A stretch of DNA of 64,000 bases, taken from positions 1 to 64,000 of the forward strand of contig CAMCUY010000004.1 in the NCBI GenBank assembly GCA_945879075.1. Direction: 5' to 3'. Shown here piece after piece: positions 1 through 64,000 of the stretch. Position 1 is the first letter of the stretch. Each line of letters starts with the position of its first letter. Under the pieces are notes generated by a model. The model was not told the DNA's origin. It ran no database searches and was given only the letters and a program-made list of their open reading frames with translations. Position numbers and translations under genes: made by a program. This DNA comes from Akkermansia muciniphila. Its GTDB lineage: Bacteria > Verrucomicrobiota > Verrucomicrobiia > Verrucomicrobiales > Akkermansiaceae.

Positions 1-339
1 ATGTCGCAGGGCAAGCTCAAGGATTTCCCGGTCAAGAAACTCGTCGCCGCGGTCTCCGCCGGGGTCTATCAAGGCGTGCCGGTGCTCGACTTGAACTACC
101 CGGAGGACAAGGCGGCTTCGGTCGATTTCAACGTGGTGATGACCGAGACGCTGGACTTCGTGGAAATCCAGGGCAGCGGCGAGGAGGCGGTGTTTTCCTC
201 GGAGGAAATGACCGCGATGCTCGAGCTCTCGCGCAAGGGGGTTTCGGAAATCATCTCGCTCCAGAAAGCCGCGATCCTCACCGCCGACCGCGCCGGTCCG
301 GCGGACCTGTCGTCGCTGGCGGCGGCCTTCGCCCGCTAG
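1..339 (+). CDS. rph: Ribonuclease PH, C-terminal part (gene cut by window edge)
   Basis: This is the last 112 residues of a phosphorolytic 3'-5' exoribonuclease that trims tRNA 3' ends using phosphate. The visible part carries the family's C-terminal signature: the VAAVSAGVYQGVPVLDLNYPED segment (residues about 14-35), the NVVMT strand, the FVEIQGSGEE strand and the final helix ending in ISLQKAA. RNase PH is usually about 240 residues, so roughly half lies outside the window. The ATG at position 1 is therefore an internal methionine, not the start. After the LQKAA helix there is an extra tail of about 20 residues whose coding sequence is copied a second time downstream at 494-588. The next gene is convergent. 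Confidence 0.9.
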   Translation: MSQGKLKDFPVKKLVAAVSAGVYQGVPVLDLNYPEDKAASVDFNVVMTETLDFVEIQGSGEEAVFSSEEMTAMLELSRKGVSEIISLQKAAILTADRAGPADLSSLAAAFAR

Positions 340-362
340 AAATCAGAAATCCGCGCGCAGGC
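268..362. repeat. 95-bp direct repeat, copy 1 (rph 3' end plus the last codons of the convergent gene)
   Basis: This stretch recurs at 494-588 with an offset of 226 bp and only two differences that I find (306 C versus 532 T, 355 G versus 581 A). It contains the last codons and TAG stop of rph. On the other strand it also contains the LRADF-stop end of the TonB receptor, so it is a copy of a convergent gene junction. Copy 1 is the one joined to intact rph. Confidence 0.9.
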
Positions 363-376
363 GCGCCGGCAGAGTC

Positions 377-493
377 AATTAAGGGGAGTGGACATCTTGT
401 CCACTTGCCGATGCGCGGTGAAAGCAAAGCGCGCGGAGCCCGTCCCTTTCTCCTCCCATCGTCCGGGCGGACAAAATGTCCGCCCCCCTTATT
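377..493 (+). repeat. Dispersed multi-hairpin element, copy A (full length)
   Basis: This 117-bp element begins AATTAAGGGG and ends CCCCCTTATT, so its ends are inverted repeats. Inside the left end is a perfect hairpin, AGTGGACA-tct-TGTCCACT (387-405). Inside the right end is a second one, GGCGGACA-aaa-TGTCCGCC (466-484). Between them CGATG and CATCG can pair to close a central arm. The whole element could fold as a multi-branched cloverleaf. It encodes no protein. Related copies are at 8297, 18357 and 48406. It sits exactly between the two copies of the 95-bp duplication. It resembles REP/MITE-type elements that depend on a transposase elsewhere, but no such transposase is in the window. Confidence 0.8.
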
Positions 494-588
494 GCCGCGA
501 TCCTCACCGCCGACCGCGCCGGTCCGGCGGATCTGTCGTCGCTGGCGGCGGCCTTCGCCCGCTAGAAATCAGAAATCCGCACGCAGGC
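494..588. repeat. 95-bp direct repeat, copy 2 (attached to the TonB receptor gene)
   Basis: Second copy of the rph/TonB-receptor gene junction, starting one base after the end of hairpin element A. This copy supplies the real 3' end of the TonB receptor (stop at 569-571 on the minus strand). It also repeats the last 23 codons and stop of rph without the rest of that gene. Confidence 0.9.
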
Positions 589-2565
589 CGACGACCACGC
601 CGCGCGCGGCGAGCGGGGCGATTTCCTTGAGATACGAGGTGCTTGGGCGGGCTTCCTCGTTGAGCAGGTTGACGCCTTTCACGAAGAGGGTCGTGGTCAC
701 ATCGCCGGTGGTGAAGGTGTAGTCGATGCCGGCGCTGAGCAGGACATAGCTGTCGCTGGGCGGTTCGTTTTCCGCCGTGTTGCCTTGGTGGGCGCACCAC
801 TGCGCTTCGAGGCGGGCGCCGACCCTATCGATCTGATAGTCGAGCGCGACGGTCGAGCGGAACGGCGGAATGCGCGGGACGGACTCGCCGCTGTCGCGGT
901 CCTCGGCGTGGACGTAGTCGGCGAGGAAGACCAGGTCGAGCTGCTGGGATTTCACCTCAGCGGGGTCTTTCACAGGCTCTAGCAAATGAACGGTGGCTTC
1001 GAGTTCGCCGCCATAGAAGGTCGCGCCGATGGCTTCGTAATTGTAAACCGGCAGATCATCGACGGGATCGTTGATGCCGGCGGGTTGGTTCGCGATGAAA
1101 TCGTTGAAGCGGTAATAGAAGCCGCTGACGCTGCCGGTCACACGGCCGGTTTTTTTCCGGAGCGAGAGGTCGAGCGAGAGCGAGTCCTCGGTATCGAGGT
1201 CCGGATCGCCGATTTCATAAGTGCCGGTCGCGACGTGCGGGCCGTCGGCGAAGAGCTCGACGTAGTTCGGCGGGCGCTGCGAGTAGCCCGTCGTCATCGC
1301 CACGGCGTAGTCTTCGGTGGGATTGTAAATCACTCCGGCGGAGACGCTGAATGCGTTGAAGTCGCGGTCGAGGGCGTCGGTTTCGTTGGCCTGATAGTCG
1401 TAGCGGCCGCCGAACTGGAGGGTGAAGCGGTCGAGCTCGATTTCCTCGAAGGCGAACAGCGAATTCACCTGGTTTTCGACGGGCGGGAGGAAGGCTTCCT
1501 CGCCGACCGCGGAGAAATCGCTGCGTTGGAGTTCCACGCCGACCGCGCCTTCGAAGCCGTGGAGCTTTTCGTGAAGGACCTCCGCGCGGGTGTTGAAGCC
1601 GTCGATGAGGAAGCGGGTGCCGGTTTCCGCGCCCTCGAACTCGGTGTGCTCGTAATCCGAGTAGCCGAACTTGTAGTTGATTTCCTTGATGCCGTTAGCC
1701 GGCTCGTAAAACGCGCCGCGCAGGTCCCAGCGGCGTTGGCGGAGGTCGATGGTGACGTCCTCTTCCGCCACCGTGCCGTAAAGCGAATCGATGCCGGAGT
1801 AGGAAACGCCGACGAAGCCCTGGTCCCAGATGTAGGAGCCGCCGATGGCCGCGCCGTCGGATTCGGTGAAGCTGTTGGGAAGCGTGCCGCGTGCTTCGTC
1901 CGGCTGCGGGTCTTGGGCGCGGCGCCGCTCGGAGCGGGCGTAGCCGGGGATTTCGAGGTCGTCGGATTCGCGGGTGAAGGCGTCGAGGTGGAAGGCGAAG
2001 GGGCCCGCGCCGAAATTCACCGCGCCTGATAGGGAGCGGAGGTTTTCCGCCGAGCCGTAGCGGGTGTCGAGCGAGCCGTCGATGCCGCTGACGCGCTCCT
2101 CGGGGATGCGGTCGTCGATGACATTGACCACGCCGCCGACGGTGTTCGGGCCGTAGAGCAGGGTGGCCGGGCCGCGCACGATTTCCACCGAGCGCACGGT
2201 CAGCGGATCGGCGGCGACGGCGTGGTCGGGGCTGACGTTGGAGACGTCGAGGACGGAGGTGCCGTTCTGCAGCACGCGCAGTCGGTCGTCGCCGAGGCCG
2301 CGGATGATGGGGCGGCTGGCACCGGGGCCGAACGAGGTGGAACTGACGCCCGCCTGCTTGCCCAAGGTTTCGCCGAGCGTGGGGGCGAGGTTGAGCATGA
2401 GCTACTTTTCCTTGAGGACGGCGGCCGGTTGGACCAGCTCGAACAGCGTGCGGTCGAGCGGGCTGGCGGTGACGACGAGTTCGTCGAGTCGCTTGGGCAA
2501 AAGGTCGGTGGACTGGGCCCATGCGGGCGTGGCAGCAAGAGCGAGAGCAGCGGGCGGAATTTCAT
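569..2565 (-). pseudogene. TonB-dependent outer-membrane receptor, ZnuD-like, interrupted by a frameshift and an in-frame stop
   Basis: The gene encodes an outer-membrane beta-barrel receptor. After the break a complete plug domain (RPIIRGLGDDRLRVLQNG, then SNVSPDHAVAADPL and RGPATLLYGPNTVGGVVNVID) and a full barrel are present, ending in the aromatic residue expected of such barrels (LRADF). The DVSNVSPDHA block is typical of ZnuD-like zinc/heme receptors; the substrate is inferred. Two lesions are visible. A TAG at 2402-2404 lies in the same frame between VLKEK and LNLAPTLGE. Upstream, the signal peptide is split between frames: the start MKFRPLLSL (ATG at 2563-2565) is in one frame and the ALAATPAWAQ cleavage region, followed by DELVVTASPL, is in another. 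Translation from the internal ATG at 2398 would give a barrel without a signal peptide. Probably inactive, unless the lesions are sequencing errors. Confidence 0.75.
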
Positions 2566-2671
2566 GACCGCGGGATCTGTCACGAAACGCACAAAAACTG
2601 CAAGAGCATATTTTACGCCACCAACCATTTCCCTTGGCGAAATCCGGTCGCCGCACTAGAAACCCCGCGCC

Positions 2672-2779
2672 ATGACCCGTTCCTCTATCGAAAAAGCCGC
2701 GATCATTTACATCGTCGCGCTGAGCCTTGTGTTCATCTGGACCGTGACCAAGGTCCTGGCGCAGTTCGGCTGGATGTGA
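2672..2779 (+). CDS. Small single-helix membrane protein (35 residues), hypothetical
   Basis: This short open frame starts at ATG 2672 and would encode a charged N-terminus (MTRSSIEKA) followed by one hydrophobic helix (about residues 10-25, with IIYIVALSLVFIW) and a short tail ending FGWM. It lies between the start of the broken TonB receptor and the 3' end of the exonuclease gene, whose stop begins one base after this stop. The polar-then-hydrophobic layout is protein-like and typical of small membrane proteins. I do not recognise a family and see no strong Shine-Dalgarno, so this is a suggestion only. Confidence 0.4.
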   Translation: MTRSSIEKAAIIYIVALSLVFIWTVTKVLAQFGWM

Positions 2780-3346
2780 TTATTTCCAATCCACGGCGAC
2801 CTCGGCGATCCGGCCGCTTTTGTCGTCGTATTTGAGCAGCCCGTGTTCGAGGGCGTATTCGTGGACGCACTTGGTGACCTTCACGTCGAAGGCGCAGTAT
2901 TCGGCGATTTTCCGGAGCGGCGCGAACTCGCCGGATTTCTTGTGTTCCTGCCACCAGCGCAGCGCGTCGAGGCCGTCGGCGGTCTTGCCGGTGCCGAGTG
3001 AGGCGGAGGCCACGGAGTCGAGTTTGAGCCGGAAACCGACGATTTTTTCGAGCTCGAGCATCATGTCGAGGTTGAGCGTCTGCTCGGCGAGCGTGTGGAA
3101 AATGTAGGGCTGGAGGACGGGATAATCGAACTGCAGGTGGTTCCAGCCGACGACGAGATCGGCGCGGACGAGTTCCTCGCCGAGCTTTTCCATCTCGTTT
3201 TCCGCGTAAATCTCATAAGTCCCACGGGCGGTGCTGTAGGTGACGCCTACGGAAACCTGCATCTTGTCCTTGTGCATCGAGCCGCCGACGTCGCCGAAGC
3301 TGCGTTGGGTTTCCAAGTCGAAATAAACGATGTTTTTGCCGGCCAC
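2780..3346 (-). CDS. DEDD-family 3'-5' exonuclease / RNase H-like domain protein
   Basis: The 188-residue product looks like a stand-alone DnaQ-like exonuclease fold. The metal-binding motifs appear in order: the DLET motif near residue 9 (ExoI), the GWNHLQFDYPVL segment (ExoII, with N and D) and YCAFDVKVT (ExoIII, the Y-x3-D form typical of DEDDy enzymes). Such proteins remove nucleotides from the 3' ends of DNA or RNA; the actual substrate cannot be told from sequence. I chose the GTG at 3344-3346 because the product then begins just before the first beta strand (AGKNIVYFDLE); an upstream extension in the same frame has no domain-like character. It is transcribed away from the condensation-domain operon end. 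Confidence 0.75.
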   Translation of the reverse strand: MAGKNIVYFDLETQRSFGDVGGSMHKDKMQVSVGVTYSTARGTYEIYAENEMEKLGEELVRADLVVGWNHLQFDYPVLQPYIFHTLAEQTLNLDMMLELEKIVGFRLKLDSVASASLGTGKTADGLDALRWWQEHKKSGEFAPLRKIAEYCAFDVKVTKCVHEYALEHGLLKYDDKSGRIAEVAVDWK

Positions 3347-3422
3347 GCGTGTTTCTAGTCGAGAGCGCGGGCACCCGGCAAGTGTGATGGCGAACTTCGC
3401 CAGATTTGGGCGGGACCGCCTT

Positions 3423-4562
3423 TCACAACCGCTCCAACACGCGGACCCAGCCGCGCAGCAAATCATGCCGTCCGGGGCCTTCCACCTCCAGTCGCAAGTC
3501 TGGCAGGACATGCGCGGTGGCCATCAAGGCCTTGCCCTTGGCCTCGTGAAGCACCAGCGACTCGACAAGCTCCCCGCCCGCCATGTGGCGCAGCGTGCCG
3601 CGCTCAACCATGATCATGCTAATAGATCGCCCGTCCATGTCAGGGAAAACTCCAGGCGCGAAATCCTCCGGCGACACCGACTCGATCGCCCGCAGCGCCA
3701 GCAGCCGTGCGCGGAATTCCCGCAAGCTTCGCGCCACGTCAGCGCCCGCCCGGCGGATCGGCACGGGCAGGGTGTTCATGGTGAATCCCGCGGTCCCCGG
3801 CTGCGGCGCGCCCGCGCGCAGTTGCTCGACGACCACCGCGTCGGCCCCGGAAATTTCCATCAGCGCCTGGCCCCATGCCCAGGTAAGAAGGGTCGCGGCG
3901 GTCACCTCCATCGCCGCCGCCAGCGACTCCAAGCGCCGCGCGAAATCATTTCCCATGAAACGCAGCGCCGGCCCCGCGGCGTCATCGGAGAACCTCATTT
4001 CTATCGAATCCAGCGCTTCGTCGCGGAAGATCCGCTCCGCCAGCGCCAGCGATTCCGCGGTGGGCGCGCGCCACTCGGCGACGGCCAGCGGCTCGGGATT
4101 TCCGCCCGCGAGCCGTTCCAGGAAATCCCGCAGGACCCGCGTGATCGATCGCCCGTCTAGCAGCGCATGGTGGAACGTCCAGATGAACCGCCCCTCCTCC
4201 GGCCAATACACCGCCCGCCACGGCGCCTCGTGCGGCGCGAGCAGCGGGCGGTGGCGGTCCGCCTGCCGCCAGTTTTCCCATGAGGTCGGCAGCGGTTCCT
4301 GCTGGTTCAAAAAATTTAACGGCGCAGCGGATTCCCGGCCGACTGCGGTTCCGTTAGCTGTCACAAACGCGACCCGCAGCGCCTCGGTGCCAGCGACGGT
4401 TTTCTTCCAGGCCGCAGCGACGCGCCCGCGCACCGGGCCGCGCTTGAAGAGGATTTCCACCTGCTCCACATGATGCCCGGCACCTTCATCGGCGAGCGAG
4501 TCCCTCAGCATCACCCGCTGCAAGGGTGCCAGAAAAGGCGATGGATCACGATCAATGCACAT
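3423..4562 (-). CDS. Stand-alone condensation-domain (NRPS C-domain / acyltransferase-like) protein
   Basis: The roughly 380-residue protein has the layout of a nonribosomal-peptide condensation domain. An N-terminal PLQRVMLRDSL segment matches the usual start of such domains, and HHALLDGRS matches the catalytic HHxxxDG motif. A later stretch (GFTMNTLPVPIRRAG) matches the conserved NxxPxR region. Such domains form amide or ester bonds between carrier-bound or CoA-bound acyl groups and an acceptor. No adenylation or carrier domain is fused or nearby, so the substrate is unknown. The upstream gene is the anti-sigma factor. A GTG at 4583, 6 nt after the anti-sigma stop, is an alternative start; I took the ATG at 4562. 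The spacing indicates one operon with the ECF sigma factor. Confidence 0.75.
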   Translation of the reverse strand: MCIDRDPSPFLAPLQRVMLRDSLADEGAGHHVEQVEILFKRGPVRGRVAAAWKKTVAGTEALRVAFVTANGTAVGRESAAPLNFLNQQEPLPTSWENWRQADRHRPLLAPHEAPWRAVYWPEEGRFIWTFHHALLDGRSITRVLRDFLERLAGGNPEPLAVAEWRAPTAESLALAERIFRDEALDSIEMRFSDDAAGPALRFMGNDFARRLESLAAAMEVTAATLLTWAWGQALMEISGADAVVVEQLRAGAPQPGTAGFTMNTLPVPIRRAGADVARSLREFRARLLALRAIESVSPEDFAPGVFPDMDGRSISMIMVERGTLRHMAGGELVESLVLHEAKGKALMATAHVLPDLRLEVEGPGRHDLLRGWVRVLERL

Positions 4563-4589
4563 TTTTCGCAGCAAGCTTGGCACCCCGCT

Positions 4590-5477
4590 TCAGAACAACC
4601 CCGCCAGCTTCTCGACCTGCGTGTGACTGATAGCAACGAACACGTTTTCACCGTCCTGCCATTGTGCCGACGCCCAGTCTCCGTTTTGCGCCAGCCGCGG
4701 ACGATTCTTCTCCGGGAGCTCGCCACACACATCCTCGCGGCGGAAAATCACCACATGGACGACCCCGTTCTCCCTCTCGTCGAAGCAAATCAGCGAGCCG
4801 CGCTTGCCGTCGATCACCAACTCACGGCAACCGATTCCCTTGACGTTCCGGAGCCCCCGCGGCAGGCAGTCGGCACAGGGCAGTTTGCGCTTCTGCAAGT
4901 GGCGGACCAGCAATTGATGGTCCTCGCGCTTCTCGTCCAGACTGAACAAAGGCGATTGGTAAGTCCGGATGAAACCCGCCTGCACGGCTTCGATCGGGAC
5001 GGGTCCGCTTCTCACCAGCGCCGTCGGACGCGCCGGGCGGGTGATGAAAAACGCCAGCGCGATGCCCGCCGCGGCGGCTAACGGAATCGCCGCGCGCCGG
5101 AAAACCGAAACCCTGACATGATCGCGGTTTTCCGTCCGCTCCATCGCGGCGATCACCCGGTCGCGGAGAAACGCCGGAGGCTGGATCGAGGCCAGCGCGC
5201 CGATCCAAGCCGCGTCGTTCAGGTCCTGCGCCTGCGGGAAATCCCCGCGCTCGCCGGCCAGACAGGCGAAAATATCCTCACGCAAATTGCCTGGCAGATC
5301 GACCGAGCTCAGCGCGACCGCGAACTCCGCGTCGAAGGCCCGCTCGCTCGCCAGCCACTCGCCCAGCTCGCGGTTTTCCAGCGCCAGCTTGAGCGCCTCC
5401 GCGAAATCCGGATCGCCCGCGTCCGCGCCGTCCGGCCTGAAGCTCTGTAAAACGAAGCGTGCCTGCTCCCTATCCAT
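4590..5477 (-). CDS. Putative membrane-anchored anti-sigma factor
   Basis: The 295-residue protein has a cytoplasmic N-terminal half of about 155 residues, one membrane helix (AAIPLAAAAGIALAFFI) and an extracytoplasmic C-terminal region with a CADC pair and two further cysteines. This is the usual shape of an anti-sigma factor that holds an ECF sigma factor at the membrane. The start at ATG 5475-5477 overlaps the end of the sigma gene by 8 nt, which strongly suggests coupled translation. No named anti-sigma domain is obvious, so the role rests on gene order, topology and overlap. The cysteines could make it redox- or metal-responsive; that is inference. Confidence 0.7.
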   Translation of the reverse strand: MDREQARFVLQSFRPDGADAGDPDFAEALKLALENRELGEWLASERAFDAEFAVALSSVDLPGNLREDIFACLAGERGDFPQAQDLNDAAWIGALASIQPPAFLRDRVIAAMERTENRDHVRVSVFRRAAIPLAAAAGIALAFFITRPARPTALVRSGPVPIEAVQAGFIRTYQSPLFSLDEKREDHQLLVRHLQKRKLPCADCLPRGLRNVKGIGCRELVIDGKRGSLICFDERENGVVHVVIFRREDVCGELPEKNRPRLAQNGDWASAQWQDGENVFVAISHTQVEKLAGLF

Positions 5478-6012
5478 GGCGGACTCCCTCCCGTTCCATT
5501 TGAAGAATGTTTCTCGGCGCACTCGAAGGCTCGGCGCTCATCCGCTGCCTGAGCATTTCCTTCCCGCGTGAAAGCCGCGACATCACCGTGCCGATCGGGA
5601 TATCCAAAATCTCGGCGATTTCCTTGTAGCTGTGCTGTTGCAGATAGAAAAGCGCCAGCGGCGCGCGGTGGGATTCATCCAGCGCGCCCAGCAGCTCCAT
5701 CGCCCGCTGCCCGTCCATCTGCCGCTCCGCGTCCTGTTCCGGGGCGACCAGCGCCTCCGCTTTTTCCTCGTCCAGCGGCTCGTCGGAAAATTTCGCCGCC
5801 CGCCTGCGCTGGTTGAGAAATTCCCGGTGCAAGGTGGTAAAAAGCCACGTCTTCGCCTTCGAGCGGTCGCGCAGCTGGCTGTTCTTCGCCGCCCAGATGC
5901 AGAAGGTCTCCTGCACCAGATCCGACGCCCGGTCCACATCGCGCGTCAGCGACATCCCGAAGCGGAACAACGCTTGGTAATGGGCATCGACTAACTCTGC
6001 GAACTCACTCAT
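5470..6012 (-). CDS. ECF-family RNA polymerase sigma factor
   Basis: At 180 residues this is the standard size of an extracytoplasmic-function sigma factor. Region 2 is visible in the first 90 residues (YQALFRFGMSLTRDVDRASDLVQETF, then AKTWLFTTLHREFLNQRRR). Region 4 is the helix-turn-helix SYKEIAEILDIPIGTVMSRL near residues 130-150, followed by SRGKEMLRQRM. It is the first gene of a three-gene operon with a likely anti-sigma factor and a condensation-domain protein. It would recruit RNA polymerase to a small regulon, often including its own operon. Confidence 0.92.
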   Translation of the reverse strand: MSEFAELVDAHYQALFRFGMSLTRDVDRASDLVQETFCIWAAKNSQLRDRSKAKTWLFTTLHREFLNQRRRAAKFSDEPLDEEKAEALVAPEQDAERQMDGQRAMELLGALDESHRAPLALFYLQQHSYKEIAEILDIPIGTVMSRLSRGKEMLRQRMSAEPSSAPRNILQMEREGVRHG

Positions 6013-6084
6013 CGGCAGCCATGGGAGTGTTGGAAATCAATTTCTATTCCGAAAAATTCCCAGCCCCGAAGGACACCCGCGAGA

Positions 6085-6450
6085 TCAGTTTTTGTTCGCC
6101 GCCTGCCACTCCACTTCCTTCGCGTCCTTCCACAGATCTTCCAATCCGTAGTATTCGCGCAGCTCGTCGCTCATCACGTGGACCATCACGTCGATGTAAT
6201 CCAAGACCACCCACTTGGTGTCGGCCTTGCCCTCGGTCATCGTCGGTTTGACGCCGTGAAGTTCCTCCACCTTGCCGGCCACGTCGCGTAAAATCGCCCG
6301 CAGCTGGGGCATCGAGGAGCCCGAGCACACCACCATGTAATCCGTCAGGTTCGAAACCCCGCGCATGTCCCACACGCGGATGTTCTCCGCCTTCACTTCA
6401 TCGGCCGCCTTCGCGCAAGCCAGAGCCAGTTCTTCACCTTGTATCGCCAT
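6085..6450 (-). CDS. rsfS: Ribosome silencing factor RsfS
   Basis: This 121-residue protein matches the RsfS/Iojap family in length and motifs: LTDYMVVCSGSS near residues 35-46, the KVEELHGVKP segment, and the conserved WVVLDYIDVMVHVM strand followed by REYYGLEDLW. RsfS binds ribosomal protein uL14 on the large subunit and blocks subunit joining when nutrients are scarce. It is divergent from purE, with about 130 bp between them for promoters. It is followed, 72 bp downstream, by the ECF sigma gene on the same strand. Confidence 0.93.
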   Translation of the reverse strand: MAIQGEELALACAKAADEVKAENIRVWDMRGVSNLTDYMVVCSGSSMPQLRAILRDVAGKVEELHGVKPTMTEGKADTKWVVLDYIDVMVHVMSDELREYYGLEDLWKDAKEVEWQAANKN

Positions 6451-6584
6451 AATTTCCCCTCGGGGAGCGGCAAGCTAATCCATGTCTCCCGCTCACACCA
6501 ACCCAAAATTCCACCGCCCGAACGGCGGATTGGGCCGATGAGCCGGGTATTGACGCCCCGCGACCGGTTCGCCACGTTCACCAG

Positions 6585-7091
6585 ATGCACACAGCGCCAG
6601 TCGTCGGAATTATCATGGGCAGCACCTCGGATTGGCCGACGATGGAGCACGCCGCCCGCACCTTGCGCGACTTCGGAGTGGCTTGGGAAGCCGAGGTCGT
6701 GAGCGCCCACCGGACGCCGGACAAGCTGGTTTCCTACGCGGCACAGGCCCGGAGCCGCGGCCTGAAATGCATCATCGCCGGTGCCGGCGGTGCGGCGCAT
6801 TTGCCCGGAATGACCGCTGCCATCACCGACATCCCGGTGCTTGGCGTGCCCGTGGAATCCAAGGCGCTGCAGGGTGTGGACTCGCTGCTTTCCATCGTCC
6901 AAATGCCCGCCGGCATCCCGACCGCCACCTTCGCCATCGGCAAGGCGGGCGCGACGAACGCCGCGCTTTTCGCCGTGGCCATGCTCGCTAACAACGATGC
7001 CGGCCTCGCCGAGAAACTCGCCGATTTCCGCAAAAACCAGACCGCCGCCGTGAAGTCGGCCGCGCTGCCTCCTCTCGATCCCATTGACTGA
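6585..7091 (+). CDS. purE: N5-carboxyaminoimidazole ribonucleotide mutase PurE
   Basis: The 168-residue enzyme moves the carboxyl group of N5-CAIR to make CAIR in purine synthesis. The family motifs are clear: GSTSDWPTM (residues 12-20), AHRTPD (41-46), [11 protein letters not shown] (67-76 region) and [27 protein letters not shown]. The GSTSDW form and the partner purK directly downstream mark it as the bacterial class I type. The purK ATG begins 5 bp after the purE stop, so the two form one operon. Confidence 0.96.
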
Positions 7092-7095
7092 TTTC

Positions 7096-8238
7096 ATGTC
7101 TTCCTCCCTTCCTATTCACGCGCCGCATTGTGTCGTCGGCGTCATCGGTGGTGGCCAGCTCGGCCGCATGATCGCCCTCGCTGCCCGCCGGATGGGCGTG
7201 CGCACGGTGATCTGGACCGGCGGTCTCGAAGCGCCCGCCGTCGAGTGCGCGGATGAGGTCATCGACCAACCGTTCGACGATGCGCTGGCGCTCAAGGATT
7301 TCTGCAACCGCGTCACGGTGGCGACCGTGGAGTTTGAAAACATTCCCCGCGAGACTCTGGAGACCGTCGCCAAATGCACCGGGCTGTATCCATCGCCCTA
7401 CGCCATCTGCATCTGCCAGAACCGCGAGCGGGAGAAGAATTTCCTGCGGGAAAACAACATCCCGCACACCTGGTTCGCCGTGATTTCCAGCGCCGCGGAT
7501 CTCGCCGCCGCGATGAAGGAACTCAACGGCCCGGGCGTCCTCAAGACCGCGGATTTCGGTTACGACGGCAAGGGTCAGGTCAAACTGGAAGGCGACGAGG
7601 ATCCGGAAAAAATCTGGGCCGCCTTCGATGCTCCGCGAGCCGTGTTAGAAGCGTGGGTGCCTTTTGAAAAGGAGCTTTCCGTGATGGCCGCGCGCGGTGC
7701 GGACGGCGTCACCGTGACTTACGACCCGGCGGAAAACCGCCATCGCCATCACATCCTGGACGTCTCCATCGTCCCGGCCCGCGTCTCGCCGGCGGTGGCG
7801 TTGGAGGCTGCGGCCATTGCCCGCCGGGTGGCGGAAGCGCTGGATTATCGCGGCATTCTGGGCGTCGAATTTTTCCTGAAATCCGACGGCTCGCTGCTCG
7901 TCAACGAGATCGCCCCGCGCCCGCACAACTCCGGCCACCACACGCTCGACGCCTGTGTCACCTCGCAGTTCGAGCAACAGCTTCGCGCCGTCATCGGCCT
8001 TCCGTTAGGTTCCCCCCGCCTGCTCACGCCGGTCGTGATGCTCAATTTGCTAGGCGACATGTGGGTGGATGAAACCACGCCGCCCGACTGGCTGCCGCTG
8101 TTCGAGGACGGTGAGGCGCATCTCCACCTCTACGGCAAGCGCCACGCCCGCGGCCGTCGGAAAATGGGCCACGCCAATTTCATCGGTAATGATGCTCTCG
8201 CCCGCGCCGAAGCGATGAAGGCGACCTGGCTCGCCTGA
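7096..8238 (+). CDS. purK: N5-carboxyaminoimidazole ribonucleotide synthase PurK (ATP-grasp)
   Basis: The product of about 380 residues makes N5-CAIR from AIR, bicarbonate and ATP, feeding PurE. It starts with the dinucleotide-like GVIGGGQLGRMIALAARRMG motif and has ATP-grasp elements (VLKTADFGYDGKGQVK, EAWVPFEKELSVMAARG, then GVEFFLKSDGSLLVNEIAPRPHNSGHHT). I chose ATG 7096; a TTG at 7084 overlapping the purE stop is possible. Downstream comes hairpin element B. Confidence 0.95.
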   Translation: MSSSLPIHAPHCVVGVIGGGQLGRMIALAARRMGVRTVIWTGGLEAPAVECADEVIDQPFDDALALKDFCNRVTVATVEFENIPRETLETVAKCTGLYPSPYAICICQNREREKNFLRENNIPHTWFAVISSAADLAAAMKELNGPGVLKTADFGYDGKGQVKLEGDEDPEKIWAAFDAPRAVLEAWVPFEKELSVMAARGADGVTVTYDPAENRHRHHILDVSIVPARVSPAVALEAAAIARRVAEALDYRGILGVEFFLKSDGSLLVNEIAPRPHNSGHHTLDACVTSQFEQQLRAVIGLPLGSPRLLTPVVMLNLLGDMWVDETTPPDWLPLFEDGEAHLHLYGKRHARGRRKMGHANFIGNDALARAEAMKATWLA

Positions 8239-8296
8239 CCCAGGCGCGCCTGCTAGACGGCACCGGAAACATCGACAACCGATGCGGAGCGAGCTT

Positions 8297-8409
8297 TTAA
8301 GGAGGATGGACACTCCTGTCCATCTGCCAATGAGGTGAGAAACAAAAGCGCCTCGGCACATACCTTTCCCACCTCATTGGCCCACGACAAGACGGTCGCG
8401 GCTCCTTAA
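8297..8409. repeat. Dispersed multi-hairpin element, copy B (diverged sequence, same fold)
   Basis: This 113-bp stretch starts TTAAGGAG and ends CTCCTTAA, so its ends are inverted repeats. Inside are hairpin ATGGACA-ctcc-TGTCCAT, a long inner pair CCAATGAGGTG / CACCTCATTGG, and a right-hand hairpin CGAC-aagacg-GTCG. The order of arms is the same as in copy A although most bases differ. This looks like compensatory change that keeps a fold. It lies between purK and the promoter of the toxin-antitoxin pair, whose TTGACA begins one base after the element's end. Confidence 0.7.
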
Positions 8410-8410
8410 C

Positions 8411-8447
8411 TTGACAACCCGCAGCATGGTGGGATGATCCCACCATG
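8411..8447 (+). promoter_or_regulatory. Promoter and palindromic operator of the AbrB/PIN toxin-antitoxin operon
   Basis: TTGACA at 8411-8416 is followed after 16 bp by GATGAT (8433-8438), a plausible -10. A perfect 11-bp inverted repeat with a 1-base centre spans 8425-8447 (CATGGTGGGAT / ATCCCACCATG), and its last three bases are the antitoxin ATG. Transcription would start at or next to that ATG, so the mRNA looks leaderless. An antitoxin bound to the palindrome would block the promoter, which is the usual autoregulation of such operons. Confidence 0.65.
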
Positions 8448-8672
8448 ATCATCCGGATGGATTCCAAGAGACGTCTGACCTTGCCGGCTTCAGTCGCACC
8501 GGCGATGCCAGGCGATGCGTTCGAGGCCACTTTTGATGCTGACGAGGATACCGTGACCTTTCGGCGCGTCGCCGCGCAGCGTGACTGGCTGGCGGTTCTG
8601 GCCGAGTGTCCGGTTTCGATGGACGATGTGCCGCCACGCCGCAAAGAATTCGCCCGCCGCCGCATGCTATGA
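8445..8672 (+). CDS. Antitoxin, AbrB-like (VapB type)
   Basis: The 75-residue protein opens with MIIRMDSKRRLTLPASV, the swapped-hairpin DNA-binding pattern of AbrB/MazE-like antitoxins. It continues with DAFEATFDADEDTVTFRR and a C-terminal tail rich in Pro and Arg (DVPPRRKEFARRR) that would wrap the toxin. The stop overlaps the toxin start by 4 nt (ATGA), so translation is coupled. The product should neutralise the PIN nuclease and repress its own promoter through the palindrome at 8425-8447. Confidence 0.8.
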   Translation: MIIRMDSKRRLTLPASVAPAMPGDAFEATFDADEDTVTFRRVAAQRDWLAVLAECPVSMDDVPPRRKEFARRRML

Positions 8673-9085
8673 ACTGGCTTCTCGATACCGATGTCCTGAG
8701 CCAACCTGCCAAGAAGAACGGTAATCCGCAAGTGATCGCGTGGCTCGCGGCGGAAAGGGACCACTGCTACACAAGCGCCATCGTGATCGCCCAACTCGCT
8801 TATTGGGTCAGGTCGAAAGATGGGCGACAACGCACGGCACTGCAAGCGTGGCTCACACGGCTAACGGATGCCATGCAAGGCCGCATTCTCGGCTTCAACG
8901 CTTCCGTGGCCCATGTTTGGGCGGAGCAGGAGCATTTGTTCGAGAAGGCGGGAGTCAGGATGGCGGTTGAAGATGGCTATATCGCCGCGACTGCCCGCCG
9001 CCATGGACTAACGATCGCCACGGGTAATGAAAAGGACTTCAATCGACCCGGCCTCAAGGTTTTTAATCCGTTCAAGAACGCGTGA
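8669..9085 (+). CDS. PIN-domain toxin ribonuclease (VapC type)
   Basis: The 138-residue PIN-domain protein begins MNWLLDTDVLS, which carries the first metal-binding Asp. It has a conserved acidic residue in the mid-helix (VWAEQEHLFE) and the later VEDGYIAATARRHGLTIATGNEKDF segment with the remaining acidic residues and the typical C-terminal end. VapC toxins cleave tRNA or rRNA. The start at ATG 8669 overlaps the antitoxin stop; an upstream in-frame extension is only shadow coding. A hairpin follows at 9115. Confidence 0.85.
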   Translation: MNWLLDTDVLSQPAKKNGNPQVIAWLAAERDHCYTSAIVIAQLAYWVRSKDGRQRTALQAWLTRLTDAMQGRILGFNASVAHVWAEQEHLFEKAGVRMAVEDGYIAATARRHGLTIATGNEKDFNRPGLKVFNPFKNA

Positions 9086-9114
9086 ATGGCTTCCGTCATC
9101 CGTCATCATCCTCC

Positions 9115-9147
9115 GAAGACGGGTATGGCCGTCGGCGGCCAGTCTTC
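9115..9147 (+). terminator. Hairpin after the toxin gene, possible terminator
   Basis: Outer arms GAAGAC (9115-9120) and GTCTTC (9142-9147) enclose an inner stem GGCCG / CGGCC with a 4-base loop. It lies about 30 bp past the toxin stop. There is no clear T run after it, so termination is only suggested. Confidence 0.4.
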
Positions 9148-9216
9148 ATTCAAACAAGGCGCTATAAATGACTCCGCAACGGCATTGCGCCACCGCAGGC
9201 TTGACGCGGCGGGGTG

Positions 9217-11940
9217 ATGCACGAACCTCGCCGCGCATTGCCATCAGGTGCTGACATTTCATCGTTTCTCGGGGATTCCCGGTGGCGGGACCGCTTCGAC
9301 GACGAGATCCTCGCCGCCGCCAGCTCGCTAGTTAGCAAGGTGCGGGACCTGCGGACCGAGGAAACCGCGCCGGGCTCGGTGAGCCTGCTCGGCATGGTCG
9401 CGAAGGACGAGGCGGAGGTGAATCTCTGGCAGTCCGGCGGCGGATGGGAGTTCGAAACCTTCTGCTCGTGCGAGGTCGGAAATTTCTGCCATCACGCGGC
9501 GGCGCTCCTCACCAAGGCGGCGAAGGAACGCGATCCGTCCCGGCTGCAAGGCCGCGGCATCGCCGGAGCGGTCGCCGCCGCCCTGCCGAGCGCGCGCGAG
9601 ATGATGGACGATCCGCCGCCGGATTTGCCGCGGCTGCGGATGGACGCGCGCTTCGAGCTGCGGGTGAACCGCGAGCCGGTGGACAAGGCGACGCGGCTGT
9701 TATTGCAATCGCTCGGCCAGCCGAACGTGGATTTCTGGATTTCCGCCGAGGCGTCGGTGGTTTACGGCGCGCACCACAGTTCGCTGCGCTCCAGCGCGCC
9801 GGAGTGGGTCAGCTCGATCACGCACGAAGGCCAGACCGCCATTCTCCAGCACGACGCCGCCGCGGAAAACGCCGCCACCCAGCAGCTCCGCGACACCGGG
9901 CTTTCCTCGCTCCAATCCAACTCGGCGTGGAAATTCCTCCTCAACCTGAAATCCCGCGAAACCCATCAGAACAAGTCACCGGACCGCTGGTTTCCGGATC
10001 CCGGTCGCGTCCCGACCGACGCGTTCTGGCACCAGTTCCGCGGGGAAATGGTCGCCAAGTTAGAATCACTCGGCTGGCTCGTCACCGTGTCGGACAACGT
10101 CGGCCACCGCGTCCACGAAGCCGATCCGGTGAATTGGCAGAGCTCGCTCGATCCCGGCGACGGCGGCTGGTTCAGCCTGTCGGTCGGCTTCGATGTCGGC
10201 GGGCAGCGTTATGACCTGCTGCCGATCCTCGCCGGCTTGTTGGAAAATGATTTCCTCGAGGAAACGCTCGACCGCCCGGACAACGGCCACATTTACGCGC
10301 CGCTGCCGGACGGCGACGCGCTGAAGCTCCCGATCGGCCGCGTGCGGAAAATCCTCAACCACCTGTCCGCGCTGATCGACCCGAAATTCCCCGACAAGGC
10401 CCGGCTCCATGCGCTCGACGCCGCCTCGCTCGCCGGCTTGGACGGACTCGGCATCGACACGCCGCCGCAACTCGCCGAGCTCGCGGCCACGCTCAAGGAC
10501 TTCTCCGGCATCGAGCCGGTGCCGACCGCGACCGGCCTGCAGGCGACCTTGCGCGACTATCAGCTCGCCGGTTTCCACTGGATGCAGTTCCTCGCCCGCC
10601 ACGGGCTGCATGGGATTCTGGCCGACGACATGGGCCTCGGGAAAACCCTCCAGACGCTCGCCCACATCCTCACCGAGAAACAATCCGGCCATTCGCGCGG
10701 CTTGCCGACGCTGGTCATCGCGCCCACCTCCGTCGTCCCGAACTGGCGGGCGGAAGCGCTCAAGTTCACGCCAGACCTGCGCGTGCTCGTGCTCAACGGA
10801 CCGGAGCGGAAGAAATACTTCCGCTCGATCCCGCACGCCGACGTCGTTCTAACGTCGTTCGCACTACTCCAGCGCGACATCGACAAACTCGCGACGGTGC
10901 CGTTCCACCTGGTCGTGCTCGACGAGGCGCAGTACATCAAGAACCCGCGCTCGAAGATGGCGCAGGCGGCTTGCAAGCTGGATGCAAGGAACCGGCTCTG
11001 CCTATCAGGCACGCCCATCGAGAACCACCTCGGCGAGTTGTGGAGCCTGATGAATTTCCTCGTCCCCGGCTTCCTCGGCACCGAAGACGCGTTCAACAAA
11101 CGCTTCCGCACGCCCATCGAAAAAGACGGCGACATGGAACGCAACGCGGTTTTGAAATCGCGAGTCGAGCCGCTGATCCTGCGCCGCACCAAGGACCAGG
11201 TCGCCAAGGAACTCCCGCCGAAAACCGAGCTCGTCCACCTCATCGAGCTCAACACCGGCCAGAAGGACCTCTACGAAACCGTGCGGGCCACCATGAACAA
11301 GCGCGTCCGCGAGGCCATCGCCGCGCGCGGTATCGAGCAGTCGCAAATCGTCTTCCTCGACGCGCTGCTCAAGCTCCGCCAGATTTGCTGCCACCCGAAG
11401 CTGCTGCCGGAAGATTACTCGAACGACGCCGTGGAATCCGCGAAGCTCGATTTCCTCACCGAGCTGCTCGCCGTGCTGATCGAGGAAGGCCGGCGTATCC
11501 TGTTATTCTCGCAGTTCACCACCATGCTCGCGCTGATCGAGGCGCATCTGGTGAAGGAGAAAATCCCGTATTTGAAACTCACCGGCGCGTCGAAGGACCG
11601 CGGCAAGCTGGTCGAGGATTTCCAGAACGGCAAGGCCCCCGTCTTCCTCATCTCGCTCAAAGCCGGCGGCACCGGCCTCAACCTCACCGCCGCCGACACC
11701 GTCATCCACTACGACCCATGGTGGAACCCCGCCGCCGAGGCGCAGGCCACCGACCGCGCCTATCGAATCGGCCAGAACAACCCGGTCTTCGTCCACAAGC
11801 TGCTCTGCCAGGACACCGTCGAGGAGCGCATCCACAAGCTCCAACAGGAAAAAGGCAAGCTCGCCGCCGGCATTCTGGCGGACGCGGACATCTCCAGCCG
11901 TCTCGACGCCGCGACCGTGCGGGCGTTGCTGGAGGGGTGA
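9217..11940 (+). CDS. SNF2-family helicase with SWIM zinc-finger domain
   Basis: This roughly 907-residue protein has a SWIM zinc finger near the N-terminus (C83-x-C85-x5-C91-x-H93 in CSCEVGNFCHH). It then has a middle domain typical of bacterial Snf2 proteins and a two-lobed SF2 ATPase. Motif I is ADDMGLGKTLQT, motif II is VLDEAQYIKN, and the C-terminal lobe has LLFSQFTTML, LKAGGTGLNLTAADTVIHYDPWWNP and QATDRAYRIGQ. It would move along or remodel DNA-protein complexes using ATP. GTG 9214 precedes the chosen ATG at 9217. It lies between a toxin-antitoxin pair and a NYN nuclease. Many bacteria carry such a gene as a housekeeping gene, so a defence role is not proven. Confidence 0.93.
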   Translation: MHEPRRALPSGADISSFLGDSRWRDRFDDEILAAASSLVSKVRDLRTEETAPGSVSLLGMVAKDEAEVNLWQSGGGWEFETFCSCEVGNFCHHAAALLTKAAKERDPSRLQGRGIAGAVAAALPSAREMMDDPPPDLPRLRMDARFELRVNREPVDKATRLLLQSLGQPNVDFWISAEASVVYGAHHSSLRSSAPEWVSSITHEGQTAILQHDAAAENAATQQLRDTGLSSLQSNSAWKFLLNLKSRETHQNKSPDRWFPDPGRVPTDAFWHQFRGEMVAKLESLGWLVTVSDNVGHRVHEADPVNWQSSLDPGDGGWFSLSVGFDVGGQRYDLLPILAGLLENDFLEETLDRPDNGHIYAPLPDGDALKLPIGRVRKILNHLSALIDPKFPDKARLHALDAASLAGLDGLGIDTPPQLAELAATLKDFSGIEPVPTATGLQATLRDYQLAGFHWMQFLARHGLHGILADDMGLGKTLQTLAHILTEKQSGHSRGLPTLVIAPTSVVPNWRAEALKFTPDLRVLVLNGPERKKYFRSIPHADVVLTSFALLQRDIDKLATVPFHLVVLDEAQYIKNPRSKMAQAACKLDARNRLCLSGTPIENHLGELWSLMNFLVPGFLGTEDAFNKRFRTPIEKDGDMERNAVLKSRVEPLILRRTKDQVAKELPPKTELVHLIELNTGQKDLYETVRATMNKRVREAIAARGIEQSQIVFLDALLKLRQICCHPKLLPEDYSNDAVESAKLDFLTELLAVLIEEGRRILLFSQFTTMLALIEAHLVKEKIPYLKLTGASKDRGKLVEDFQNGKAPVFLISLKAGGTGLNLTAADTVIHYDPWWNPAAEAQATDRAYRIGQNNPVFVHKLLCQDTVEERIHKLQQEKGKLAAGILADADISSRLDAATVRALLEG

Positions 11941-11949
11941 ACGACTCCT

Positions 11950-12624
11950 TTATCTCCACTCGTTGGGTCGCTCCACGCTGCGACCGCTACCGAGATCGAC
12001 TTTATGGGGAAACTGGAATCGGTGAATGTCGGTGGTGGGCAGCGGCTTGGCATCGACTCCCATGCTTCGGTAGGTGTCGTTCCGCCTTTGTTTCGGATCT
12101 CCGGGATCCTGCGGGATGTAAACCGTGATTTTGATGCCCGGGTGACGTTTGCGAATCCACTCCACCGCCGGTTCGAGATCGGAGTCGCCGGAGACGAGGA
12201 CGATCCGGTCCATGAGCCCGTCGATGGCATCCGAGATCATTTGGACGGCGATGCCCACATCGGTCTTCTTCTCCTCGGGGACCTCGTAACGCTCCCGACA
12301 CTTGGCCCGGCAACTCACTTCCCTGAGCTGGTATTTTCCCATGATCACCTTGAGCTTCGGGCAAGAGCCAAGAGCTTGAAGATAGCGTTTTTGTCGATCT
12401 CGGGAGACCGAAAGGTGTTTTTGAGGATCCACCAATGCCGTGAAGTAGCGCACTCCGAGAATCTCTTCGTCCGGCCTGAGAAAATCCATGAATGACTCAA
12501 GATTGAGCCATTTCAAGTCCGGGGTGCCTTGCAGAATCCCGAAATAGAGATTGAAACCGTCCACATACACCATGGCTTTCTTGCGGACGGGAGCGCTTGG
12601 GGGATTGGCTGGGGAATCAGTCAT
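11950..12624 (-). CDS. NYN-domain (LabA/PIN-like) protein, probable RNase
   Basis: The 224-residue protein has the NYN fold, which is related to PIN nucleases: AMVYVDGFNLYFGI near residues 17-30 with the first Asp, KKTDVGIAVQMISDA with the second, and VLVSGDSDLEPAVEWIR with the third acidic pair. A cysteine pair (SCRAKC) sits between the motifs. These proteins are thought to cut RNA; some act in phage defence and others in RNA processing. Its 3' end faces the helicase gene, 9 bp away. Its ATG overlaps the stop of a small upstream open frame. Confidence 0.85.
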   Translation of the reverse strand: MTDSPANPPSAPVRKKAMVYVDGFNLYFGILQGTPDLKWLNLESFMDFLRPDEEILGVRYFTALVDPQKHLSVSRDRQKRYLQALGSCPKLKVIMGKYQLREVSCRAKCRERYEVPEEKKTDVGIAVQMISDAIDGLMDRIVLVSGDSDLEPAVEWIRKRHPGIKITVYIPQDPGDPKQRRNDTYRSMGVDAKPLPTTDIHRFQFPHKVDLGSGRSVERPNEWR

Positions 12625-12809
12625 TGGAGAAAATCCAGATTGACATTCTCAGGCCTGTGGTAATGTTCCTGCAACTTCTCGCCCGCGTGGCGATGGGCCG
12701 ATCCGAAAGGGTTCGCCCGCAGAAACCCCTTCGGTCTCGCGACCCTAGGGGTTTTCTTTTGGGCCGGAATGACTTCGGCGGGAAATGTTGTCGAGTTGTA
12801 GTCAACCAT
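12621..12809 (-). CDS. Small open frame overlapping the NYN gene start, hypothetical
   Basis: A 62-residue frame (start MVDYNSTTFPAEVIPAQKK, end ENVNLDFLQ) stops in the ATGA that also starts the NYN gene. That arrangement is common in real operons and is the main reason to list it. The composition is protein-like but no family is recognisable. Its start lies at the end of an hsdM remnant. An alternative is that it is a non-coding by-product of decay in this region. Confidence 0.3.
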   Translation of the reverse strand: MVDYNSTTFPAEVIPAQKKTPRVARPKGFLRANPFGSAHRHAGEKLQEHYHRPENVNLDFLQ

Positions 12810-12984
12810 GAGGAATTCGTAGCGATTCGAGACGGCGGAGAACCGTGAGCGGAAGGATGATATTCTGGTTTTCGCTTTTTGTGACGGCACCATGGAGATC
12901 TTGGCCGACTAACCACAGGAAGCGGGCGATGCGGCGGATATTCTCGGTGTTGGCGGGCAGGGCAAATCCATAACAAGCACCTGT
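12802..12984 (-). pseudogene. Remnant of a type I restriction-modification methylase (HsdM N-terminal segment)
   Basis: Reading the minus strand between stops gives about 60 residues. The core [12 protein letters not shown], then [24 protein letters not shown], matches the N-terminal helical domain of HsdM proteins, where the ILPLTVLRRLD block is diagnostic. There is no start codon in frame, and the match ends at a TGA soon after RRLESLR. The rest of hsdM and any hsdS or hsdR are absent. I read it as what is left of a lost type I restriction system. Confidence 0.5.
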
Positions 12985-13004
12985 TCAAATGGCAACCACC
13001 CAAA

Positions 13005-13022
13005 GCTCCGACATGTCGGAGC
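13005..13022. promoter_or_regulatory. 18-bp perfect palindrome upstream of the ABC exporter genes
   Basis: GCTCCGACATGTCGGAGC is a perfect palindrome about 64 bp before the ABC ATPase start. It could be an operator for a dimeric repressor, or simply a hairpin left by decay of the neighbouring region. No promoter motif is certain. Confidence 0.4.
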
Positions 13023-13085
13023 AGTCCACTCCGCCGTTGCAAAACGTTGTGCCCGCCCGGAAGTCCGCTATCTTCCGGCAGACCG

Positions 13086-13823
13086 ATGAATGCCGCACTC
13101 TCCCCACCGCAGGTTTCCACGGGCGTCGTCTTCGAAGCCCGTGGCTTGCGGAAAATCTACCACACCGGCGAGCTCGACGTGGTCGCGCTCGGCGGCGTGG
13201 ACCTGGAGCTCAACGCCGGCGAGTTCGTCTGCCTGCTCGGCGCTTCGGGCAGCGGGAAATCCACCTTGCTCAACATCCTCGGCGGCCTCGACGTGCCGAC
13301 ATCCGGAAATTTAACCTACAAAGGCTGGCCGCTAGACGGCTCGGACGAGAACACGCTCACCCTCTTCCGGCGCAACTGCGTGGGCTTCGTCTTCCAGTTT
13401 TACAACCTCATCCCCAGCCTCACCGCCCGCGAGAACGTCGCGCTCATCACTGCCATTTCGCGCGACCCGATGACGCCGGAAGAGGCGCTCGACATGGTCG
13501 GCCTGAGCGGGCGGATGGACCATTTCCCGTCGCAGCTTTCGGGCGGGGAGCAGCAACGCGTCGCCATCGCCCGCGCCATTGCGAAGCGCCCGGAGGTCCT
13601 GCTCTGTGACGAGCCGACCGGCGCGCTCGACGTGACCACCGGCGTGGTCGTGCTCGAGGCCGTGGAGCGCATCAACCGCGAGCTCGGCACGCTCACCGTC
13701 ATCATCACCCACAACGCCGTGATGGCGGAAATGGCCGACCGCGTGCTGCATCTTTCTGATGGGAAAATCGTCAGTTCCCACCGGAATGAGGTGCGCCTGC
13801 CGGCATCGCAACTGAAGTGGTGA
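13086..13823 (+). CDS. ABC transporter ATP-binding protein, MacB/LolD type
   Basis: The 245-residue ATPase has Walker [10 protein letters not shown] (52-60), the Q-loop region [14 protein letters not shown], signature [14 protein letters not shown], Walker [13 protein letters not shown] and the H-loop [12 protein letters not shown]. The Leu-Asn-Ile-Leu-Gly-Gly-Leu-Asp sequence after Walker A is typical of the MacB/LolD group. Its partner permease follows 45 bp downstream, so the pair makes one exporter at the inner membrane. I chose ATG 13086; an upstream in-frame ATG at 13047 would add 13 unlikely residues. Confidence 0.92.
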
Positions 13824-13868
13824 CAGGACCCATACGGCTTATAAGACCTATAAGTCCCATTTCTTTCC

Positions 13869-16238
13869 ATGATCTCCCCGCTCGACAAGAAACTCCTGCG
13901 CGACCTCGCCAAGATGAAGGGCCAGGTCTTCGCGGTCAGTCTGGTGATGGCCTGCGGGCTGGCGATGATGATCATGACGCGCAGCCTCATCTTCACGCTC
14001 GAGTCCACCCGCTCCACCTACTATCAGCGCCACGCGATGGCCGACATCTTCGCCACGCTCAAGCGCGCGCCTCTGTCCGTCGCGGACCAGCTCGCCACCC
14101 TGCCCGGCGTGGCCACCGTCGAGACCCGCGTGGCGGTGGACGTGACGCTGGATCTGCCCGGCCTGTCCGAGCCCGCCACCGGCCACATCATTTCCCTGCC
14201 CGACGACGGCGGCCCGCAGAAACTCAACCGGCTGTTTCTCCGCAGCGGCCGCTTTCCCCGCACCGACGAGCGCCGCGAGGTGGTGCTCGGCGAGTCCTTC
14301 GCCAACGCCAACGGCCTGCAGGCCGGCGACTCGCTCGTCGCGGTCATCAACGGCCGCCGCGAGACTTTGAAAATCTGCGGCATCGGGTTGTCGCCGGAAT
14401 TCGTCTTCGAGGCGCGCGCCGGCGAAACCCTGCCGGACCACAAGCGCTTCAGCGTGATCTGGATGAACTACCGCGCGCTCGCCGTGGCCTACAATCTCGA
14501 CGGCGCTTTCAACGACGTCTGCATCGATCTAGCACCCGGCGCCTCGCCCGAGCCGGTGATCGAGGAGATGGACCGCGTGCTCGCCCAATACGGCGCGGGC
14601 GGCGCGTTCCTCCGCAAGGAGCAAGCATCCGCCCAGCGGCTGGATGACGAGCTGCGCGTGCTGCACTCGTTGTCGATCGCCTATCCGTTGGTGTTCCTCA
14701 GCGTGGCCGCGTTCATGGTGAACGCGGTGCTCGCCCGGATCGTCCGCTTGCAGCGCGAGCAGATCGCCCAGATGAAAGCGCTCGGCTACTCGTCGCGGCA
14801 GGTCGGCGTCCATTATTTGAAATTCGTGTTAGTCATCGGTACGCTCGGCACCCTGATGGGCGGCATCGGCGGCAGGCTGCTAGGCGCGGCGCTGGTGGAT
14901 CTTTACACGATGTTCTTCCGCTTCCCGTCGCTGGTTTTCACCATGGACTACAGCGCGCTCGGGCTGGCGCTTTTCATCAGCCTCGGCGCCTCGGTGCTCG
15001 GCGTGCTGACGGTCGTCTGGCAGGCGGTGAAGCTCCCGCCGGCGGAGGCGATGCGGCCGGAGCCGCCCGCGGATTTCAAGCCCGCCTTGTTCGAGCGCCT
15101 CGGCCTGACGCGGTTTTCAAGCCCCACCTTCCGGATGGCGGTGCGCAACATCGAGCGGCGGCCGTGGCAGGCGGTTTTCACCTGCGCCGGCCTCGCCCTC
15201 GCCACCGGTCTGATGGTGCTGCCCGGCGCGATGAGCGACAGCATCGACTACCTGCTCACCTTCCAGTGGAACAGCCAGCAGCGCCAAGACGTCGCAGTTT
15301 TCCTCACAGAACCCGGCTCTGGCCGCGGCTTCCACGATCTCGAACACCTGCCCGGCGTGATCCTCGCCGAGCCGATCCGCAGCGTGCAGGCGCGGCTGAA
15401 ATTCGGTCACCGCGAGCGGAAACTCTCGGTCACCGGCATCGCGCCGGACGCGAATCTGAACCGCTTGCTAGACGACCAGGGCCACGCCATCACCATGCCG
15501 GAGGACGGCCTGCTGATGTCCGAAATGCTGGCGAAAGTCATTGGCGCACGCATCGGCGACGAGGTGGAGGTCGAGGTTTTGGAGGGGCGGCGTCCGGTGC
15601 TCCGCGTCCCGATCCGCGGCCTCGTCACCGACTTCGCGGGAGTCGCCGCCTACATGGATATTTCCGCCCTGCGGCGCTTGATGGAGGAGGGCGACACGGT
15701 CAATGGCGCCTATCTTGCGCTCGATCACAAGCGCTGGGACGAGTTCATGCGCGCCCTCAAAGACACGCCGCGCGCCGCCGTGGTGATGGTCAAGCGTGAC
15801 CAGCTCGCCGCCTTCCGCGAGACCACCGGCAAGAGCATCGGCATCATCCGCAAGCTCTACTTCGTGCTCGCCACCATCGTCGCCTTCGGGGTGGTTTATA
15901 ACAGCGCGCGCATCGCGCTGTCGGAGCGCAGCCGCGAGCTCGCCACCCTGCGCGTCGTCGGCTTCAACCTGGCGGAAGTCCGCGGCGTGCTCGTCGGCGA
16001 GCTGGCGATCCTGGTGTTAGCCGCGCTGCCCGCCGGCCTGCTCTTCGGCCGCGGGCTGGCCTTGTTTATCATGTCGTCTTTCAGCACCGAGACCGTCCGA
16101 CTGCCCATTGTGATCAACCCGTCCACCTATTCCGTCGCCATCCTCGTCGTGCTAACGGCATCCGTCCTCTCCTTCGCCCTCGTCAGCCGGATGATCGGCA
16201 AGCTCGACATGGTCGGCGTCTTGAAAGCGCGGGATTAA
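13869..16238 (+). CDS. ABC transporter permease with two FtsX-like domains
   Basis: The 789-residue membrane protein has an N-terminal helix ([17 protein letters not shown]), a large periplasmic domain and a first FtsX block of three helices around residues 270-390. It then has a second N-terminal-type helix with another periplasmic domain, and a second FtsX block (residues about 660-780). This duplicated layout is typical of large MacB-like or DevC-like permeases that work by mechanotransmission and not by classical transport. It partners the ATPase just upstream. A periplasmic adaptor (HlyD type), often encoded next to such genes, is not present here. Its stop overlaps the tyrS stop by 4 nt (TTAA). 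Confidence 0.9.
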
Positions 16239-17416
16239 ACAAACCTCACGGCGTGTTTTTTCGAGAGCTTGAGGACGTCAGCGGTAGCCGGTGAAATGGC
16301 GGCGGCGGGGTCGGTGAGCTTTTCGCCGTTGAGCTGGACGGAGCCGGTGGTGATGAACTGTTTCTTCAGCTCACCGTTGGATTTCTCCAAGCCATAGGCG
16401 GCTTGGAAGGCGTGGGCGGTGAGGGTGAGGACGTTGAGATCGGCGGGAAGATCCGAGAGGGAAAGCTCCGGCAGCTCGGCGGCGGCGAGGTCTTTCTTGG
16501 AGAAACGGGTGTCCCAGTCGGCGCGGGCGGCGGGGCCTGCCTCGGGGCCGTGGTAGCGGCTGGTGATTTTCTCGGCGAGCGCCTTCTTGGCGTCCATCGG
16601 GTGGCCAGACGGATCGCGGGCCTCGCCTAGCAGCAGCAGGTAGTAGCGGTCCATCAGCTCGTCGGAAACGCTCATGAGCTTGCCGAACATTTCCTGCGGC
16701 GCGTCGCTCACGCCGACGTAGTTGCCGTAGGACTTGGACATCTTCTTCACGCCGTCGAGGCCTTCGAGCAGCGGCATGACCATGACAACTTGCTGCGGCT
16801 GGCCTTCCTCTTTCTGGAGGTCGCGGCCGACGAGAATGTTGAAGAGCTGGTCGGTGCCGCCGATCTCGACGTCGGCGCGGATTTCGACGGAATCCCAGCC
16901 TTGCATGATCGGGTATTGGAGCTCGTGGAGGCGGATTTCCTGGCCGGCGTCGAGGCGGGTGCGGAAGTCCTCGCGCTGGAGCATCTGTTGGAGGGTGACG
17001 CGGCCGTTGAGCTTGAGGATTTCCTCGTAAGTCATTTTCCGGAACCAGTCGCCGTTGTAAACGATCTCGGTTTTCGACTTGTCGAGGATCTTGAAGGCTT
17101 GGTCGGTGTAGGTAGCGGCGTTGACCAGCACCTCGTCGCGGGTCAGCGGCGGACGGGTGGACGAGCGGCCGGTCGGGTCGCCGACGGTCGCGGTGAAGTC
17201 GCCGATGAGCAGCACGGCCTGGTGGCCGAGAAGCTGGAACTGGCGGAGTTTCTCCAGCGCGACGGTGTGCCCGAGGTGGATGTCCGGGGCGGTCGGATCG
17301 ACGCCGAGCTTGATGCGCAGCGGGCGGCCGAGGCGGAGTTTTTCGAGCAGCTCCTTTTCGGATAGGACCTTGGCGGTGCCGGCGGTGAGTTGGGCGAGTT
17401 GTTGTTCGGGAGACAT
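16235..17416 (-). CDS. tyrS: Tyrosyl-tRNA synthetase
   Basis: The 393-residue class I synthetase charges tRNA-Tyr. The HIGH-type motif is HLGHT (residues 47-51) and the KMSKS motif is at 225-229 (VKKMSKSYGN). The tyrosine-binding region has QGWDSVEIRADVEIGGTDQ, and a C-terminal S4-like RNA-binding part follows (LKKQFITTGSVQLNGEKLTDP). The length and KMSKS form fit the TyrS2/TyrZ branch common in GC-rich bacteria. It is convergent with the ABC permease and shares a 4-nt stop overlap. Confidence 0.95.
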   Translation of the reverse strand: MSPEQQLAQLTAGTAKVLSEKELLEKLRLGRPLRIKLGVDPTAPDIHLGHTVALEKLRQFQLLGHQAVLLIGDFTATVGDPTGRSSTRPPLTRDEVLVNAATYTDQAFKILDKSKTEIVYNGDWFRKMTYEEILKLNGRVTLQQMLQREDFRTRLDAGQEIRLHELQYPIMQGWDSVEIRADVEIGGTDQLFNILVGRDLQKEEGQPQQVVMVMPLLEGLDGVKKMSKSYGNYVGVSDAPQEMFGKLMSVSDELMDRYYLLLLGEARDPSGHPMDAKKALAEKITSRYHGPEAGPAARADWDTRFSKKDLAAAELPELSLSDLPADLNVLTLTAHAFQAAYGLEKSNGELKKQFITTGSVQLNGEKLTDPAAAISPATADVLKLSKKHAVRFV

Positions 17417-17549
17417 CTTTGGGTAAACGCTGAAAAACTGAAAAGCGGAAATGGGGAAATGGGGAAGAAAGACGCTGGGAGAATGCCCGGTGTGAGGGTG
17501 CTGCCAAGTCCGGATGCCGGGAAATCGCGCGGACGGCGCGGCGCTTTCC

Positions 17550-18299
17550 TCAATGGCCCAGCTCGGCCATCGCCGCGCGGACGGCCGCCTGCACCTGCGG
17601 ATCGCCGTAAAACGGACCCGCGCCGGGGCCGCCGGTGGTGTGCGTTTCGAGCAGCACCAGCTCGCCGTTTTTCCATAAAAACGACGGGTTGCCGCTGTCG
17701 CCGACGATCAAATTCCGCCGATAGAGCGGATTTAGTCCGGGGACGAATCCCAGTCGCACGACTCCGCCGGAAACCGCGTCGATCTGGTGCACCGAGAGCG
17801 TGTTCGTCTGGTCCGAAACGATGACCGGCCTGCTGATGGAGGCGTCGCCCGCGTTGGCGAGCCGGTAGAATTTCACCTCCGGCGGCAGCGGCAGGTTCAG
17901 CCTTGCGACGGCGATATCGCCCACGTTGGTGAGCATTTTTACCGATGAAATGAAGCGCTCATGAGGTTTGCCGCGCTTGTCATGGAACATCACCGAGACG
18001 TTCGCCGGCCTCGTGAAGTGGGCGGCCATCACCACGTGGCTGGGAGAAATGAGCGTGGCCGTGCGCGAGTCGTTCCACGAGACGCCGGTGAGGTCGAGCT
18101 TGGAAGTCCAGTTGTTCCGCCACTTCGACGGGTTCTTTGGCTGGTAATAAGTGAACAAAGTCCCTTTTTCCGCGTCTTTCGGCAGGAATCCGAGACCGCC
18201 TTGAGCCGGCGCGGAACCACCGGCGGCAAGGCTCGGGCCGTTGGCGGGACCGCAGGCACAGAGCAGGAGGGAAAGGGACAGAAGGAGCGCGGATTTCAT
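17550..18299 (-). CDS. Trypsin-like serine peptidase lipoprotein
   Basis: The 249-residue protein starts with a lipoprotein signal (MKSALLLSLSLLLCACGP, probable lipidated Cys at the LCAC box). Residues of a chymotrypsin-fold triad are visible in the right order and context: His in VVMAAHF, Asp in VGDIAVARL and Ser in VGDSGNPSF. It should be anchored in a membrane facing the periplasm or outside. The substrate is unknown. The start ATG at 18297-18299 fits the signal peptide; longer readings run through the antisense of metX and are not real. It is divergent from metX with hairpin element C between them. Confidence 0.75.
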   Translation of the reverse strand: MKSALLLSLSLLLCACGPANGPSLAAGGSAPAQGGLGFLPKDAEKGTLFTYYQPKNPSKWRNNWTSKLDLTGVSWNDSRTATLISPSHVVMAAHFTRPANVSVMFHDKRGKPHERFISSVKMLTNVGDIAVARLNLPLPPEVKFYRLANAGDASISRPVIVSDQTNTLSVHQIDAVSGGVVRLGFVPGLNPLYRRNLIVGDSGNPSFLWKNGELVLLETHTTGGPGAGPFYGDPQVQAAVRAAMAELGH

Positions 18300-18356
18300 G
18301 GAGCGGGGAATTTCCCGATCGATAGCCGCCACCCGCCCGGCTGGCAAGGGGCTGCC

Positions 18357-18471
18357 ATAAGGGGGGCGGACATTTTTGTCCGCCTGGACGATGGGAAAAG
18401 AAAGAGAAGAGCTTCGCGCTTCCACTTTCGCCGCGCATCGACAAGTGGACAAAATGCCCACTCCCCTTATT
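18357..18471 (-). repeat. Dispersed multi-hairpin element, copy C (inverted relative to copy A)
   Basis: The 115-bp element begins ATAAGGGG and ends CCCCTTATT. It aligns along its whole length with the reverse complement of copy A, including the GGCGGACA...TGTCCGCC hairpin, the GGACGATGGGA block, the CCGCGCATCG block and the GTGGACA...CCCAC hairpin. It lies between the divergent starts of the serine-peptidase lipoprotein and metX, so it may affect both promoters. Confidence 0.8.
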
Positions 18472-18548
18472 TTGCCCATCATTCTCAGTGCCACCCAGAG
18501 GCGTTCCCGCCCTTGCCTTTGATGGCGAACGCCGTTTAGCCTCCGCGC

Positions 18549-19700
18549 ATGCCCGCCGCGACCCGCACCCAATTTTTCCAAACCGGAAGCCCCGCCGACC
18601 CGGTGAGGCTGCGCGAGGGCGGGCTGCTGCCGGGAATCACGCTCGCCTACGAAACCTGGGGCGAGCTCAACGCCGCGCGATCCAACGCGATTTTCCTCTT
18701 CCACGCGCTGTCCGGCTCCCACCACGCGGTGGGCTACAATCCAAGCATCGAAGGGGTCGGCGAACTCTGGCAGCCGGAAATGCACGAAGGCTGGTGGGAA
18801 GGAATGATCGGGCCGGGCAAGGCCATCGACACCGACAAATATTTCGTCATCTGCGCGAACTACCTCGGCGGCTGTTACGGCAGCACCGGCCCGGCGTCGA
18901 TCGATCCGGAGACGGGAAAACCTTGGGGCTCCTCGTTCCCTGCGGTGACCGCGGCGGACCAGGTGGAGGTTTTCGCCTCGCTGCTGGATCACTTCCGCAT
19001 CCACGCGCTGCACGCGGTGGTCGGCCCGTCGGTCGGCGGCTTGGTCGCGCTGACCTTCGCCACCCGCTTCGCCGAGCGCGTCCACAACGTGATCATCATC
19101 GCCTCGGGATTCAAAACCACCGTCCTCAACCGGCTCATCCTTTTCGAGCAAATCCTCGCCATCGAGAACGACCCGCATTTCAACGGCGGCGACTACTACG
19201 ACGGCGAGGCCCCGCTCTACGGCCTCGTGCTCGCCCGCATGATTTCCCACAAAACCTTCGTCCACCTCGACGCCATCGAGCGCCGCGCCCGGCAGGACGT
19301 GGTGCAGCCGGACGACGTGCTCGCCTGGTATCGCGTGCGCGACCAGTTCCAGAGCTACATGCTCCATCAGGGGAAAAAGTTCGTCCGCCGCTTCGATGCG
19401 AACACCTATCTGCGCATCATCGACCTGTGGTCGCGCTACGACGCCACCCAGGAAGGCGACGCGGAAACTCCGGCCGACTTGTTCGCGCGCGCGCAGTTCG
19501 CCGGCCAGCGCTGGCTGGTCTTCTCGATCGACTCCGACTTTTGTTTCTATCCGGAAGAGCAGGCGGAGCTGGTGAAACATCTGGAGGAAGCCAAGGTCGA
19601 TGTCATGCACATCATCGTGCATTCCGACAAGGGTCACGACTCTTTCCTGCTAGAGCCCGACCTCTACACCCCGCACATTTCCTGGGTGCTCGGGAAATGA
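18549..19700 (+). CDS. metX: Homoserine O-acyltransferase MetX
   Basis: The 383-residue alpha/beta-hydrolase enzyme activates homoserine with acetyl- or succinyl-CoA in methionine synthesis. Family hallmarks are LAYETWGELN, LFHALSGSHHA, the SIDPETGKPWGSSFP loop, the nucleophile elbow GPSVGG with Ser161, and the late Asp (FSIDSDFCFYP) and His (DKGHDSFL) of the triad. The usual elbow is GGSMGG, so GPSVGG is slightly unusual. Whether it uses acetyl- or succinyl-CoA cannot be read here. Confidence 0.93.
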   Translation: MPAATRTQFFQTGSPADPVRLREGGLLPGITLAYETWGELNAARSNAIFLFHALSGSHHAVGYNPSIEGVGELWQPEMHEGWWEGMIGPGKAIDTDKYFVICANYLGGCYGSTGPASIDPETGKPWGSSFPAVTAADQVEVFASLLDHFRIHALHAVVGPSVGGLVALTFATRFAERVHNVIIIASGFKTTVLNRLILFEQILAIENDPHFNGGDYYDGEAPLYGLVLARMISHKTFVHLDAIERRARQDVVQPDDVLAWYRVRDQFQSYMLHQGKKFVRRFDANTYLRIIDLWSRYDATQEGDAETPADLFARAQFAGQRWLVFSIDSDFCFYPEEQAELVKHLEEAKVDVMHIIVHSDKGHDSFLLEPDLYTPHISWVLGK

Positions 19701-19706
19701 CGCGGC

Positions 19707-19946
19707 TCAGCCGAGGTTCTCGCAAAATTTCTTGAAGGCCCGGACCTCCTCCTCGCTGGCCACGCCCGCCACGATGTGGCCCGCCAGGCTGCGGGCGAGG
19801 GTTGCAGTGTCTCTGGGGATTTCCAAAGCTTCGATCAAAGCCCGGGCGATGGCGGAAAAAGTGTTTCCGTTGTAGTTGGTGAACGGCGCGAGGCGGTGGC
19901 ATTTGCGGCAGAGGCCCACCATCTCATCGAGGTGCATCATTTTCAT
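19707..19946 (-). CDS. Small hypothetical protein with a CxxCH motif
   Basis: The 79-residue product has no signal peptide. Its N-terminal part carries GLCRKCHRLAPF, a CxxCH pair. Without a signal peptide this is more likely a metal-binding knuckle than a heme site. A helical segment with several Ala and Leu residues follows (FSAIARALIEALEIPRDTATLARSLAGHIV). It is convergent with metX, 6 bp from its stop. I do not recognise the family; composition and a clean frame support it as a real gene. Confidence 0.55.
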   Translation of the reverse strand: MKMMHLDEMVGLCRKCHRLAPFTNYNGNTFSAIARALIEALEIPRDTATLARSLAGHIVAGVASEEEVRAFKKFCENLG

Positions 19947-20086
19947 TCGTGATTCCTCCCACAGTTCCCTGCACTCGGCATGACCATCCGGCGTGGGGCC
20001 ATGGTGAGCGTTCTTGGATTTGCAGAGTTATTCGTTCTGCCAAACGACCATTTCCCATGGCACTTCCGCCAGCCATGTGCGGGAAT

Positions 20087-20284
20087 TCATGGTTTCTTCT
20101 TTCTGGCCGACTCCCTGATTCGGGCGATTTCTTCGACTCCCACGCTTTTCAGATAGCCCTTGCCGGTTCTGGCATAGACGGGCGCGGCTGAGAAACGGTC
20201 TTGGATCATCAATCCTTCTCGGAGAATCGCCTGTGCCAAAGGATTGTTCTCGAAAGAGCTTCCGGGTTTCGGTTTCGAGGACAT
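20087..20284 (-). CDS. Small hypothetical protein (65 residues)
   Basis: The product is basic and soluble (MSSKPKPGSSFENNPLAQ..., ending IARIRESARKKKP). It has no membrane helix and no recognised family. Its TGA overlaps an ATG that opens a further 20-residue frame ending at 20028, which may be a remnant of a partner gene. The layout, a small basic protein overlapping a second frame by ATGA, recalls the two toxin-antitoxin pairs in this window, but no toxin domain is visible. Confidence 0.45.
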   Translation of the reverse strand: MSSKPKPGSSFENNPLAQAILREGLMIQDRFSAAPVYARTGKGYLKSVGVEEIARIRESARKKKP

Positions 20285-20335
20285 GGCAGAAGGTTACACG
20301 CCAATCCCCCGGCTGGCAAGATGCCGCTTCGGCTG

Positions 20336-20361
20336 GCTTGGTGGCTGGCAATCCACCAAGC
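20336..20361. other. Inverted repeat between nagZ and a small gene
   Basis: GCTTGGTGG and CCACCAAGC are perfect 9-bp arms around an 8-base loop, 16 bp past the nagZ stop. On the plus strand the hairpin is followed by TTTAAAA; on the minus strand, the direction of nagZ, there is no T run. It may act as a terminator or stabilise a 3' end. Confidence 0.4.
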
Positions 20362-20377
20362 TTTAAAAACAGGCACC

Positions 20378-21448
20378 TCAGTATTCCGCCACCGGACTGC
20401 TCGCCTGCGTGACCTCGATTTCAGGAACCTCGGCCGCCAGCTTGGCGAGCGACTCGCAGGTCTCCCGCCACTTCTTGTCCGACCACGCGAGCGGTCCGCG
20501 GAGCTTGCGGCGGAATTTCTCCACCCGCTCGCGCGCGTCCTCGGTCATCCAGTGCGGCAGCTCGGCGACCGCCCGCGCCGCGATTTCGGCGGTGTCAGTG
20601 CGGTGGCAGATCAGCGCGAGGTCGTTGCCCGCCTCGATGGCGAGCTTCACGTCTTGGCCGCGGCCGTAGCGGGTGGTGATCGCGCCCATGTCGAGATCGT
20701 CCGTTAGCACGAGGTGCCTGTCGAACCCGAGCTGGTCGCGGAGGAAGCGCCGGATGATCCGCGGCGAGAGCGAGGCCGGGAAATCCGGGTCGATGTTAGG
20801 AAACTCCACGTGCGCCAGCATGATCGCGTCGAGCTCCGGCATCAGCGCGGTGTAAGGGATCACGTCCTCGCGGAGCAGTTCTTCGAGAGTCGCCGGCGAC
20901 GACGGCAGATCGTGGTGCGGGTCGGATTGCGCCCGGCCGCAGGCGGGAAAATGTTTCGCGCAGCTCGCGATGGAGCGCTTCCGCAGCCAGCGGTTCCAGT
21001 GGCCGGCGTAGTCGATCACCCGCTGCGGATCGCGCCCCCAGCAACGGCCGCGCAGCGCGTTCTGTGTTTCCGGGAAATGATCGAGATCGAGCACGGGCGC
21101 GAAGTCCAGATTGAAACCTAGCAGACGCAGCAGGTCGCCGGTGAAAGCCCCCGCTTCCGCGATTTTCAACATGTCCGCCTTCGCAGCGAGCGCCGGAGCG
21201 GAAGGCGCCGCCGGGGCGATTTCCCGGGTCCGCGTCACCCGCCCGCCTTCCTGGTCGATGGCGATGATCGGCGTTTCCGAGGACAAGTCGCGGAGGTCGT
21301 CGGTGAGCTTCCGCGTCTGTGCGGCGGAGACGATGTTGCGCGTGAAAAGGATGTAGCCCGCCGGTTGCAGCTTGCGGAAAAGCGCCGCCTCCTCCGGAGA
21401 AAGTTCCGGTCCGGCGATCCCGAGCACGAGCAGTGAGCCATCCATCAT
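20378..21448 (-). CDS. nagZ: Beta-N-acetylhexosaminidase, glycoside hydrolase family 3 (NagZ-like)
   Basis: The 356-residue GH3 enzyme should remove N-acetylglucosamine from muropeptides in cell-wall recycling. Motifs in order are LQPAGYILFTRNI, IAIDQEGGRVTR, LDFAPVLDLD, the KHFP loop with a downstream D-P-H-H-D-L-P, and VLTDDLDMGAI with the nucleophile Asp. The loop that usually reads KHFPGHG here reads KHFPACGRAQ, so the first His-containing part is changed while the general acid-base D-x-H pair is kept. There is no signal peptide, which fits a cytoplasmic NagZ. I placed the start at the ATG pair 21443-21448; frames extending further are antisense to the next gene. Confidence 0.88.
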   Translation of the reverse strand: MMDGSLLVLGIAGPELSPEEAALFRKLQPAGYILFTRNIVSAAQTRKLTDDLRDLSSETPIIAIDQEGGRVTRTREIAPAAPSAPALAAKADMLKIAEAGAFTGDLLRLLGFNLDFAPVLDLDHFPETQNALRGRCWGRDPQRVIDYAGHWNRWLRKRSIASCAKHFPACGRAQSDPHHDLPSSPATLEELLREDVIPYTALMPELDAIMLAHVEFPNIDPDFPASLSPRIIRRFLRDQLGFDRHLVLTDDLDMGAITTRYGRGQDVKLAIEAGNDLALICHRTDTAEIAARAVAELPHWMTEDARERVEKFRRKLRGPLAWSDKKWRETCESLAKLAAEVPEIEVTQASSPVAEY

Positions 21449-21523
21449 CGGCGTGAGAACAGCATTCCGGGCGGGTTTTGTCGAGCCTTGCGCGGGTGGA
21501 TTTAAGCTGAGAAGCTTTCGCCA

Positions 21524-22462
21524 TTGGAAACGGTTTGGAAAAACGACCTGCCCGAAAGCTTCGACCCGATGACGGCCAAGGAGCTGCGGCAGAGCTTGCG
21601 ACGCGGCAGCTTCGTCTATCCGTTTCTGGGCATCCAGTTGTTCGCCGTGGTGGCGATGGCGGCGGAATTCCAGCTCGGCCACGCCGCGGAGAGCTCGCAA
21701 TACACCGGCGTGCTGAACCTCTGGCTGCTCTGGACGTCCGGGCCGTTCTGGATGGTCGTCTCCGCGATCTGCCTGCTCGTCATACCGCTGGGCGGCCTTG
21801 TCCTGATGGGCCAGGAATTGGAAGAAGGAAATCACGAGCTGCTTCTGCTCACCAAGCTGGACCGCTGGAAGGTCGTCATCGGGAAATTCATCACGCTGTG
21901 GGGCCTTTGCGCGCTGACCTTCGTTTCCCTGCTGCCCTATGTGGTGGTGCGCTACCTGGTCGGCGGGATCGAGTGGTGGCACGAGGCGGCCTGCGCGGGA
22001 ACGGTGTTAGGCGTCTCCGCCATGATCAGCGCGGGCGCCATCGGCGCGTCGGCGTTCAAACGCACCGGCGTGCGGGTGGCGGTGCTGGTGCTGTTTCTTG
22101 CGTCGATGGCGGTGGGCTGCGGCGCGCCGCTGTTGGGAATCGGCGCGCAAAGCGGCAGCTGCGGCTGGATCTATCATTTCACCGCGCTCGCGGCGGTGGG
22201 CTGCTACTCGCTCATGGGACTCGCGCTGGCCCGCTCGCGCCTGCGGCTGGCGGTCATGGCCTACGAGGTGCAGCCTAGCGGAATGCTCATCGGCCTGCTG
22301 GTCTTCGCGCCGTTCATCCTCGGCCTGGTCACGGCGCTCACGGTCGGCTGGGGCGGAGCCGTCGGATTACTGGGCGTGGCACTCGTCGCGGTGCGGATGG
22401 ACGTGACGCCGAAAGCCCCGAAATGGACGCCGCCGCCGCCACCGGATTTGCCCGCGGCTTAG
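21524..22462 (+). CDS. ABC-2-like multi-helix permease subunit
   Basis: The 312-residue protein begins with [18 protein letters not shown], the cytoplasmic lead-in seen in many ABC-2 permeases. It then shows about seven hydrophobic helices, and its second half has [21 protein letters not shown] Pro-rich tail ([11 protein letters not shown]) ends it. The start is a TTG at 21524; an ATG at 21569 (MTAKEL) is possible. No ATPase gene is adjacent, so its partner must be elsewhere or it works alone. Its TAG overlaps the convergent Minf_1886 stop by 4 nt. Confidence 0.6.
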
Positions 22463-22893
22463 GAAACCACGCGCTGCGAGCGGCGCGCCTGTTGCGGTGC
22501 CGCAGCCCGGCTTTTCGGCAAAAACGGAACGATCAGCGAGGCCTCGAAATCGAAGACCTCGGAGAAATCCTCCTTCTTGTCCGATTCCTGTTTTCCGAAA
22601 ACCTGCTCTTCAATGAGGTTGAAAACCATGTCGCCGAGATCCTGGCATTTGCGAATGCTCCACTCGGTCATCAGCGTGGAAGCCATCGGCCCGAACTGCT
22701 CCAGCGCGTAGTCCCGGCAACCTTCCAACAGCTCCGGCCCGCTAACATGGCGCGCCTGACCGCCGTTGGACTCGGCGATCCGCTTGAGCGTGAAATCCAA
22801 CGCGTCCTTGAGAAAAAAGTAGGCGTGCGGGTCAAATCTCTTGTCCCGTTTCAGGATCGAAACGACGGATTGCTCGAACTGCATGGCTTGCAT
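22459..22893 (-). CDS. Minf_1886 family protein
   Basis: The 144-residue soluble protein has the features of the Minf_1886 family, named from Methylacidiphilum: a helical start ([34 protein letters not shown]), then [24 protein letters not shown] and [15 protein letters not shown]. The function of the family is not known. It is typical of Verrucomicrobiota, Planctomycetota and relatives and so helps to place the organism. I chose ATG 22893 (MQAMQFEQ); upstream in-frame codons look non-coding. Confidence 0.85.
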
Positions 22894-22995
22894 GCGCGGG
22901 AACATGCAAAAACCGGGGTGCCGTGTCAAAGCGCTTTAAAAAATCGCCCCGATTGCCGGATTGCGGGCCGGCCGCGGATCATTCACGCTCCCGCC

Positions 22996-23811
22996 ATGTG
23001 GACCACCGCGCGCGAATTTGAGGACATCCGATACGAAACTACGGATGAGGGAAGTATTGCCAAAATCACCATCAACCGGCCCGAAGTGCGCAACGCCTTC
23101 CGCCCGCAGACGGTGAAGGAAATGCTCGTCGCCTTCGACCTCGCCCACGAGGACCCCAATGTCGGCGCCATCATCCTCACCGGTGCCGGCGACCTCGCGT
23201 TCTGCTCCGGTGGCGACCAGAAAGTCCGCGGCCACGCCGGCTACATCGGCGAGGACGGCGTCCCGCGCCTCAACGTGCTCGACCTCCAGAAAAAAATCCG
23301 CTCCCTGCCCAAGCCCGTTGTCGCGATGGTCGCCGGCTACGCGATCGGCGGCGGCCACGTCCTGCACATCGTCTGCGACCTCACCATCGCTGCGGACAAC
23401 GCCCGCTTCGGCCAAACCGGCCCCAAGGTCGGCTCGTTCGACGGCGGCCTCGGCTCCAGCTACCTCGCCCGCATCGTCGGCCAGAAAAAAGCCCGCGAAA
23501 TCTGGTATCTCTGCCGCCAATACGACGCCCAACAGGCACTCGACATGGGCCTCGTCAACACCGTCGTCCCGCTCGCCGATCTCGAAAAGGAAACCCTCCA
23601 ATGGTGCCGCGAAATGCTCGCCCACTCGCCGCTCGCCCTGCGCTGTTTGAAGTCCGCCCTCAACGCCGACTGCGACGGCCAGATGGGCCTGCTCGACCTC
23701 GCCGGCAACGCCACCCTCCTCTACTACATGAGCGAGGAAGGCCGCGAAGGGAAACAAGCCTTCCTCGAAAAACGCGCGCCGGACTTCTCGAAGTTCCCGC
23801 GCGTGCCTTGA
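22996..23811 (+). CDS. menB: 1,4-dihydroxy-2-naphthoyl-CoA synthase MenB
   Basis: The 271-residue crotonase-fold enzyme closes the naphthoate ring in menaquinone synthesis. MenB-specific features include [18 protein letters not shown], the oxyanion segments [11 protein letters not shown] and [39 protein letters not shown], and a C-terminus with [18 protein letters not shown]. The start ATG at 22996 follows a short leader. It implies menaquinone respiration. No other men genes are next to it. Confidence 0.96.
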
Positions 23812-23820
23812 TTCAAGCAA

Positions 23821-23839
23821 CGGCTCATCGGCGGAGCCG
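23821..23839 (+). terminator. Small hairpin after menB, weak terminator candidate
   Basis: CGGCTC and GAGCCG form a 6-bp stem around a 7-base loop, 9 bp beyond the menB stop. No T run follows, so the role is uncertain. Confidence 0.3.
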
Positions 23840-23903
23840 AGCTGCTCACCGGCTTGATCCTCGGACGCCTGCTGCCATGGCGGAAGTCGGCGTCATCCGC
23901 AGG

Positions 23904-23939
23904 TTGACAAATCCCGATGTGGACCTAATTTGTCCACAT
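23904..23939 (+). promoter_or_regulatory. Promoter and palindromic operator of the Phd/PIN toxin-antitoxin operon
   Basis: TTGACA (23904-23909), a 16-bp spacer and TAATTT (23926-23931) form a good promoter. The inverted repeat ATGTGGAC / GTCCACAT (23917-23924 and 23932-23939) wraps the -10, and its last two bases are the first two of the antitoxin ATG. Transcription would begin at about the ATG, so this mRNA also appears leaderless. The arrangement is the same as for the pair at 8411. Confidence 0.7.
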
Positions 23940-24195
23940 GAAAACCGTCACCGTCAGGGATCTCCGCAACAACTTTTCCAAGGTCGAGGCCTGGCTGGGC
24001 GAGGGCGAGGAAATCCGGATCGAAAAACGCGGGACGCCGATCGGTTTCCTCTCCGCGACGCCGAGATCCGGAGCCGCCAAGGTGAAACAGCCGGACTTCA
24101 TGGCAAGATTGAATGAAATCTGGGGAGATCGTGTTTTCTCTGACGAGGAAGTGCGCCAGATGCGCGAAGACGAACTGGAGGGTGAGGAGGGATGA
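23938..24195 (+). CDS. Antitoxin, Phd/YefM family
   Basis: The 85-residue protein starts MKTVTVRDLRNNFSKVEAWL and continues with a strand pair ending EKRGTPIGFLSAT. This is the standard Phd/YefM DNA-binding fold, and an acidic C-terminal tail (DEEVRQMREDELEGEEG) would bind the toxin. It overlaps the toxin start by 4 nt (ATGA). It is unrelated in family to the AbrB-like antitoxin at 8445. Confidence 0.88.
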   Translation: MKTVTVRDLRNNFSKVEAWLGEGEEIRIEKRGTPIGFLSATPRSGAAKVKQPDFMARLNEIWGDRVFSDEEVRQMREDELEGEEG

Positions 24196-24644
24196 TCACG
24201 TATCCGGACACATCATTCCTTTGCTCGCTTTATCGCAAACAGGCGACATCGCAGCGAGCGGTGAATTTTCACAAAGGCCTCAGCGAAAAACTGACCGTTT
24301 CCAGCCTCCTGCTATTGGAATTCCGGCAATCCATCCGCTTGCAGATGAGGCTTTTCGCCAAAGATCGCAGCAAGGGATTCTCGAAATTAGAAGCCGCGGC
24401 GGTGCTGCGCGCGCTCAACTCCGACCTCGCGGCCGAGGTGTTCCGGATGGTCGCTCCGGATTGGGCGGATGTTCACCGGATCGCGGAAGAGCTCAGCGGA
24501 AAACACACCGAAATCAACGGTCACCGCTTGGTGGATATCTTGCATCTGGCCACGGCACTGCATTTTGGAGCGGAGCAATTTCTCACTTTCGACGCCAATC
24601 AGAAACGACTGGCCGAGGCGGAAGGCATGCAGGTGCCGGTGTGA
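24192..24644 (+). CDS. PIN-domain toxin ribonuclease (VapC type)
   Basis: The 150-residue protein starts MITYPDTSFLCSLY with the first catalytic Asp. It has SLLLLEFRQSI with the conserved Glu and NGHRLVDILHLATALHFGAEQFLTFDANQKRLA with the later acidic residues. It should be an RNA-cleaving toxin held by the antitoxin encoded directly upstream. A decayed dnaE2 fragment starts immediately after it. Confidence 0.87.
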   Translation: MITYPDTSFLCSLYRKQATSQRAVNFHKGLSEKLTVSSLLLLEFRQSIRLQMRLFAKDRSKGFSKLEAAAVLRALNSDLAAEVFRMVAPDWADVHRIAEELSGKHTEINGHRLVDILHLATALHFGAEQFLTFDANQKRLAEAEGMQVPV

Positions 24645-24649
24645 ATCAA

Positions 24650-25080
24650 CCCGCCACCTGCCGATGGGCTTCTACTCGGTCAACACGCTGCTGCAGGACG
24701 CACAACGCCACGGCATCCGCATCAGGCCGAATTCCTGCCTCCGGTGCCTTGAACGAGCTGCCGGAAATCGACCACCGGCGAGAGGCCTTGTGCCAAGTCG
24801 AGCTGCCTTTGCACCAGGAGCCTACCCCGGCCCGCACGCCATTCCCGTGACCATTGCCGGCATGACGATCTGCCGCCAACGGCCCGGCACCGCCAACCTC
24901 TTCATCCCGAAAACCACGTTTCACCGTCTGCGTGGCGTGATCACCAGCGAGCCGTTTCTCAGGGTGGAGGGAATTCTCCAGCGCTCCGAGGGCGACCAGC
25001 CGACCGTCTATGTCCTCCACATCGAGCCACTGTCCGGGATCGATCCGGAGCACACCGCGCGGTCGCATGATTTCCACTGA
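24650..25080 (+). pseudogene. Remnant of an error-prone DNA polymerase gene (dnaE2/imuC)
   Basis: Three separate parts of DnaE2 can be recognised. First, PMGFYSVNTLLQDAQRHGIRIRP is the finger-region block (usually PMGFYxPxxLVxDAxRHG). Second, in another frame around 24750-24800, the block DHRREALCQVELPLHQ resembles the DRRQALWQ segment. Third, VTIAGMTICRQRPGTANLF through LRVEGILQR to the end SHDFH matches the C-terminal OB domain and the usual SRDFR/H terminus. The pieces are joined by deletions and at least one frame change, and the first 600 or so residues are absent. ImuA and ImuB are not nearby. This is a dead remnant. Confidence 0.65.
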
Positions 25081-25404
25081 CCCGTCGCCAAAGCCTTAAA
25101 ACGTAATCGGCGGATGTCGAAGGGAAAACCTTCAACATCCGCCGACTAATCTTTGGGGGGAGTTTTTTTCGGGGGGAGTTTCGGGGTAAATCACCTGCTC
25201 ACGGCAAGCACTGGGGGGCTGCGTTTACCGTGAATCAGGGGAATTCCACTTTCCCTGTTGCCGCCCATACGCCGTGACGTGGAACTTACTCAGGGATCGT
25301 TAATAAAGCATCGATCACAGACGGGTTCAAGCATTTTCTGGCGATTGATTTGCCACACGCCGATTGCGGGTTGAAGTCGGCCGCGCGATCTCCATTCTCG
25401 CCGC
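25081..25404 (+). other. Intergenic region before bioA with a strong hairpin and G-runs
   Basis: No gene is visible in these 324 bp. A strong stem-loop lies at 25108-25144 (16-bp arms, one mismatch, loop GAAAA) and could terminate transcription from upstream. It is followed by a run of G-tracts: about six Gs at 25155, 25172 and 25213 and four at 25183, two of them in the repeated phrase GGGGGGAGTTT. Such spacing could form a G-quadruplex. I see no known riboswitch. Promoter elements for bioA are not clear. Confidence 0.55.
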
Positions 25405-26679
25405 ATGCGAGAGGACACCCGCCGATGGATCGATGGCGATCAAGCCCGTTGCTGGCATCCGTTCACCCGGCAGGCGGAGTGGTGCGGACGCGGCCACGAG
25501 CCGCTGGTGTTAGTTCGCGGCGAGGGCTCGTGGTTGTGGGATTCCGAGGGCCGGCGCTATCTGGATGGCAACTCCTCGATTTGGACGAACATCCACGGCC
25601 ACGCCCACCCGGCGATCAACGCGGCGATTCAGGATCAGCTGGGAAAGGTCGCGCACACCTCGTTTCTCGGCTTCACCCATCCGCTCGCGGCGGAACTGGC
25701 AGAACGGCTTTGCGGTTTTTTTCCTGAGAAAACCTTGGAACGGGTGTTCTTCTCCGACGACGGCTCGACCGCCATCGAATGCGCTTTGAAAATGGCCGTG
25801 CAATACCGCCAGCAAACCGGCCAGCCCGCGCGTAACAGCTTCGTCGCTTTTTCCAATGGCTACCACGGCGATACGCTCGGCGCGGCTTCGCTCGGCGGCG
25901 TGGGGCGGTTTTTCGAGCGCTTCCGGAGTATCGGATATCCCGTCCGGCACGTCGGCTCGATGGACGAACTTCGCGAAATGTCTGCGGAAACCATCGCCGG
26001 CGTCGTCATCGAGCCGCTCATCCAAGGCGTCAACGAGATGCGCCCGTGGCCCGCCGGGATGCTCGCCGAGCTGCGGCAATGGTGCGATGCAAGCGGCGTC
26101 CACCTCATCCTCGACGAAGTGATGACCGGCTTCGGCCGCACCGGAGAAATGTTTGCCTGTCAGCGCGAAGACGTGATCCCGGATTTCCTCTGCCTCGCCA
26201 AGGGCCTCACCGGCGGTTACCTGCCGCTCGCCGCCACGCTCACGACCGGGAAAATTTACGACGCCTTCCTCGGCGCTGCGGACCGCGCGTTTTACTATGG
26301 CCACAGCTACACCGCTAATCCGTTAGGATGCGCCGCCGCTTTGGCCAGCCTCGATGTTTTCGAGCGGGAAAAAACCCTCGCCCGACTGCCGGAAAAAACC
26401 GCCCGCCTCGCCACCGGCCTCGCGGCTTTGAAATCCCGCCACCCGCTGGTCCATGAAATCCGCCAGTGCGGCTTCATCGCGGGCATCGAGCTGCGCCGCC
26501 CGGACGGCGAGAAATTCCCGCCCGGCGAGCTTTTCGGCGAAGCGATTTGCCTCGCCGCCCGTGTCCACGGCTTGCTCACCCGGCCGATTTTGGACACCCT
26601 CGTCCTGATGCCGCCGCTCTCCACCAGTCTGGAAGAGATCGACCATGCCATCCGTGCCCTCGACCTCGCGCTCGGGTAA
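25405..26679 (+). CDS. bioA: Adenosylmethionine-8-amino-7-oxononanoate aminotransferase BioA
   Basis: The 424-residue PLP enzyme makes 7,8-diaminopelargonate in biotin synthesis using S-adenosylmethionine as amino donor. BioA hallmarks are RCWHPFTRQAEW at the start, YLDGNSSIWTNIHGHAHP, FFSDDGSTAIECALKMA, SNGYHGDTLGAASLGG, LILDEVMTGFGRTGEMFAC and the PLP lysine in CLAKGLTGGYLPLAAT. No other bio genes are adjacent. It ends about 80 bp before the envelope cluster. Confidence 0.95.
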   Translation: MREDTRRWIDGDQARCWHPFTRQAEWCGRGHEPLVLVRGEGSWLWDSEGRRYLDGNSSIWTNIHGHAHPAINAAIQDQLGKVAHTSFLGFTHPLAAELAERLCGFFPEKTLERVFFSDDGSTAIECALKMAVQYRQQTGQPARNSFVAFSNGYHGDTLGAASLGGVGRFFERFRSIGYPVRHVGSMDELREMSAETIAGVVIEPLIQGVNEMRPWPAGMLAELRQWCDASGVHLILDEVMTGFGRTGEMFACQREDVIPDFLCLAKGLTGGYLPLAATLTTGKIYDAFLGAADRAFYYGHSYTANPLGCAAALASLDVFEREKTLARLPEKTARLATGLAALKSRHPLVHEIRQCGFIAGIELRRPDGEKFPPGELFGEAICLAARVHGLLTRPILDTLVLMPPLSTSLEEIDHAIRALDLALG

Positions 26680-26715
26680 CACACTTTCTGATGCAAATAC
26701 TGAAAACAATCCGGC

Positions 26716-26759
26716 TTGACACTCTTTAGGGCGTGGTCTCCCTTTTGGCGACTGTCTGT
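26716..26759 (+). promoter_or_regulatory. Possible promoter of the ExbB/ExbD-toroid cluster
   Basis: TTGACA at 26716-26721 lies 38 bp before the ATG of the first TPR gene. No good -10 is seen at 16-18 bp, but other likely promoters in this window also show only a clear TTGACA. This is the only promoter-like motif between bioA and the cluster. Confidence 0.35.
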
Positions 26760-29735
26760 ATGACGCGAAAAAAACACAGAAAACCCCTTCAAATCTCCGC
26801 GCAATGGGCCGCGCTTTTGGCTTGTTCCATCTTAAGCGTCATTCCGGCATCCCGCATGGAAGCCCAGACACCTCCGGCGGCACCCGCCGCGCCTGTCGCC
26901 CCGGCCACCTTGAACCGCCTCTTCGGCGAGGCTGAAGCCGCATTTACAGCGAAGGATTATCCCACGGCGGTCGCGAAGATCGAGGAGTTGCTCAAAGCCC
27001 TAGGCCCTAACAAGGATGCGCCGCTGGAGCTGCTTTATTTCAATGTCGGCCTGGGAAACCTGCTGGCGGCCAAGCCGGTCGAGGCCGAGGTCGCGTTCAC
27101 CGAGTATTTGAAAAGATTTCCCAGGGGCGAGTATGCCAGCCGCGCCTATCTCGGTGTCGGCCGCGCGTGCATCGATCAAGCCACGCCTGAGAAAAAAGAG
27201 CGCGCTATCGAGGCCCTCAAGCTCGCCGCACGAGACCCGAGATTCCGCTCGGAAGCGGGCCTCTGGCTCGGCGAGGTCTATACCGAGCTCGGCAAACGCG
27301 ACGAAGCGCTCGTCGTTTTCAAGAGCCTGATGGGTTCGGACATCCGCTCGCCCCAGCAGACCACCGCCGCGGTGGCAGTCATCGGGCTGCTCGCCGACAC
27401 CGGCAAAATCGAAGACCTCATTCTCTATCTGGATCGCCTGAGCAACCAAGCCGGAGTGCGCGACGCCCTCGCTTGGTATGCCAACCAAGTCATCGTCCGT
27501 GGCGACGAACTGGTGGGAACCCAAGCCTACGAATCGGCGCTGACGATATACCGGTCCGTCCCGCCGCGCAGCCAGATCGTGGAGATCCAGAAATCCGCTC
27601 TGGATGCCCAGCGCAAGGATTTGAAAATCCTCGAAGCCCGCGTCGAACAGGAAAAGACCAAGCCCCTCGGCCAACGCTCCTCCGCTTCCGAACTGGTCGG
27701 CAATCTCAAACCCGCCATCGAACTGGCCGAGAAGGCGCTGGCCGCCGTCGAGGAAAAAGTCGACCTCGACGCCGCCCTGCTGATGCGCCGCGGGCGCTGC
27801 CTTTACTACCTTGACCGCCACGAGGAAGCGCTCGTCTGCTTCCGCGCGCTCCGCAACAAATACGCCTCGGCGCCCGACGCCAAAGCCGCCGCTTACGCGG
27901 AAATCGTCATTCTCAACAAGCTCAAGAACATCCCCGAGATCAAAGTCCTCTGCGACGCCTACCTGCGCAAATACCCCGATGCCGACAATGTCGAGCAGGT
28001 CGCCACCCTCGCCGGCGAGGTGCTCGTCCAGAGTGGAAACTGGCCCGAAGTCGCCAAGTTCTATCGCAATCTCGAAACCAAGTTCCCCCAGTCCGAGAGT
28101 CTCGACCGCTACACCTTCTTCCAAGGACTGGCAATTTTCCAAGAGGGCGACGTCAAGGAATCCACGCCCATTTTCACCAAGTTCCTCAAAACCTTCGCCA
28201 ACAGCCCGCTGGCGGAAAACGCCATGTATTACATGGCGATGTCGAACTTCCTGACGAACAATTACAAGGAGACCCTCAAGACCTGCAAGGAGTACATCGC
28301 CAAATTCCCAGACGGCCGCTACGCCGGCGACATGCGCTACCGGCTCGCGTTCATCGACTTTAACGACAAAGGCCCGGACCCCGAGGACTCCAAAGCGACT
28401 GCCGCCTATGAGAACAAGATGTGCGACAAGATCACCAAGGACCTCTCCTCGTTTCTTGCCGATCATCCCGACGACGCCTCCGCAGGCTCGATGTATTGCT
28501 TGGTTGGCGACGCTTATAAGAAAAAAACCTCCGACAAGCCCGACGAGCTGGTGAAATTCCAAAAGCTCGCGCTCGAAGCCTACAAGAAGGCCGTTTGGTC
28601 TGAGAGTTCCGACGACGTGATTCAATACGCACTGGATACCGCCACCACGATGCTCTCTGGCAACAAGGACTACGCCGGCATCGCCGCGCTCCACAGCGAG
28701 TTTCTCGGACGCAAGCCGGACAGCCCGCTGGCGCTGCTTTCCGCCTCGCAGGTCGCCAAAATGAAAACCCGCGAAGGCAAGGGCGCGGAGGCTGCGGAAA
28801 TGCTCGGCAACGCCCTCAAATCAAGGATCGGCAACCCGTCCGCCGAGCAAGTCGAATTCCTCCTCGACGAACTGGTGAAGACCCTCGTCCCGCGCAAGAA
28901 GGCGACGGAGGTCGATATCGACGCTTTGGACAAACAGCTCGTCGAGATTCTCAACAAGGTGATCGCCGGCCAGGAAAACGCGACCACCAACGCCCGCCTC
29001 TACTACGCCCGCGCCCGCCTCGCCCAGCTGTTGAAACGCGCCGACCGCTCGGATCTCTATCTGAAAGGCGTCGCCACCATCAACGCCAAGGACCCGTCGG
29101 TTCTCAGCCCGGCGCTGCTTTCCGTCTCCGGAGACATTCTGCTCAAGCTCGGCATGCTCGACGACGCGGAAGCGATGTTCAAGCGGCTCGTCGAGCGTTA
29201 CAAGGACGGCATGTTCGCCGACGCGGGGCCGGTCGGCCTCGGCTACATCGCCATGGCGCGCAAGCAGCCGGCGGACGCGCTGAAAATTTTCGAGACCGCC
29301 TTGGATACCAATCCCGGGATGTCCCGCTTCAAGGAAACCACGCTCGGGAAACTCGAGGCGCTCGCCGCGCTCGGCCAGTTCGAACCCGCCGAGAAGCTCG
29401 CGCTCGAGATCGTCGGCGACAAGATGTTCCGCGGCGAATCGGCGGGAAAAGCCTATCTCATCCTCGCCCGGATCCACCGCACGCAAGCGGAAAAGGCCGT
29501 CGGCGTGGACGCCAGACTCGAGCTGCTCAAGAAGGCCTACGCCACTTACCAACGGGTTTACATCGCCTATCAGAGCGCACCCGATGTCTGCGCCGAAGCC
29601 TACTGGCAGGCCTATGAAACCGCGACGGATATGGGCAACACGACACTCGCCGACGAAACGCTCAAGACGCTCGCCGCCAACCCGAAACTCAAGAACACCG
29701 CGCGCGCCAAGAAGGCCGTCGAGTTAGCCAAGTAA
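26760..29735 (+). CDS. Large exported TPR-repeat protein, first gene of the envelope cluster
   Basis: The protein of about 990 residues has a basic N-terminus and a signal-type helix (MTRKKHRKPLQ..., then AALLACSILSVIPASRMEAQ). A Pro/Ala linker and many helix-turn-helix units of TPR type follow (for example FGEAEAAFTAKDYPTAVAKIEEL and ALVCFRALRNKYASAPDAKAAAYAE). TPR arrays bind other proteins, so this may be a periplasmic scaffold. It is followed after 11 bp by a second exported protein and then the ExbB/ExbD genes, all in one direction. A similar TPR protein ends the cluster at 37772. I chose ATG 26760; GTG 26733 would add nine residues. Confidence 0.8.
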   Translation: MTRKKHRKPLQISAQWAALLACSILSVIPASRMEAQTPPAAPAAPVAPATLNRLFGEAEAAFTAKDYPTAVAKIEELLKALGPNKDAPLELLYFNVGLGNLLAAKPVEAEVAFTEYLKRFPRGEYASRAYLGVGRACIDQATPEKKERAIEALKLAARDPRFRSEAGLWLGEVYTELGKRDEALVVFKSLMGSDIRSPQQTTAAVAVIGLLADTGKIEDLILYLDRLSNQAGVRDALAWYANQVIVRGDELVGTQAYESALTIYRSVPPRSQIVEIQKSALDAQRKDLKILEARVEQEKTKPLGQRSSASELVGNLKPAIELAEKALAAVEEKVDLDAALLMRRGRCLYYLDRHEEALVCFRALRNKYASAPDAKAAAYAEIVILNKLKNIPEIKVLCDAYLRKYPDADNVEQVATLAGEVLVQSGNWPEVAKFYRNLETKFPQSESLDRYTFFQGLAIFQEGDVKESTPIFTKFLKTFANSPLAENAMYYMAMSNFLTNNYKETLKTCKEYIAKFPDGRYAGDMRYRLAFIDFNDKGPDPEDSKATAAYENKMCDKITKDLSSFLADHPDDASAGSMYCLVGDAYKKKTSDKPDELVKFQKLALEAYKKAVWSESSDDVIQYALDTATTMLSGNKDYAGIAALHSEFLGRKPDSPLALLSASQVAKMKTREGKGAEAAEMLGNALKSRIGNPSAEQVEFLLDELVKTLVPRKKATEVDIDALDKQLVEILNKVIAGQENATTNARLYYARARLAQLLKRADRSDLYLKGVATINAKDPSVLSPALLSVSGDILLKLGMLDDAEAMFKRLVERYKDGMFADAGPVGLGYIAMARKQPADALKIFETALDTNPGMSRFKETTLGKLEALAALGQFEPAEKLALEIVGDKMFRGESAGKAYLILARIHRTQAEKAVGVDARLELLKKAYATYQRVYIAYQSAPDVCAEAYWQAYETATDMGNTTLADETLKTLAANPKLKNTARAKKAVELAK

Positions 29736-29746
29736 TTTTCCCCAAT

Positions 29747-30625
29747 ATGATGCTTCCCTCGCACCCATTCCGGTCAGCCCTGCTGGCATGCGCGGCCGCC
29801 ACCCTGCCACTGTCAGGGGCAGGCGCGGCGGAACCGGTCCAGATCGTGTTCCAGAACGGTCGCTCGGTGCCGATTTCCTCCGTCGCGCTGCAAGGCGACA
29901 AGCTCACCATCACCGCCGCCGCCGAGGGCTTTAGTCCCGGACAGTCTTTTCCGCTGGCCACGGCCGACCACATCTTCGGTGAAAAACCCGCGGACCTCAA
30001 TCCGGGGATCGGCTTGTTGCTGATGGGGAAACCGGCCGACGCGCTCAAGCTGCTTGAACCGATCGTCGCCGCGCAACGCATCACCGCCAAGATCCCCGGG
30101 AACTTCTGGCTCGATGCCGCGCGCGCCTCACTCGTCGCCTACGCAGCGAGCGGAAATTCCGCCAAGTGCGTCGAGATCGGCAAGGAAATTTCCGACGCCA
30201 CACCGGCCCAAGGCATCGATCCCTTCGTTTCGCTCGGCAAGGCCCTGCTCCTCCCCGCCTCCGCCAGCGCCGAGGACCGCGAGGTCGCCCTGGGCGATCT
30301 AACGACGGACAACCTGCCGGCCGCCGTCTGCGCTTACGCGTCCTTCTACCGCGGGAAGCTGCTCAGCGAGCTCAAAGGTGACCCGGACCCAGTCAAAGCG
30401 ACCAAACAGAATGCCGACGCTCTCGAAGCTTATCTCATGGTTCCCTGCCTCTATCCGTCAGGCGGCATGATTCTCAACGGCGTCGCCGAACTCAAGGCCG
30501 CGGAATTCCTCGTCACCCTCGACCGCCGCGAGGAAGCCGTCGCGCTTCTCACCTCATCCGTCCTAGAATCCGCCGGTACCTTGGTAGCCACCGAAGCCGC
30601 CAAACGGCTCGAAAGCCTGAAATGA
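29747..30625 (+). CDS. Exported helper protein with TPR-like helices, unknown function
   Basis: The 292-residue protein has a clear signal peptide (SALLACAAATLPLSGAGAAEP). A short beta part follows (VQIVFQNGRSVPISSVALQGDKLTI), resembling the start of small SH3-like or planctomycete-type domains. The rest is helical, with repeats of TPR flavour (GLLLMGKPADALKLLEPIVAAQ). It lies 11 bp after the large TPR gene and 44 bp before the first ExbB gene, so it belongs to the same operon. I do not recognise a named family. Confidence 0.65.
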   Translation: MMLPSHPFRSALLACAAATLPLSGAGAAEPVQIVFQNGRSVPISSVALQGDKLTITAAAEGFSPGQSFPLATADHIFGEKPADLNPGIGLLLMGKPADALKLLEPIVAAQRITAKIPGNFWLDAARASLVAYAASGNSAKCVEIGKEISDATPAQGIDPFVSLGKALLLPASASAEDREVALGDLTTDNLPAAVCAYASFYRGKLLSELKGDPDPVKATKQNADALEAYLMVPCLYPSGGMILNGVAELKAAEFLVTLDRREEAVALLTSSVLESAGTLVATEAAKRLESLK

Positions 30626-30669
30626 TTTGCACATCTCTTTTTCACTCTCAAAATCAAACCACACACACC

Positions 30670-31449
30670 ATGAAAAACACCATCCTAAAGGGCCTCTATG
30701 CCGCTCTCGTGTTGCTTCCGATGACCGCCTTCGGCTCTGCCGCCAAACCCGGCGTCACTGAAAAAACCCTCATTGACACCTATTTCGAAGGCGGTTGGGT
30801 CATGCACCTCTTGCTGCTGTTCTCCATCGGGATGGTCTGGCTGATCATCGACATCTGGATGCGGACCAACAGCAAGAAGATGATGCCGCAGGAAGATGTC
30901 ACCATCGCCCAGGACCTTTTCCGCTCCGGCGACTACGTGGGGGCCTATCAAGCGATGAAAGCGAGCTTCAGCCCCTTCGCCGAGGTGATGCGCGCCGGTC
31001 TCGGTTCCGTCGGCTACGGCAAGGAAGCCACCGAAGACGCGCTTTATTCCACCGTGGAAAAAATCAGCTCCACTCTCCAAACCCGTATCAACTATCTTTC
31101 GGTGATCGGGGTCTGCGCACCGATGATTGGACTGCTCGGAACCGTCGGCGGGATGAAGGGAGCCTTCGGCAGTCTCGGCTCCGCCGGACTTTCCAGCGGC
31201 GTGGGTGAGCTGGCAGGCCACATCGGCGAGGTGCTCGTTGCCACCGCCGCCGGTCTGCTTGTCGCCATTCCCGCGTTCATGGCCTTCTATTTCCTGCGCA
31301 ACAAGCTGCAAGGAGCGGTCCATCAACTCCATGAGGAGACCGAACACCTTTTCCGCAACGCGCCTTACGACTATCTGAAGGACGCCGACGTCGGCCAGGA
31401 AGAGACCTACGCGGCCTTGCCGAACTGGGTCCAAGCTCCCGAAGGCTGA
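30670..31449 (+). CDS. ExbB/TolQ/MotA-family proton channel subunit, first copy
   Basis: The 259-residue protein has an N-terminal signal-like segment (MKNTILKGLYAALVLLPMTAFGSAA), then three membrane helices: WVMHLLLLFSIGMVWLIIDIW, SVIGVCAPMIGLLGTVGGM and VLVATAAGLLVAIPAFMAFYF. The APMIGLLGTVGGMKGAF block and the TAAGLLVAIPA helix are the family's channel-lining signatures. With ExbD it makes a proton-driven stator. The extra N-terminal segment is more than E. coli ExbB has. The start at ATG 30670 gives the signal-like N-terminus. Confidence 0.88.
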   Translation: MKNTILKGLYAALVLLPMTAFGSAAKPGVTEKTLIDTYFEGGWVMHLLLLFSIGMVWLIIDIWMRTNSKKMMPQEDVTIAQDLFRSGDYVGAYQAMKASFSPFAEVMRAGLGSVGYGKEATEDALYSTVEKISSTLQTRINYLSVIGVCAPMIGLLGTVGGMKGAFGSLGSAGLSSGVGELAGHIGEVLVATAAGLLVAIPAFMAFYFLRNKLQGAVHQLHEETEHLFRNAPYDYLKDADVGQEETYAALPNWVQAPEG

Positions 31450-31494
31450 GCCTCGCGCCGCCTTTTTTTAACAACCCTTTAATTAACTGATCCT

Positions 31495-31929
31495 ATGGCC
31501 GGTGGTGGTGGTGGTGGAGACGGCGAACCTGAGTTCCAGATCGCTCCGATGATCGACGTGCTGCTCGTGCTGCTCGTGTTCTTTGTCATGATCACCTCCG
31601 CCGAGGTGCTCAAGGTGGACAAGAACATCGTCCTGCCGGTTTCGCCCAACGCGAAGACGCGCGAGCCGGAGATGGCCAAGCACGAAATGGCGGTGAACGT
31701 CCGTTTCGACGCCAAGTCCAACAAAGGCCTCCTCGTCGTTGACGACCGGGAGTATAACAACTGGTCGGACGTCGTCCCCGTCCTTCAGGAAAGCCGCAAG
31801 CGCGACGAACGGCTCCGCATCGTGGTCCGCGGCGACGCCGCGGTGCCCGCCGGCGAGATCCAGCGCATCATGAACCTCATCGGTGAGGCCGGCATCGCCG
31901 ACATCGCCTTCGCCTCTTCCAACAAGTGA
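31495..31929 (+). CDS. ExbD/TolR-family proton channel subunit, first copy
   Basis: The 144-residue protein has a Gly-rich cytoplasmic start, one membrane helix (EFQIAPMIDVLLVLLVFFVMI) with the essential Asp at residue 21, and a periplasmic domain ending AGIADIAFASSNK. In the ExbD/TolR family this Asp carries protons and drives motion. The next ExbD gene begins 7 bp after its stop, so the two are made together. Confidence 0.9.
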   Translation: MAGGGGGGDGEPEFQIAPMIDVLLVLLVFFVMITSAEVLKVDKNIVLPVSPNAKTREPEMAKHEMAVNVRFDAKSNKGLLVVDDREYNNWSDVVPVLQESRKRDERLRIVVRGDAAVPAGEIQRIMNLIGEAGIADIAFASSNK

Positions 31930-31936
31930 CCCGCCC

Positions 31937-32395
31937 ATGAAACGAAACCGCCGTCACCGCCGGAAGGCCAACGCCGAAGTCAACCTGGGCTTCCAGATCG
32001 CGCCGATGATCGACGTGGTCTTCGTCATCTTGCTCTTCTTCATCGTCCAAGCCAGCGACATCCAGGTGGAGAACGCCCACGTCACCAAGCTTCCCGGCAC
32101 CGTGGAACTCAAGGAAGGGATCGTCACGCCGGATGAAATCGCCGTCCGCGTCGAGGACGACGGCCAGGTCTATCTCAATGACGATCCGCTCGACACGCCG
32201 GAAGCCAAGCTGCTGCCGGAATTCGCCAGCAACCTGAACCAACTGAGGGAAAGCAGCGACGCCGCGAAAACCGAAGTGCTGGTGACGATTTACGCCAACG
32301 ACCTTGCGCGCTATGAAAGGGTGGTTGACGTGCTCGACGCCCTGAGTCGCGCGAAAATCTCAAACGTGAGCTTTCAGGCCGGAAGCTCGGAGTGA
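31937..32395 (+). CDS. ExbD/TolR-family proton channel subunit, second copy
   Basis: The 152-residue protein has a strongly basic cytoplasmic start (MKRNRRHRRKANAEV), a membrane helix FQIAPMIDVVFVILLFFIVQ with the channel Asp at residue 26, and a periplasmic TolR-like domain (IYANDLARYERVVDVLDALSRAKISNVSFQ). It follows the first ExbD by 7 bp and precedes the TonB-like toroid protein. Two different ExbD proteins with one ExbB suggests a mixed ExbD dimer; that is inference. Confidence 0.9.
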   Translation: MKRNRRHRRKANAEVNLGFQIAPMIDVVFVILLFFIVQASDIQVENAHVTKLPGTVELKEGIVTPDEIAVRVEDDGQVYLNDDPLDTPEAKLLPEFASNLNQLRESSDAAKTEVLVTIYANDLARYERVVDVLDALSRAKISNVSFQAGSSE

Positions 32396-32437
32396 AGCCA
32401 ATCCGTCAGCCTGAACAACGACCCACCCACTGCCACC

Positions 32438-33979
32438 ATGGAAACTTACGATAGCGAAGGAAACCTCATCCACCTTGAGAAAAGAAAGCAGGGGTTCTGG
32501 GCGAAGATCGGCGGCGGCTCGCTCCTGATCGCGGCCTTGTTTCACGTCGTCCTGCTGGTGATCGGTGGGTTCTGGGTGTTCCAAATCATTAAGGAGCCCG
32601 AGAAAAAAGTCGATTTCATGCCGCCCGGCGGCGGTGGCGGCGAGCGCGGTGCCGAGCACAAAGTGCAGCAAAAAAAGCGCGCGCAGATCACTCCCACCAC
32701 CAATTCCAAGCGGGTCTTCGCCGAAGGCGCGGCGTCATCTTACGCCATTCCCGAGCAAGGCGACAACTTCGGTGAAATGTCCACTCTCAGCTCGCTCAGC
32801 GGCGGCGGCATGTCCGGCGGCCTGGGCGGTTCCGGCAGCGGTTCCGGCTTCGGCAAAGGCACGGGAACCGGCGGCGGACTTGGCATGGGCGGCGGCGCGG
32901 GCAAGCTGTTCGGCTTGATTCCGGAAGGCATGCGCAAGCGCTGCTCGAAGGAGGACCGGCTCGCCCGCCTCATGGAAAACGGCGGCACTCCGGCCTGCGA
33001 CGAGGCCGTCGTCAAAGGCCTGCGTTGGTTGAAGGCCAATCAGAGTCCCGACGGCTCATGGGGGGGAGCTGCCATGACCGGCCTCGCGCTGCTCGCCTAC
33101 TTCGGCCATTGCGAGACCCCGGTATCCGAGGAGTTTGGTGACTCCTGCATGAAGGCCATCGTCTATCTGGTCAATATCGGCATGAAAAACGACGGCAAAA
33201 TGGCCGACAATTTCACCGCAGGCAGCTGGGTTTACCAGCACGGCATCGCTACCTACGCCTTGGGCGAAGCCGCCACCTTTTGCAAGGAACTCAAAGTGGA
33301 AGTCCCCAACCTCATGGAGGTTACTGAAAAAGCCGGCCAGTTCATCATCGATAACCAGAACGAAAACGGCGGCTGGGCATACCTTTATGCCACCCAAAAA
33401 GGCCACACCGACACCTCGGTCGTCGGTTGGCAACTTCAAGCCCTCAAGGCATGCAGCCACACCAACATCAAATACAAGGGGCTGAGCTCATCCATCAGCA
33501 AAGGCCTCAAATATATGAGCGGTTGTCAGAATGAAAACGGCGGCTTTGGCTATGCGGGACCGAACGGACCTGCCGGTAAAGACAAGTATTTCAGTCTGAC
33601 CGGAGTCGGCGTCCTATGCCACCAGATGTGGGGTAAAGGGTCTTCTTCCGAGGTCCGCAAAGGAGTCAAATACATCAAGGAAAACACCAAACTGTATTGG
33701 GACACCGAAGACTCGGACCTTTATTGCCACTATTACGAATCCCAAGCCATGATGCAGGCGGGCGGCGACGACTGGAAGTTCTACAACGACCTCTTCCGCG
33801 ACCAACTCCTCAACAACCAGAACCCGGATGGTTCATGGAAAGCTCCCAAGTTCGATGGTCACGGCCAGAATCCTAGCAATGCCGTATACCGCAACACGCT
33901 CTGCATCCTGATGCTGGAAGTTTACTACCGTTTCCTCAATTCCAGCGGCGGATCCAACAAGGCAAAGTCCGGCATCTGA
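32438..33979 (+). CDS. TonB-like membrane-anchored protein with a squalene-cyclase-type alpha/alpha toroid
   Basis: The 513-residue protein has a short cytoplasmic tail (residues 1-24), one membrane helix (about 25-50, with SLLIAALFHVVLLVIGGFWV and a His at 36) and a long linker (about 60-160). The linker starts basic and polar and becomes very Gly/Ser-rich (MSGGLGGSGSGSGFGKGTG). A domain from about 185 to 505 follows, built of repeats with QW-type motifs: ANQSPDGSWGG, DNQNENGGWAY, GCQNENGGFGY and NNQNPDGSWKA. This is the prenyltransferase/squalene-oxidase toroid fold. The cyclase DxDD motif is not visible, so enzyme activity is doubtful. The N-terminal plan matches TonB, including a membrane His, but no TonB C-terminal domain is present. 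It sits among ExbB and ExbD genes, where TonB would be. Confidence 0.85.
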   Translation: METYDSEGNLIHLEKRKQGFWAKIGGGSLLIAALFHVVLLVIGGFWVFQIIKEPEKKVDFMPPGGGGGERGAEHKVQQKKRAQITPTTNSKRVFAEGAASSYAIPEQGDNFGEMSTLSSLSGGGMSGGLGGSGSGSGFGKGTGTGGGLGMGGGAGKLFGLIPEGMRKRCSKEDRLARLMENGGTPACDEAVVKGLRWLKANQSPDGSWGGAAMTGLALLAYFGHCETPVSEEFGDSCMKAIVYLVNIGMKNDGKMADNFTAGSWVYQHGIATYALGEAATFCKELKVEVPNLMEVTEKAGQFIIDNQNENGGWAYLYATQKGHTDTSVVGWQLQALKACSHTNIKYKGLSSSISKGLKYMSGCQNENGGFGYAGPNGPAGKDKYFSLTGVGVLCHQMWGKGSSSEVRKGVKYIKENTKLYWDTEDSDLYCHYYESQAMMQAGGDDWKFYNDLFRDQLLNNQNPDGSWKAPKFDGHGQNPSNAVYRNTLCILMLEVYYRFLNSSGGSNKAKSGI

Positions 33980-34091
33980 GCCCAAGGGTAGCATTACAAA
34001 TGCAAGGATCTCAGGTTCCCAGGCGTAAACCGGACACTCTGGGTCCTTGGCTTGTGTTTCCTCCTTGTATCGATAAACTCCCATCATCTTC

Positions 34092-34925
34092 ATGAAGTGC
34101 TGCCATTTCTCCGCCGCGGGTTTTTTCCTCTCCGCACTCGTCGCCTCCGCCGCCGCTGAAACTCCGGTCCCGGCGGTCAAGGAAATGAACTTCCTCGAAA
34201 TCCTCGCGAAGGGCGGCATCATGATGTATCCGCTCGGCCTGATGTCGGTCATCACCGTGGTGTTGATCCTTATTTTCCTCCTCACCGTCCGCCGCAACGC
34301 CATCGTCAGCGACCGCTTCATGAGCAGCGCCGAGGCGATGATCCGCAAGCGCGACTTCCTCGGCCTCAGCACCCTGAGCCACCGCCGCAACGAGTGCATG
34401 GCCCGCGTCACACAGAAGACCCTCGATTTCATGGCCGCCAATCCCGGCACCGCCTTCGAAAACGTCCGCGAAGTCGCCCAGACCGAAGGCTCCCACCAAG
34501 CCGGCATGCTCACCTCCCGCATCACCTATCTCGCCGACATCGGCGCGATCGCCCCAATGGTCGGCTTGCTCGGAACCGTGTTCGGGATGATCGAGGCGTT
34601 CATGCAAATCTACTCCGGCCAAGTCCAGGGCGTGCGCGAAATGGGATTGGCCGAGGGCGTTTCCAAAGCGCTCATCGCCACCGCCGGAGGCCTCGCCATC
34701 AGCATTCCGGCGCTCGCCTTCTACTCGATCTTCCGCGGCCGGGTGCAAAAATACGTCTCGGAACTCGAAGCCGCTTGCACCCATTTCGTCATCCTCCTGC
34801 ACGCGCAGCTTGAGCGCCAGCCGGCCCAGTCCTATGCCAATCCGGTCCAGCGCGGCCCCGAAGACTACGCCATGCCCGTCGCCTCCCCGCTCTCCGGAGA
34901 GCGTCCCGACCTGCACGGGATCTAA
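34092..34925 (+). CDS. ExbB/TolQ/MotA-family proton channel subunit, second copy
   Basis: The 277-residue protein has a signal-like N-terminus (FFLSALVASAAAET), then three membrane helices (MMYPLGLMSVITVVLILIFL, IGAIAPMVGLLGTVFGM, TAGGLAISIPALAFYSI). The APMVGLLGTVFGMIEAF block is the family signature. Between helices 1 and 2 lies a cytoplasmic helical segment (AEAMIRKRDFLGLSTLSHRRNECMARV). It is 112 bp after the toroid gene and 11 bp before a third ExbD, so it forms a second channel set in the same cluster. Confidence 0.9.
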   Translation: MKCCHFSAAGFFLSALVASAAAETPVPAVKEMNFLEILAKGGIMMYPLGLMSVITVVLILIFLLTVRRNAIVSDRFMSSAEAMIRKRDFLGLSTLSHRRNECMARVTQKTLDFMAANPGTAFENVREVAQTEGSHQAGMLTSRITYLADIGAIAPMVGLLGTVFGMIEAFMQIYSGQVQGVREMGLAEGVSKALIATAGGLAISIPALAFYSIFRGRVQKYVSELEAACTHFVILLHAQLERQPAQSYANPVQRGPEDYAMPVASPLSGERPDLHGI

Positions 34926-34936
34926 CTGACAACGGG

Positions 34937-35356
34937 ATGAAGTTCTCCAATCGTCAGCCGCCTGCGATCGCCATCCAATTGGCGCCGATGATCGACATCC
35001 TGCTTTTGCTGCTCAGCTTTTTCATCATCAGCTGGCAGTTCAGCAAATCCGAGACCGAGCTCAACGTTTCCGTCCCCACCGCCCAGGAAGGCGCGGAACC
35101 CGAGCGCGTGCGCGGGGAAATCATCATCAACGTGCTCGCCGACGGCGTGATCCGCGTCGAAGGCCTCGCCGTGGACCGCCAGCAGTTGTTCGACAAGCTC
35201 TCCGCCATCGCCAAGCAGTTCCAGAACCAACCCGTGCGGATCCGCGGCGACGGCGGCGTCGCCTACCAGCGCATTGTGGAAGTGATCGACACCTGCCAGA
35301 AAGCCGGGATTTGGAACATTTCCTTCGCGACCCAGCGCCCGGAACCGGCCAAGTGA
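34937..35356 (+). CDS. ExbD/TolR-family proton channel subunit, third copy
   Basis: The 139-residue protein starts MKFSNRQPPAIAIQLAPMID with the channel Asp at residue 20. Its membrane helix (ILLLLLSFFIISWQF) and periplasmic domain (VRIRGDGGVAYQRIVEVIDTCQKAGIWNISFAT) have the TolR form. It directly follows the second ExbB. All three ExbD copies in the cluster keep the Asp, so none looks inactive. Confidence 0.9.
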   Translation: MKFSNRQPPAIAIQLAPMIDILLLLLSFFIISWQFSKSETELNVSVPTAQEGAEPERVRGEIIINVLADGVIRVEGLAVDRQQLFDKLSAIAKQFQNQPVRIRGDGGVAYQRIVEVIDTCQKAGIWNISFATQRPEPAK

Positions 35357-35399
35357 TTCACTTGGCAAACGCCCCGAAACGGACAACGCTCCCCGCATC

Positions 35400-37772
35400 T
35401 TGAAACGCGCGCTCGCACTTCTCATTCTCGTCGCCAGCCCGGCAATCGCCCAGATTCCCCGGGCCGAGGCCGTCGATCCCGCGTTGAGTCCGAACGCCTC
35501 CAACGACTTCTTCCAGCGCGGCAAAAACCTCTACGACTCCGCCCAGGCGAGCACCACCCAGCAAAACCGCATCGATTACTTCCAGCGCGCCGCGCAGATT
35601 TTTTCCGAATACCTCACCTCGTTTCCCAATCATCCGAACGCCGAAATGGCATGGTGGTATCTGGGAAACAGCTACTATCAAGCCGGCCAGATCGACGACG
35701 GGAAACGCTGCTTCAGCACCTTGTTGAACCGCTACGGCAAGGGCAAGTGGGCCGCCGCCGCCGCCTACACGCTCGCCGCAGATCATTATAACAAGTCGGA
35801 ATACGCCTTCGCCGCGCCCATGTTCGAGCGCTTCGCCGCGAATTCCGCCAAGCCCGAAGAACAAGTGCGCGGCACCTACCTCGCGGGAAACTGTTACCGG
35901 CTCCTCGGCCGCGACCGCGAGGCCGTGACCGCGTTCAGGAAAATCACCGAGGACCGCGCCGGCGGCTTGTATGCCGCGCAAGCCAAGGTCGCGCTCGGCC
36001 ACCTGGCATTGAAGACCGGCAAGGGGCCGGAAGCCCTCGCCCTCTTCGAGCAAGTCATCGGCGGACCCTCCTCCGCGAAAATCCGCGGCGAGGCGGCGCT
36101 GCACGCCTCGCTCACCGCCACCAAACTCGGCCAGACCGACCTTGCCGACAAATACCTCCAGCTCATCCTCCGCACGCCCGGAATGGAGGATTTCAGCCCG
36201 GACGCCCAGACCGCGCTGATGGCCAACTTGTTCGCCAAAAAGGAATACCGCGAGGTCGTCGACATCTTCCGCCGCGGCGCCGCCAAGGCCGTCGGCGAAA
36301 AAGAGGCTGACCGCCTGATGATCGCCGGCCGTGCCTACATGCGCCTGCAACTGCCGAGCGAGGCACTCCAGCTTTTCCGCGAGGTCGAGCGCTTGGTTAG
36401 ACCCGAGACGGACACCGCCTTCCAGGCTTCCTACTACCGGCTGCTGTGCTTTTTCCAAATCGAAGGCCGCCACCTGCCGGACCAGGTGGACGCGTTTCTG
36501 CAGCTCTACAGCAAGTCCCGCCCGCTAGATCCGCGCATCCACACCGCCCTCATGATGAAGGCGGAAACCTTGTTCTCCAACAAGGACATCGCCGGCGCCG
36601 CCAAGGCTTACAGAGAGATCAACGCCTCTTTCATCAGCGAGAAAAACCGCCCCGGCCTGCTCTATCAGCGCGGATGGTGTCTCGCCGAAGCCGGCGACGC
36701 CCAAGGCGCGATCCGCTCCTTCAGCGACTTCATCAACAAATATGCCGCCGACTCCCGGGTGCCCTCCGCCATCGCCAAGCGCGCCACTGCCTATGCCGAG
36801 AGCGCCGAGCCCGCGAAAGCCATTTCGGACTACGACCGCCTGACCGCCGCCGGCATCCCGGAGGATCTCAACTCGTTCGGCTGGCTCGAGTCCGCCCGCT
36901 TGCGCCGCGCCGAGAGCAACATCCCGGACATGATCCTCCGCTATCAGGGACTTCTGAAAAACGTCAAAAACCTCAGCGACAACCTGCAAGCCGAGGCCAA
37001 CTACTGGATCGGCTGGGGACTCGTGAAAACCAACGTCGCCAAAGACGCCGTCGATTACCTCGAAAAGTCCCGCACCCTCCGCCCGGACGCTTACGCCAAA
37101 CACGCCGGACTCCTCCTTATACTCGGCTACTTCGCCTCGCAAGATCCCCTCAAACTCGCCGCCGAGATCAACCTCGCGATCGACAAGAAATATGACGCGG
37201 ACATCCCCGACCAGGCGATCCAGTGGTCCGGCATGCAATCCTACAACGCCGGTGATTACTCCTCCGCCGCCAAGTCGCTCGCCCTGGTCTCCAACCCCGA
37301 GGAACCCCGCGAAACTCCCAAGGAAGTCTGGCGCTACCTCGCCAAGGCCCGCCTCGGATCCGGCGACCCCGAGGGCGCGCTCGCTGCGGCGAACAACCTG
37401 CTCGCCGTCGAGGACAATTCCGGCTGGAAAGCCGACGGCCTACTCGACCGCGGCCGCGCCCTGCTCGCCCTCAAGCGCCCCGAAGAAGCCCGCAAGGCGG
37501 CCGACGAAGCGCTCGCCCTCCGCCCGCAAGGCCACACCAGCGCCGGCCTCAATATTCTCGTCGGCGACCTTGAACTCCAAGCCGGCGACGCCAAGACCGC
37601 CGCCGGAAAATACCTCATCGTCGTCGAGTTCCACGAGGACAAGGAGCTCAAGCCGCTCGCATTTTGGAAACTCATCCAAGCCCTTGAACAACAAGGCGAC
37701 CGCGCCGAAGCTGAAAAATACCGCCTGAAGCTCAAGACCGAATTTCCCGACTGGAAGCCTCCCGTCCCTTAG
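35400..37772 (+). CDS. Large exported TPR-repeat protein, last gene of the envelope cluster
   Basis: The 790-residue protein starts at a TTG (35400) that gives a clean signal peptide (MKRALALLILVASPAIAQIP). Many TPR-type units follow, including RIDYFQRAAQIFSEYLTSFPNHPNAEMAWWYLGNSYYQAG and later ADGLLDRGRALLALKRPEEARKAADEALAL. Some early units resemble YbgF/BamD-type TPRs, which work with Tol or outer-membrane assembly systems. It follows the third ExbD by 43 bp. speA begins 26 bp after its stop and may be co-transcribed. Confidence 0.82.
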   Translation: MKRALALLILVASPAIAQIPRAEAVDPALSPNASNDFFQRGKNLYDSAQASTTQQNRIDYFQRAAQIFSEYLTSFPNHPNAEMAWWYLGNSYYQAGQIDDGKRCFSTLLNRYGKGKWAAAAAYTLAADHYNKSEYAFAAPMFERFAANSAKPEEQVRGTYLAGNCYRLLGRDREAVTAFRKITEDRAGGLYAAQAKVALGHLALKTGKGPEALALFEQVIGGPSSAKIRGEAALHASLTATKLGQTDLADKYLQLILRTPGMEDFSPDAQTALMANLFAKKEYREVVDIFRRGAAKAVGEKEADRLMIAGRAYMRLQLPSEALQLFREVERLVRPETDTAFQASYYRLLCFFQIEGRHLPDQVDAFLQLYSKSRPLDPRIHTALMMKAETLFSNKDIAGAAKAYREINASFISEKNRPGLLYQRGWCLAEAGDAQGAIRSFSDFINKYAADSRVPSAIAKRATAYAESAEPAKAISDYDRLTAAGIPEDLNSFGWLESARLRRAESNIPDMILRYQGLLKNVKNLSDNLQAEANYWIGWGLVKTNVAKDAVDYLEKSRTLRPDAYAKHAGLLLILGYFASQDPLKLAAEINLAIDKKYDADIPDQAIQWSGMQSYNAGDYSSAAKSLALVSNPEEPRETPKEVWRYLAKARLGSGDPEGALAAANNLLAVEDNSGWKADGLLDRGRALLALKRPEEARKAADEALALRPQGHTSAGLNILVGDLELQAGDAKTAAGKYLIVVEFHEDKELKPLAFWKLIQALEQQGDRAEAEKYRLKLKTEFPDWKPPVP

Positions 37773-37798
37773 CAAATCCAAGATTCCCTTCCCTTTCC

Positions 37799-39751
37799 AT
37801 GACACCTCCCGCCATCACTGCCGCACCGACCAAGCCAGCCAAGCGCAAATCCGAAAACGCCTGGACGCCCGAGAAATCCTCCGAGCTCTATGGCGTCGAC
37901 ACCTGGGGCCACGGCTTCTTCGGCGTCAACAAAGCCGGCCACGTCACCGTTCGTCTCGAGGACGACGAGGCCCAGGCCGAGGTCTCGCTCTTCGAAGTCA
38001 TCGACGGCCTGCGCGACCGCGGCACCCACCTGCCCGTGCTCCTCCGTTTCCGCGACCTGCTGCATTCCCGCATCACGGAAATCAACGAGTCCTTCCGCAA
38101 GGCGATCAAGGAAACCAAATACCGCGGCGAATACCGCGGCGTCTATCCGATCAAGGTCAACCAGCAGCGCCAGGTCATCGAGGAAATCGCCGAGTTCGGG
38201 AAGAAATACCACTACGGCCTCGAAGCCGGCTCCAAGCCCGAGCTCATCGCCGCGCTCGCCCACATGCACGACCCCGAGGCCTACCTCATTTGCAACGGCT
38301 ACAAGGACGAGGAGTTCATCGACCTCGCACTCCACGCCCAGAAAATGGGCCTCCGCGTCATGCTCGTCCTGGAAATGCCCAGCGAGCTCAACCTCATCCT
38401 CGAACGCTCGCGCAAAATCGGTATCCTGCCCAACCTCGGCGTCCGCGTCCGCCTCTCCACCAAGGGCTCCGGCCACTGGCAGGACAGCGCCGGCGACAAG
38501 TCCGTCTTCGGCCTCAACGCCTCCCAAGTCATCGCCGTGGTCGATCACCTCAAGGACACCGGCTACATCGGCTGCCTGAAAATGCTGCACTACCACCAGG
38601 GCTCGCAGATTCCTAACATCGCCGCCATCCGCGAGGGCGCCACCGAGGCCGTCCGCATGTATTGCGACCTCGTCAAGGAAGGCGCGCCCATGGGCGTGCT
38701 CGACATCGGCGGCGGCATGGCCGTCGACTACGACGGCTCGCACACCAATTTCCACTCGTCCTGCAACTACTCGGTCCCGGAATACTGCACCGACATCGTC
38801 GAGGTCGTCTCCCAGATTTGTGACAAGGCCGGCGTCGCCCACCCCAACCTCATCTCCGAGTCCGGCCGCGCCGTCGTCGCCTACTACTCGGTCCTCGTTT
38901 TCAACATTCTCGACGTTACCAGCGCCCAGAACAGCGAGGCCGCCCCGGCCATTCCCGAAAACGCCCCGCAAAACCTCACCAACATCATCGAGGTCAACAA
39001 GGTCATCAACAAGAAGAACCTCCAGGAGTGCTTCAACGACGCTATTTACTACCGCGACCAGATGCGCGCCCAGTTCTTCTACGGCGCCGCCACCCTCCGC
39101 GAGCGCGGCCTCGCCGAGGCCTGGTTCTGGCACATCGTCACCCGCATTTCCAACCTCATCGCCGAGCTCGACGACATCCCGGAAGACCTCCGCGAGCTGT
39201 CCTCCACCCTCGTCGATTTCTACTACGGAAATTTCTCGCTCTTCCAGTCCCTGCCCGACTCGTGGGCCATCGATCAGGTCTTTCCCGTCATGCCCATCCA
39301 CCGGCTCGACGAGAAACCGAAGAACCGCGCCGTGCTCGCCGACATCACCTGCGACTGCGACGGCAAGATCGACCGCTTCATCGACAAGGAGGACGTCGCT
39401 AAAATCCTCCCGCTCCACGACTTCAAACAAGGCGAACCCTACTACCTCGCCGTCTTCCTCGTCGGAGCCTATCAGGAAACTCTGGGCGATCTCCACAACC
39501 TCCTTGGCGACACCAACGTCGTCGGCGTGCACTTGGAAAAGGGCAAGCCGGTTTACACCCACGAAGTCGAGGGCGACACCGTCGCCGACGTGCTCAGCTA
39601 CGTCGAGTTCGACCCCAAGGAGCTCGTCACCCGCTTCCGCAACTTCGCCGAGAAAGCCGTCGCCGAAGGCCGGATCTCGCCGAAAGAGCGCCGCGAGATC
39701 CTCGACCTCTTCCGCGAGGGACTTGCCGGCTACACCTACTTCGAGAGCTGA
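37799..39751 (+). CDS. speA: Biosynthetic arginine decarboxylase SpeA
   Basis: The 650-residue PLP enzyme makes agmatine from arginine for polyamine synthesis. Family marks are YPIKVNQQRQVIEEI with the PLP lysine at 119, GLEAGSKPELIAAL, the HYHQGSQIPN segment, VLDIGGGMAVDYDGS, LISESGRAVVAYYSVLVFN, and late ITCDCDGKIDRFID and YLAVFLVGAYQETLGDLHNLLGDTN. It is long, like the bacterial SpeA type, and not the short acid-induced type. The mnmA gene on the other strand ends 18 bp after it. Confidence 0.95.
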   Translation: MTPPAITAAPTKPAKRKSENAWTPEKSSELYGVDTWGHGFFGVNKAGHVTVRLEDDEAQAEVSLFEVIDGLRDRGTHLPVLLRFRDLLHSRITEINESFRKAIKETKYRGEYRGVYPIKVNQQRQVIEEIAEFGKKYHYGLEAGSKPELIAALAHMHDPEAYLICNGYKDEEFIDLALHAQKMGLRVMLVLEMPSELNLILERSRKIGILPNLGVRVRLSTKGSGHWQDSAGDKSVFGLNASQVIAVVDHLKDTGYIGCLKMLHYHQGSQIPNIAAIREGATEAVRMYCDLVKEGAPMGVLDIGGGMAVDYDGSHTNFHSSCNYSVPEYCTDIVEVVSQICDKAGVAHPNLISESGRAVVAYYSVLVFNILDVTSAQNSEAAPAIPENAPQNLTNIIEVNKVINKKNLQECFNDAIYYRDQMRAQFFYGAATLRERGLAEAWFWHIVTRISNLIAELDDIPEDLRELSSTLVDFYYGNFSLFQSLPDSWAIDQVFPVMPIHRLDEKPKNRAVLADITCDCDGKIDRFIDKEDVAKILPLHDFKQGEPYYLAVFLVGAYQETLGDLHNLLGDTNVVGVHLEKGKPVYTHEVEGDTVADVLSYVEFDPKELVTRFRNFAEKAVAEGRISPKERREILDLFREGLAGYTYFES

Positions 39752-39769
39752 AGCCAAAAGCCGCCGGGA

Positions 39770-40849
39770 TCACTCCACGCTCTCGAAAACCCCGCCGCCT
39801 ACCAACCGGCCGCCCTCATAGAGCGCGCAGATCTGGCCGGGGGCGATGGCACGCTGCGGGCGATGAAATTTGAGGCGGATCTTCCCGCCTTCCAGCGGCT
39901 CTAACGTGCCAGGCTCGGCTTTGGCGCGGTAGCGCGGCTGGGCATCGATCAGGCGGCGGGTGTCGAAGGGTTCGTTGAGCGCGCTGAGCGTGCCGACGGT
40001 GCATTCGGTGGCGTAGAGCCCCGCGGATTCCGGCGTGTCCCAGCCGACGATGAGGCGGTTTTTCGCCGGGTCCTTGCCGACGACGACGTAAGCCATGCCA
40101 TCGCGCGGCGAGGCGACGCCGTGGCCTTTCCGCTGGCCGAGCGTGTAGAGGTGCAACCCGCTGTGCTCGCCGAGCACCTTGCCGGCCGGATCGACAATTT
40201 CGCCCGGCGTGTCGGCGACGTAGTGGCGGAGGAAATCGCTCATTTTCACCTGGCCGAGGAAGCAGATCCCCTGGCTGTCCTTCTTCTCCGCCACCGGCAG
40301 CTGGAAGCGGCGGGCGACTTCGCGGACTTCCGGCTTGAGCATTTCCCCGGTCGGGAAAAGCGCGTGCGCCGCCTGGCGCTGGGTCATCAGCGAGAGGAAG
40401 TAACTCTGGTCCTTGTTAGGATCCGCGCCGCGAAGGATGGCGGCGGAACCATCGCTTAAGGTCCGGCGGCGGGCGTAGTGGCCGGTGGCGACGTGCTCGA
40501 ATCCTTGGGAGAGCGCGTAGTCGAGAAACACTCCGAATTTCATCTCCCGGTTGCACCAGACGTCCGGGTTCGGCGTGATGCCCGAACGGTAGCCTTCGAT
40601 GAGATATTCGACGATGCGGTCGCGGTAGGAGTCGATCAAATCAATCACCCGGAACTCGATGCCCAGCGATTTCGCCACCGCGCGCGCGTCCTCGATGTCC
40701 TGTTCCCACGGGCAATCGCCGGGAATCCCCTCGTCATTGATCCAGTTCTTCATGTAGCCGGCCGCCACCTCGTGGCCCTGCTCCACCAGCAGCGCCGCCG
40801 CCACCGCGCTGTCCACCCCGCCGGAGAGTCCTACCAACACCTTCGCCAT
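39770..40849 (-). CDS. mnmA: tRNA-specific 2-thiouridylase MnmA
   Basis: The 359-residue enzyme adds sulfur to U34 of Lys, Glu and Gln tRNAs. The PP-loop SGGVDSAV is at 9-16. The catalytic cysteines are in NPDVWCNREMKFG (Cys99) and DSQGICFLG (Cys196). KDQSYFL and GQRKGHGVA are also conserved. I chose the ATG at 40849; upstream in-frame codons are part of the inverted repeat at 40862-40956 and encode repetitive nonsense. Confidence 0.95.
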   Translation of the reverse strand: MAKVLVGLSGGVDSAVAAALLVEQGHEVAAGYMKNWINDEGIPGDCPWEQDIEDARAVAKSLGIEFRVIDLIDSYRDRIVEYLIEGYRSGITPNPDVWCNREMKFGVFLDYALSQGFEHVATGHYARRRTLSDGSAAILRGADPNKDQSYFLSLMTQRQAAHALFPTGEMLKPEVREVARRFQLPVAEKKDSQGICFLGQVKMSDFLRHYVADTPGEIVDPAGKVLGEHSGLHLYTLGQRKGHGVASPRDGMAYVVVGKDPAKNRLIVGWDTPESAGLYATECTVGTLSALNEPFDTRRLIDAQPRYRAKAEPGTLEPLEGGKIRLKFHRPQRAIAPGQICALYEGGRLVGGGVFESVE

Positions 40850-40861
40850 GCGGGAAGCGTC

Positions 40862-40956
40862 GAACATCGAACATCGAACGTCCAACATCGAACGTTGAAA
40901 AAAAGAAAAATTTCCCGCTTCGATGTTCAATGTTGGACGTTCGATGTTCGATGTTC
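40862..40956. repeat. 32-bp inverted repeat between mnmA and yicC
   Basis: The left arm (40862-40893) and right arm (40925-40956) are inverted copies that match at 31 of 32 positions, with a 31-bp A-rich spacer. The unit is itself repetitive, built from GAACATC/GATGTTC words. It lies exactly between two divergent genes, so both promoters must lie in or beside it. A related 35-bp unit occurs inside the U32 peptidase gene at 50120. Confidence 0.85.
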
Positions 40957-40967
40957 ATCCTCCGGCC

Positions 40968-41843
40968 ATGCATTCAATGACAGGATTCGGCCGCGGCTCG
41001 GCGGCGACGGCCGTGTGGCAGGCCACCGTGGAAATCAGCGCCGTTAACCGCAAGCAGGCCGAAGTTGTCCTGCAAGCGCCCCGCGAGCTCAACGAACTCG
41101 ACGCCCGCATCCGCCAGGCCGTGCTCGCTACGGTTTCCCGCGGCCGCATCCAGGTGGCCGTCCATCTGGAACGCGCCCACACCGCCCTCGCCGATTTCCG
41201 CATCGACCCCGCGCTGGCCCAGGCCTTTTCCGCCGCCTTCACCGCCTTGAGCGAGGCCATCGGCCACCCGGTGGTTCCCGCCGCGGCCGACTACCTCCGC
41301 CAGCCCGGCCTGATCACGATGGGCAGCGGTGAGATCGATGCCGAGGTCGCCTGGCACGCCATCGAGCCCGCCCTAACCGACGCGCTCGCCCAGCTCGCCG
41401 CGATGCGCTCCAGCGAGGGCGAGCACCTCAAGACCGACTTCATCGCCCGCCTCGACACGCTCGTTTCCTTCTCCCGAAAAATCGCCGCCGAGGCACCCGG
41501 CCGCCCAGTCCGCCAGCGCGAGCTGCTCGCCAAGCGGCTGCGCGACGCCGGCCTCGAACTCGATCCCGCCGACGAGCGCGTCGCCAAGGAAATCGCGCTA
41601 TTCGCCGACCGCTGCGACGTGAGCGAGGAAATCACCCGGCTCGACTCGCACTTCGCGAAATTCCGCGAATACCTCGACGCTGCCGAACCGCCCGGCCGCG
41701 CGCTGGATTTCCTCTGTCAGGAACTCTTCCGCGAGTTCAACACCATCGGCTCCAAGGCGAACGACGCGTCCATCGCACAGACCATCGTCGAGGCGAAGAC
41801 CGAGCTGGAGAAAATCCGCGAGCAGGTGCAAAACATCGAGTGA
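40968..41843 (+). CDS. yicC: YicC-family endoribonuclease
   Basis: The 291-residue protein begins MHSMTGFGRG, the family's hallmark N-terminus. It ends with the conserved HFAKFREYLDAAEPPGRALDFLCQELFREFNTIGSKANDA and VEAKTELEKIREQVQNIE block. YicC proteins are reported endoribonucleases that affect small-RNA turnover. The start at ATG 40968 follows the inverted repeat; the ORF upstream of it is repeat sequence only. Confidence 0.93.
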   Translation: MHSMTGFGRGSAATAVWQATVEISAVNRKQAEVVLQAPRELNELDARIRQAVLATVSRGRIQVAVHLERAHTALADFRIDPALAQAFSAAFTALSEAIGHPVVPAAADYLRQPGLITMGSGEIDAEVAWHAIEPALTDALAQLAAMRSSEGEHLKTDFIARLDTLVSFSRKIAAEAPGRPVRQRELLAKRLRDAGLELDPADERVAKEIALFADRCDVSEEITRLDSHFAKFREYLDAAEPPGRALDFLCQELFREFNTIGSKANDASIAQTIVEAKTELEKIREQVQNIE

Positions 41844-41898
41844 TCGACGCCGCAGCTAACGCATTTGGACTCCAGGCGAGACGCTCCAGCTACTTTCA

Positions 41899-43953
41899 TC
41901 AAGGCTCTTCGACGCCTTCCTCGATCACTTCGTCGTCGCGGACCGGGAGCGCGCGGATGGGGCGCGGGCTTTCCACCTCTTCCCCGCCCGCGTCGAGCGC
42001 CTCGACGGGAAGCGCCCTGAGCGGGCCTTCCACCGGAATTGCGGCGGGCGGCGTGGCATTGTCGGGATCATTCGGCAGCGCCTCGCCCGCAGGCACTGGC
42101 GCGCCTTCCGGCATGACGATCAAGGCCTTCTTCGGTGGTGCGATGTCGTCCTTGATGTCTTCCTCGATGCCCTCGAAAAACTTACGGACCATCGGTGCCG
42201 CCATCCGCCCGCCGGAGACGGTTTCGCCGGGGCGGCCTTCGTAGAGCACGGCGAACGAGTAGCGCGGATTGTCCTGTGGCACGAATCCGGCGAACCATGC
42301 GAGACGCTGTTGCTTGACGGGCGGCCCCCATTGGGCGGTTCCGGTTTTTCCGCAAAGAGTGGTGTAGCTGAGGGCCGCGCCGTGACCGGTGCCGCCAGAA
42401 CCATTGACGACGTCGCTCATACCCTGGCGGACGATTTCCACTGCCTTCTGATCCACCCCGAGCCAAGCTTTCCGCTCGGGAACCGCAGCCTGAATCACGC
42501 GGCCACGGGTGTCCTGCGTCTGGCGGATGAGCTGGAGCTTCGGCAAGGCCCCTCCGTTGGCGATGCCCGCCATCGCCTGCGCGACTTGCAGCGGCGAGGC
42601 GAGCAAACTCCCCTGGCCGATGGATAGATTCGCCGTGTCGCCGTTGAGAATCCGGCGCTTTTCATGTTTGAGCATCCACTCGTCGCTCGGGACCAGGCCG
42701 GGGCTTTCGCCGATGAGCGGCAGCCCGCTGCGCTCGCCGAAACCGAGGCGACGGGAGAGACCGAGGAAGGCGGACGGCCCCACGTCGATGCCAACCTGAT
42801 AGAACCAGGTGTTGCACGAGCGGGCGATCGCGCGCTTCACGTTGATCGAGCCCTCGGGGTTTTTATTCCAGTTGTTGAACGTCGCGTTGCCGATGTTGAG
42901 GGCGGCCGGGCAGTAAATTTCCGAGGTCTCCGTCACCTTGCCGTTGTTGAGCGCGGCGAGCGCGACGATGGGTTTGAAGGAGGAGGCCGGCGGATAGGCC
43001 GACTGGAACGCCCGGCCGAAAAGCGGCTGCGCCGGGTCCGCTTCGAGCGCTTTGAAATCGGTCTCGTTGATGCCGGGGATGAAATTGTTCAGGTCGAACG
43101 ACGGCCGCGAAGCCATCACCAGCACCTCGCCGGTGACCGCGTCGAGGACGACGAAGGCGCCGCGGCGGCAGCCTTTGAGCAGGGTTTCCTCGGCGAGTTT
43201 CTGCCACTTGAGATTGAGGGTGGTGACGAGGGTTCCGCCGGGGCGCGGGCGCTTGACCTGCTCTTCGAGCAGCTTGTTGCCGCTCTCGTCGAAGAGCAGC
43301 CGCTTCATGCCAGGCTCGCCGGTGAGCTGGGTGTTGAAAAGTTTTTCCAAGCCGGCGCGGCCTTCGGATTCCTCCCACAGCGGCTCGTTGAAATTGATCG
43401 GGCCGGTCGGCAGTTTCCCGACGCTGCCGGAGTAACCGATGATATGCGCCGCGAGCCCGCCCTCCGGATAGAAACGCCGGTAGAGCGGATGCAGGACCAG
43501 TCCGGACGTCAGTTTCGTCTCGATGTCGCGGGCTTCTTTCTCGCCGATCTGGCCGGTCACCAACAAGGGCAGCCAGCGGCGGTGGCGGTAGTGGTCGAAG
43601 ATTTCGTCGTCGGACTTCGGCACCTGGTTTTTGACGAGGAGCTGAAGCGAGTCGATCCGGGCGCGGGCCCAGTTGATGACGAAATCGCGGTCGGCGTTTT
43701 CAAACTGGCGGAACTGCAGGGCGACTTGATAGGCGACTTGGTTCTGGGCGATCGGAGCGCCGTCGCGGTCCACGATCTGGCCGCGCGGCGCGGGGATTTT
43801 CAGGGTGATGGCGCGGGCGTCCTTGCGGGTGCTGATGGCCCCGTCCGCAGCACCGCGGGCGGCGGGCTCCTCGGCCGGATTCTGGGCGCAAACCGGCATC
43901 GCCGCGAGACACAGGACCAGGGAAAGTCGAAAAAGGAACGAGGTGCTCACCAT
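41899..43953 (-). CDS. mrdA: Penicillin-binding protein 2-type transpeptidase
   Basis: The 684-residue protein has a signal-type N-terminal helix (FLFRLSLVLCLAAMPVCA) and a dimerisation domain (IPAPRGQIVDRDGAPIAQNQ). A transpeptidase domain follows with SxxK (Ser324 in PPASSFKP), SxN (Ser379 in RSCN) and KTG (CGKTGTAQWG). PBP2 cross-links peptidoglycan during elongation. The C-terminal tail is acidic, Pro-rich and long. No rodA or mreB genes are adjacent, which is unusual because they often form an operon. FtsI is the alternative, but the GYSGSVGKLP region and the spacing fit PBP2. Confidence 0.88.
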   Translation of the reverse strand: MVSTSFLFRLSLVLCLAAMPVCAQNPAEEPAARGAADGAISTRKDARAITLKIPAPRGQIVDRDGAPIAQNQVAYQVALQFRQFENADRDFVINWARARIDSLQLLVKNQVPKSDDEIFDHYRHRRWLPLLVTGQIGEKEARDIETKLTSGLVLHPLYRRFYPEGGLAAHIIGYSGSVGKLPTGPINFNEPLWEESEGRAGLEKLFNTQLTGEPGMKRLLFDESGNKLLEEQVKRPRPGGTLVTTLNLKWQKLAEETLLKGCRRGAFVVLDAVTGEVLVMASRPSFDLNNFIPGINETDFKALEADPAQPLFGRAFQSAYPPASSFKPIVALAALNNGKVTETSEIYCPAALNIGNATFNNWNKNPEGSINVKRAIARSCNTWFYQVGIDVGPSAFLGLSRRLGFGERSGLPLIGESPGLVPSDEWMLKHEKRRILNGDTANLSIGQGSLLASPLQVAQAMAGIANGGALPKLQLIRQTQDTRGRVIQAAVPERKAWLGVDQKAVEIVRQGMSDVVNGSGGTGHGAALSYTTLCGKTGTAQWGPPVKQQRLAWFAGFVPQDNPRYSFAVLYEGRPGETVSGGRMAAPMVRKFFEGIEEDIKDDIAPPKKALIVMPEGAPVPAGEALPNDPDNATPPAAIPVEGPLRALPVEALDAGGEEVESPRPIRALPVRDDEVIEEGVEEP

Positions 43954-44060
43954 GGGAATTTGCGGAGGCTAGGCGCGGATACCGATCAAGGCAACGCCCA
44001 ATCCCAAGCCGATCAGACACCCAAGGAGCCGCCGCTCTTGTCGGCAGCCGGACGGCGTGC

Positions 44061-45329
44061 ATGATGGCCGCAATGAGCGATTGGAATTTCATGGCGGTGA
44101 TCATTTTAGTGGGGCTTTTCATGCTTTGGAAACTCGAATTCGCCGCGATACTGCTGAACCTGAAGACGTTCCCGACGGCGGTGCCTAAGGTACTGGAAGG
44201 CCTGATGGATGACGAAAAACTCGACAAGGCGCGCGACTATCTTCGGGTGAACGCCCGCTTCGGAATCCTCCAGTCCACCGTCTCGCTGGTCGTTCTGCTA
44301 GTGTTCTGGACGTTGGGCGGCTTCGGATGGCTGGACGGTTTGGCGCGGTCGTTCACGACGTCGCCGGTGGCGGCGGGACTGGTTTTCCTGTCGCTGCTGA
44401 TGCTCGGCCAGAGCGTGATTTCACTGCCGTTTTCAGTGTATGACACCTTCGTGATCGAGCAGAAATTCGGCTTCAACCGCTCGACGCCCGCCACCTTCAT
44501 CATGGACCGGCTCAAAGGCCTGCTGCTCGGCGCTGTCATCGGCCTGCCGCTCGCGGCGGCGGTTCTGTGGATTTTCGGCAATGTCGAAAACGCCTGGCTG
44601 TGGGCTTGGGCGGTGGTGACGGGCTTCCAACTGATCCTCACCTACCTCGCGCCGTCGCTGATCATGCCGCTGTTCAACAAATTCACGCCGATGCCGGAGG
44701 GCGAGCTCAAGCATGAAATCGAAGCGCTCGGGGTGAAATGCGGGTTCCCCCTCACCGGCGTTTTCGTGATGGACGGCTCGAAGCGCTCAACCAAGGCGAA
44801 CGCGTTCTTCACCGGCCTCGGCAAGCGCAAGAAAATCGCGCTCTTCGACACGCTCGTCGAGAAGAGCAGCACGCCGGAATTGCTCGGCGTGCTCGCCCAT
44901 GAGATCGGCCATTTCCGCTGCGGCCATATCAAGCAGCGCCTCGCCGTGGGCATCCTCCAGACGGCGGTGATTTTCTATCTGCTCGGCCTCGCCACCGACC
45001 CGGACGGCCGGTTCGCCCGCCTGCTGTTCGACGCGTTCGGAGTGGGGGAAATCTCGCCGCACGTCGGGCTGGTGCTTTTCAGCATCCTGCTGGAGCCGGT
45101 GAGCAAGATCCTCGGCGTGCTCGCCAACGCCTGGTCGCGCCGCCACGAATTCGAGGCCGACGCCTACGCCGCCAAAGTCACCGGCAACGGCGCGGCGCTC
45201 GGCGAAGCCTTGAAAAAAATGACCAGCGACCACCTTTCCCACCCGTCCCCCGCCGCGCTGCGCGTCTGGCTCGACTATTCACACCCGCCGTTAGCCCGGC
45301 GCCTCGAAGCGCTGCGGAGCGCGAACTAA
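44061..45329 (+). CDS. M48-family membrane metallopeptidase (Ste24/CAAX prenyl protease-like)
   Basis: The 422-residue protein has several membrane helices in its first 210 residues, the zinc site HEIGH (280-284) and a later Glu in RRHEFEADAYAA. The overall layout (N-terminal helices, FGFNRSTPATFIMD, MPLFNKFTPMPEGEL) matches Ste24-like proteases of bacteria, not the shorter HtpX. It probably degrades or trims membrane proteins. Its stop overlaps the stop of the convergent LolD-like gene by 4 nt. Confidence 0.92.
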   Translation: MMAAMSDWNFMAVIILVGLFMLWKLEFAAILLNLKTFPTAVPKVLEGLMDDEKLDKARDYLRVNARFGILQSTVSLVVLLVFWTLGGFGWLDGLARSFTTSPVAAGLVFLSLLMLGQSVISLPFSVYDTFVIEQKFGFNRSTPATFIMDRLKGLLLGAVIGLPLAAAVLWIFGNVENAWLWAWAVVTGFQLILTYLAPSLIMPLFNKFTPMPEGELKHEIEALGVKCGFPLTGVFVMDGSKRSTKANAFFTGLGKRKKIALFDTLVEKSSTPELLGVLAHEIGHFRCGHIKQRLAVGILQTAVIFYLLGLATDPDGRFARLLFDAFGVGEISPHVGLVLFSILLEPVSKILGVLANAWSRRHEFEADAYAAKVTGNGAALGEALKKMTSDHLSHPSPAALRVWLDYSHPPLARRLEALRSAN

Positions 45330-46003
45330 ACCGCCGCCGAGTGGATCGCCCCGTCCTTGATGATGAGCGTGCGATCACCGATTTTCGCGAGATTCTGGTC
45401 GTGGGTGACCACGACGAGGGTGACGCCGTGCTCGGTCGCGAGGTCGAGCAGGATGGCCATGATTTCCGCGCTGTTGCGGGAGTCGAGATTGCCTGTCGGC
45501 TCGTCGGCGAAGAGGACTTTCGGCTCGTTGACGATGGCGCGGGCGATGGCGACACGCTGCTGCTCGCCGCCGGAAAGCTCGGCCGGGAGATGGTCCGTGC
45601 GGTCTGCTAGGCCGACTCGCGCCAGCGCCTTGAGCGCGAGCTCGGTGCTGTCTCTGCCGGAAATCGCGCCGGGCACGGCGACGTTTTCCAGCGCGGTGAG
45701 CTCCGGCAAAAGGTGGTAATTTTGGAAAACGTAGCCGATCCGCTGGTTGCGGAAGTTCGCCTGCGCGCGGCGGCCGAGGGCGTAAATGTCGGTGCCGTCG
45801 ATGTGGACGCGGCCCTTTTCCGGGTGCTCCAGCCCGGCGAGCGTGTAAAGCAGCGTCGTCTTTCCCGCACCGCTCGGCCCGCAGAGGAAAACCTTCTCCC
45901 CGCAATGGATTTGCAGATCAATCCCGTGCAGCACCTCGATGGATTTCCGCCCGATCCGGTAGCTGCGGTGGAGGTCTGTCGTTTGGATCATCACGTCGCT
46001 CAT
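45326..46003 (-). CDS. ABC transporter ATP-binding protein, LolD-like
   Basis: The 225-residue ATPase has Walker A GPSGAGKTT, the Q-loop region YVFQNYHLLPELTALENV, signature [19 protein letters not shown], Walker B VLFADEPTGNLDS and the H-loop VVTHDQNLAKI. The LolD group frees lipoproteins from the inner membrane together with LolC/LolE permeases. No permease gene is next to it, so its partner is unlinked. The LolD label is from family similarity only. Confidence 0.88.
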   Translation of the reverse strand: MSDVMIQTTDLHRSYRIGRKSIEVLHGIDLQIHCGEKVFLCGPSGAGKTTLLYTLAGLEHPEKGRVHIDGTDIYALGRRAQANFRNQRIGYVFQNYHLLPELTALENVAVPGAISGRDSTELALKALARVGLADRTDHLPAELSGGEQQRVAIARAIVNEPKVLFADEPTGNLDSRNSAEIMAILLDLATEHGVTLVVVTHDQNLAKIGDRTLIIKDGAIHSAAV

Positions 46004-46184
46004 GCCGCAGGTTGTGCCACCTACCGGGCCCGTGCAAGCGCCGCAACGTCATTCGGGCTGGCGTTTCGCCCGGAATTTCCCCACAGTCCGCGCTCTGGCG
46101 AAAAAAATCCTGATTTTTCATCAAAATCCGTGCGCGCGCGGCAAACTAGCTCTAAACATACTAAGTCTCAACCGACACGTGACC

Positions 46185-47045
46185 ATGGCCTACGACTCCG
46201 ACAGCAGCATGAAACTCTATTTGCGGGAAATCTCTAGGACCCCGCTTCTCACCGTCCAGGAGGAAAACGCCCTCGCCGAGCGGATCAAAGCTGGTGATGA
46301 CGAGGCCCGCACCCACATGATCAAGGCGAACCTCCGGCTGGTGGTGAAAATCGCCCACGACTATTCCGGCTACGGGCTTTCCCTGAGCGACCTCGTTTCC
46401 GAGGGCAATATCGGCCTGATGAACGCCGTCGAGCGCTTCGACCCGGAAAAAGGCGGCAAGCTCTCGACCTACGGCGCCTGGTGGATCAAGCAATCGATCA
46501 AGCGCGCGCTCGCCAACCAATCCAAAACGATCCGCCTGCCAATCCACATGGTCGACAAAATCGCCCGCATGCGCCGGATTTCCTCCAGTCTCGCCGAAGC
46601 CCTCGGCCGCGAGCCGACCGACGATGAACTCGCCTCCGAGCTCGGCCTGCCGCGCCAAAAAATCGCCATGCTCAAGCAAGCCGCGCAGCGCCCGGCCTCG
46701 CTCGACGCGCCGGTCAACGAAGGCGAAGCCACCGAATACGGCGAAATCATCAGCGACGAGTCCGCCTCCGACCCGCTTGAACTGCTCGCCGACAAGAATC
46801 TCCACGCCGAGATCGGCGGCCTCCTCTCCCTCCTCAACGAGCGCGAGCGGCGGATCATCGACGGGCGCTTCGGCCTCAACGGCCTCAAGCCGATGCTACT
46901 CGAAGACGTTGGCCGCGAGTTCGGCGTCTCCCGCGAGCGCATCCGGCAGTTGCAAAACTCGGCGCTGGCGAAGATGCGCAAGGCGCTCCTGAAAAAGGAC
47001 AAGCCCGCACCGCAGCCTTTCAATTCAGGAATGGCAGAGGCCTGA
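46185..47045 (+). CDS. RNA polymerase sigma-70 factor, RpoD/SigA-like
   Basis: The 286-residue sigma factor starts with region 1.2 (SSMKLYLREISRTPLLTVQEENALAERI). It has region 2 (LVSEGNIGLMNAVERFDPEKGGKLSTYGAWWIKQSIKRAL), region 3 and region 4 with the helix-turn-helix LLEDVGREFGVSRERIRQLQNSALAKMRKAL. Region 1.1 is missing, so this is either a compact primary sigma or a group 2 factor. Its promoter specificity would be sigma-70-like, in keeping with the TTGACA motifs seen here. I chose the ATG at 46185. Confidence 0.92.
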   Translation: MAYDSDSSMKLYLREISRTPLLTVQEENALAERIKAGDDEARTHMIKANLRLVVKIAHDYSGYGLSLSDLVSEGNIGLMNAVERFDPEKGGKLSTYGAWWIKQSIKRALANQSKTIRLPIHMVDKIARMRRISSSLAEALGREPTDDELASELGLPRQKIAMLKQAAQRPASLDAPVNEGEATEYGEIISDESASDPLELLADKNLHAEIGGLLSLLNERERRIIDGRFGLNGLKPMLLEDVGREFGVSRERIRQLQNSALAKMRKALLKKDKPAPQPFNSGMAEA

Positions 47046-47054
47046 GCCGAGTGC

Positions 47055-47075
47055 TCCCGGCTGAGACAGCCGGGA
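47055..47075 (+). terminator. Hairpin after the sigma factor gene
   Basis: TCCCGGCTG and CAGCCGGGA are perfect 9-bp arms with an AGA loop, starting 10 bp after the sigma factor stop. No T run follows. A stable hairpin in this place is likely to protect or end the transcript. Confidence 0.5.
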
Positions 47076-47091
47076 CATGTGGTTCATGGCG

Positions 47092-47673
47092 TTATTGTTG
47101 CGGCTGGATGCGGGTGATTTTCGAGCCTTGCAGGCCGAGCCCGCCCATCAGGCCGCGCTGATCGAAGAAGAAGGCATACATGTTCTTGTCGAGCGTGGTG
47201 GTGGTGAGAGAGGTGGCCACTCCCTTGTCCACGATGACCAGGCTCGGGCTGCTACCGATTTCCCAGCCACCGCTGCGGCTGACGCTCCGGTAGGCGGCGT
47301 CATTCATGAAAAATAGAGCGTACCCGAATTCCTGTACGCCCGCCTGCAACCCGTAGGACGCGGCGGTCGTCTGGTAGAAACCGCTGATCTCCCCGCTGTC
47401 CCGGATCATCGCGCCATTGCCGGCCTGGGCGCCGACGATGAGGCCGCCCTTAACGACGGATGGAAAAACCAGCACTCCCTTCGCTTGTTTGCCGATGGCT
47501 CTGGCCGCCGGGTTTTGCGCGTAGAGGGATTTCAGCGCGGCCCGGGAGTCATGGGAAATCTTCGAAGCGCTTGAGGTGGCCGAGTTCGTCCGGGTGATGG
47601 GGTCGGTGGTGCAGCTTGGAAGAGCGTTGATGGCGGCGGAGGCGATGCAGAGCGCGATAAGGCGGATGTTCAT
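47092..47673 (-). CDS. SYLF-domain (YSC84-like) lipoprotein
   Basis: The 193-residue protein starts with a lipoprotein-type signal (MNIRLIALCIASAAINALPSC). Its body has the SYLF lipid-binding pattern: AKGVLVFPSVVKGGLIVGAQAGNGAM, GFYQTTAASYGLQAGVQEFGYALFFM and SPSLVIVDKGVAT. SYLF proteins bind acidic lipids; the role in bacteria is not settled. It is convergent with the sigma factor gene. Confidence 0.88.
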   Translation of the reverse strand: MNIRLIALCIASAAINALPSCTTDPITRTNSATSSASKISHDSRAALKSLYAQNPAARAIGKQAKGVLVFPSVVKGGLIVGAQAGNGAMIRDSGEISGFYQTTAASYGLQAGVQEFGYALFFMNDAAYRSVSRSGGWEIGSSPSLVIVDKGVATSLTTTTLDKNMYAFFFDQRGLMGGLGLQGSKITRIQPQQ

Positions 47674-48132
47674 GAAGTTATAGTGTTAGTTATTCTTGTG
47701 ATGCAGGTGGAAAATGTGGCGGAGTTCCTCGAGGGCTTGCGGGCGCTCACAGGCGCGGTAGGGAGTGATTTTCATGATCGAGTTCCCTCCGCCAAATCCG
47801 AGAGAATCTCAGATACACCCAAAACAGCGGTTTTTCAAAATTTATTCAAACCCGATCCGCCGTCGGTGCACGACGCCATGCCTATCCGTAGCTTGCTATA
47901 CAACAACTCATTCGGTTGATTGAGAACCCTACGTCATGGTCACCCAACGCCGGCGGAAACGGGCCTGCCAGGGTAACCGTGGAGAGCGACGCGATCGCGC
48001 GGGATGGATCGACCGGCGAAATTTCCAGCGGCGAAATCGAAGTGGCAGGAATCCCCCGCTGGCATTGCTTGCTGAAATTCAGCGCTGGACGGCAGGGCGA
48101 ATCCCGCCGACAACCCGCCCAGCAAGCATCCC
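47674..48132. other. 459-bp intergenic region without a supported gene
   Basis: Short open frames occur here on both strands, but none has a recognisable domain or a good start. A more AT-rich stretch around 47810-47930 stands out from its surroundings and may hold promoters for the flanking genes. I see no structured RNA that I can name. Confidence 0.4.
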
Positions 48133-48378
48133 ATGAGCCTTCCCATTCTCTACATCAAACCCGGCTGCCCTTGGTGCGACGAAGCCGTCCATTATCTCAA
48201 CCGCAAAAACGTCCCCGTGAAAACGGTCGTCGTCTCCGGCAACCCCGAAGCGATGCGGGAAATGGTCGAACTCTCCGGCCAGAGCAAAGCCCCCACCATG
48301 GACTGGCACGGCGATGTCCTGGCAGACTTCGGTGTGGACGAGCTCATTCCGTTTCTCAAGAAACACGGCGTGGGCTGA
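48133..48378 (+). CDS. Glutaredoxin-like protein
   Basis: The 81-residue thioredoxin-fold protein has the active site CPWC (residues 12-15 in IKPGCPWCDEAV) and a downstream SKAPTMDW segment containing the cis-Pro region (here Ala-Pro-Thr). It lacks other domains. It should reduce disulfides or glutathione adducts in the cytoplasm. Hairpin element D starts 28 bp after its stop. Confidence 0.85.
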   Translation: MSLPILYIKPGCPWCDEAVHYLNRKNVPVKTVVVSGNPEAMREMVELSGQSKAPTMDWHGDVLADFGVDELIPFLKKHGVG

Positions 48379-48405
48379 TCCCGCCGACGCTCGCGGGCAG
48401 CGCCA

Positions 48406-48470
48406 AATAAGGGGCGTGGACATGCTGTCCACGTGCCGATGTGCTGCGAAAGCGCGGGGAGGATGCCCGT
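48406..48470 (+). repeat. Dispersed multi-hairpin element, copy D (left half only)
   Basis: AATAAGGGG, then hairpin CGTGGACA-tgc-TGTCCACG and TGCCGATG, match copy A closely in the same orientation and order, as does GCGAAAGC and the GCCCGT word near the end. The right-hand half with its second hairpin is missing, so this copy is truncated. It lies between the glutaredoxin gene and the U32 peptidase gene. Confidence 0.7.
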
Positions 48471-48521
48471 AGTGAAAAATCCCTCCTGTTTTTCAACTGC
48501 CATCCGTGATTCATTCCCGCC

Positions 48522-50993
48522 ATGCGACTGCCTGACACGACTCCCGAACTCCTCTCTCCCGCAGGAAACTGGGATTGCGCCCGCGCCGCCGTCGCCGCCG
48601 GAGCCGATGCCATCTATTTCGGCCTGCCGCGCTTCAACGCCCGCCTGCGCGCGGAAAACTTCATCGATGCGGATCTCGATGAGCTCATGGAATACCTCCA
48701 CCGCCACGGAGTGAAAGGCTTCGTGACGATGAACACGCTCATCTTCACCCGCGAAATGAAGGCCGCCGAGGAGCAGCTCCGCAAGATCGCCGCGGCCGGC
48801 GTGGACGCGCTCATCATCCAGGACCTCGGCCTCGCCAAGCTCGCCCGCGAGGTCGCGCCGAACGTCGAGCTCCACGCCTCGACCCAGATGACCATCACCT
48901 CGCCGGAGGGCCTCGCCTTCATCGAGACGCTCTTTCCGCTAGAACGCGCCGTCCTCGCCCGCGAGCTTTCCATCAGGGAAATCGAGCGTTTTCAGGCTTC
49001 CTCGGTGGAGACGAAAACTCCGCTGGAAGTCTTCGTCCACGGCGCGCTCTGCGTCGCCTATTCCGGCCAATGCCTCACCAGCGAGTCGCTCGGCCAGCGC
49101 AGCGCCAACCGCGGCGAATGCGCCCAAGCCTGCCGCATGCCCTATGAAATCGTGGTCGATGGCGAGACCCGCGAGCTCGGCGCGGTTCGTTATTTGCTCA
49201 GCCCGCAAGACCTCGCCGCCGTCGATCTCGTCCCCGACCTCGTCCGCGCCGGAATCAAATCCTTCAAGATCGAAGGCCGCCTCAAGTCGCCCGAATACGT
49301 CTCCGCGGTCACCCGGGTCTATCGGAAAGCGCTCGACGCCGCGATGACTGCAGCGGAATCCCCGATCACCCCGTCCGACCGCTACGAGCTGGAAATGACC
49401 TTTTCCCGCGGCCTCAGCACCGGCTGGTTCGCCGGCACCAACCACCCGTATCTCACCCACGGCAAATTCGGCAAAAAGCGCGGCCCGCTGCTAGGCACCA
49501 TCATCGACTGCGGTCCCGGCTGGATCCGCCTCGGCGAACTCACCGGCGTTCCCTTCACCGCCGGCGACGGCGTCGTCTTCGATGCCGGCGAAAACCGCGA
49601 CCTCGAACAAGGCGCGCGCATCTGGGTCATCGAGGGCGACCGCCTGATTTTCCACCTCAGCTACAGCGGCATCAACTTCGACCGCATCAAGCCAGGCCTG
49701 ACGCTCTACAAGACCTCCGACCCCAAGCTCGACTCCGAGCTCCGCCGCTTCTGGCAGAACTCCCGCCCCGCCGAGAAAAAGACGCCGCTCCACATTATTG
49801 TTAGAGGCAAGCCCGGCGAACCCATCACCGTTGCGGCGGCCTGTGATCGTCTGTCTTCATCCGCCTCCTCCACCCTCCTGCTTGAACCCGCCGCGAAACA
49901 CCCGCTTTCCAGCGAAAAACTCGTCGAGCAACTCGGCCGTCTCGGCGATTCCTCGTTCGAACTCGGCACCCTCGACAACCAGCTCGAAGGCGACTGCCAC
50001 GTCGCCGTTTCCGCCCTCAACCAACTCCGCCGCGCCTTGGTGAAGCAGTTGGAAACCGCCGCCGCGATCAAGCCAGAGCGGCCGAAAATCACCACCACCT
50101 ATCAAGACCTTCTTCCTTCGACGTCCGATGTTGGAAGTTCGACGTCCGATGTTCCTACATTGTCCGTCCTCTGCCGCACGCTCCACCAAGTCACCGCCGC
50201 CCTCGAATGCGGCGTGGAAACCCTCTACTGCGACTTCGAAGACCCGCGCCGCTACAAGGACGCCGTCACGCTCGTCCGGGCTGGGGATTCTCAAATCCAC
50301 CTCGCGACCCCGCGCATCCTCAAGCCCGGCGAGATGGGCTACCTCAAGCTCATCGAGAAAGCCGAACCCGACGGCCTGCTCCTCCGCAACCTCGGCGCGC
50401 TTCACTACTATCAGCATCGCTCCGACCTGAAAAAAATCGGCGACTTCTCGCTCAACGTCGCCAATCCGATCACCGCGAAACTCCTGATGGAAAATGCCGC
50501 GCTCGACCATCTCACCGTCTCCTACGACCTCAACATCGGCCAGGTGCTGGAGCTCCTCCACAGCGCGCCGCCCGAGTGGTTCGAGCTCACGCTGCACCAG
50601 CACATGCCGATGTTTCACATGGAGCACTGCGTTTTCTGCACCTTCCTCAGCAGCGGCACCACCTACAAGGATTGCGGCCGGCCGTGTGAAACCCACGTCG
50701 TCCATCTCCGCGACCGCGTCGGCCAGCTCCACCGCCTGCAGGCCGACGTCGGCTGCCGCAACACGCTTTTCAACGGTAAGGCGCAGACCGGAGCCCGCTA
50801 TTACGAGCACCTCCGCGCCACCGGACTCTCGCGTTTCCGCGTCGAGTTGCTGGACGAGGCCGAGGACGCCGCGAAAACCATCCGCGCCTATCAGGGGCTG
50901 CTCAGTGGCAAGTTGGACGCCTTCGACCTGCTCGACCAAGTGCAGGCCCTCGAAAAACTCGGCGTCACCGAAGGCACGCTGGCCGAGCATTGA
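48522..50993 (+). CDS. U32-family peptidase / RlhA-like 23S rRNA hydroxylation protein
   Basis: The 823-residue protein has the U32 core in its first 330 residues: PELLSPAGNWDCARAAVAAGADAIYFG, then GALCVAYSGQCLTSESLGQRSANRGECAQACRMPY and IKSFKIEGRLKSPEYV. A DUF3656-like middle part and a C-terminal Cys-rich block (MEHCVFCTFLSSGTTYKDCGRPC, plus a later VGCRNTLFN) follow. In E. coli the long U32 protein RlhA modifies C2501 of 23S rRNA; cysteines here could hold an Fe-S cluster. A short repetitive insertion (PSTSDVGSSTSDVP) in the linker at about residue 535 is encoded by a repeat unit related to that at 40922. Confidence 0.88.
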   Translation: MRLPDTTPELLSPAGNWDCARAAVAAGADAIYFGLPRFNARLRAENFIDADLDELMEYLHRHGVKGFVTMNTLIFTREMKAAEEQLRKIAAAGVDALIIQDLGLAKLAREVAPNVELHASTQMTITSPEGLAFIETLFPLERAVLARELSIREIERFQASSVETKTPLEVFVHGALCVAYSGQCLTSESLGQRSANRGECAQACRMPYEIVVDGETRELGAVRYLLSPQDLAAVDLVPDLVRAGIKSFKIEGRLKSPEYVSAVTRVYRKALDAAMTAAESPITPSDRYELEMTFSRGLSTGWFAGTNHPYLTHGKFGKKRGPLLGTIIDCGPGWIRLGELTGVPFTAGDGVVFDAGENRDLEQGARIWVIEGDRLIFHLSYSGINFDRIKPGLTLYKTSDPKLDSELRRFWQNSRPAEKKTPLHIIVRGKPGEPITVAAACDRLSSSASSTLLLEPAAKHPLSSEKLVEQLGRLGDSSFELGTLDNQLEGDCHVAVSALNQLRRALVKQLETAAAIKPERPKITTTYQDLLPSTSDVGSSTSDVPTLSVLCRTLHQVTAALECGVETLYCDFEDPRRYKDAVTLVRAGDSQIHLATPRILKPGEMGYLKLIEKAEPDGLLLRNLGALHYYQHRSDLKKIGDFSLNVANPITAKLLMENAALDHLTVSYDLNIGQVLELLHSAPPEWFELTLHQHMPMFHMEHCVFCTFLSSGTTYKDCGRPCETHVVHLRDRVGQLHRLQADVGCRNTLFNGKAQTGARYYEHLRATGLSRFRVELLDEAEDAAKTIRAYQGLLSGKLDAFDLLDQVQALEKLGVTEGTLAEH
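50120..50154 (+). repeat. GATGTTC-type repeat unit inside the U32 peptidase coding region
   Basis: These 35 bases match 40922-40956 at 29 of 35 positions. The unit stays in frame and encodes a Ser/Thr/Asp-rich linker in the protein, so the host gene tolerates it. Confidence 0.6.
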
Positions 50994-50994
50994 C

Positions 50995-51192
50995 AAGCGC
51001 CCGCCGTGGCGATCTTCACGGACACCTCGCGGATGGTGGTGAGCAACGGATAGATCTGGGCGAGCGCGAGGTCTTCATTGGTCATGAGGCCGGTCAGGGT
51101 GCGGCCGGCGACGAGGAACATGCGTACCGAGACTTCCGTGGATTCCACGACCAAGGCCCCGAGTCCGACTCGCATTCCCCGGAACCCCTCCT
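50995..51192 (-). pseudogene. Remnant of a malic enzyme gene (C-terminal segment)
   Basis: On the minus strand about 60 residues match the last part of bacterial NAD-type malic enzymes: VGLGALVVESTEVS, then RMFLVAGRTLTGLM and IYPLLTTIREVSVKIATAG. Intact enzymes read GVGLGALVxxATEVTDxMFLAAARTLA and LYPPLxxIREVSxAIAxAV. The fragment begins next to the DUF1501 stop and ends next to the U32 stop. The rest of the gene is gone, so it cannot function. Confidence 0.6.
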
Positions 51193-52623
51193 CTATGCCA
51201 TGATCGCTCGCACCGCCTTGGCGGGCTCCACACCGGTGAGCTTGTAGTCGAGGCCTTGGAACTTGGTGGTGAAGCGCGCATGGTCGATGCCGAATTGATG
51301 GAGCAGCGTCGCGTGCAGGTCACGCACGTGAACGATGTCCTTTTCCGCCGAGTAGCCGAGCTCGTCGGTCGCGCCGTGGACGATACCTGGCTTGATCCCG
51401 GCACCCGCCATCCACAGGCTAAAACCCTTGATATGGTGGTCGCGGCCGGTACCCTGGCCCATCGGCGTGCGGCCGAACTCGCCCCCCCAGATGACAAGCG
51501 TGTCTTCCAATAGCCCGCGTTGTTTCAAATCCTTCACCAGCGCGGCGGACGGCTGGTCGGTTAGTTTCGCGGACGCGGGCATCTTTTTCTCAATGTCGCC
51601 GTGATGGTCCCACCCGCGATGATAGAGCTGAACGAAGCGCACGCCGCGCTCGAGCATGCGACGCGCTAGCAGGCAATTGCTGGCGAACGAGCCGTCGCCC
51701 GGTTGCTTCACGCCGTAAAGGTCGAGGATGTGTTGCGGTTCGTCGCGCATGTCAGAAAGCTCCGGCACCGACGCCTGCATGCGGAAGGCCATTTCGTATT
51801 GGGCGATCCGCGTTTCGATTTCCGGATCCACCCGCTCGTGGCGCAACACACCGTTGTGCCGTTGGATTTCATCGATCACCTGCCGCTGCGTCGACTGGCA
51901 GACGCCGTCCGGACTACCGACGTAATGGACGGCACTGCCCTTGCTCTGGAACTGGACGCCTTGGAACTTGCTAGGCAGGAAACCGGCGCTCCACTGGCGG
52001 GCGGAAATCGGTTGGTCAGCATCCGCGCCGCGGGAGACCATGACGACGTAGCCGGGCAGGTTCTGCGACTCCGCGCCGAGGCCATAGAGCAGCCATGAGC
52101 CCATGCTCGGCCGGCCCTTGAGGATGGAGCCGGAATTCATGAATGCGTGCGCCGGATCGTGGTTGATCTGCTCGGTAACCATCGATCTAACAACGCATAT
52201 GTCGTCCGCGATGGAGCCGATGTGGGGAAATAATTCGGAAATTTCGATGCCGCTTGCGCCCCATTTCCTAAACTTCGTGAATGAGCCGCGCGCGATCAGC
52301 TTGCTGCCCTGAAGCTGCGCGAGCTGCTGTCCGGCGGTGAACGAATCGGGGAATGACTGGCCGTTGAGCGCGTCGAGTTTTGGCTTCGGATCGAAGGATT
52401 CCAAATGCGACGGACCGCCCGCCATGCAGAGGTGGACGATACGTTTCGCCCGCGCCGGGAAATGCAGGCCGCCCTGGCTTTCGAGAAACGGGAGTTTGTT
52501 GGAATCTCCTAGCAGCTGGGAGAGCGCCATGCCGCCGATGCCGGCGAAGCTTTTTTGCAAGAACGTCCGGCGGCTGAAATCCTGTTGGAATCGCTCGAAT
52601 TGATCGATGAACGGAGGTTTCAT
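51193..52623 (-). CDS. DUF1501 (sulfatase-like) exported protein
   Basis: The 476-residue protein has a twin-arginine signal (SRRTFLQKSFAGIGG, residues 17-31) and the DUF1501 fold: VHLCMAGGPSHLESFDPKPKLD, the VRSMVTEQINHDPAHAFMNSG region, VQLYHRGWDHHGDIEKK and VIWGGEFGRTPMGQGTGRDHHIKGFSLWMAGAG. The acidic and His residues resemble a metal site of alkaline phosphatase type. It starts 3 bp after the DUF1549/DUF1553 gene stop and forms an operon with it, a pair that is very common in Planctomycetota and Verrucomicrobiota. The substrate is unknown. Confidence 0.92.
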   Translation of the reverse strand: MKPPFIDQFERFQQDFSRRTFLQKSFAGIGGMALSQLLGDSNKLPFLESQGGLHFPARAKRIVHLCMAGGPSHLESFDPKPKLDALNGQSFPDSFTAGQQLAQLQGSKLIARGSFTKFRKWGASGIEISELFPHIGSIADDICVVRSMVTEQINHDPAHAFMNSGSILKGRPSMGSWLLYGLGAESQNLPGYVVMVSRGADADQPISARQWSAGFLPSKFQGVQFQSKGSAVHYVGSPDGVCQSTQRQVIDEIQRHNGVLRHERVDPEIETRIAQYEMAFRMQASVPELSDMRDEPQHILDLYGVKQPGDGSFASNCLLARRMLERGVRFVQLYHRGWDHHGDIEKKMPASAKLTDQPSAALVKDLKQRGLLEDTLVIWGGEFGRTPMGQGTGRDHHIKGFSLWMAGAGIKPGIVHGATDELGYSAEKDIVHVRDLHATLLHQFGIDHARFTTKFQGLDYKLTGVEPAKAVRAIMA

Positions 52624-52626
52624 GGT

Positions 52627-55749
<3,123 letters not shown>

Positions 55750-55809
55750 GGGTAAATATACGCGAGGTGCTACGGGTTTCTTACAGCCTCGGTCACGGGC
55801 CGATAATAC

Positions 55810-56172
55810 TCAACCTTTCCAAAACATCCGCACGCCGAAGACCACCAGCACGCAGCCGAAGATGCGGGTGAGCGTGTGGTTGCTGAGCGAGCGCATCAGG
55901 TCGCTGCCGAACCAGGCGGCGACGGCGGAGGCGAGGCCCACGGCGAGGACGAGCTTCCAGTTGATGAGCCCGTCGATGCGGGCGTTGTTCGCCGTGGCGA
56001 CGATGGCGATCACGATGATGATGGCCATCGAGGTGGCGACGGCTTGCTTGTGCTCCAAACCGAGCGCGAGCACGAAGGCGGGCACCATGACGATTCCGCC
56101 GCCGACGCCGCAGAGCGCGCCTAGCAGCCCGGCGACGATGCCGATGAGGATGGCGCAAATGATGAATTTCAT
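55810..56172 (-). CDS. Half-size TSUP (TauE/SafE-type) permease
   Basis: The 120-residue protein has about four hydrophobic helices and the family's internal pattern GLLGALCGVGGGIVMVPAFV followed by AVATSMAIIIVIAIVAT. Full TauE/SafE permeases are about 250 residues with two such halves. This one could work as a dimer; short one-domain TSUP proteins are known. Nothing here suggests truncation: there is a normal start and stop. Confidence 0.83.
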   Translation of the reverse strand: MKFIICAILIGIVAGLLGALCGVGGGIVMVPAFVLALGLEHKQAVATSMAIIIVIAIVATANNARIDGLINWKLVLAVGLASAVAAWFGSDLMRSLSNHTLTRIFGCVLVVFGVRMFWKG

Positions 56173-56260
56173 CGGCGGGCGGGTGTCTTCAGTTTCGGAG
56201 CCACGGGTTATTGTTAACGGGATCCGGCAGGTGGCGCAAGCGCGGCGACGGACGCGGCGG

Positions 56261-56971
56261 CTAAGCCAGATTCGTGAAAACCACCTGCACGTCGTCGTCG
56301 TCCTCGATCTTGTCCAACAGGCTTTCCACTTCCTCCATCTGCTCCTCGGTCAGCTCGACCGGCTGGGTGGGCAGGCGTTGCAGACTGCATTTCGTCGGAA
56401 CAATTCCCGCCGCTTCGACCGCGTGGCTCAGGCTGGCGAAGGCGCTGAATTCGCCGATCGCCGAAACAATGCCATCATCCACCGAGAGCTCTTCGAGTCC
56501 GGCGTCGATGAGTTCGAGTTCGAGTTCTTCCAAGTCGCGGCCCTTGGGCACGGGGAACTCGATGACCGACTTGCGGGTGAACATGAAATCAAGCTGGCCG
56601 GCATTCACGAGCTGGCCGCCGTTTTTGTTGAAGATGATTTTCAGGTTGCCGATGGTGCGGTTGGAATTGTCGGTGGCGCACTCGACGATGAAGAGCGAGC
56701 CGTGCGGGCCTTTGCCCTCGTAGGTGACTTCCGAGATGTCGGCGGCGTCCTTGCCGGCGGCGCGCTTGATGGCGTTCTCGATGTTTTCCTTCGAGAGGTT
56801 TTGCGCCTTCGCGTTGTTGATGGCCACTCGCAGCGTCGCGTTGGATTCCGGGTCCGGGCCACCGCTTTTGGCGGCCATGGTGATGGATTTGGCCAGCTTC
56901 GGGAAAACTTTGGACATCGTGGCCCAACGCGATTCCTTCGCCCGGCGGCGGCATTCGAAGTGTCTTCCCAT
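56261..56971 (-). CDS. YebC/PmpR-family protein
   Basis: The 236-residue protein begins MGRHFECRRRAKESRWATMSK. It has the YebC blocks KLAKSITMAAKSGGPDPESNATLR, NMSKENIENAIKRA (here NLSKENIENAIKRA), VTYEGKGPHGSLFIVECATDNSNRT and a C-terminal acidic part. YebC proteins were first described as regulators and more recently as translation factors that relieve ribosome stalling. Usual family starts read MAGHSKWANIKHRK, so the N-terminus here is unusual. I chose ATG 56971. Confidence 0.92.
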   Translation of the reverse strand: MGRHFECRRRAKESRWATMSKVFPKLAKSITMAAKSGGPDPESNATLRVAINNAKAQNLSKENIENAIKRAAGKDAADISEVTYEGKGPHGSLFIVECATDNSNRTIGNLKIIFNKNGGQLVNAGQLDFMFTRKSVIEFPVPKGRDLEELELELIDAGLEELSVDDGIVSAIGEFSAFASLSHAVEAAGIVPTKCSLQRLPTQPVELTEEQMEEVESLLDKIEDDDDVQVVFTNLA

Positions 56972-57121
56972 GGTTTTCGGTCGGTTAAAAATTGGCCGGT
57001 GAGGCACCGGGGCGGAGATCTAAGCAGGCGGACGGTGAGATGCAAGTGAAGTGCTCGCGCCGTGTCGTCTTGAAAACTTGCCAGCCGGCCGCCTTCCGGA
57101 CAAGGTCATCACAGATTCACC

Positions 57122-57799
57122 ATGAAGCGTTTCCCTGTCGGCCTCATCCTCGCCATCTGGCTTGCCGCAATCGGCCGGGCTTCCGCCGGGATGACGGTGA
57201 TCACTCTCACTGACATCGCCCGCGCGCGGATCGACGCGCTGTCGTTTTTCCTGTTCATCTATCTGGTCATTTCCTGGGTGGTGAAACTCATCTGGAACCA
57301 GCTGGCGAAATCTTTCGTTTCCCTGCCACGGCTCAAATATCTTCAGGCGCTCGGCGTGGTTTTCGTGACCGGGTTGATGTTTTACGTCGTGCTGACGATG
57401 ATCTCCGGTGCGCGCGAGCTGCTCACTCCGGGGGCTTGGGAAAAGCAGGGAGCCGGCTACCGACTCCGCGAGGACGGCCCGGCACCGATCGGGAAAGAAG
57501 AACGCCGGCAAGCGCTGCGGAAAGTCCAGCAAGCCATCTGGGACTACGCGAAAGCCCACGGCGGAAACGCGCCCGCCAGCCCCTTGGTCGAGGGGATCGA
57601 TCCAGCGCTTTGGAATTTCGAGGGCGGCGGACTTTACTGCCTGATGCCCGGCGTCCGGCCCGCAGTCGGCCGGGAAATCCTGGTTTACGAGCCTTCCGCG
57701 GCCGGCGGGCGGCGCTTCGTGCTGCTGACGGACGGCAGCATCGAGGATCGCTCGGAGGGAACTCTCAAGGGCCAGCTCGATGACCAGTTGAAACGATGA
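57122..57799 (+). CDS. Unknown membrane protein, gene 1 of a three-gene overlapping operon
   Basis: The 225-residue protein has a signal-like helix (VGLILAIWLAAIGRASA), two more membrane helices (SFFLFIYLVISWVVKLIW, ALGVVFVTGLMFYVVLTM) and a soluble part from about residue 100. The soluble part has QALRKVQQAIWDYAKAHGG and ends FVLLTDGSIEDRSEG, a layout like pseudopilin-type C-terminal domains. It overlaps the next gene by 4 nt. No family is recognised. Confidence 0.65.
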   Translation: MKRFPVGLILAIWLAAIGRASAGMTVITLTDIARARIDALSFFLFIYLVISWVVKLIWNQLAKSFVSLPRLKYLQALGVVFVTGLMFYVVLTMISGARELLTPGAWEKQGAGYRLREDGPAPIGKEERRQALRKVQQAIWDYAKAHGGNAPASPLVEGIDPALWNFEGGGLYCLMPGVRPAVGREILVYEPSAAGGRRFVLLTDGSIEDRSEGTLKGQLDDQLKR

Positions 57800-58599
57800 G
57801 CGAGGAGCCGATAGCCGCCCGGACCCCCGCCTCACGGCGCTGGAAATGGATCATCCGCGGGGTGGTTTGGACCTTCGTGATACTGGTCATCTCGGGTTTG
57901 GGAAGCTACACCGTCCTCGTCGAAACGCCCGTTCATTTCGTTCTCGGCTGGCTTTTCCATGCGGTGAAAGCCCTGCCCCCGTTGTTGGGGAATTGGCGTC
58001 CGCTGGTGGCTCCGTTAGGATGCCTCGTCCTGGCAACTTGGTTGATCCACCGCTTTGTCCGCTGGTCGCAGGTGGCGAAGGGGAAACCGCCGTCATGGCG
58101 TGTCGGCCATACGATTTCGGCGGTGTCGCTGCTGATGTTAGGTTGCGGCGCGGCCATCGCCCTGAGCGGCGTGCTGCATCAAACCGTGTGGCTCATGAGT
58201 GATCCGTGGACTGAGAATCGAGGAAAACGAATGGAGCAGACGCTGGCCGTGAGCAACGCCCGGCAGTTGGTGATGGGGCTCTTTGAGTATTACGAAAAGC
58301 ATGGCCGCTATCCAAACTCGCTTTGGGAGCTTGAAGTCGAGTCGGCTTCCCTGGCCCGACTGATCTCGGTGCCGGTTGGCTACTCGCGGGTCAACGAGCC
58401 ATTCATCCTGCTGCATCCGGGCGGAACCCGCGCGGTGAATGCAGGCGAACCGCTGATCGTTTCGCCGGTGATACGAAATTCTGAAAAAATCGCAGTGGGC
58501 TATGGCGATGGCTCGGTGACCAGCCTGCTGGCCAAAGACCTCGACCGGGTCATCAAAGGCGAGTCCCGCTTGCAAATCCAACAACAGCCCTCGCGATGA
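57796..58599 (+). CDS. Unknown membrane protein with pseudopilin-like C-terminus, gene 2 of operon
   Basis: The 267-residue protein has three membrane helices (WTFVILVISGLGSYTVL, PLVAPLGCLVLATWLIH, TISAVSLLMLGCGAAIAL). The soluble part has NARQLVMGLFEYYEKHGRYPNSLWEL, the type of helix and loop found in pseudopilin globular domains, and ends with VGYGDGSVTSLLAKDL. The same DGSV/DGSI block near the end of the first gene suggests that the two are related. Overlaps of 4 nt on both sides show tight coupling. Confidence 0.65.
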   Translation: MSEEPIAARTPASRRWKWIIRGVVWTFVILVISGLGSYTVLVETPVHFVLGWLFHAVKALPPLLGNWRPLVAPLGCLVLATWLIHRFVRWSQVAKGKPPSWRVGHTISAVSLLMLGCGAAIALSGVLHQTVWLMSDPWTENRGKRMEQTLAVSNARQLVMGLFEYYEKHGRYPNSLWELEVESASLARLISVPVGYSRVNEPFILLHPGGTRAVNAGEPLIVSPVIRNSEKIAVGYGDGSVTSLLAKDLDRVIKGESRLQIQQQPSR

Positions 58600-58913
58600 G
58601 TGATCTTGGCGAATACGATCTTTTGTTGATGGAGTTGATCGGCGGCTTCTGGTTCTTTCTCCGCGACAATCTCCCGGCGATGTCATTCGACGCCGGGACA
58701 TGGGGGCCGGGACTCGGGGCGTTTCTGCTGGCGATCATCTTCGCCCACCGATTCCTCGCGGCGTGGGCCGCCAGGACGAATCGTCATTGGGGTTTCGCGA
58801 CCACGTTCTGTCTCGCGCTCACGGTCCCCACGCTGTTCGTCATCTCGTTCATCGTTCCCGGCGTGTTGTTGCAGTGGGAAATGCTGCGGCAGGGGATTTG
58901 GCTGGTTTATTGA
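58596..58913 (+). CDS. Small membrane protein, gene 3 of operon
   Basis: The 105-residue protein has three hydrophobic stretches (MELIGGFWFFL, GAFLLAIIFAHRFLAAW, FCLALTVPTLFVISFIVPGVLL). No family is recognised. It starts in the ATGA overlap with gene 2. Its 3' end overlaps the convergent dus gene by 7 bp. Confidence 0.6.
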   Translation: MSDLGEYDLLLMELIGGFWFFLRDNLPAMSFDAGTWGPGLGAFLLAIIFAHRFLAAWAARTNRHWGFATTFCLALTVPTLFVISFIVPGVLLQWEMLRQGIWLVY

Positions 58914-59935
58914 GCCAGCGTCTCGAAGCCGCAGAACAGCTTGGAGCCGACAGGCGGCTTGGCGGGGAGCGGCAGGTCGTGGTCGAGATGGCGGCGGCAG
59001 ATTTCATGAAAGTCATCCGGGGTTTTCATGCGGCGCATGTCGAATTCGAAATCGCCCGCCAAGCCGTGGCTGATGTAGGCGAGCGTTTTTTTCATTCGCT
59101 GGACGTGGGCGAGCGGGTTGAACTTCGGGGTCTCGCGGGCGATTTCGTCGGAGAGTTCGAGCACGTATTCCCAGAGGTCGCGGTAGCTCGGCGCAGTGGC
59201 GGGCGCGCCGGTGAAGGCGGTGGTCAGCTGGGAGAAAATCCACGGGTTGCGGATCGCGCCGCGGCCGACCATCAGGCCCGCAGCGCCGGTTTGCGCGAGG
59301 TAGGAAAGCCCGGTTTCGGCATCGACCACATTGCCGTTGGCGATCACCGGACAGGGCATCGCTTCCACCGCCGCGCGCACGCGGTCGGGGTGCACCGGCG
59401 TTTGATAGCGCTCCACCACGGTGCGGCCGTGGATCGTCAGACCATCGATGGCGTGGCTGCGGAAAATTCCCAACAGCGTGGGGAATTCCTCGGCTGTGGT
59501 GTAGCCGACTCGGGTTTTCACGGTGAATTTCCCAGGGATGGCGTCGCGCAGCGTGCCGATCAGGCGGTTCACCGTTTCCGGGTTACGCAGCAGTCCGCCG
59601 CCCGCGTCCTTGCGGCAGACGATCGGCGCGGGGCAGCCGAGATTCAGGTCGATCCCGGCGACGGGTAATTCCGCCAACTCGCGCGCGGTGCGGACGAGGC
59701 TCGGCAAATCGCGGCCGATCATCTGGGCGAACACCGGCTTGCCTGTTTCATTCTCAACGATCGAGCGGAGAATATAACGGTTCAGGCAGGAATCCGGATG
59801 CACGCGGAAATACTCGGTGACGAACCAATCCGGCGCGCCCCGCCGCGCGATGACGCGCATGAACGGCAGGTCGGTCACGTCCTGCATCGGCGCGAGCACC
59901 AGCGCGGGGCGGTTGATGGGAATAAAATCGCGCAT
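58907..59935 (-). CDS. dus: tRNA-dihydrouridine synthase
   Basis: The 342-residue flavoenzyme reduces uridines in tRNA. The family marks are ALVLAPMQDVTDLPF, MIGRDLPSL, the GIDLNLGCPAPIVCRKDAGGGLLRNP block with the catalytic Cys in GCP, FTVKTRVGY, LTIHGRTVVERY, VIANGNVVDAETGL and GLMVGRGAIRNPWIF. The subtype (A, B or C) cannot be told from this. I chose the ATG at 59935; upstream in-frame codons look non-coding. Confidence 0.93.
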   Translation of the reverse strand: MRDFIPINRPALVLAPMQDVTDLPFMRVIARRGAPDWFVTEYFRVHPDSCLNRYILRSIVENETGKPVFAQMIGRDLPSLVRTARELAELPVAGIDLNLGCPAPIVCRKDAGGGLLRNPETVNRLIGTLRDAIPGKFTVKTRVGYTTAEEFPTLLGIFRSHAIDGLTIHGRTVVERYQTPVHPDRVRAAVEAMPCPVIANGNVVDAETGLSYLAQTGAAGLMVGRGAIRNPWIFSQLTTAFTGAPATAPSYRDLWEYVLELSDEIARETPKFNPLAHVQRMKKTLAYISHGLAGDFEFDMRRMKTPDDFHEICRRHLDHDLPLPAKPPVGSKLFCGFETLAQ

Positions 59936-59986
59936 GGGACAGGGCGGGATGGCACAGCGGCATTCGCCGCGGGTCAAGAAATTCCA

Positions 59987-59992
59987 TTGACA
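59987..59992 (+). promoter_or_regulatory. Possible -35 element of the PUR-protein gene
   Basis: TTGACA lies 51 bp before the chosen GTG start. No clear -10 is visible. If this is the promoter, the transcript would begin near 60020, which favours the GTG at 60044 over an upstream TTG at 60014. Confidence 0.35.
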
Positions 59993-60043
59993 TCCCCTTC
60001 TAGAACCGCCTCTTTGGATAGGTTAATCAACACTGCAAACAAC

Positions 60044-60253
60044 GTGGATACTGACTTATTACACACGGAAAAAATCCTCGCGGATCGGAAGACGTTTTAT
60101 CTCGATCTCAAAGCGAACGCGCGCGGCATGGTGGTGAAAATCACCGAAGACGTCGGCGGAAATCGCGACACGATCATGGTGCCGGCCGACATCCTCGGGG
60201 ATTTCATCGCGGCGCTGACGGATATCAAGTCCACGGCCGACGAGCAAGAGTGA
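60044..60253 (+). CDS. PUR-alpha-like (DUF3276) single-stranded nucleic-acid-binding protein
   Basis: The 69-residue protein is a single PUR repeat: LHTEKILADRKTFYLDLKANARGMVVKITEDVGGNRDTIMVPADILGDFIAALTDI. This fold of beta strands and one helix binds single-stranded DNA or RNA in bacterial homologues such as Borrelia BpuR. The family is known from Bacteroidota, spirochaetes and Verrucomicrobiota. The start is uncertain (GTG 60044 or TTG 60014); the domain itself begins soon after either one. Confidence 0.8.
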   Translation: MDTDLLHTEKILADRKTFYLDLKANARGMVVKITEDVGGNRDTIMVPADILGDFIAALTDIKSTADEQE

Positions 60254-60331
60254 AGCCGGCAGGCTTGATCCATGATCTTCAATTCTTCTTCGCCCTGTTG
60301 AAGCTCAGGCTGACGTGAATGTCCCAAAGGG

Positions 60332-61159
60332 CTAAGGCACGTGCAAAGAATCCCGCGCCGCTTGGATCGGCACGGACTGGCGCTGGCGATCGATGAAGAA
60401 GCTGACTTCCTGATAGCCGGCGCTTTCCAACAGCCCAAGCGCGGTGACATAGCCATCGCCGACGCGTTCCGGAATATGCGCGTCCGCGCCGATGACGACG
60501 GGGATGCCGCGCTCGCGCATGAGTGCGAGTTGCGAGGGCGACGGATTCATTTCCGGCAGATCCTTTTGCACGCCGCTGGTGTTGAGTTCCATCGCCACGC
60601 CGGTGGCGGCGATGCGGTCGAGCGCGCGCTCGATGACCGGGCGCAGTCGTTCGAAATCCCAGTCCGCGGGAGACTCGTTTTTGATCAGGTCCGGGTGGGC
60701 GAGGGTGTCGAACAGCCCGCTTTCCGCGGAGAGGGCGAGGTGTTCGAAGTAAAGCTCCTGATAGGAAAACACGTCGCCCGCGTAGAAGAGTTTCCGGTAA
60801 TCGCCGACTTGATAGTGGATGGAGCCGAGCACGTGACTGAGCGGCACGCGGGCGTGGAGTTTCTCCAGCCACGGCTCGACTCCGGGATAGAAATCGCTTT
60901 CCAGTCCGAGCCGCACGTCGAGCCGGTCGGCGAATGCCGCGCGGGTTGCGGCGATCATTTCGACATAGTCATCGAACTGTCCGGGAGTCATCCGCACGTT
61001 GGCGGAAAATCCGTCGGGCAGCGGGCAGTGGCAGGTGAAGGTAATGCCCTTGAAGCCGCGGGCGAGGGCGACGGCGGCGTATTCATCCGGCTCACCGAAC
61101 GCGTGTTTGCAAAGCGGCGTGTGGCAGTGGGATTCGTAGAGCAGCGGAGTGCGCGTCAT
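60332..61159 (-). CDS. PHP-family phosphatase, histidinol-phosphatase-like
   Basis: The 275-residue protein has the PHP metal sites: YESHCHTPLCKHA at 8-20, FTCHCPLPDG, GLESDFYPG, LGSIHYQV, DTLAHPDLIK and VVIGADAHIPERVG. This order matches the HisK-type histidinol phosphatases of the PHP family (step in histidine synthesis), but other phosphoesters are possible. It overlaps the opcA stop by 4 nt, so the two are co-translated. No other his gene is near. Confidence 0.85.
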   Translation of the reverse strand: MTRTPLLYESHCHTPLCKHAFGEPDEYAAVALARGFKGITFTCHCPLPDGFSANVRMTPGQFDDYVEMIAATRAAFADRLDVRLGLESDFYPGVEPWLEKLHARVPLSHVLGSIHYQVGDYRKLFYAGDVFSYQELYFEHLALSAESGLFDTLAHPDLIKNESPADWDFERLRPVIERALDRIAATGVAMELNTSGVQKDLPEMNPSPSQLALMRERGIPVVIGADAHIPERVGDGYVTALGLLESAGYQEVSFFIDRQRQSVPIQAARDSLHVP

Positions 61160-62229
61160 TTTCCGGATTCCAGCATCGCCCGGAAGCGCGGGAGGATTTT
61201 TTGATAGAGCGAGTTTTTCCCGCCGCGCGCGAGTTGCACGGCGACGAGCTCGGCGGGGGACGCGGGATCCGCCGGCGAGAGCGATGACGCCTTGTAAGCA
61301 CCCGCTTCGAGCTGGCGCTCGACGTGGGACGCGCCTGTTTTCTGGGTGATTCGGACCGTTGCGTTTTTAGCCCGGATGACGACGGACGAGAGGGGCGGCG
61401 CAGTTGGATCCTCGTGAAGCACGACGGAAATCACCGCGCCGCCCGTCGATTCGAATGCGAATTTCCCGCTGGATGACCGGTCTTTCCAACCCGCTTGCAC
61501 GGCGAGCCAGGCGAGCATTTGCAGCGCGGTGTTGCGGTGCTCGGAATGATAGGTGATCTCGACCGTGTCGATTTCCGGCAAAGCCTGTTGGGCGGCGGGA
61601 TCGTCAAACAAGCTGGCGATTCCCACGCGGAACTGCCACGAGCGCGTCCAGGCATGGTCCTGGATGATCAAGTCCGGGTTGCTCTGGGAGGCTTCCTCGA
61701 TCCTCGCGAACGCCGCCGCGGGATCGGCCCACGACGAGCTGTCGATGATGAGCCGGTCCATCACGCTGACGAGGCGCTCGGTGAGGATTTCCGAAAGCTC
61801 GCCCTGCCACCAGAAGACGAGCGGCAAGTCGGAATTGAGGTGGGCGAAAACGGTGTTGCGGAAACGCCCGGTGACGCGGCCGGTGAGGTGGAAGGCGATC
61901 TGCTCGCAGCAGACGGATTTCCGGCCGTCTGCCAAGTGGCAATGCGCCGTGATCCACGCGCGGAGGCTTGGCTGAGGCTCGTGGCGGTCGATGCCGACGA
62001 GGATCGCGCGGCACGCGTGTTCGCGGGTGAGTTCGCGGATGATCGCGGAGTTCTCGATCAAGGCGCCGGGCTTTTCCGAATAAACGACGAGATTCATCAG
62101 CGACGCATTCGTCCGCGCTTCGTCCTGTTCCCAGAGTTTCCGCAGTTCGCGGTCGATCGAGGCGACAGGCACCTCGATTCCAAGCTCGGGGCAGACGGCG
62201 GGGATTGTGGTGGATGGTGCCTCAGTCAT
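61156..62229 (-). CDS. opcA: OpcA-like glucose-6-phosphate dehydrogenase assembly protein
   Basis: The 357-residue protein has the OpcA layout: an N-terminal domain with MNLVVYSEKPGAL, a HCHLADGRKSVCCEQIAFHLTGR segment, FRNTVFAHLNSDLPLVFWWQGELSE, and later DSSSWADPAAAF and a long beta-rich C-terminal part. OpcA activates G6P dehydrogenase in cyanobacteria and actinobacteria. Here zwf is not adjacent, so this job is inferred from sequence. It is first in a two-gene operon with the PHP phosphatase. Confidence 0.85.
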   Translation of the reverse strand: MTEAPSTTIPAVCPELGIEVPVASIDRELRKLWEQDEARTNASLMNLVVYSEKPGALIENSAIIRELTREHACRAILVGIDRHEPQPSLRAWITAHCHLADGRKSVCCEQIAFHLTGRVTGRFRNTVFAHLNSDLPLVFWWQGELSEILTERLVSVMDRLIIDSSSWADPAAAFARIEEASQSNPDLIIQDHAWTRSWQFRVGIASLFDDPAAQQALPEIDTVEITYHSEHRNTALQMLAWLAVQAGWKDRSSSGKFAFESTGGAVISVVLHEDPTAPPLSSVVIRAKNATVRITQKTGASHVERQLEAGAYKASSLSPADPASPAELVAVQLARGGKNSLYQKILPRFRAMLESGK

Positions 62230-62536
62230 ATTCTCGGTAAGGAAGTCATCCCGTCACAAATCCGCCACCGAGGCAAGCCCGCCTGCCCGCCGCGCGATGA
62301 TTGGCGCACATCCAACCGAGAAAAGCCGCTCACACGTTGGGGAATCGAACCGACCCCGAATCCGTCATTTCCTGGGATGGTGCGCCAACACAGCTTCAAG
62401 ATACTTTTCGCTGGGGCTTTCAATTTGACAGGCAACGAGCAGCTGGTTAGTCCTTGATCGTGCGTATTCAAACGGTTGATTTCCCGCGAACCGCACCTAC
62501 TCCGCCATTCCGACACGAGAGCCAATCCCTGAACAC
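62230..62536 (+). promoter_or_regulatory. Divergent intergenic region with likely RND operon promoter
   Basis: No gene is visible in these 307 bp. TTGACA at 62425-62430, a 16-bp spacer and TTAGTC at 62447-62452 make a candidate promoter for the efflux genes, about 85 bp before their start. A stretch near 62330 resembles a reversed tRNA T-loop but lacks a matching stem. Confidence 0.4.
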
Positions 62537-63697
62537 TTGAAAGCGAACATCAAACTCACCCCGCGGCTTCAAGTGCTGACCATGGCGGCCGTCGCCATGC
62601 TCTGCGGTTGCAAGAAGCCCGTCGCCGTCGCGCCACCGCCGCCGACCGTCGAAATCATGGAAATCTCCACCTCCGAGGTGCCGCTTTCCTCAACGCTCAT
62701 CGGCCAGCTCGATTCGCCGCAAAACGTCGAGGTCCGCGCGCGCGTCGAGGGCTTCGTGGACAAGATGCCATTCACCGAAGGCGTCGAGGTGAAGCAGGGG
62801 GACCTCCTGTTCCAGCTGGATAAGAAGCCGTTTCTCGAAAAATTGGCCGCCGCCACCGGGGCCTTGGCAGAGGCTAACGCCGCACTTGGCAAATACGAGG
62901 CGGATGTCGCGCGACTCGAACCCCTCTTCAATAAAAGGGCGATCCCGAAGCAGGATCTCGACAACGCCGTCGCCTCGGTGGAAGTCGGCAAGGCCGGCGT
63001 GACCACCGCGCAAGCCCGGGTGGAATTCGCGCAACTCGACCTCGGCTATTGTGACGTGAAAGCGCCCATCACCGGCCTCATCGGAGCTACGCAGGTCTCC
63101 ATCGGTGAGCTGGTGGGCAAGGGCGAGCCAACCTTGTTAGCCACCATTTCCACCCTCGATCCCATCTGGTTCTACTGCAATGTCAGCGAGGTGGATTACA
63201 TCCGGGCCGAAGAGAAGAGCCGCGCTTTGGGCCGCGACATCGCCAGCCTGACGCTCACCCTGATCCTTCCCAACGGAGCTGAACATTCCGACCAAGGCCG
63301 CTTCGTCTTCATCGACCGCGCGGTGAACGTGAAAACCGGCACCTTGCGCGTCCGCGCCGAGTTCCCCAACAAAGACAAGCTGCTGCGGCCCGGCATGTTC
63401 TCGCGGGTCCGCGTGAACCTCGGTGCCAGACCCGACTGCATCACGGTGCCAGAGCGGGCGATTGTCTCGCTTCAGGGCAAGAGCTTCGTCTGGGTGGTCG
63501 GAAGCGATGGCAAGGTGACCCAGCGCTCGGTGACAACCGGCGAGCAGGTGGGCAGCGTGTTCATCATCAATGAAGGGCTCAAGGCAGGTGACAAAATTGT
63601 CGTCGAAGGAGTCAACAAACTCCGCGAGGGCATTCCGGTGAATGCGGCCAACGCAGCAGCCAAATCCGCGGCTTCCGACAAACCCGCCAAGGAATAA
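62537..63697 (+). CDS. RND efflux periplasmic adaptor (AcrA/MexA-type lipoprotein)
   Basis: The 386-residue adaptor starts at a TTG (62537), giving a basic N-terminus, a hydrophobic stretch and a lipobox (AVAMLCGCKK). Barrel-sandwich and hairpin parts follow (VEVRARVEGFVDKMPFTEGVEVKQGDLLFQLD, then the coiled-coil EANAALGKYEADVARLEPL and LDLGYCDVKAPITGLIG). The beta-barrel has AVNVKTGTLRVRAEFPN and LRPGMFSRVRV. It links an RND pump to an outer-membrane channel. An internal ATG at 62582 would destroy the signal, so TTG is preferred. Confidence 0.92.
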   Translation: MKANIKLTPRLQVLTMAAVAMLCGCKKPVAVAPPPPTVEIMEISTSEVPLSSTLIGQLDSPQNVEVRARVEGFVDKMPFTEGVEVKQGDLLFQLDKKPFLEKLAAATGALAEANAALGKYEADVARLEPLFNKRAIPKQDLDNAVASVEVGKAGVTTAQARVEFAQLDLGYCDVKAPITGLIGATQVSIGELVGKGEPTLLATISTLDPIWFYCNVSEVDYIRAEEKSRALGRDIASLTLTLILPNGAEHSDQGRFVFIDRAVNVKTGTLRVRAEFPNKDKLLRPGMFSRVRVNLGARPDCITVPERAIVSLQGKSFVWVVGSDGKVTQRSVTTGEQVGSVFIINEGLKAGDKIVVEGVNKLREGIPVNAANAAAKSAASDKPAKE

Positions 63698-63704
63698 CAA
63701 CACC

Positions 63705-64000
63705 ATGGCCGACTTCTTCATTCGCCGTCCCATCGTGGCGATGGTTATTGCCATCCTCACCTGTATTGTGGGCGCCATCTCACTCTCCCGGCTGCCGATT
63801 TCGGAATATCCGAATGTCAGCCCCACCATGATCCAAGCCACCACGACTTACCGTGGTGCCGCTGCCGAAGCGGTCATGGAATCCGTGGCCACGCCCATCG
63901 AAACCAAGGTCAACGGCGTGGACAAACTGCTCTACATGCAGTCGTTCAACGCCAACGACGGCAAGATGACGCTCAACGTTTATTTCGACGTCGGCACGGA
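63705..64000 (+). CDS. RND efflux pump inner-membrane subunit (AcrB/MexB-type), N-terminal part
   Basis: The gene starts 7 bp after the adaptor and runs off the window. Its first residues, MADFFIRRPIVAMVIAIL, then ISLSRLPISEYPNVSP and VMESVATPIETKVNGVDKLLYMQS, are classic for hydrophobe/amphiphile exporters of the HAE1 type. These are proton-driven trimers of about 1000-1050 residues that expel drugs, detergents or similar compounds. Only about 98 residues can be seen. Confidence 0.95.
   Translation, partial: MADFFIRRPIVAMVIAILTCIVGAISLSRLPISEYPNVSPTMIQATTTYRGAAAEAVMESVATPIETKVNGVDKLLYMQSFNANDGKMTLNVYFDVGT

Follow-up and report, generated by a model that had tools for sequence, protein, structure and literature searches.

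Gene organization of the locus

The window, the whole 64,000-nucleotide stretch of Akkermansia muciniphila DNA analyzed here, contains a motor operon in which TPR, 292-aa protein, ExbB1, ExbD1, ExbD2, toroid protein, ExbB2, ExbD3 and TPR genes follow one another, all on the plus strand. The genes, with the evidence for each, are as follows:

26733..29735, +, large TPR protein of 1000 aa that opens the conserved operon (Pfam TPR_6, YfiO)
29747..30625, +, 292-aa protein, flanked by TPR and ExbB genes in close relatives too (synteny)
30622..31449, +, ExbB1, TolQ-like motor channel (Pfam PF01618, 3.1e-24; TolQ alignment)
31495..31929, +, ExbD1, TolR-like, membrane Asp (PMID) kept (Pfam PF02472, 2.6e-18)
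31931..32395, +, ExbD2, TolR-like, membrane Asp (PMID) kept (Pfam PF02472, 1.5e-20)
32438..33979, +, toroid-headed putative transducer, ATG to stop, 513 aa (Pfam, AlphaFold2 (AF2), structure comparison)
34092..34925, +, ExbB2, TM1 without Trp (Pfam PF01618, 4e-27)
34937..35356, +, ExbD3, membrane Asp kept (Pfam PF02472, 1.1e-26)
35400..37772, +, second TPR protein, YbgF/PorW-like repeats (NCBIfam TIGR02795, 9.9e-37)

The 1000-aa TPR protein scored just under the cut-off of the NCBIfam YbgF model and stands upstream of ExbB in relatives too. The 292-aa protein, which is conserved in the operon, had no Pfam or NCBIfam match. Alignment to TolQ revealed that ExbB1 retains the TM1 Ser and the TM3 Pro, whereas its TM1 Trp is shifted by one position relative to the TolQ site. 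ExbB1 is the best candidate for the motor partner of the toroid protein; it is proposed over ExbB2 on account of its upstream place in the conserved core and of its TM1 Trp, which is kept, though displaced. The TM1 Trp is absent in many other upstream ExbBs, and the ExbB1 Ser/Trp network was judged too weak as proof of docking, the Trp being displaced here and often missing elsewhere.

The TonB C-terminal domain (PF03544) had no match in the 513-aa protein or in the window motor operon. The sole TonB_C domain detected in the genome (C5:1221-1403) belongs to another operon, receptor-TonB-ExbB-ExbD, on contig 5, and two further motor pairs were found elsewhere; these genome-wide counts are from profile searches of a genome that is about 90% complete, such that a gene could be missing. 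As these other motor sets and the TonB_C domain are located elsewhere, the window motors are left with no other obvious transducer.

The full gene order of the operon is also present in close relatives, and the core ExbB-ExbD-ExbD-toroid recurs throughout the phylum Verrucomicrobiota, in at least 16 families, counted as 16 family codes in addition to named families. The family also occurs in a culturable relative, Haloferula sp. BvORR071. ExbB is located further upstream than ExbD at 83 of 97 motor-linked toroid genes, and at 14 of the 97 the locus stretch covered contains no ExbB. A search for phage relatives returned none. Locus variants were also observed. At L079:2824-8313, TPR-ExbB-ExbD is followed by two large toroid proteins, one of which combines a PD40 propeller with several membrane helices and has GSAIIH ahead of the toroid. 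Two or three tandem toroid proteins are present at L135, L136 and L104-L114 (g18, another genus of the same family); these g18 tandem toroids have a membrane helix, no Ser-x3-His and no motor nearby.

Architecture of the 513-aa protein

An AF2 model of the 513-aa protein, built on 39 relatives, was combined with hydropathy and alignments to assign the following features:

32519..32587, +, membrane helix, residues 28-50 (hydropathy and AF2)
32543..32545, +, His36 codon, inside the helix, with Ala at -4 (N-module alignment)
32594..32635, +, candidate motor box EPEKKVDFMPPGGG, residues 53-66 (N-module alignment)
32603..32926, +, disordered Gly-rich linker, residues 56-163 (AF2)
32990..33937, +, (alpha/alpha)6 toroid, residues 185-500 (AF2, structure comparison)
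33965..33976, +, tail KSGI-COOH, of the same type as in PA14 heads of the family (sequence)

The N-terminus is short and charged and is followed by the single helix at 28-50, seen both in hydropathy and in the AF2 model. The stretch after the helix, PEKKVDFMPPGGGGG, leads into the linker, which runs to about residue 163; this region of ~100 residues is Gly-rich and has pLDDT values under 50. The AF2 model thus displays one N-terminal membrane helix, then the disordered linker, then a globular domain at the end. The TonB-like plan of tail, His36 helix and long linker that the first-pass annotation had read from the letters is therefore borne out by hydropathy and by the model, with disorder at 56-163.

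As judged by eye, helix 28-50 lacks signal-peptide character and no small-x-small site follows it. A cleaved signal peptide in the 513-aa protein, the outcome that would have severed the proposed link to the membrane motor, was accordingly rejected on sequence grounds. By contrast, a clear signal peptide is present in a secreted 334-aa toroid paralogue, 27% identical and in another gene context, on contig 12 of the same genome (L076:9051-10055).

The C-terminal domain is a toroid that has lost the cyclase acid

The following toroid features were mapped:

33014..33061, +, QW motif 1 (motif scan)
33329..33376, +, QW motif 2 (motif scan)
33500..33547, +, QW motif 3 (motif scan)
33818..33838, +, QW motif 4, core QNPDGSW (motif scan)
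33239..33241, +, H268, kept in 127/141 relatives (toroid alignment)
33410..33412, +, D325, kept in 139/141 relatives and aligned with D377 of squalene-hopene cyclase (SHC) (alignment)

The four QW-type motifs claimed at the outset were all recovered: QxxxGx[WF] occurs at residues 202, 307, 364 and 461, and three of the four motifs conform to the full QW consensus. Shuffling residues 181-513 20,000 times, with W, F or Y all accepted at the motif end, yielded a mean of 0.2 QW-type motifs and never four. The domain matched Pfam SQHop_cyclase_C (2.5e-10, 40.4 bits versus a cut-off of 26.1), while NCBIfam cyclase models matched the protein far below their cut-offs; the SHC equivalog TIGR01507 was not reached (28.4 bits versus a curated 431 bits).

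Structure prediction had been put forward as the check on residues 185-505, and it returned a confident toroid, rather than some other fold, with pLDDT mostly over 90; the predicted span, about residues 176-501, is close to the range put forward. The top solved structure in VIA-align was SHC (Z 26.6, rmsd 2.8, 281 residues aligned). Because other solved alpha/alpha toroids, epimerases and mannanases, follow at Z 22-23, the fold alone is poorly informative on function; sequence comparison of the toroid also indicates the cyclase branch.

In the alignment, SHC D374-V-D376-D377-T lies opposite G322-H323-T324-D325-T, and therefore the proton donor D376 is replaced by Thr in the 513-aa protein. A search of the protein for DxDD found none, and GHTD stands in its place, in agreement with the initial reading. 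Only 2 of the 141 toroid relatives have a literal DxDD at the cyclase position, both from one locus of one distant genome; this locus (L148:5917-9064) encodes two toroids with DRDD at the acid position, and its complete toroid has Ser in the membrane helix where His is expected. A terpene cyclase was thus rejected as an assignment, DxDD being lost here and in the other 139.

Other toroid positions are strongly kept. Y266 is found in 141/141 relatives and Y429 in 140/141, and E277 is likewise kept. Three helices, 264-284, 326-340 and 428-441, have Y266, H268, D325 and Y429 at their N-ends; we take them to be inner helices, as this is where the position of DxDD lies. The arrangement suggests that the four residues line a conserved ligand pocket. 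By analogy with the sugar-binding sister heads described below, an envelope glycan or glycoprotein may be a reasonable first guess for the ligand.

One N-terminal module carries three types of head

Relatives were collected by searching with the whole 513-aa protein and then with its N-terminal part alone. The helix, box and linker form a common N-module that is found on toroid, PA14-like or von Willebrand factor A (vWA) heads: the 137 N-module proteins comprise 61 with a toroid, 53 with a PA14-like head and the rest with vWA, of which 11 were assigned by profile and 12, otherwise unassigned, were read as vWA from a DxSxS-type motif (from Pfam for L064). That PA14 and vWA heads share the N-module had escaped the first-pass annotation. 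The 513-aa protein itself has no vWA, its Pfam domain being that of squalene cyclases. An AF2 model of a PA14-type head had a mean pLDDT of 56, with most of the head at 70-93, and its best PDB matches were PA14 sugar-binding domains, such as 6x8a (Foldseek 3.3e-05).

On a tree of 127 N-modules, head type changed at least 22 times, and the starred branches alone force 4 to 6 changes per head; the exact number is soft because the tree rests on 101 columns. The case of L068 is plain: this PA14 protein clusters at 99 with toroid proteins, including one encoded 7 kb away on the same contig. There are 17 N-module copies in one complete genome and 13 in another. No motor gene is nearby for 51 of 58 PA14 copies and 28 of 28 vWA copies, some of these loci being short; thus, if these copies use a motor, it would act in trans.

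Several unusual arrangements were noted. On contig 15 of the same genome, a 96-aa ORF (L075:6661-6951) consists of the N-module GGGSLSIYLILHLFLLAGG...PKVDF with no head and is probably a decayed transducer gene. L064:5740-9510 encodes a 1256-aa YfbK-type vWA protein with a membrane helix and the N-module-like box PEKKVDFMPASGGGG in its middle part. A secreted 1062-aa protein (L077:183-3371) combines the same toroid with VIT-vWA domains and a Gly linker, a fusion that hints at toroid and vWA acting in one pathway.

One family within the N-module proteins shares a (K/R)xGI-type C-terminal tail. A basic residue closely followed by a [GDEKS]-[IL] end is found in 22 of 31 toroid heads of the window protein's family, and [GDEKS]-[IL] ends in 38 of 44 PA14 heads and 1 of 15 vWA heads. 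Because two unrelated heads share the tail, it suggests a docking peptide. In toroids of other families (L119-L154) the tail is acidic and strand-like (for example DDVKIEVL) and is not of the (K/R)xGI type.

Conservation of His36 and the VDF box

Across all three heads, His36 is kept in 126 of the 127 aligned N-modules, and position 32 (-4) is only ever Ser or Ala (Ala in the 513-aa protein). The +7 and +11 positions are Gly and Val in the 513-aa protein instead of Leu and Ser. After the helix, the VDF box (V58-D59-F60) is likewise kept, D59 in 116/127 and F60 in 126/127; it occupies the place expected of a motor box, and AF2 alone does not predict a strand there. Together with W21 and G25, conservation extends over both sides of the membrane in the 127 proteins. 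In cryo-EM structures, TonB S16/H20 and TolA S18/H22 (Ser-x3-His) touch ExbB and TolQ, and the His is essential (PMC12215075). In TonB, the post-membrane stretch forms a strand bound to the ExbD dimer (PMC10771500) and has been named the motor box (PMC12204202). The proposed linkage of the 513-aa protein to an ExbB/ExbD motor is thus supported far more strongly than the letters alone could show, by a gene order conserved phylum-wide and a near-invariant His.

Distant motor-linked toroids whose N-termini are unlike the N-module retain Ser-x3-His (for example GSVIFH, ISVVLH and LSVLLH). There are exceptions: a motor-linked clade (L022/L062/L153) naturally has Ala instead of His36, and four other motor-linked toroids lack Ser-x3-His. 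A sister clade with an NSTISS-type helix has toroids with neither the His nor a nearby motor, and so a toroid can act motor-free. In the raw table, Ser-x3-His occurs in 58 of 63 linked toroids versus 16 of 41 unlinked ones (58/5/16/25); with correction for kinship on the toroid tree, the 6 independent starred-branch pairs gave a median p = 1, these pairs being too few for a decision.

A putative proton-driven transducer with an exchangeable head

What the computations above show are the features of the sequence, its fold, the conservation of the operon and the exchange of heads. Our favored explanation, which we hold to be quite probable, is that the 513-aa protein is a TonB/TolA-like, proton-driven inner-membrane force transducer with an interchangeable head; within this model we infer motor binding, force coupling, topology in the cell and the ligand. 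The N-terminus would be cytoplasmic, the membrane helix would dock on ExbB1 via Ala/Ser-x3-His36 and, outside the membrane, the VDF box would pair with the periplasmic dimer of ExbD1 and ExbD2. The ~100-residue Gly-rich linker would carry the toroid across the periplasm, where a partner could be bound by the conserved pocket in the mouth of the toroid and, perhaps, by the KSGI tail, and proton flow via ExbB1-ExbD would pull on the bound head. Anchor, box and linker would make up a module that is reused while the head (toroid, PA14, vWA) is swapped.

Alternatively, the toroid could be a tethered enzyme or binding protein that is only co-transcribed with the motor and receives no force, its His serving assembly or stability. 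The near-invariance of Y266, H268, D325 and Y429 at the place of the SHC active site fits such a role, as does the occurrence of unlinked and secreted toroids, one in the same genome. However, the catalytic D376 is missing in the 513-aa protein, and co-transcription leaves unexplained why conservation of His36 and VDF exceeds that of the remaining helix and spans unrelated heads; we thus regard this explanation as unlikely. Slightly less likely again, the toroid protein would regulate the motor or scaffold it statically, for instance as a ligand sensor that switches the channel, and would be no force lever. Its setting inside an operon of two ExbB, three ExbD and two TPR proteins is consistent with this role and the conserved candidate pocket could serve as a sensor, but the His helix, box, ~100-residue disordered linker and end domain follow the plan of a force transducer, and no further transducer was detected in the operon.

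Cleavage of the helix at 25-50 as a signal peptide, which would leave the toroid free in the periplasm, is very improbable: the hydrophobic stretch does sit N-terminally and genuine signal peptides do occur on related toroids (L002/L076, L084), but here a His lies mid-helix, the small-x-small site is lacking and the W21, G25 and VDF flanks are conserved with all three heads. A divergent membrane-anchored class II terpene cyclase, for which the toroid fold and QW motifs speak, is the least credible of all given the missing DxDD here and in nearly all relatives.

Extending the transducer model, we propose tentatively, and with somewhat less than even confidence, an open-ended class of PMF-driven periplasmic effectors, in which one coupling module (His helix, VDF box, Gly linker and, in one family, the (K/R)xGI-type tail) with repeatedly exchanged heads, in up to 17 copies per genome, would perform mechanical work on glycans or proteins within the envelope, work that has no TonB-receptor counterpart. 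If this is true, a motor that drives toroid, sugar-binding and vWA heads phylum-wide would make the range of proton-driven envelope work much wider than assumed. On the basis of a single conserved residue, His36, many functionally uncharacterized proteins would be predicted to be motor-coupled, and the natural head swaps would provide ready-made chimaeras.

Comparison with known systems

Ton and Tol are textbook envelope machines powered from the inner membrane. The 513-aa protein has in common with TonB and TolA the overall plan, the Ser/Ala-x3-His helix, a candidate post-membrane box and ExbB/ExbD partners in the operon. Unlike them, it is missing the TonB_C or TolA C-terminal domain, its linker is Gly-rich rather than Pro-rich or helical, and the Leu and second Ser of their SHLS are not at the usual spacing. 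With SHC and class II terpene cyclases it shares the toroid fold, the QW motifs and the D377 equivalent; it differs from SHC in the loss of D376, in having one toroid instead of two and in being membrane-anchored in a motor operon. The PA14 sugar-binding domains (MpAFP PA14, PDB 6x8a; yeast flocculins) represent the fold of an alternative head and not that of the window protein.

The closest precedent is the vWA force transducers of the Planctomycetes-Verrucomicrobia superphylum described by Williams-Jones et al. 2025 (PMC12204202). The words squalene, prenyltransferase and toroid are absent from the main text of that study, and its section on new transducers names vWA heads only. We found no description of toroid- or PA14-headed transducers among open-access papers, and nothing on toroid proteins in papers on the outer membranes of Poribacteria and Akkermansia. 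The first-pass annotation had envisaged a new kind of energy-coupled domain: the toroid head is apparently new, but the kind is not wholly so, since motor-linked transducers with a non-TonB head (vWA) were described from the same superphylum in 2025 (PMC12204202).

In the vWA systems, TPR, tolQ-like and two tolR-like genes precede the transducer gene, which encodes a conserved His (PMC12204202), and the same gene types lie upstream of the toroid gene. Both proteins also have a helix with a motor-binding-type His, a post-membrane box (a candidate one in the window protein), a disordered linker and a non-TonB head. Indeed, vWA-headed proteins with the identical type of N-module occur among the relatives collected here. 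Unlike the vWA transducers, however, the window protein presents a toroid head, and PA14 heads exist as well.
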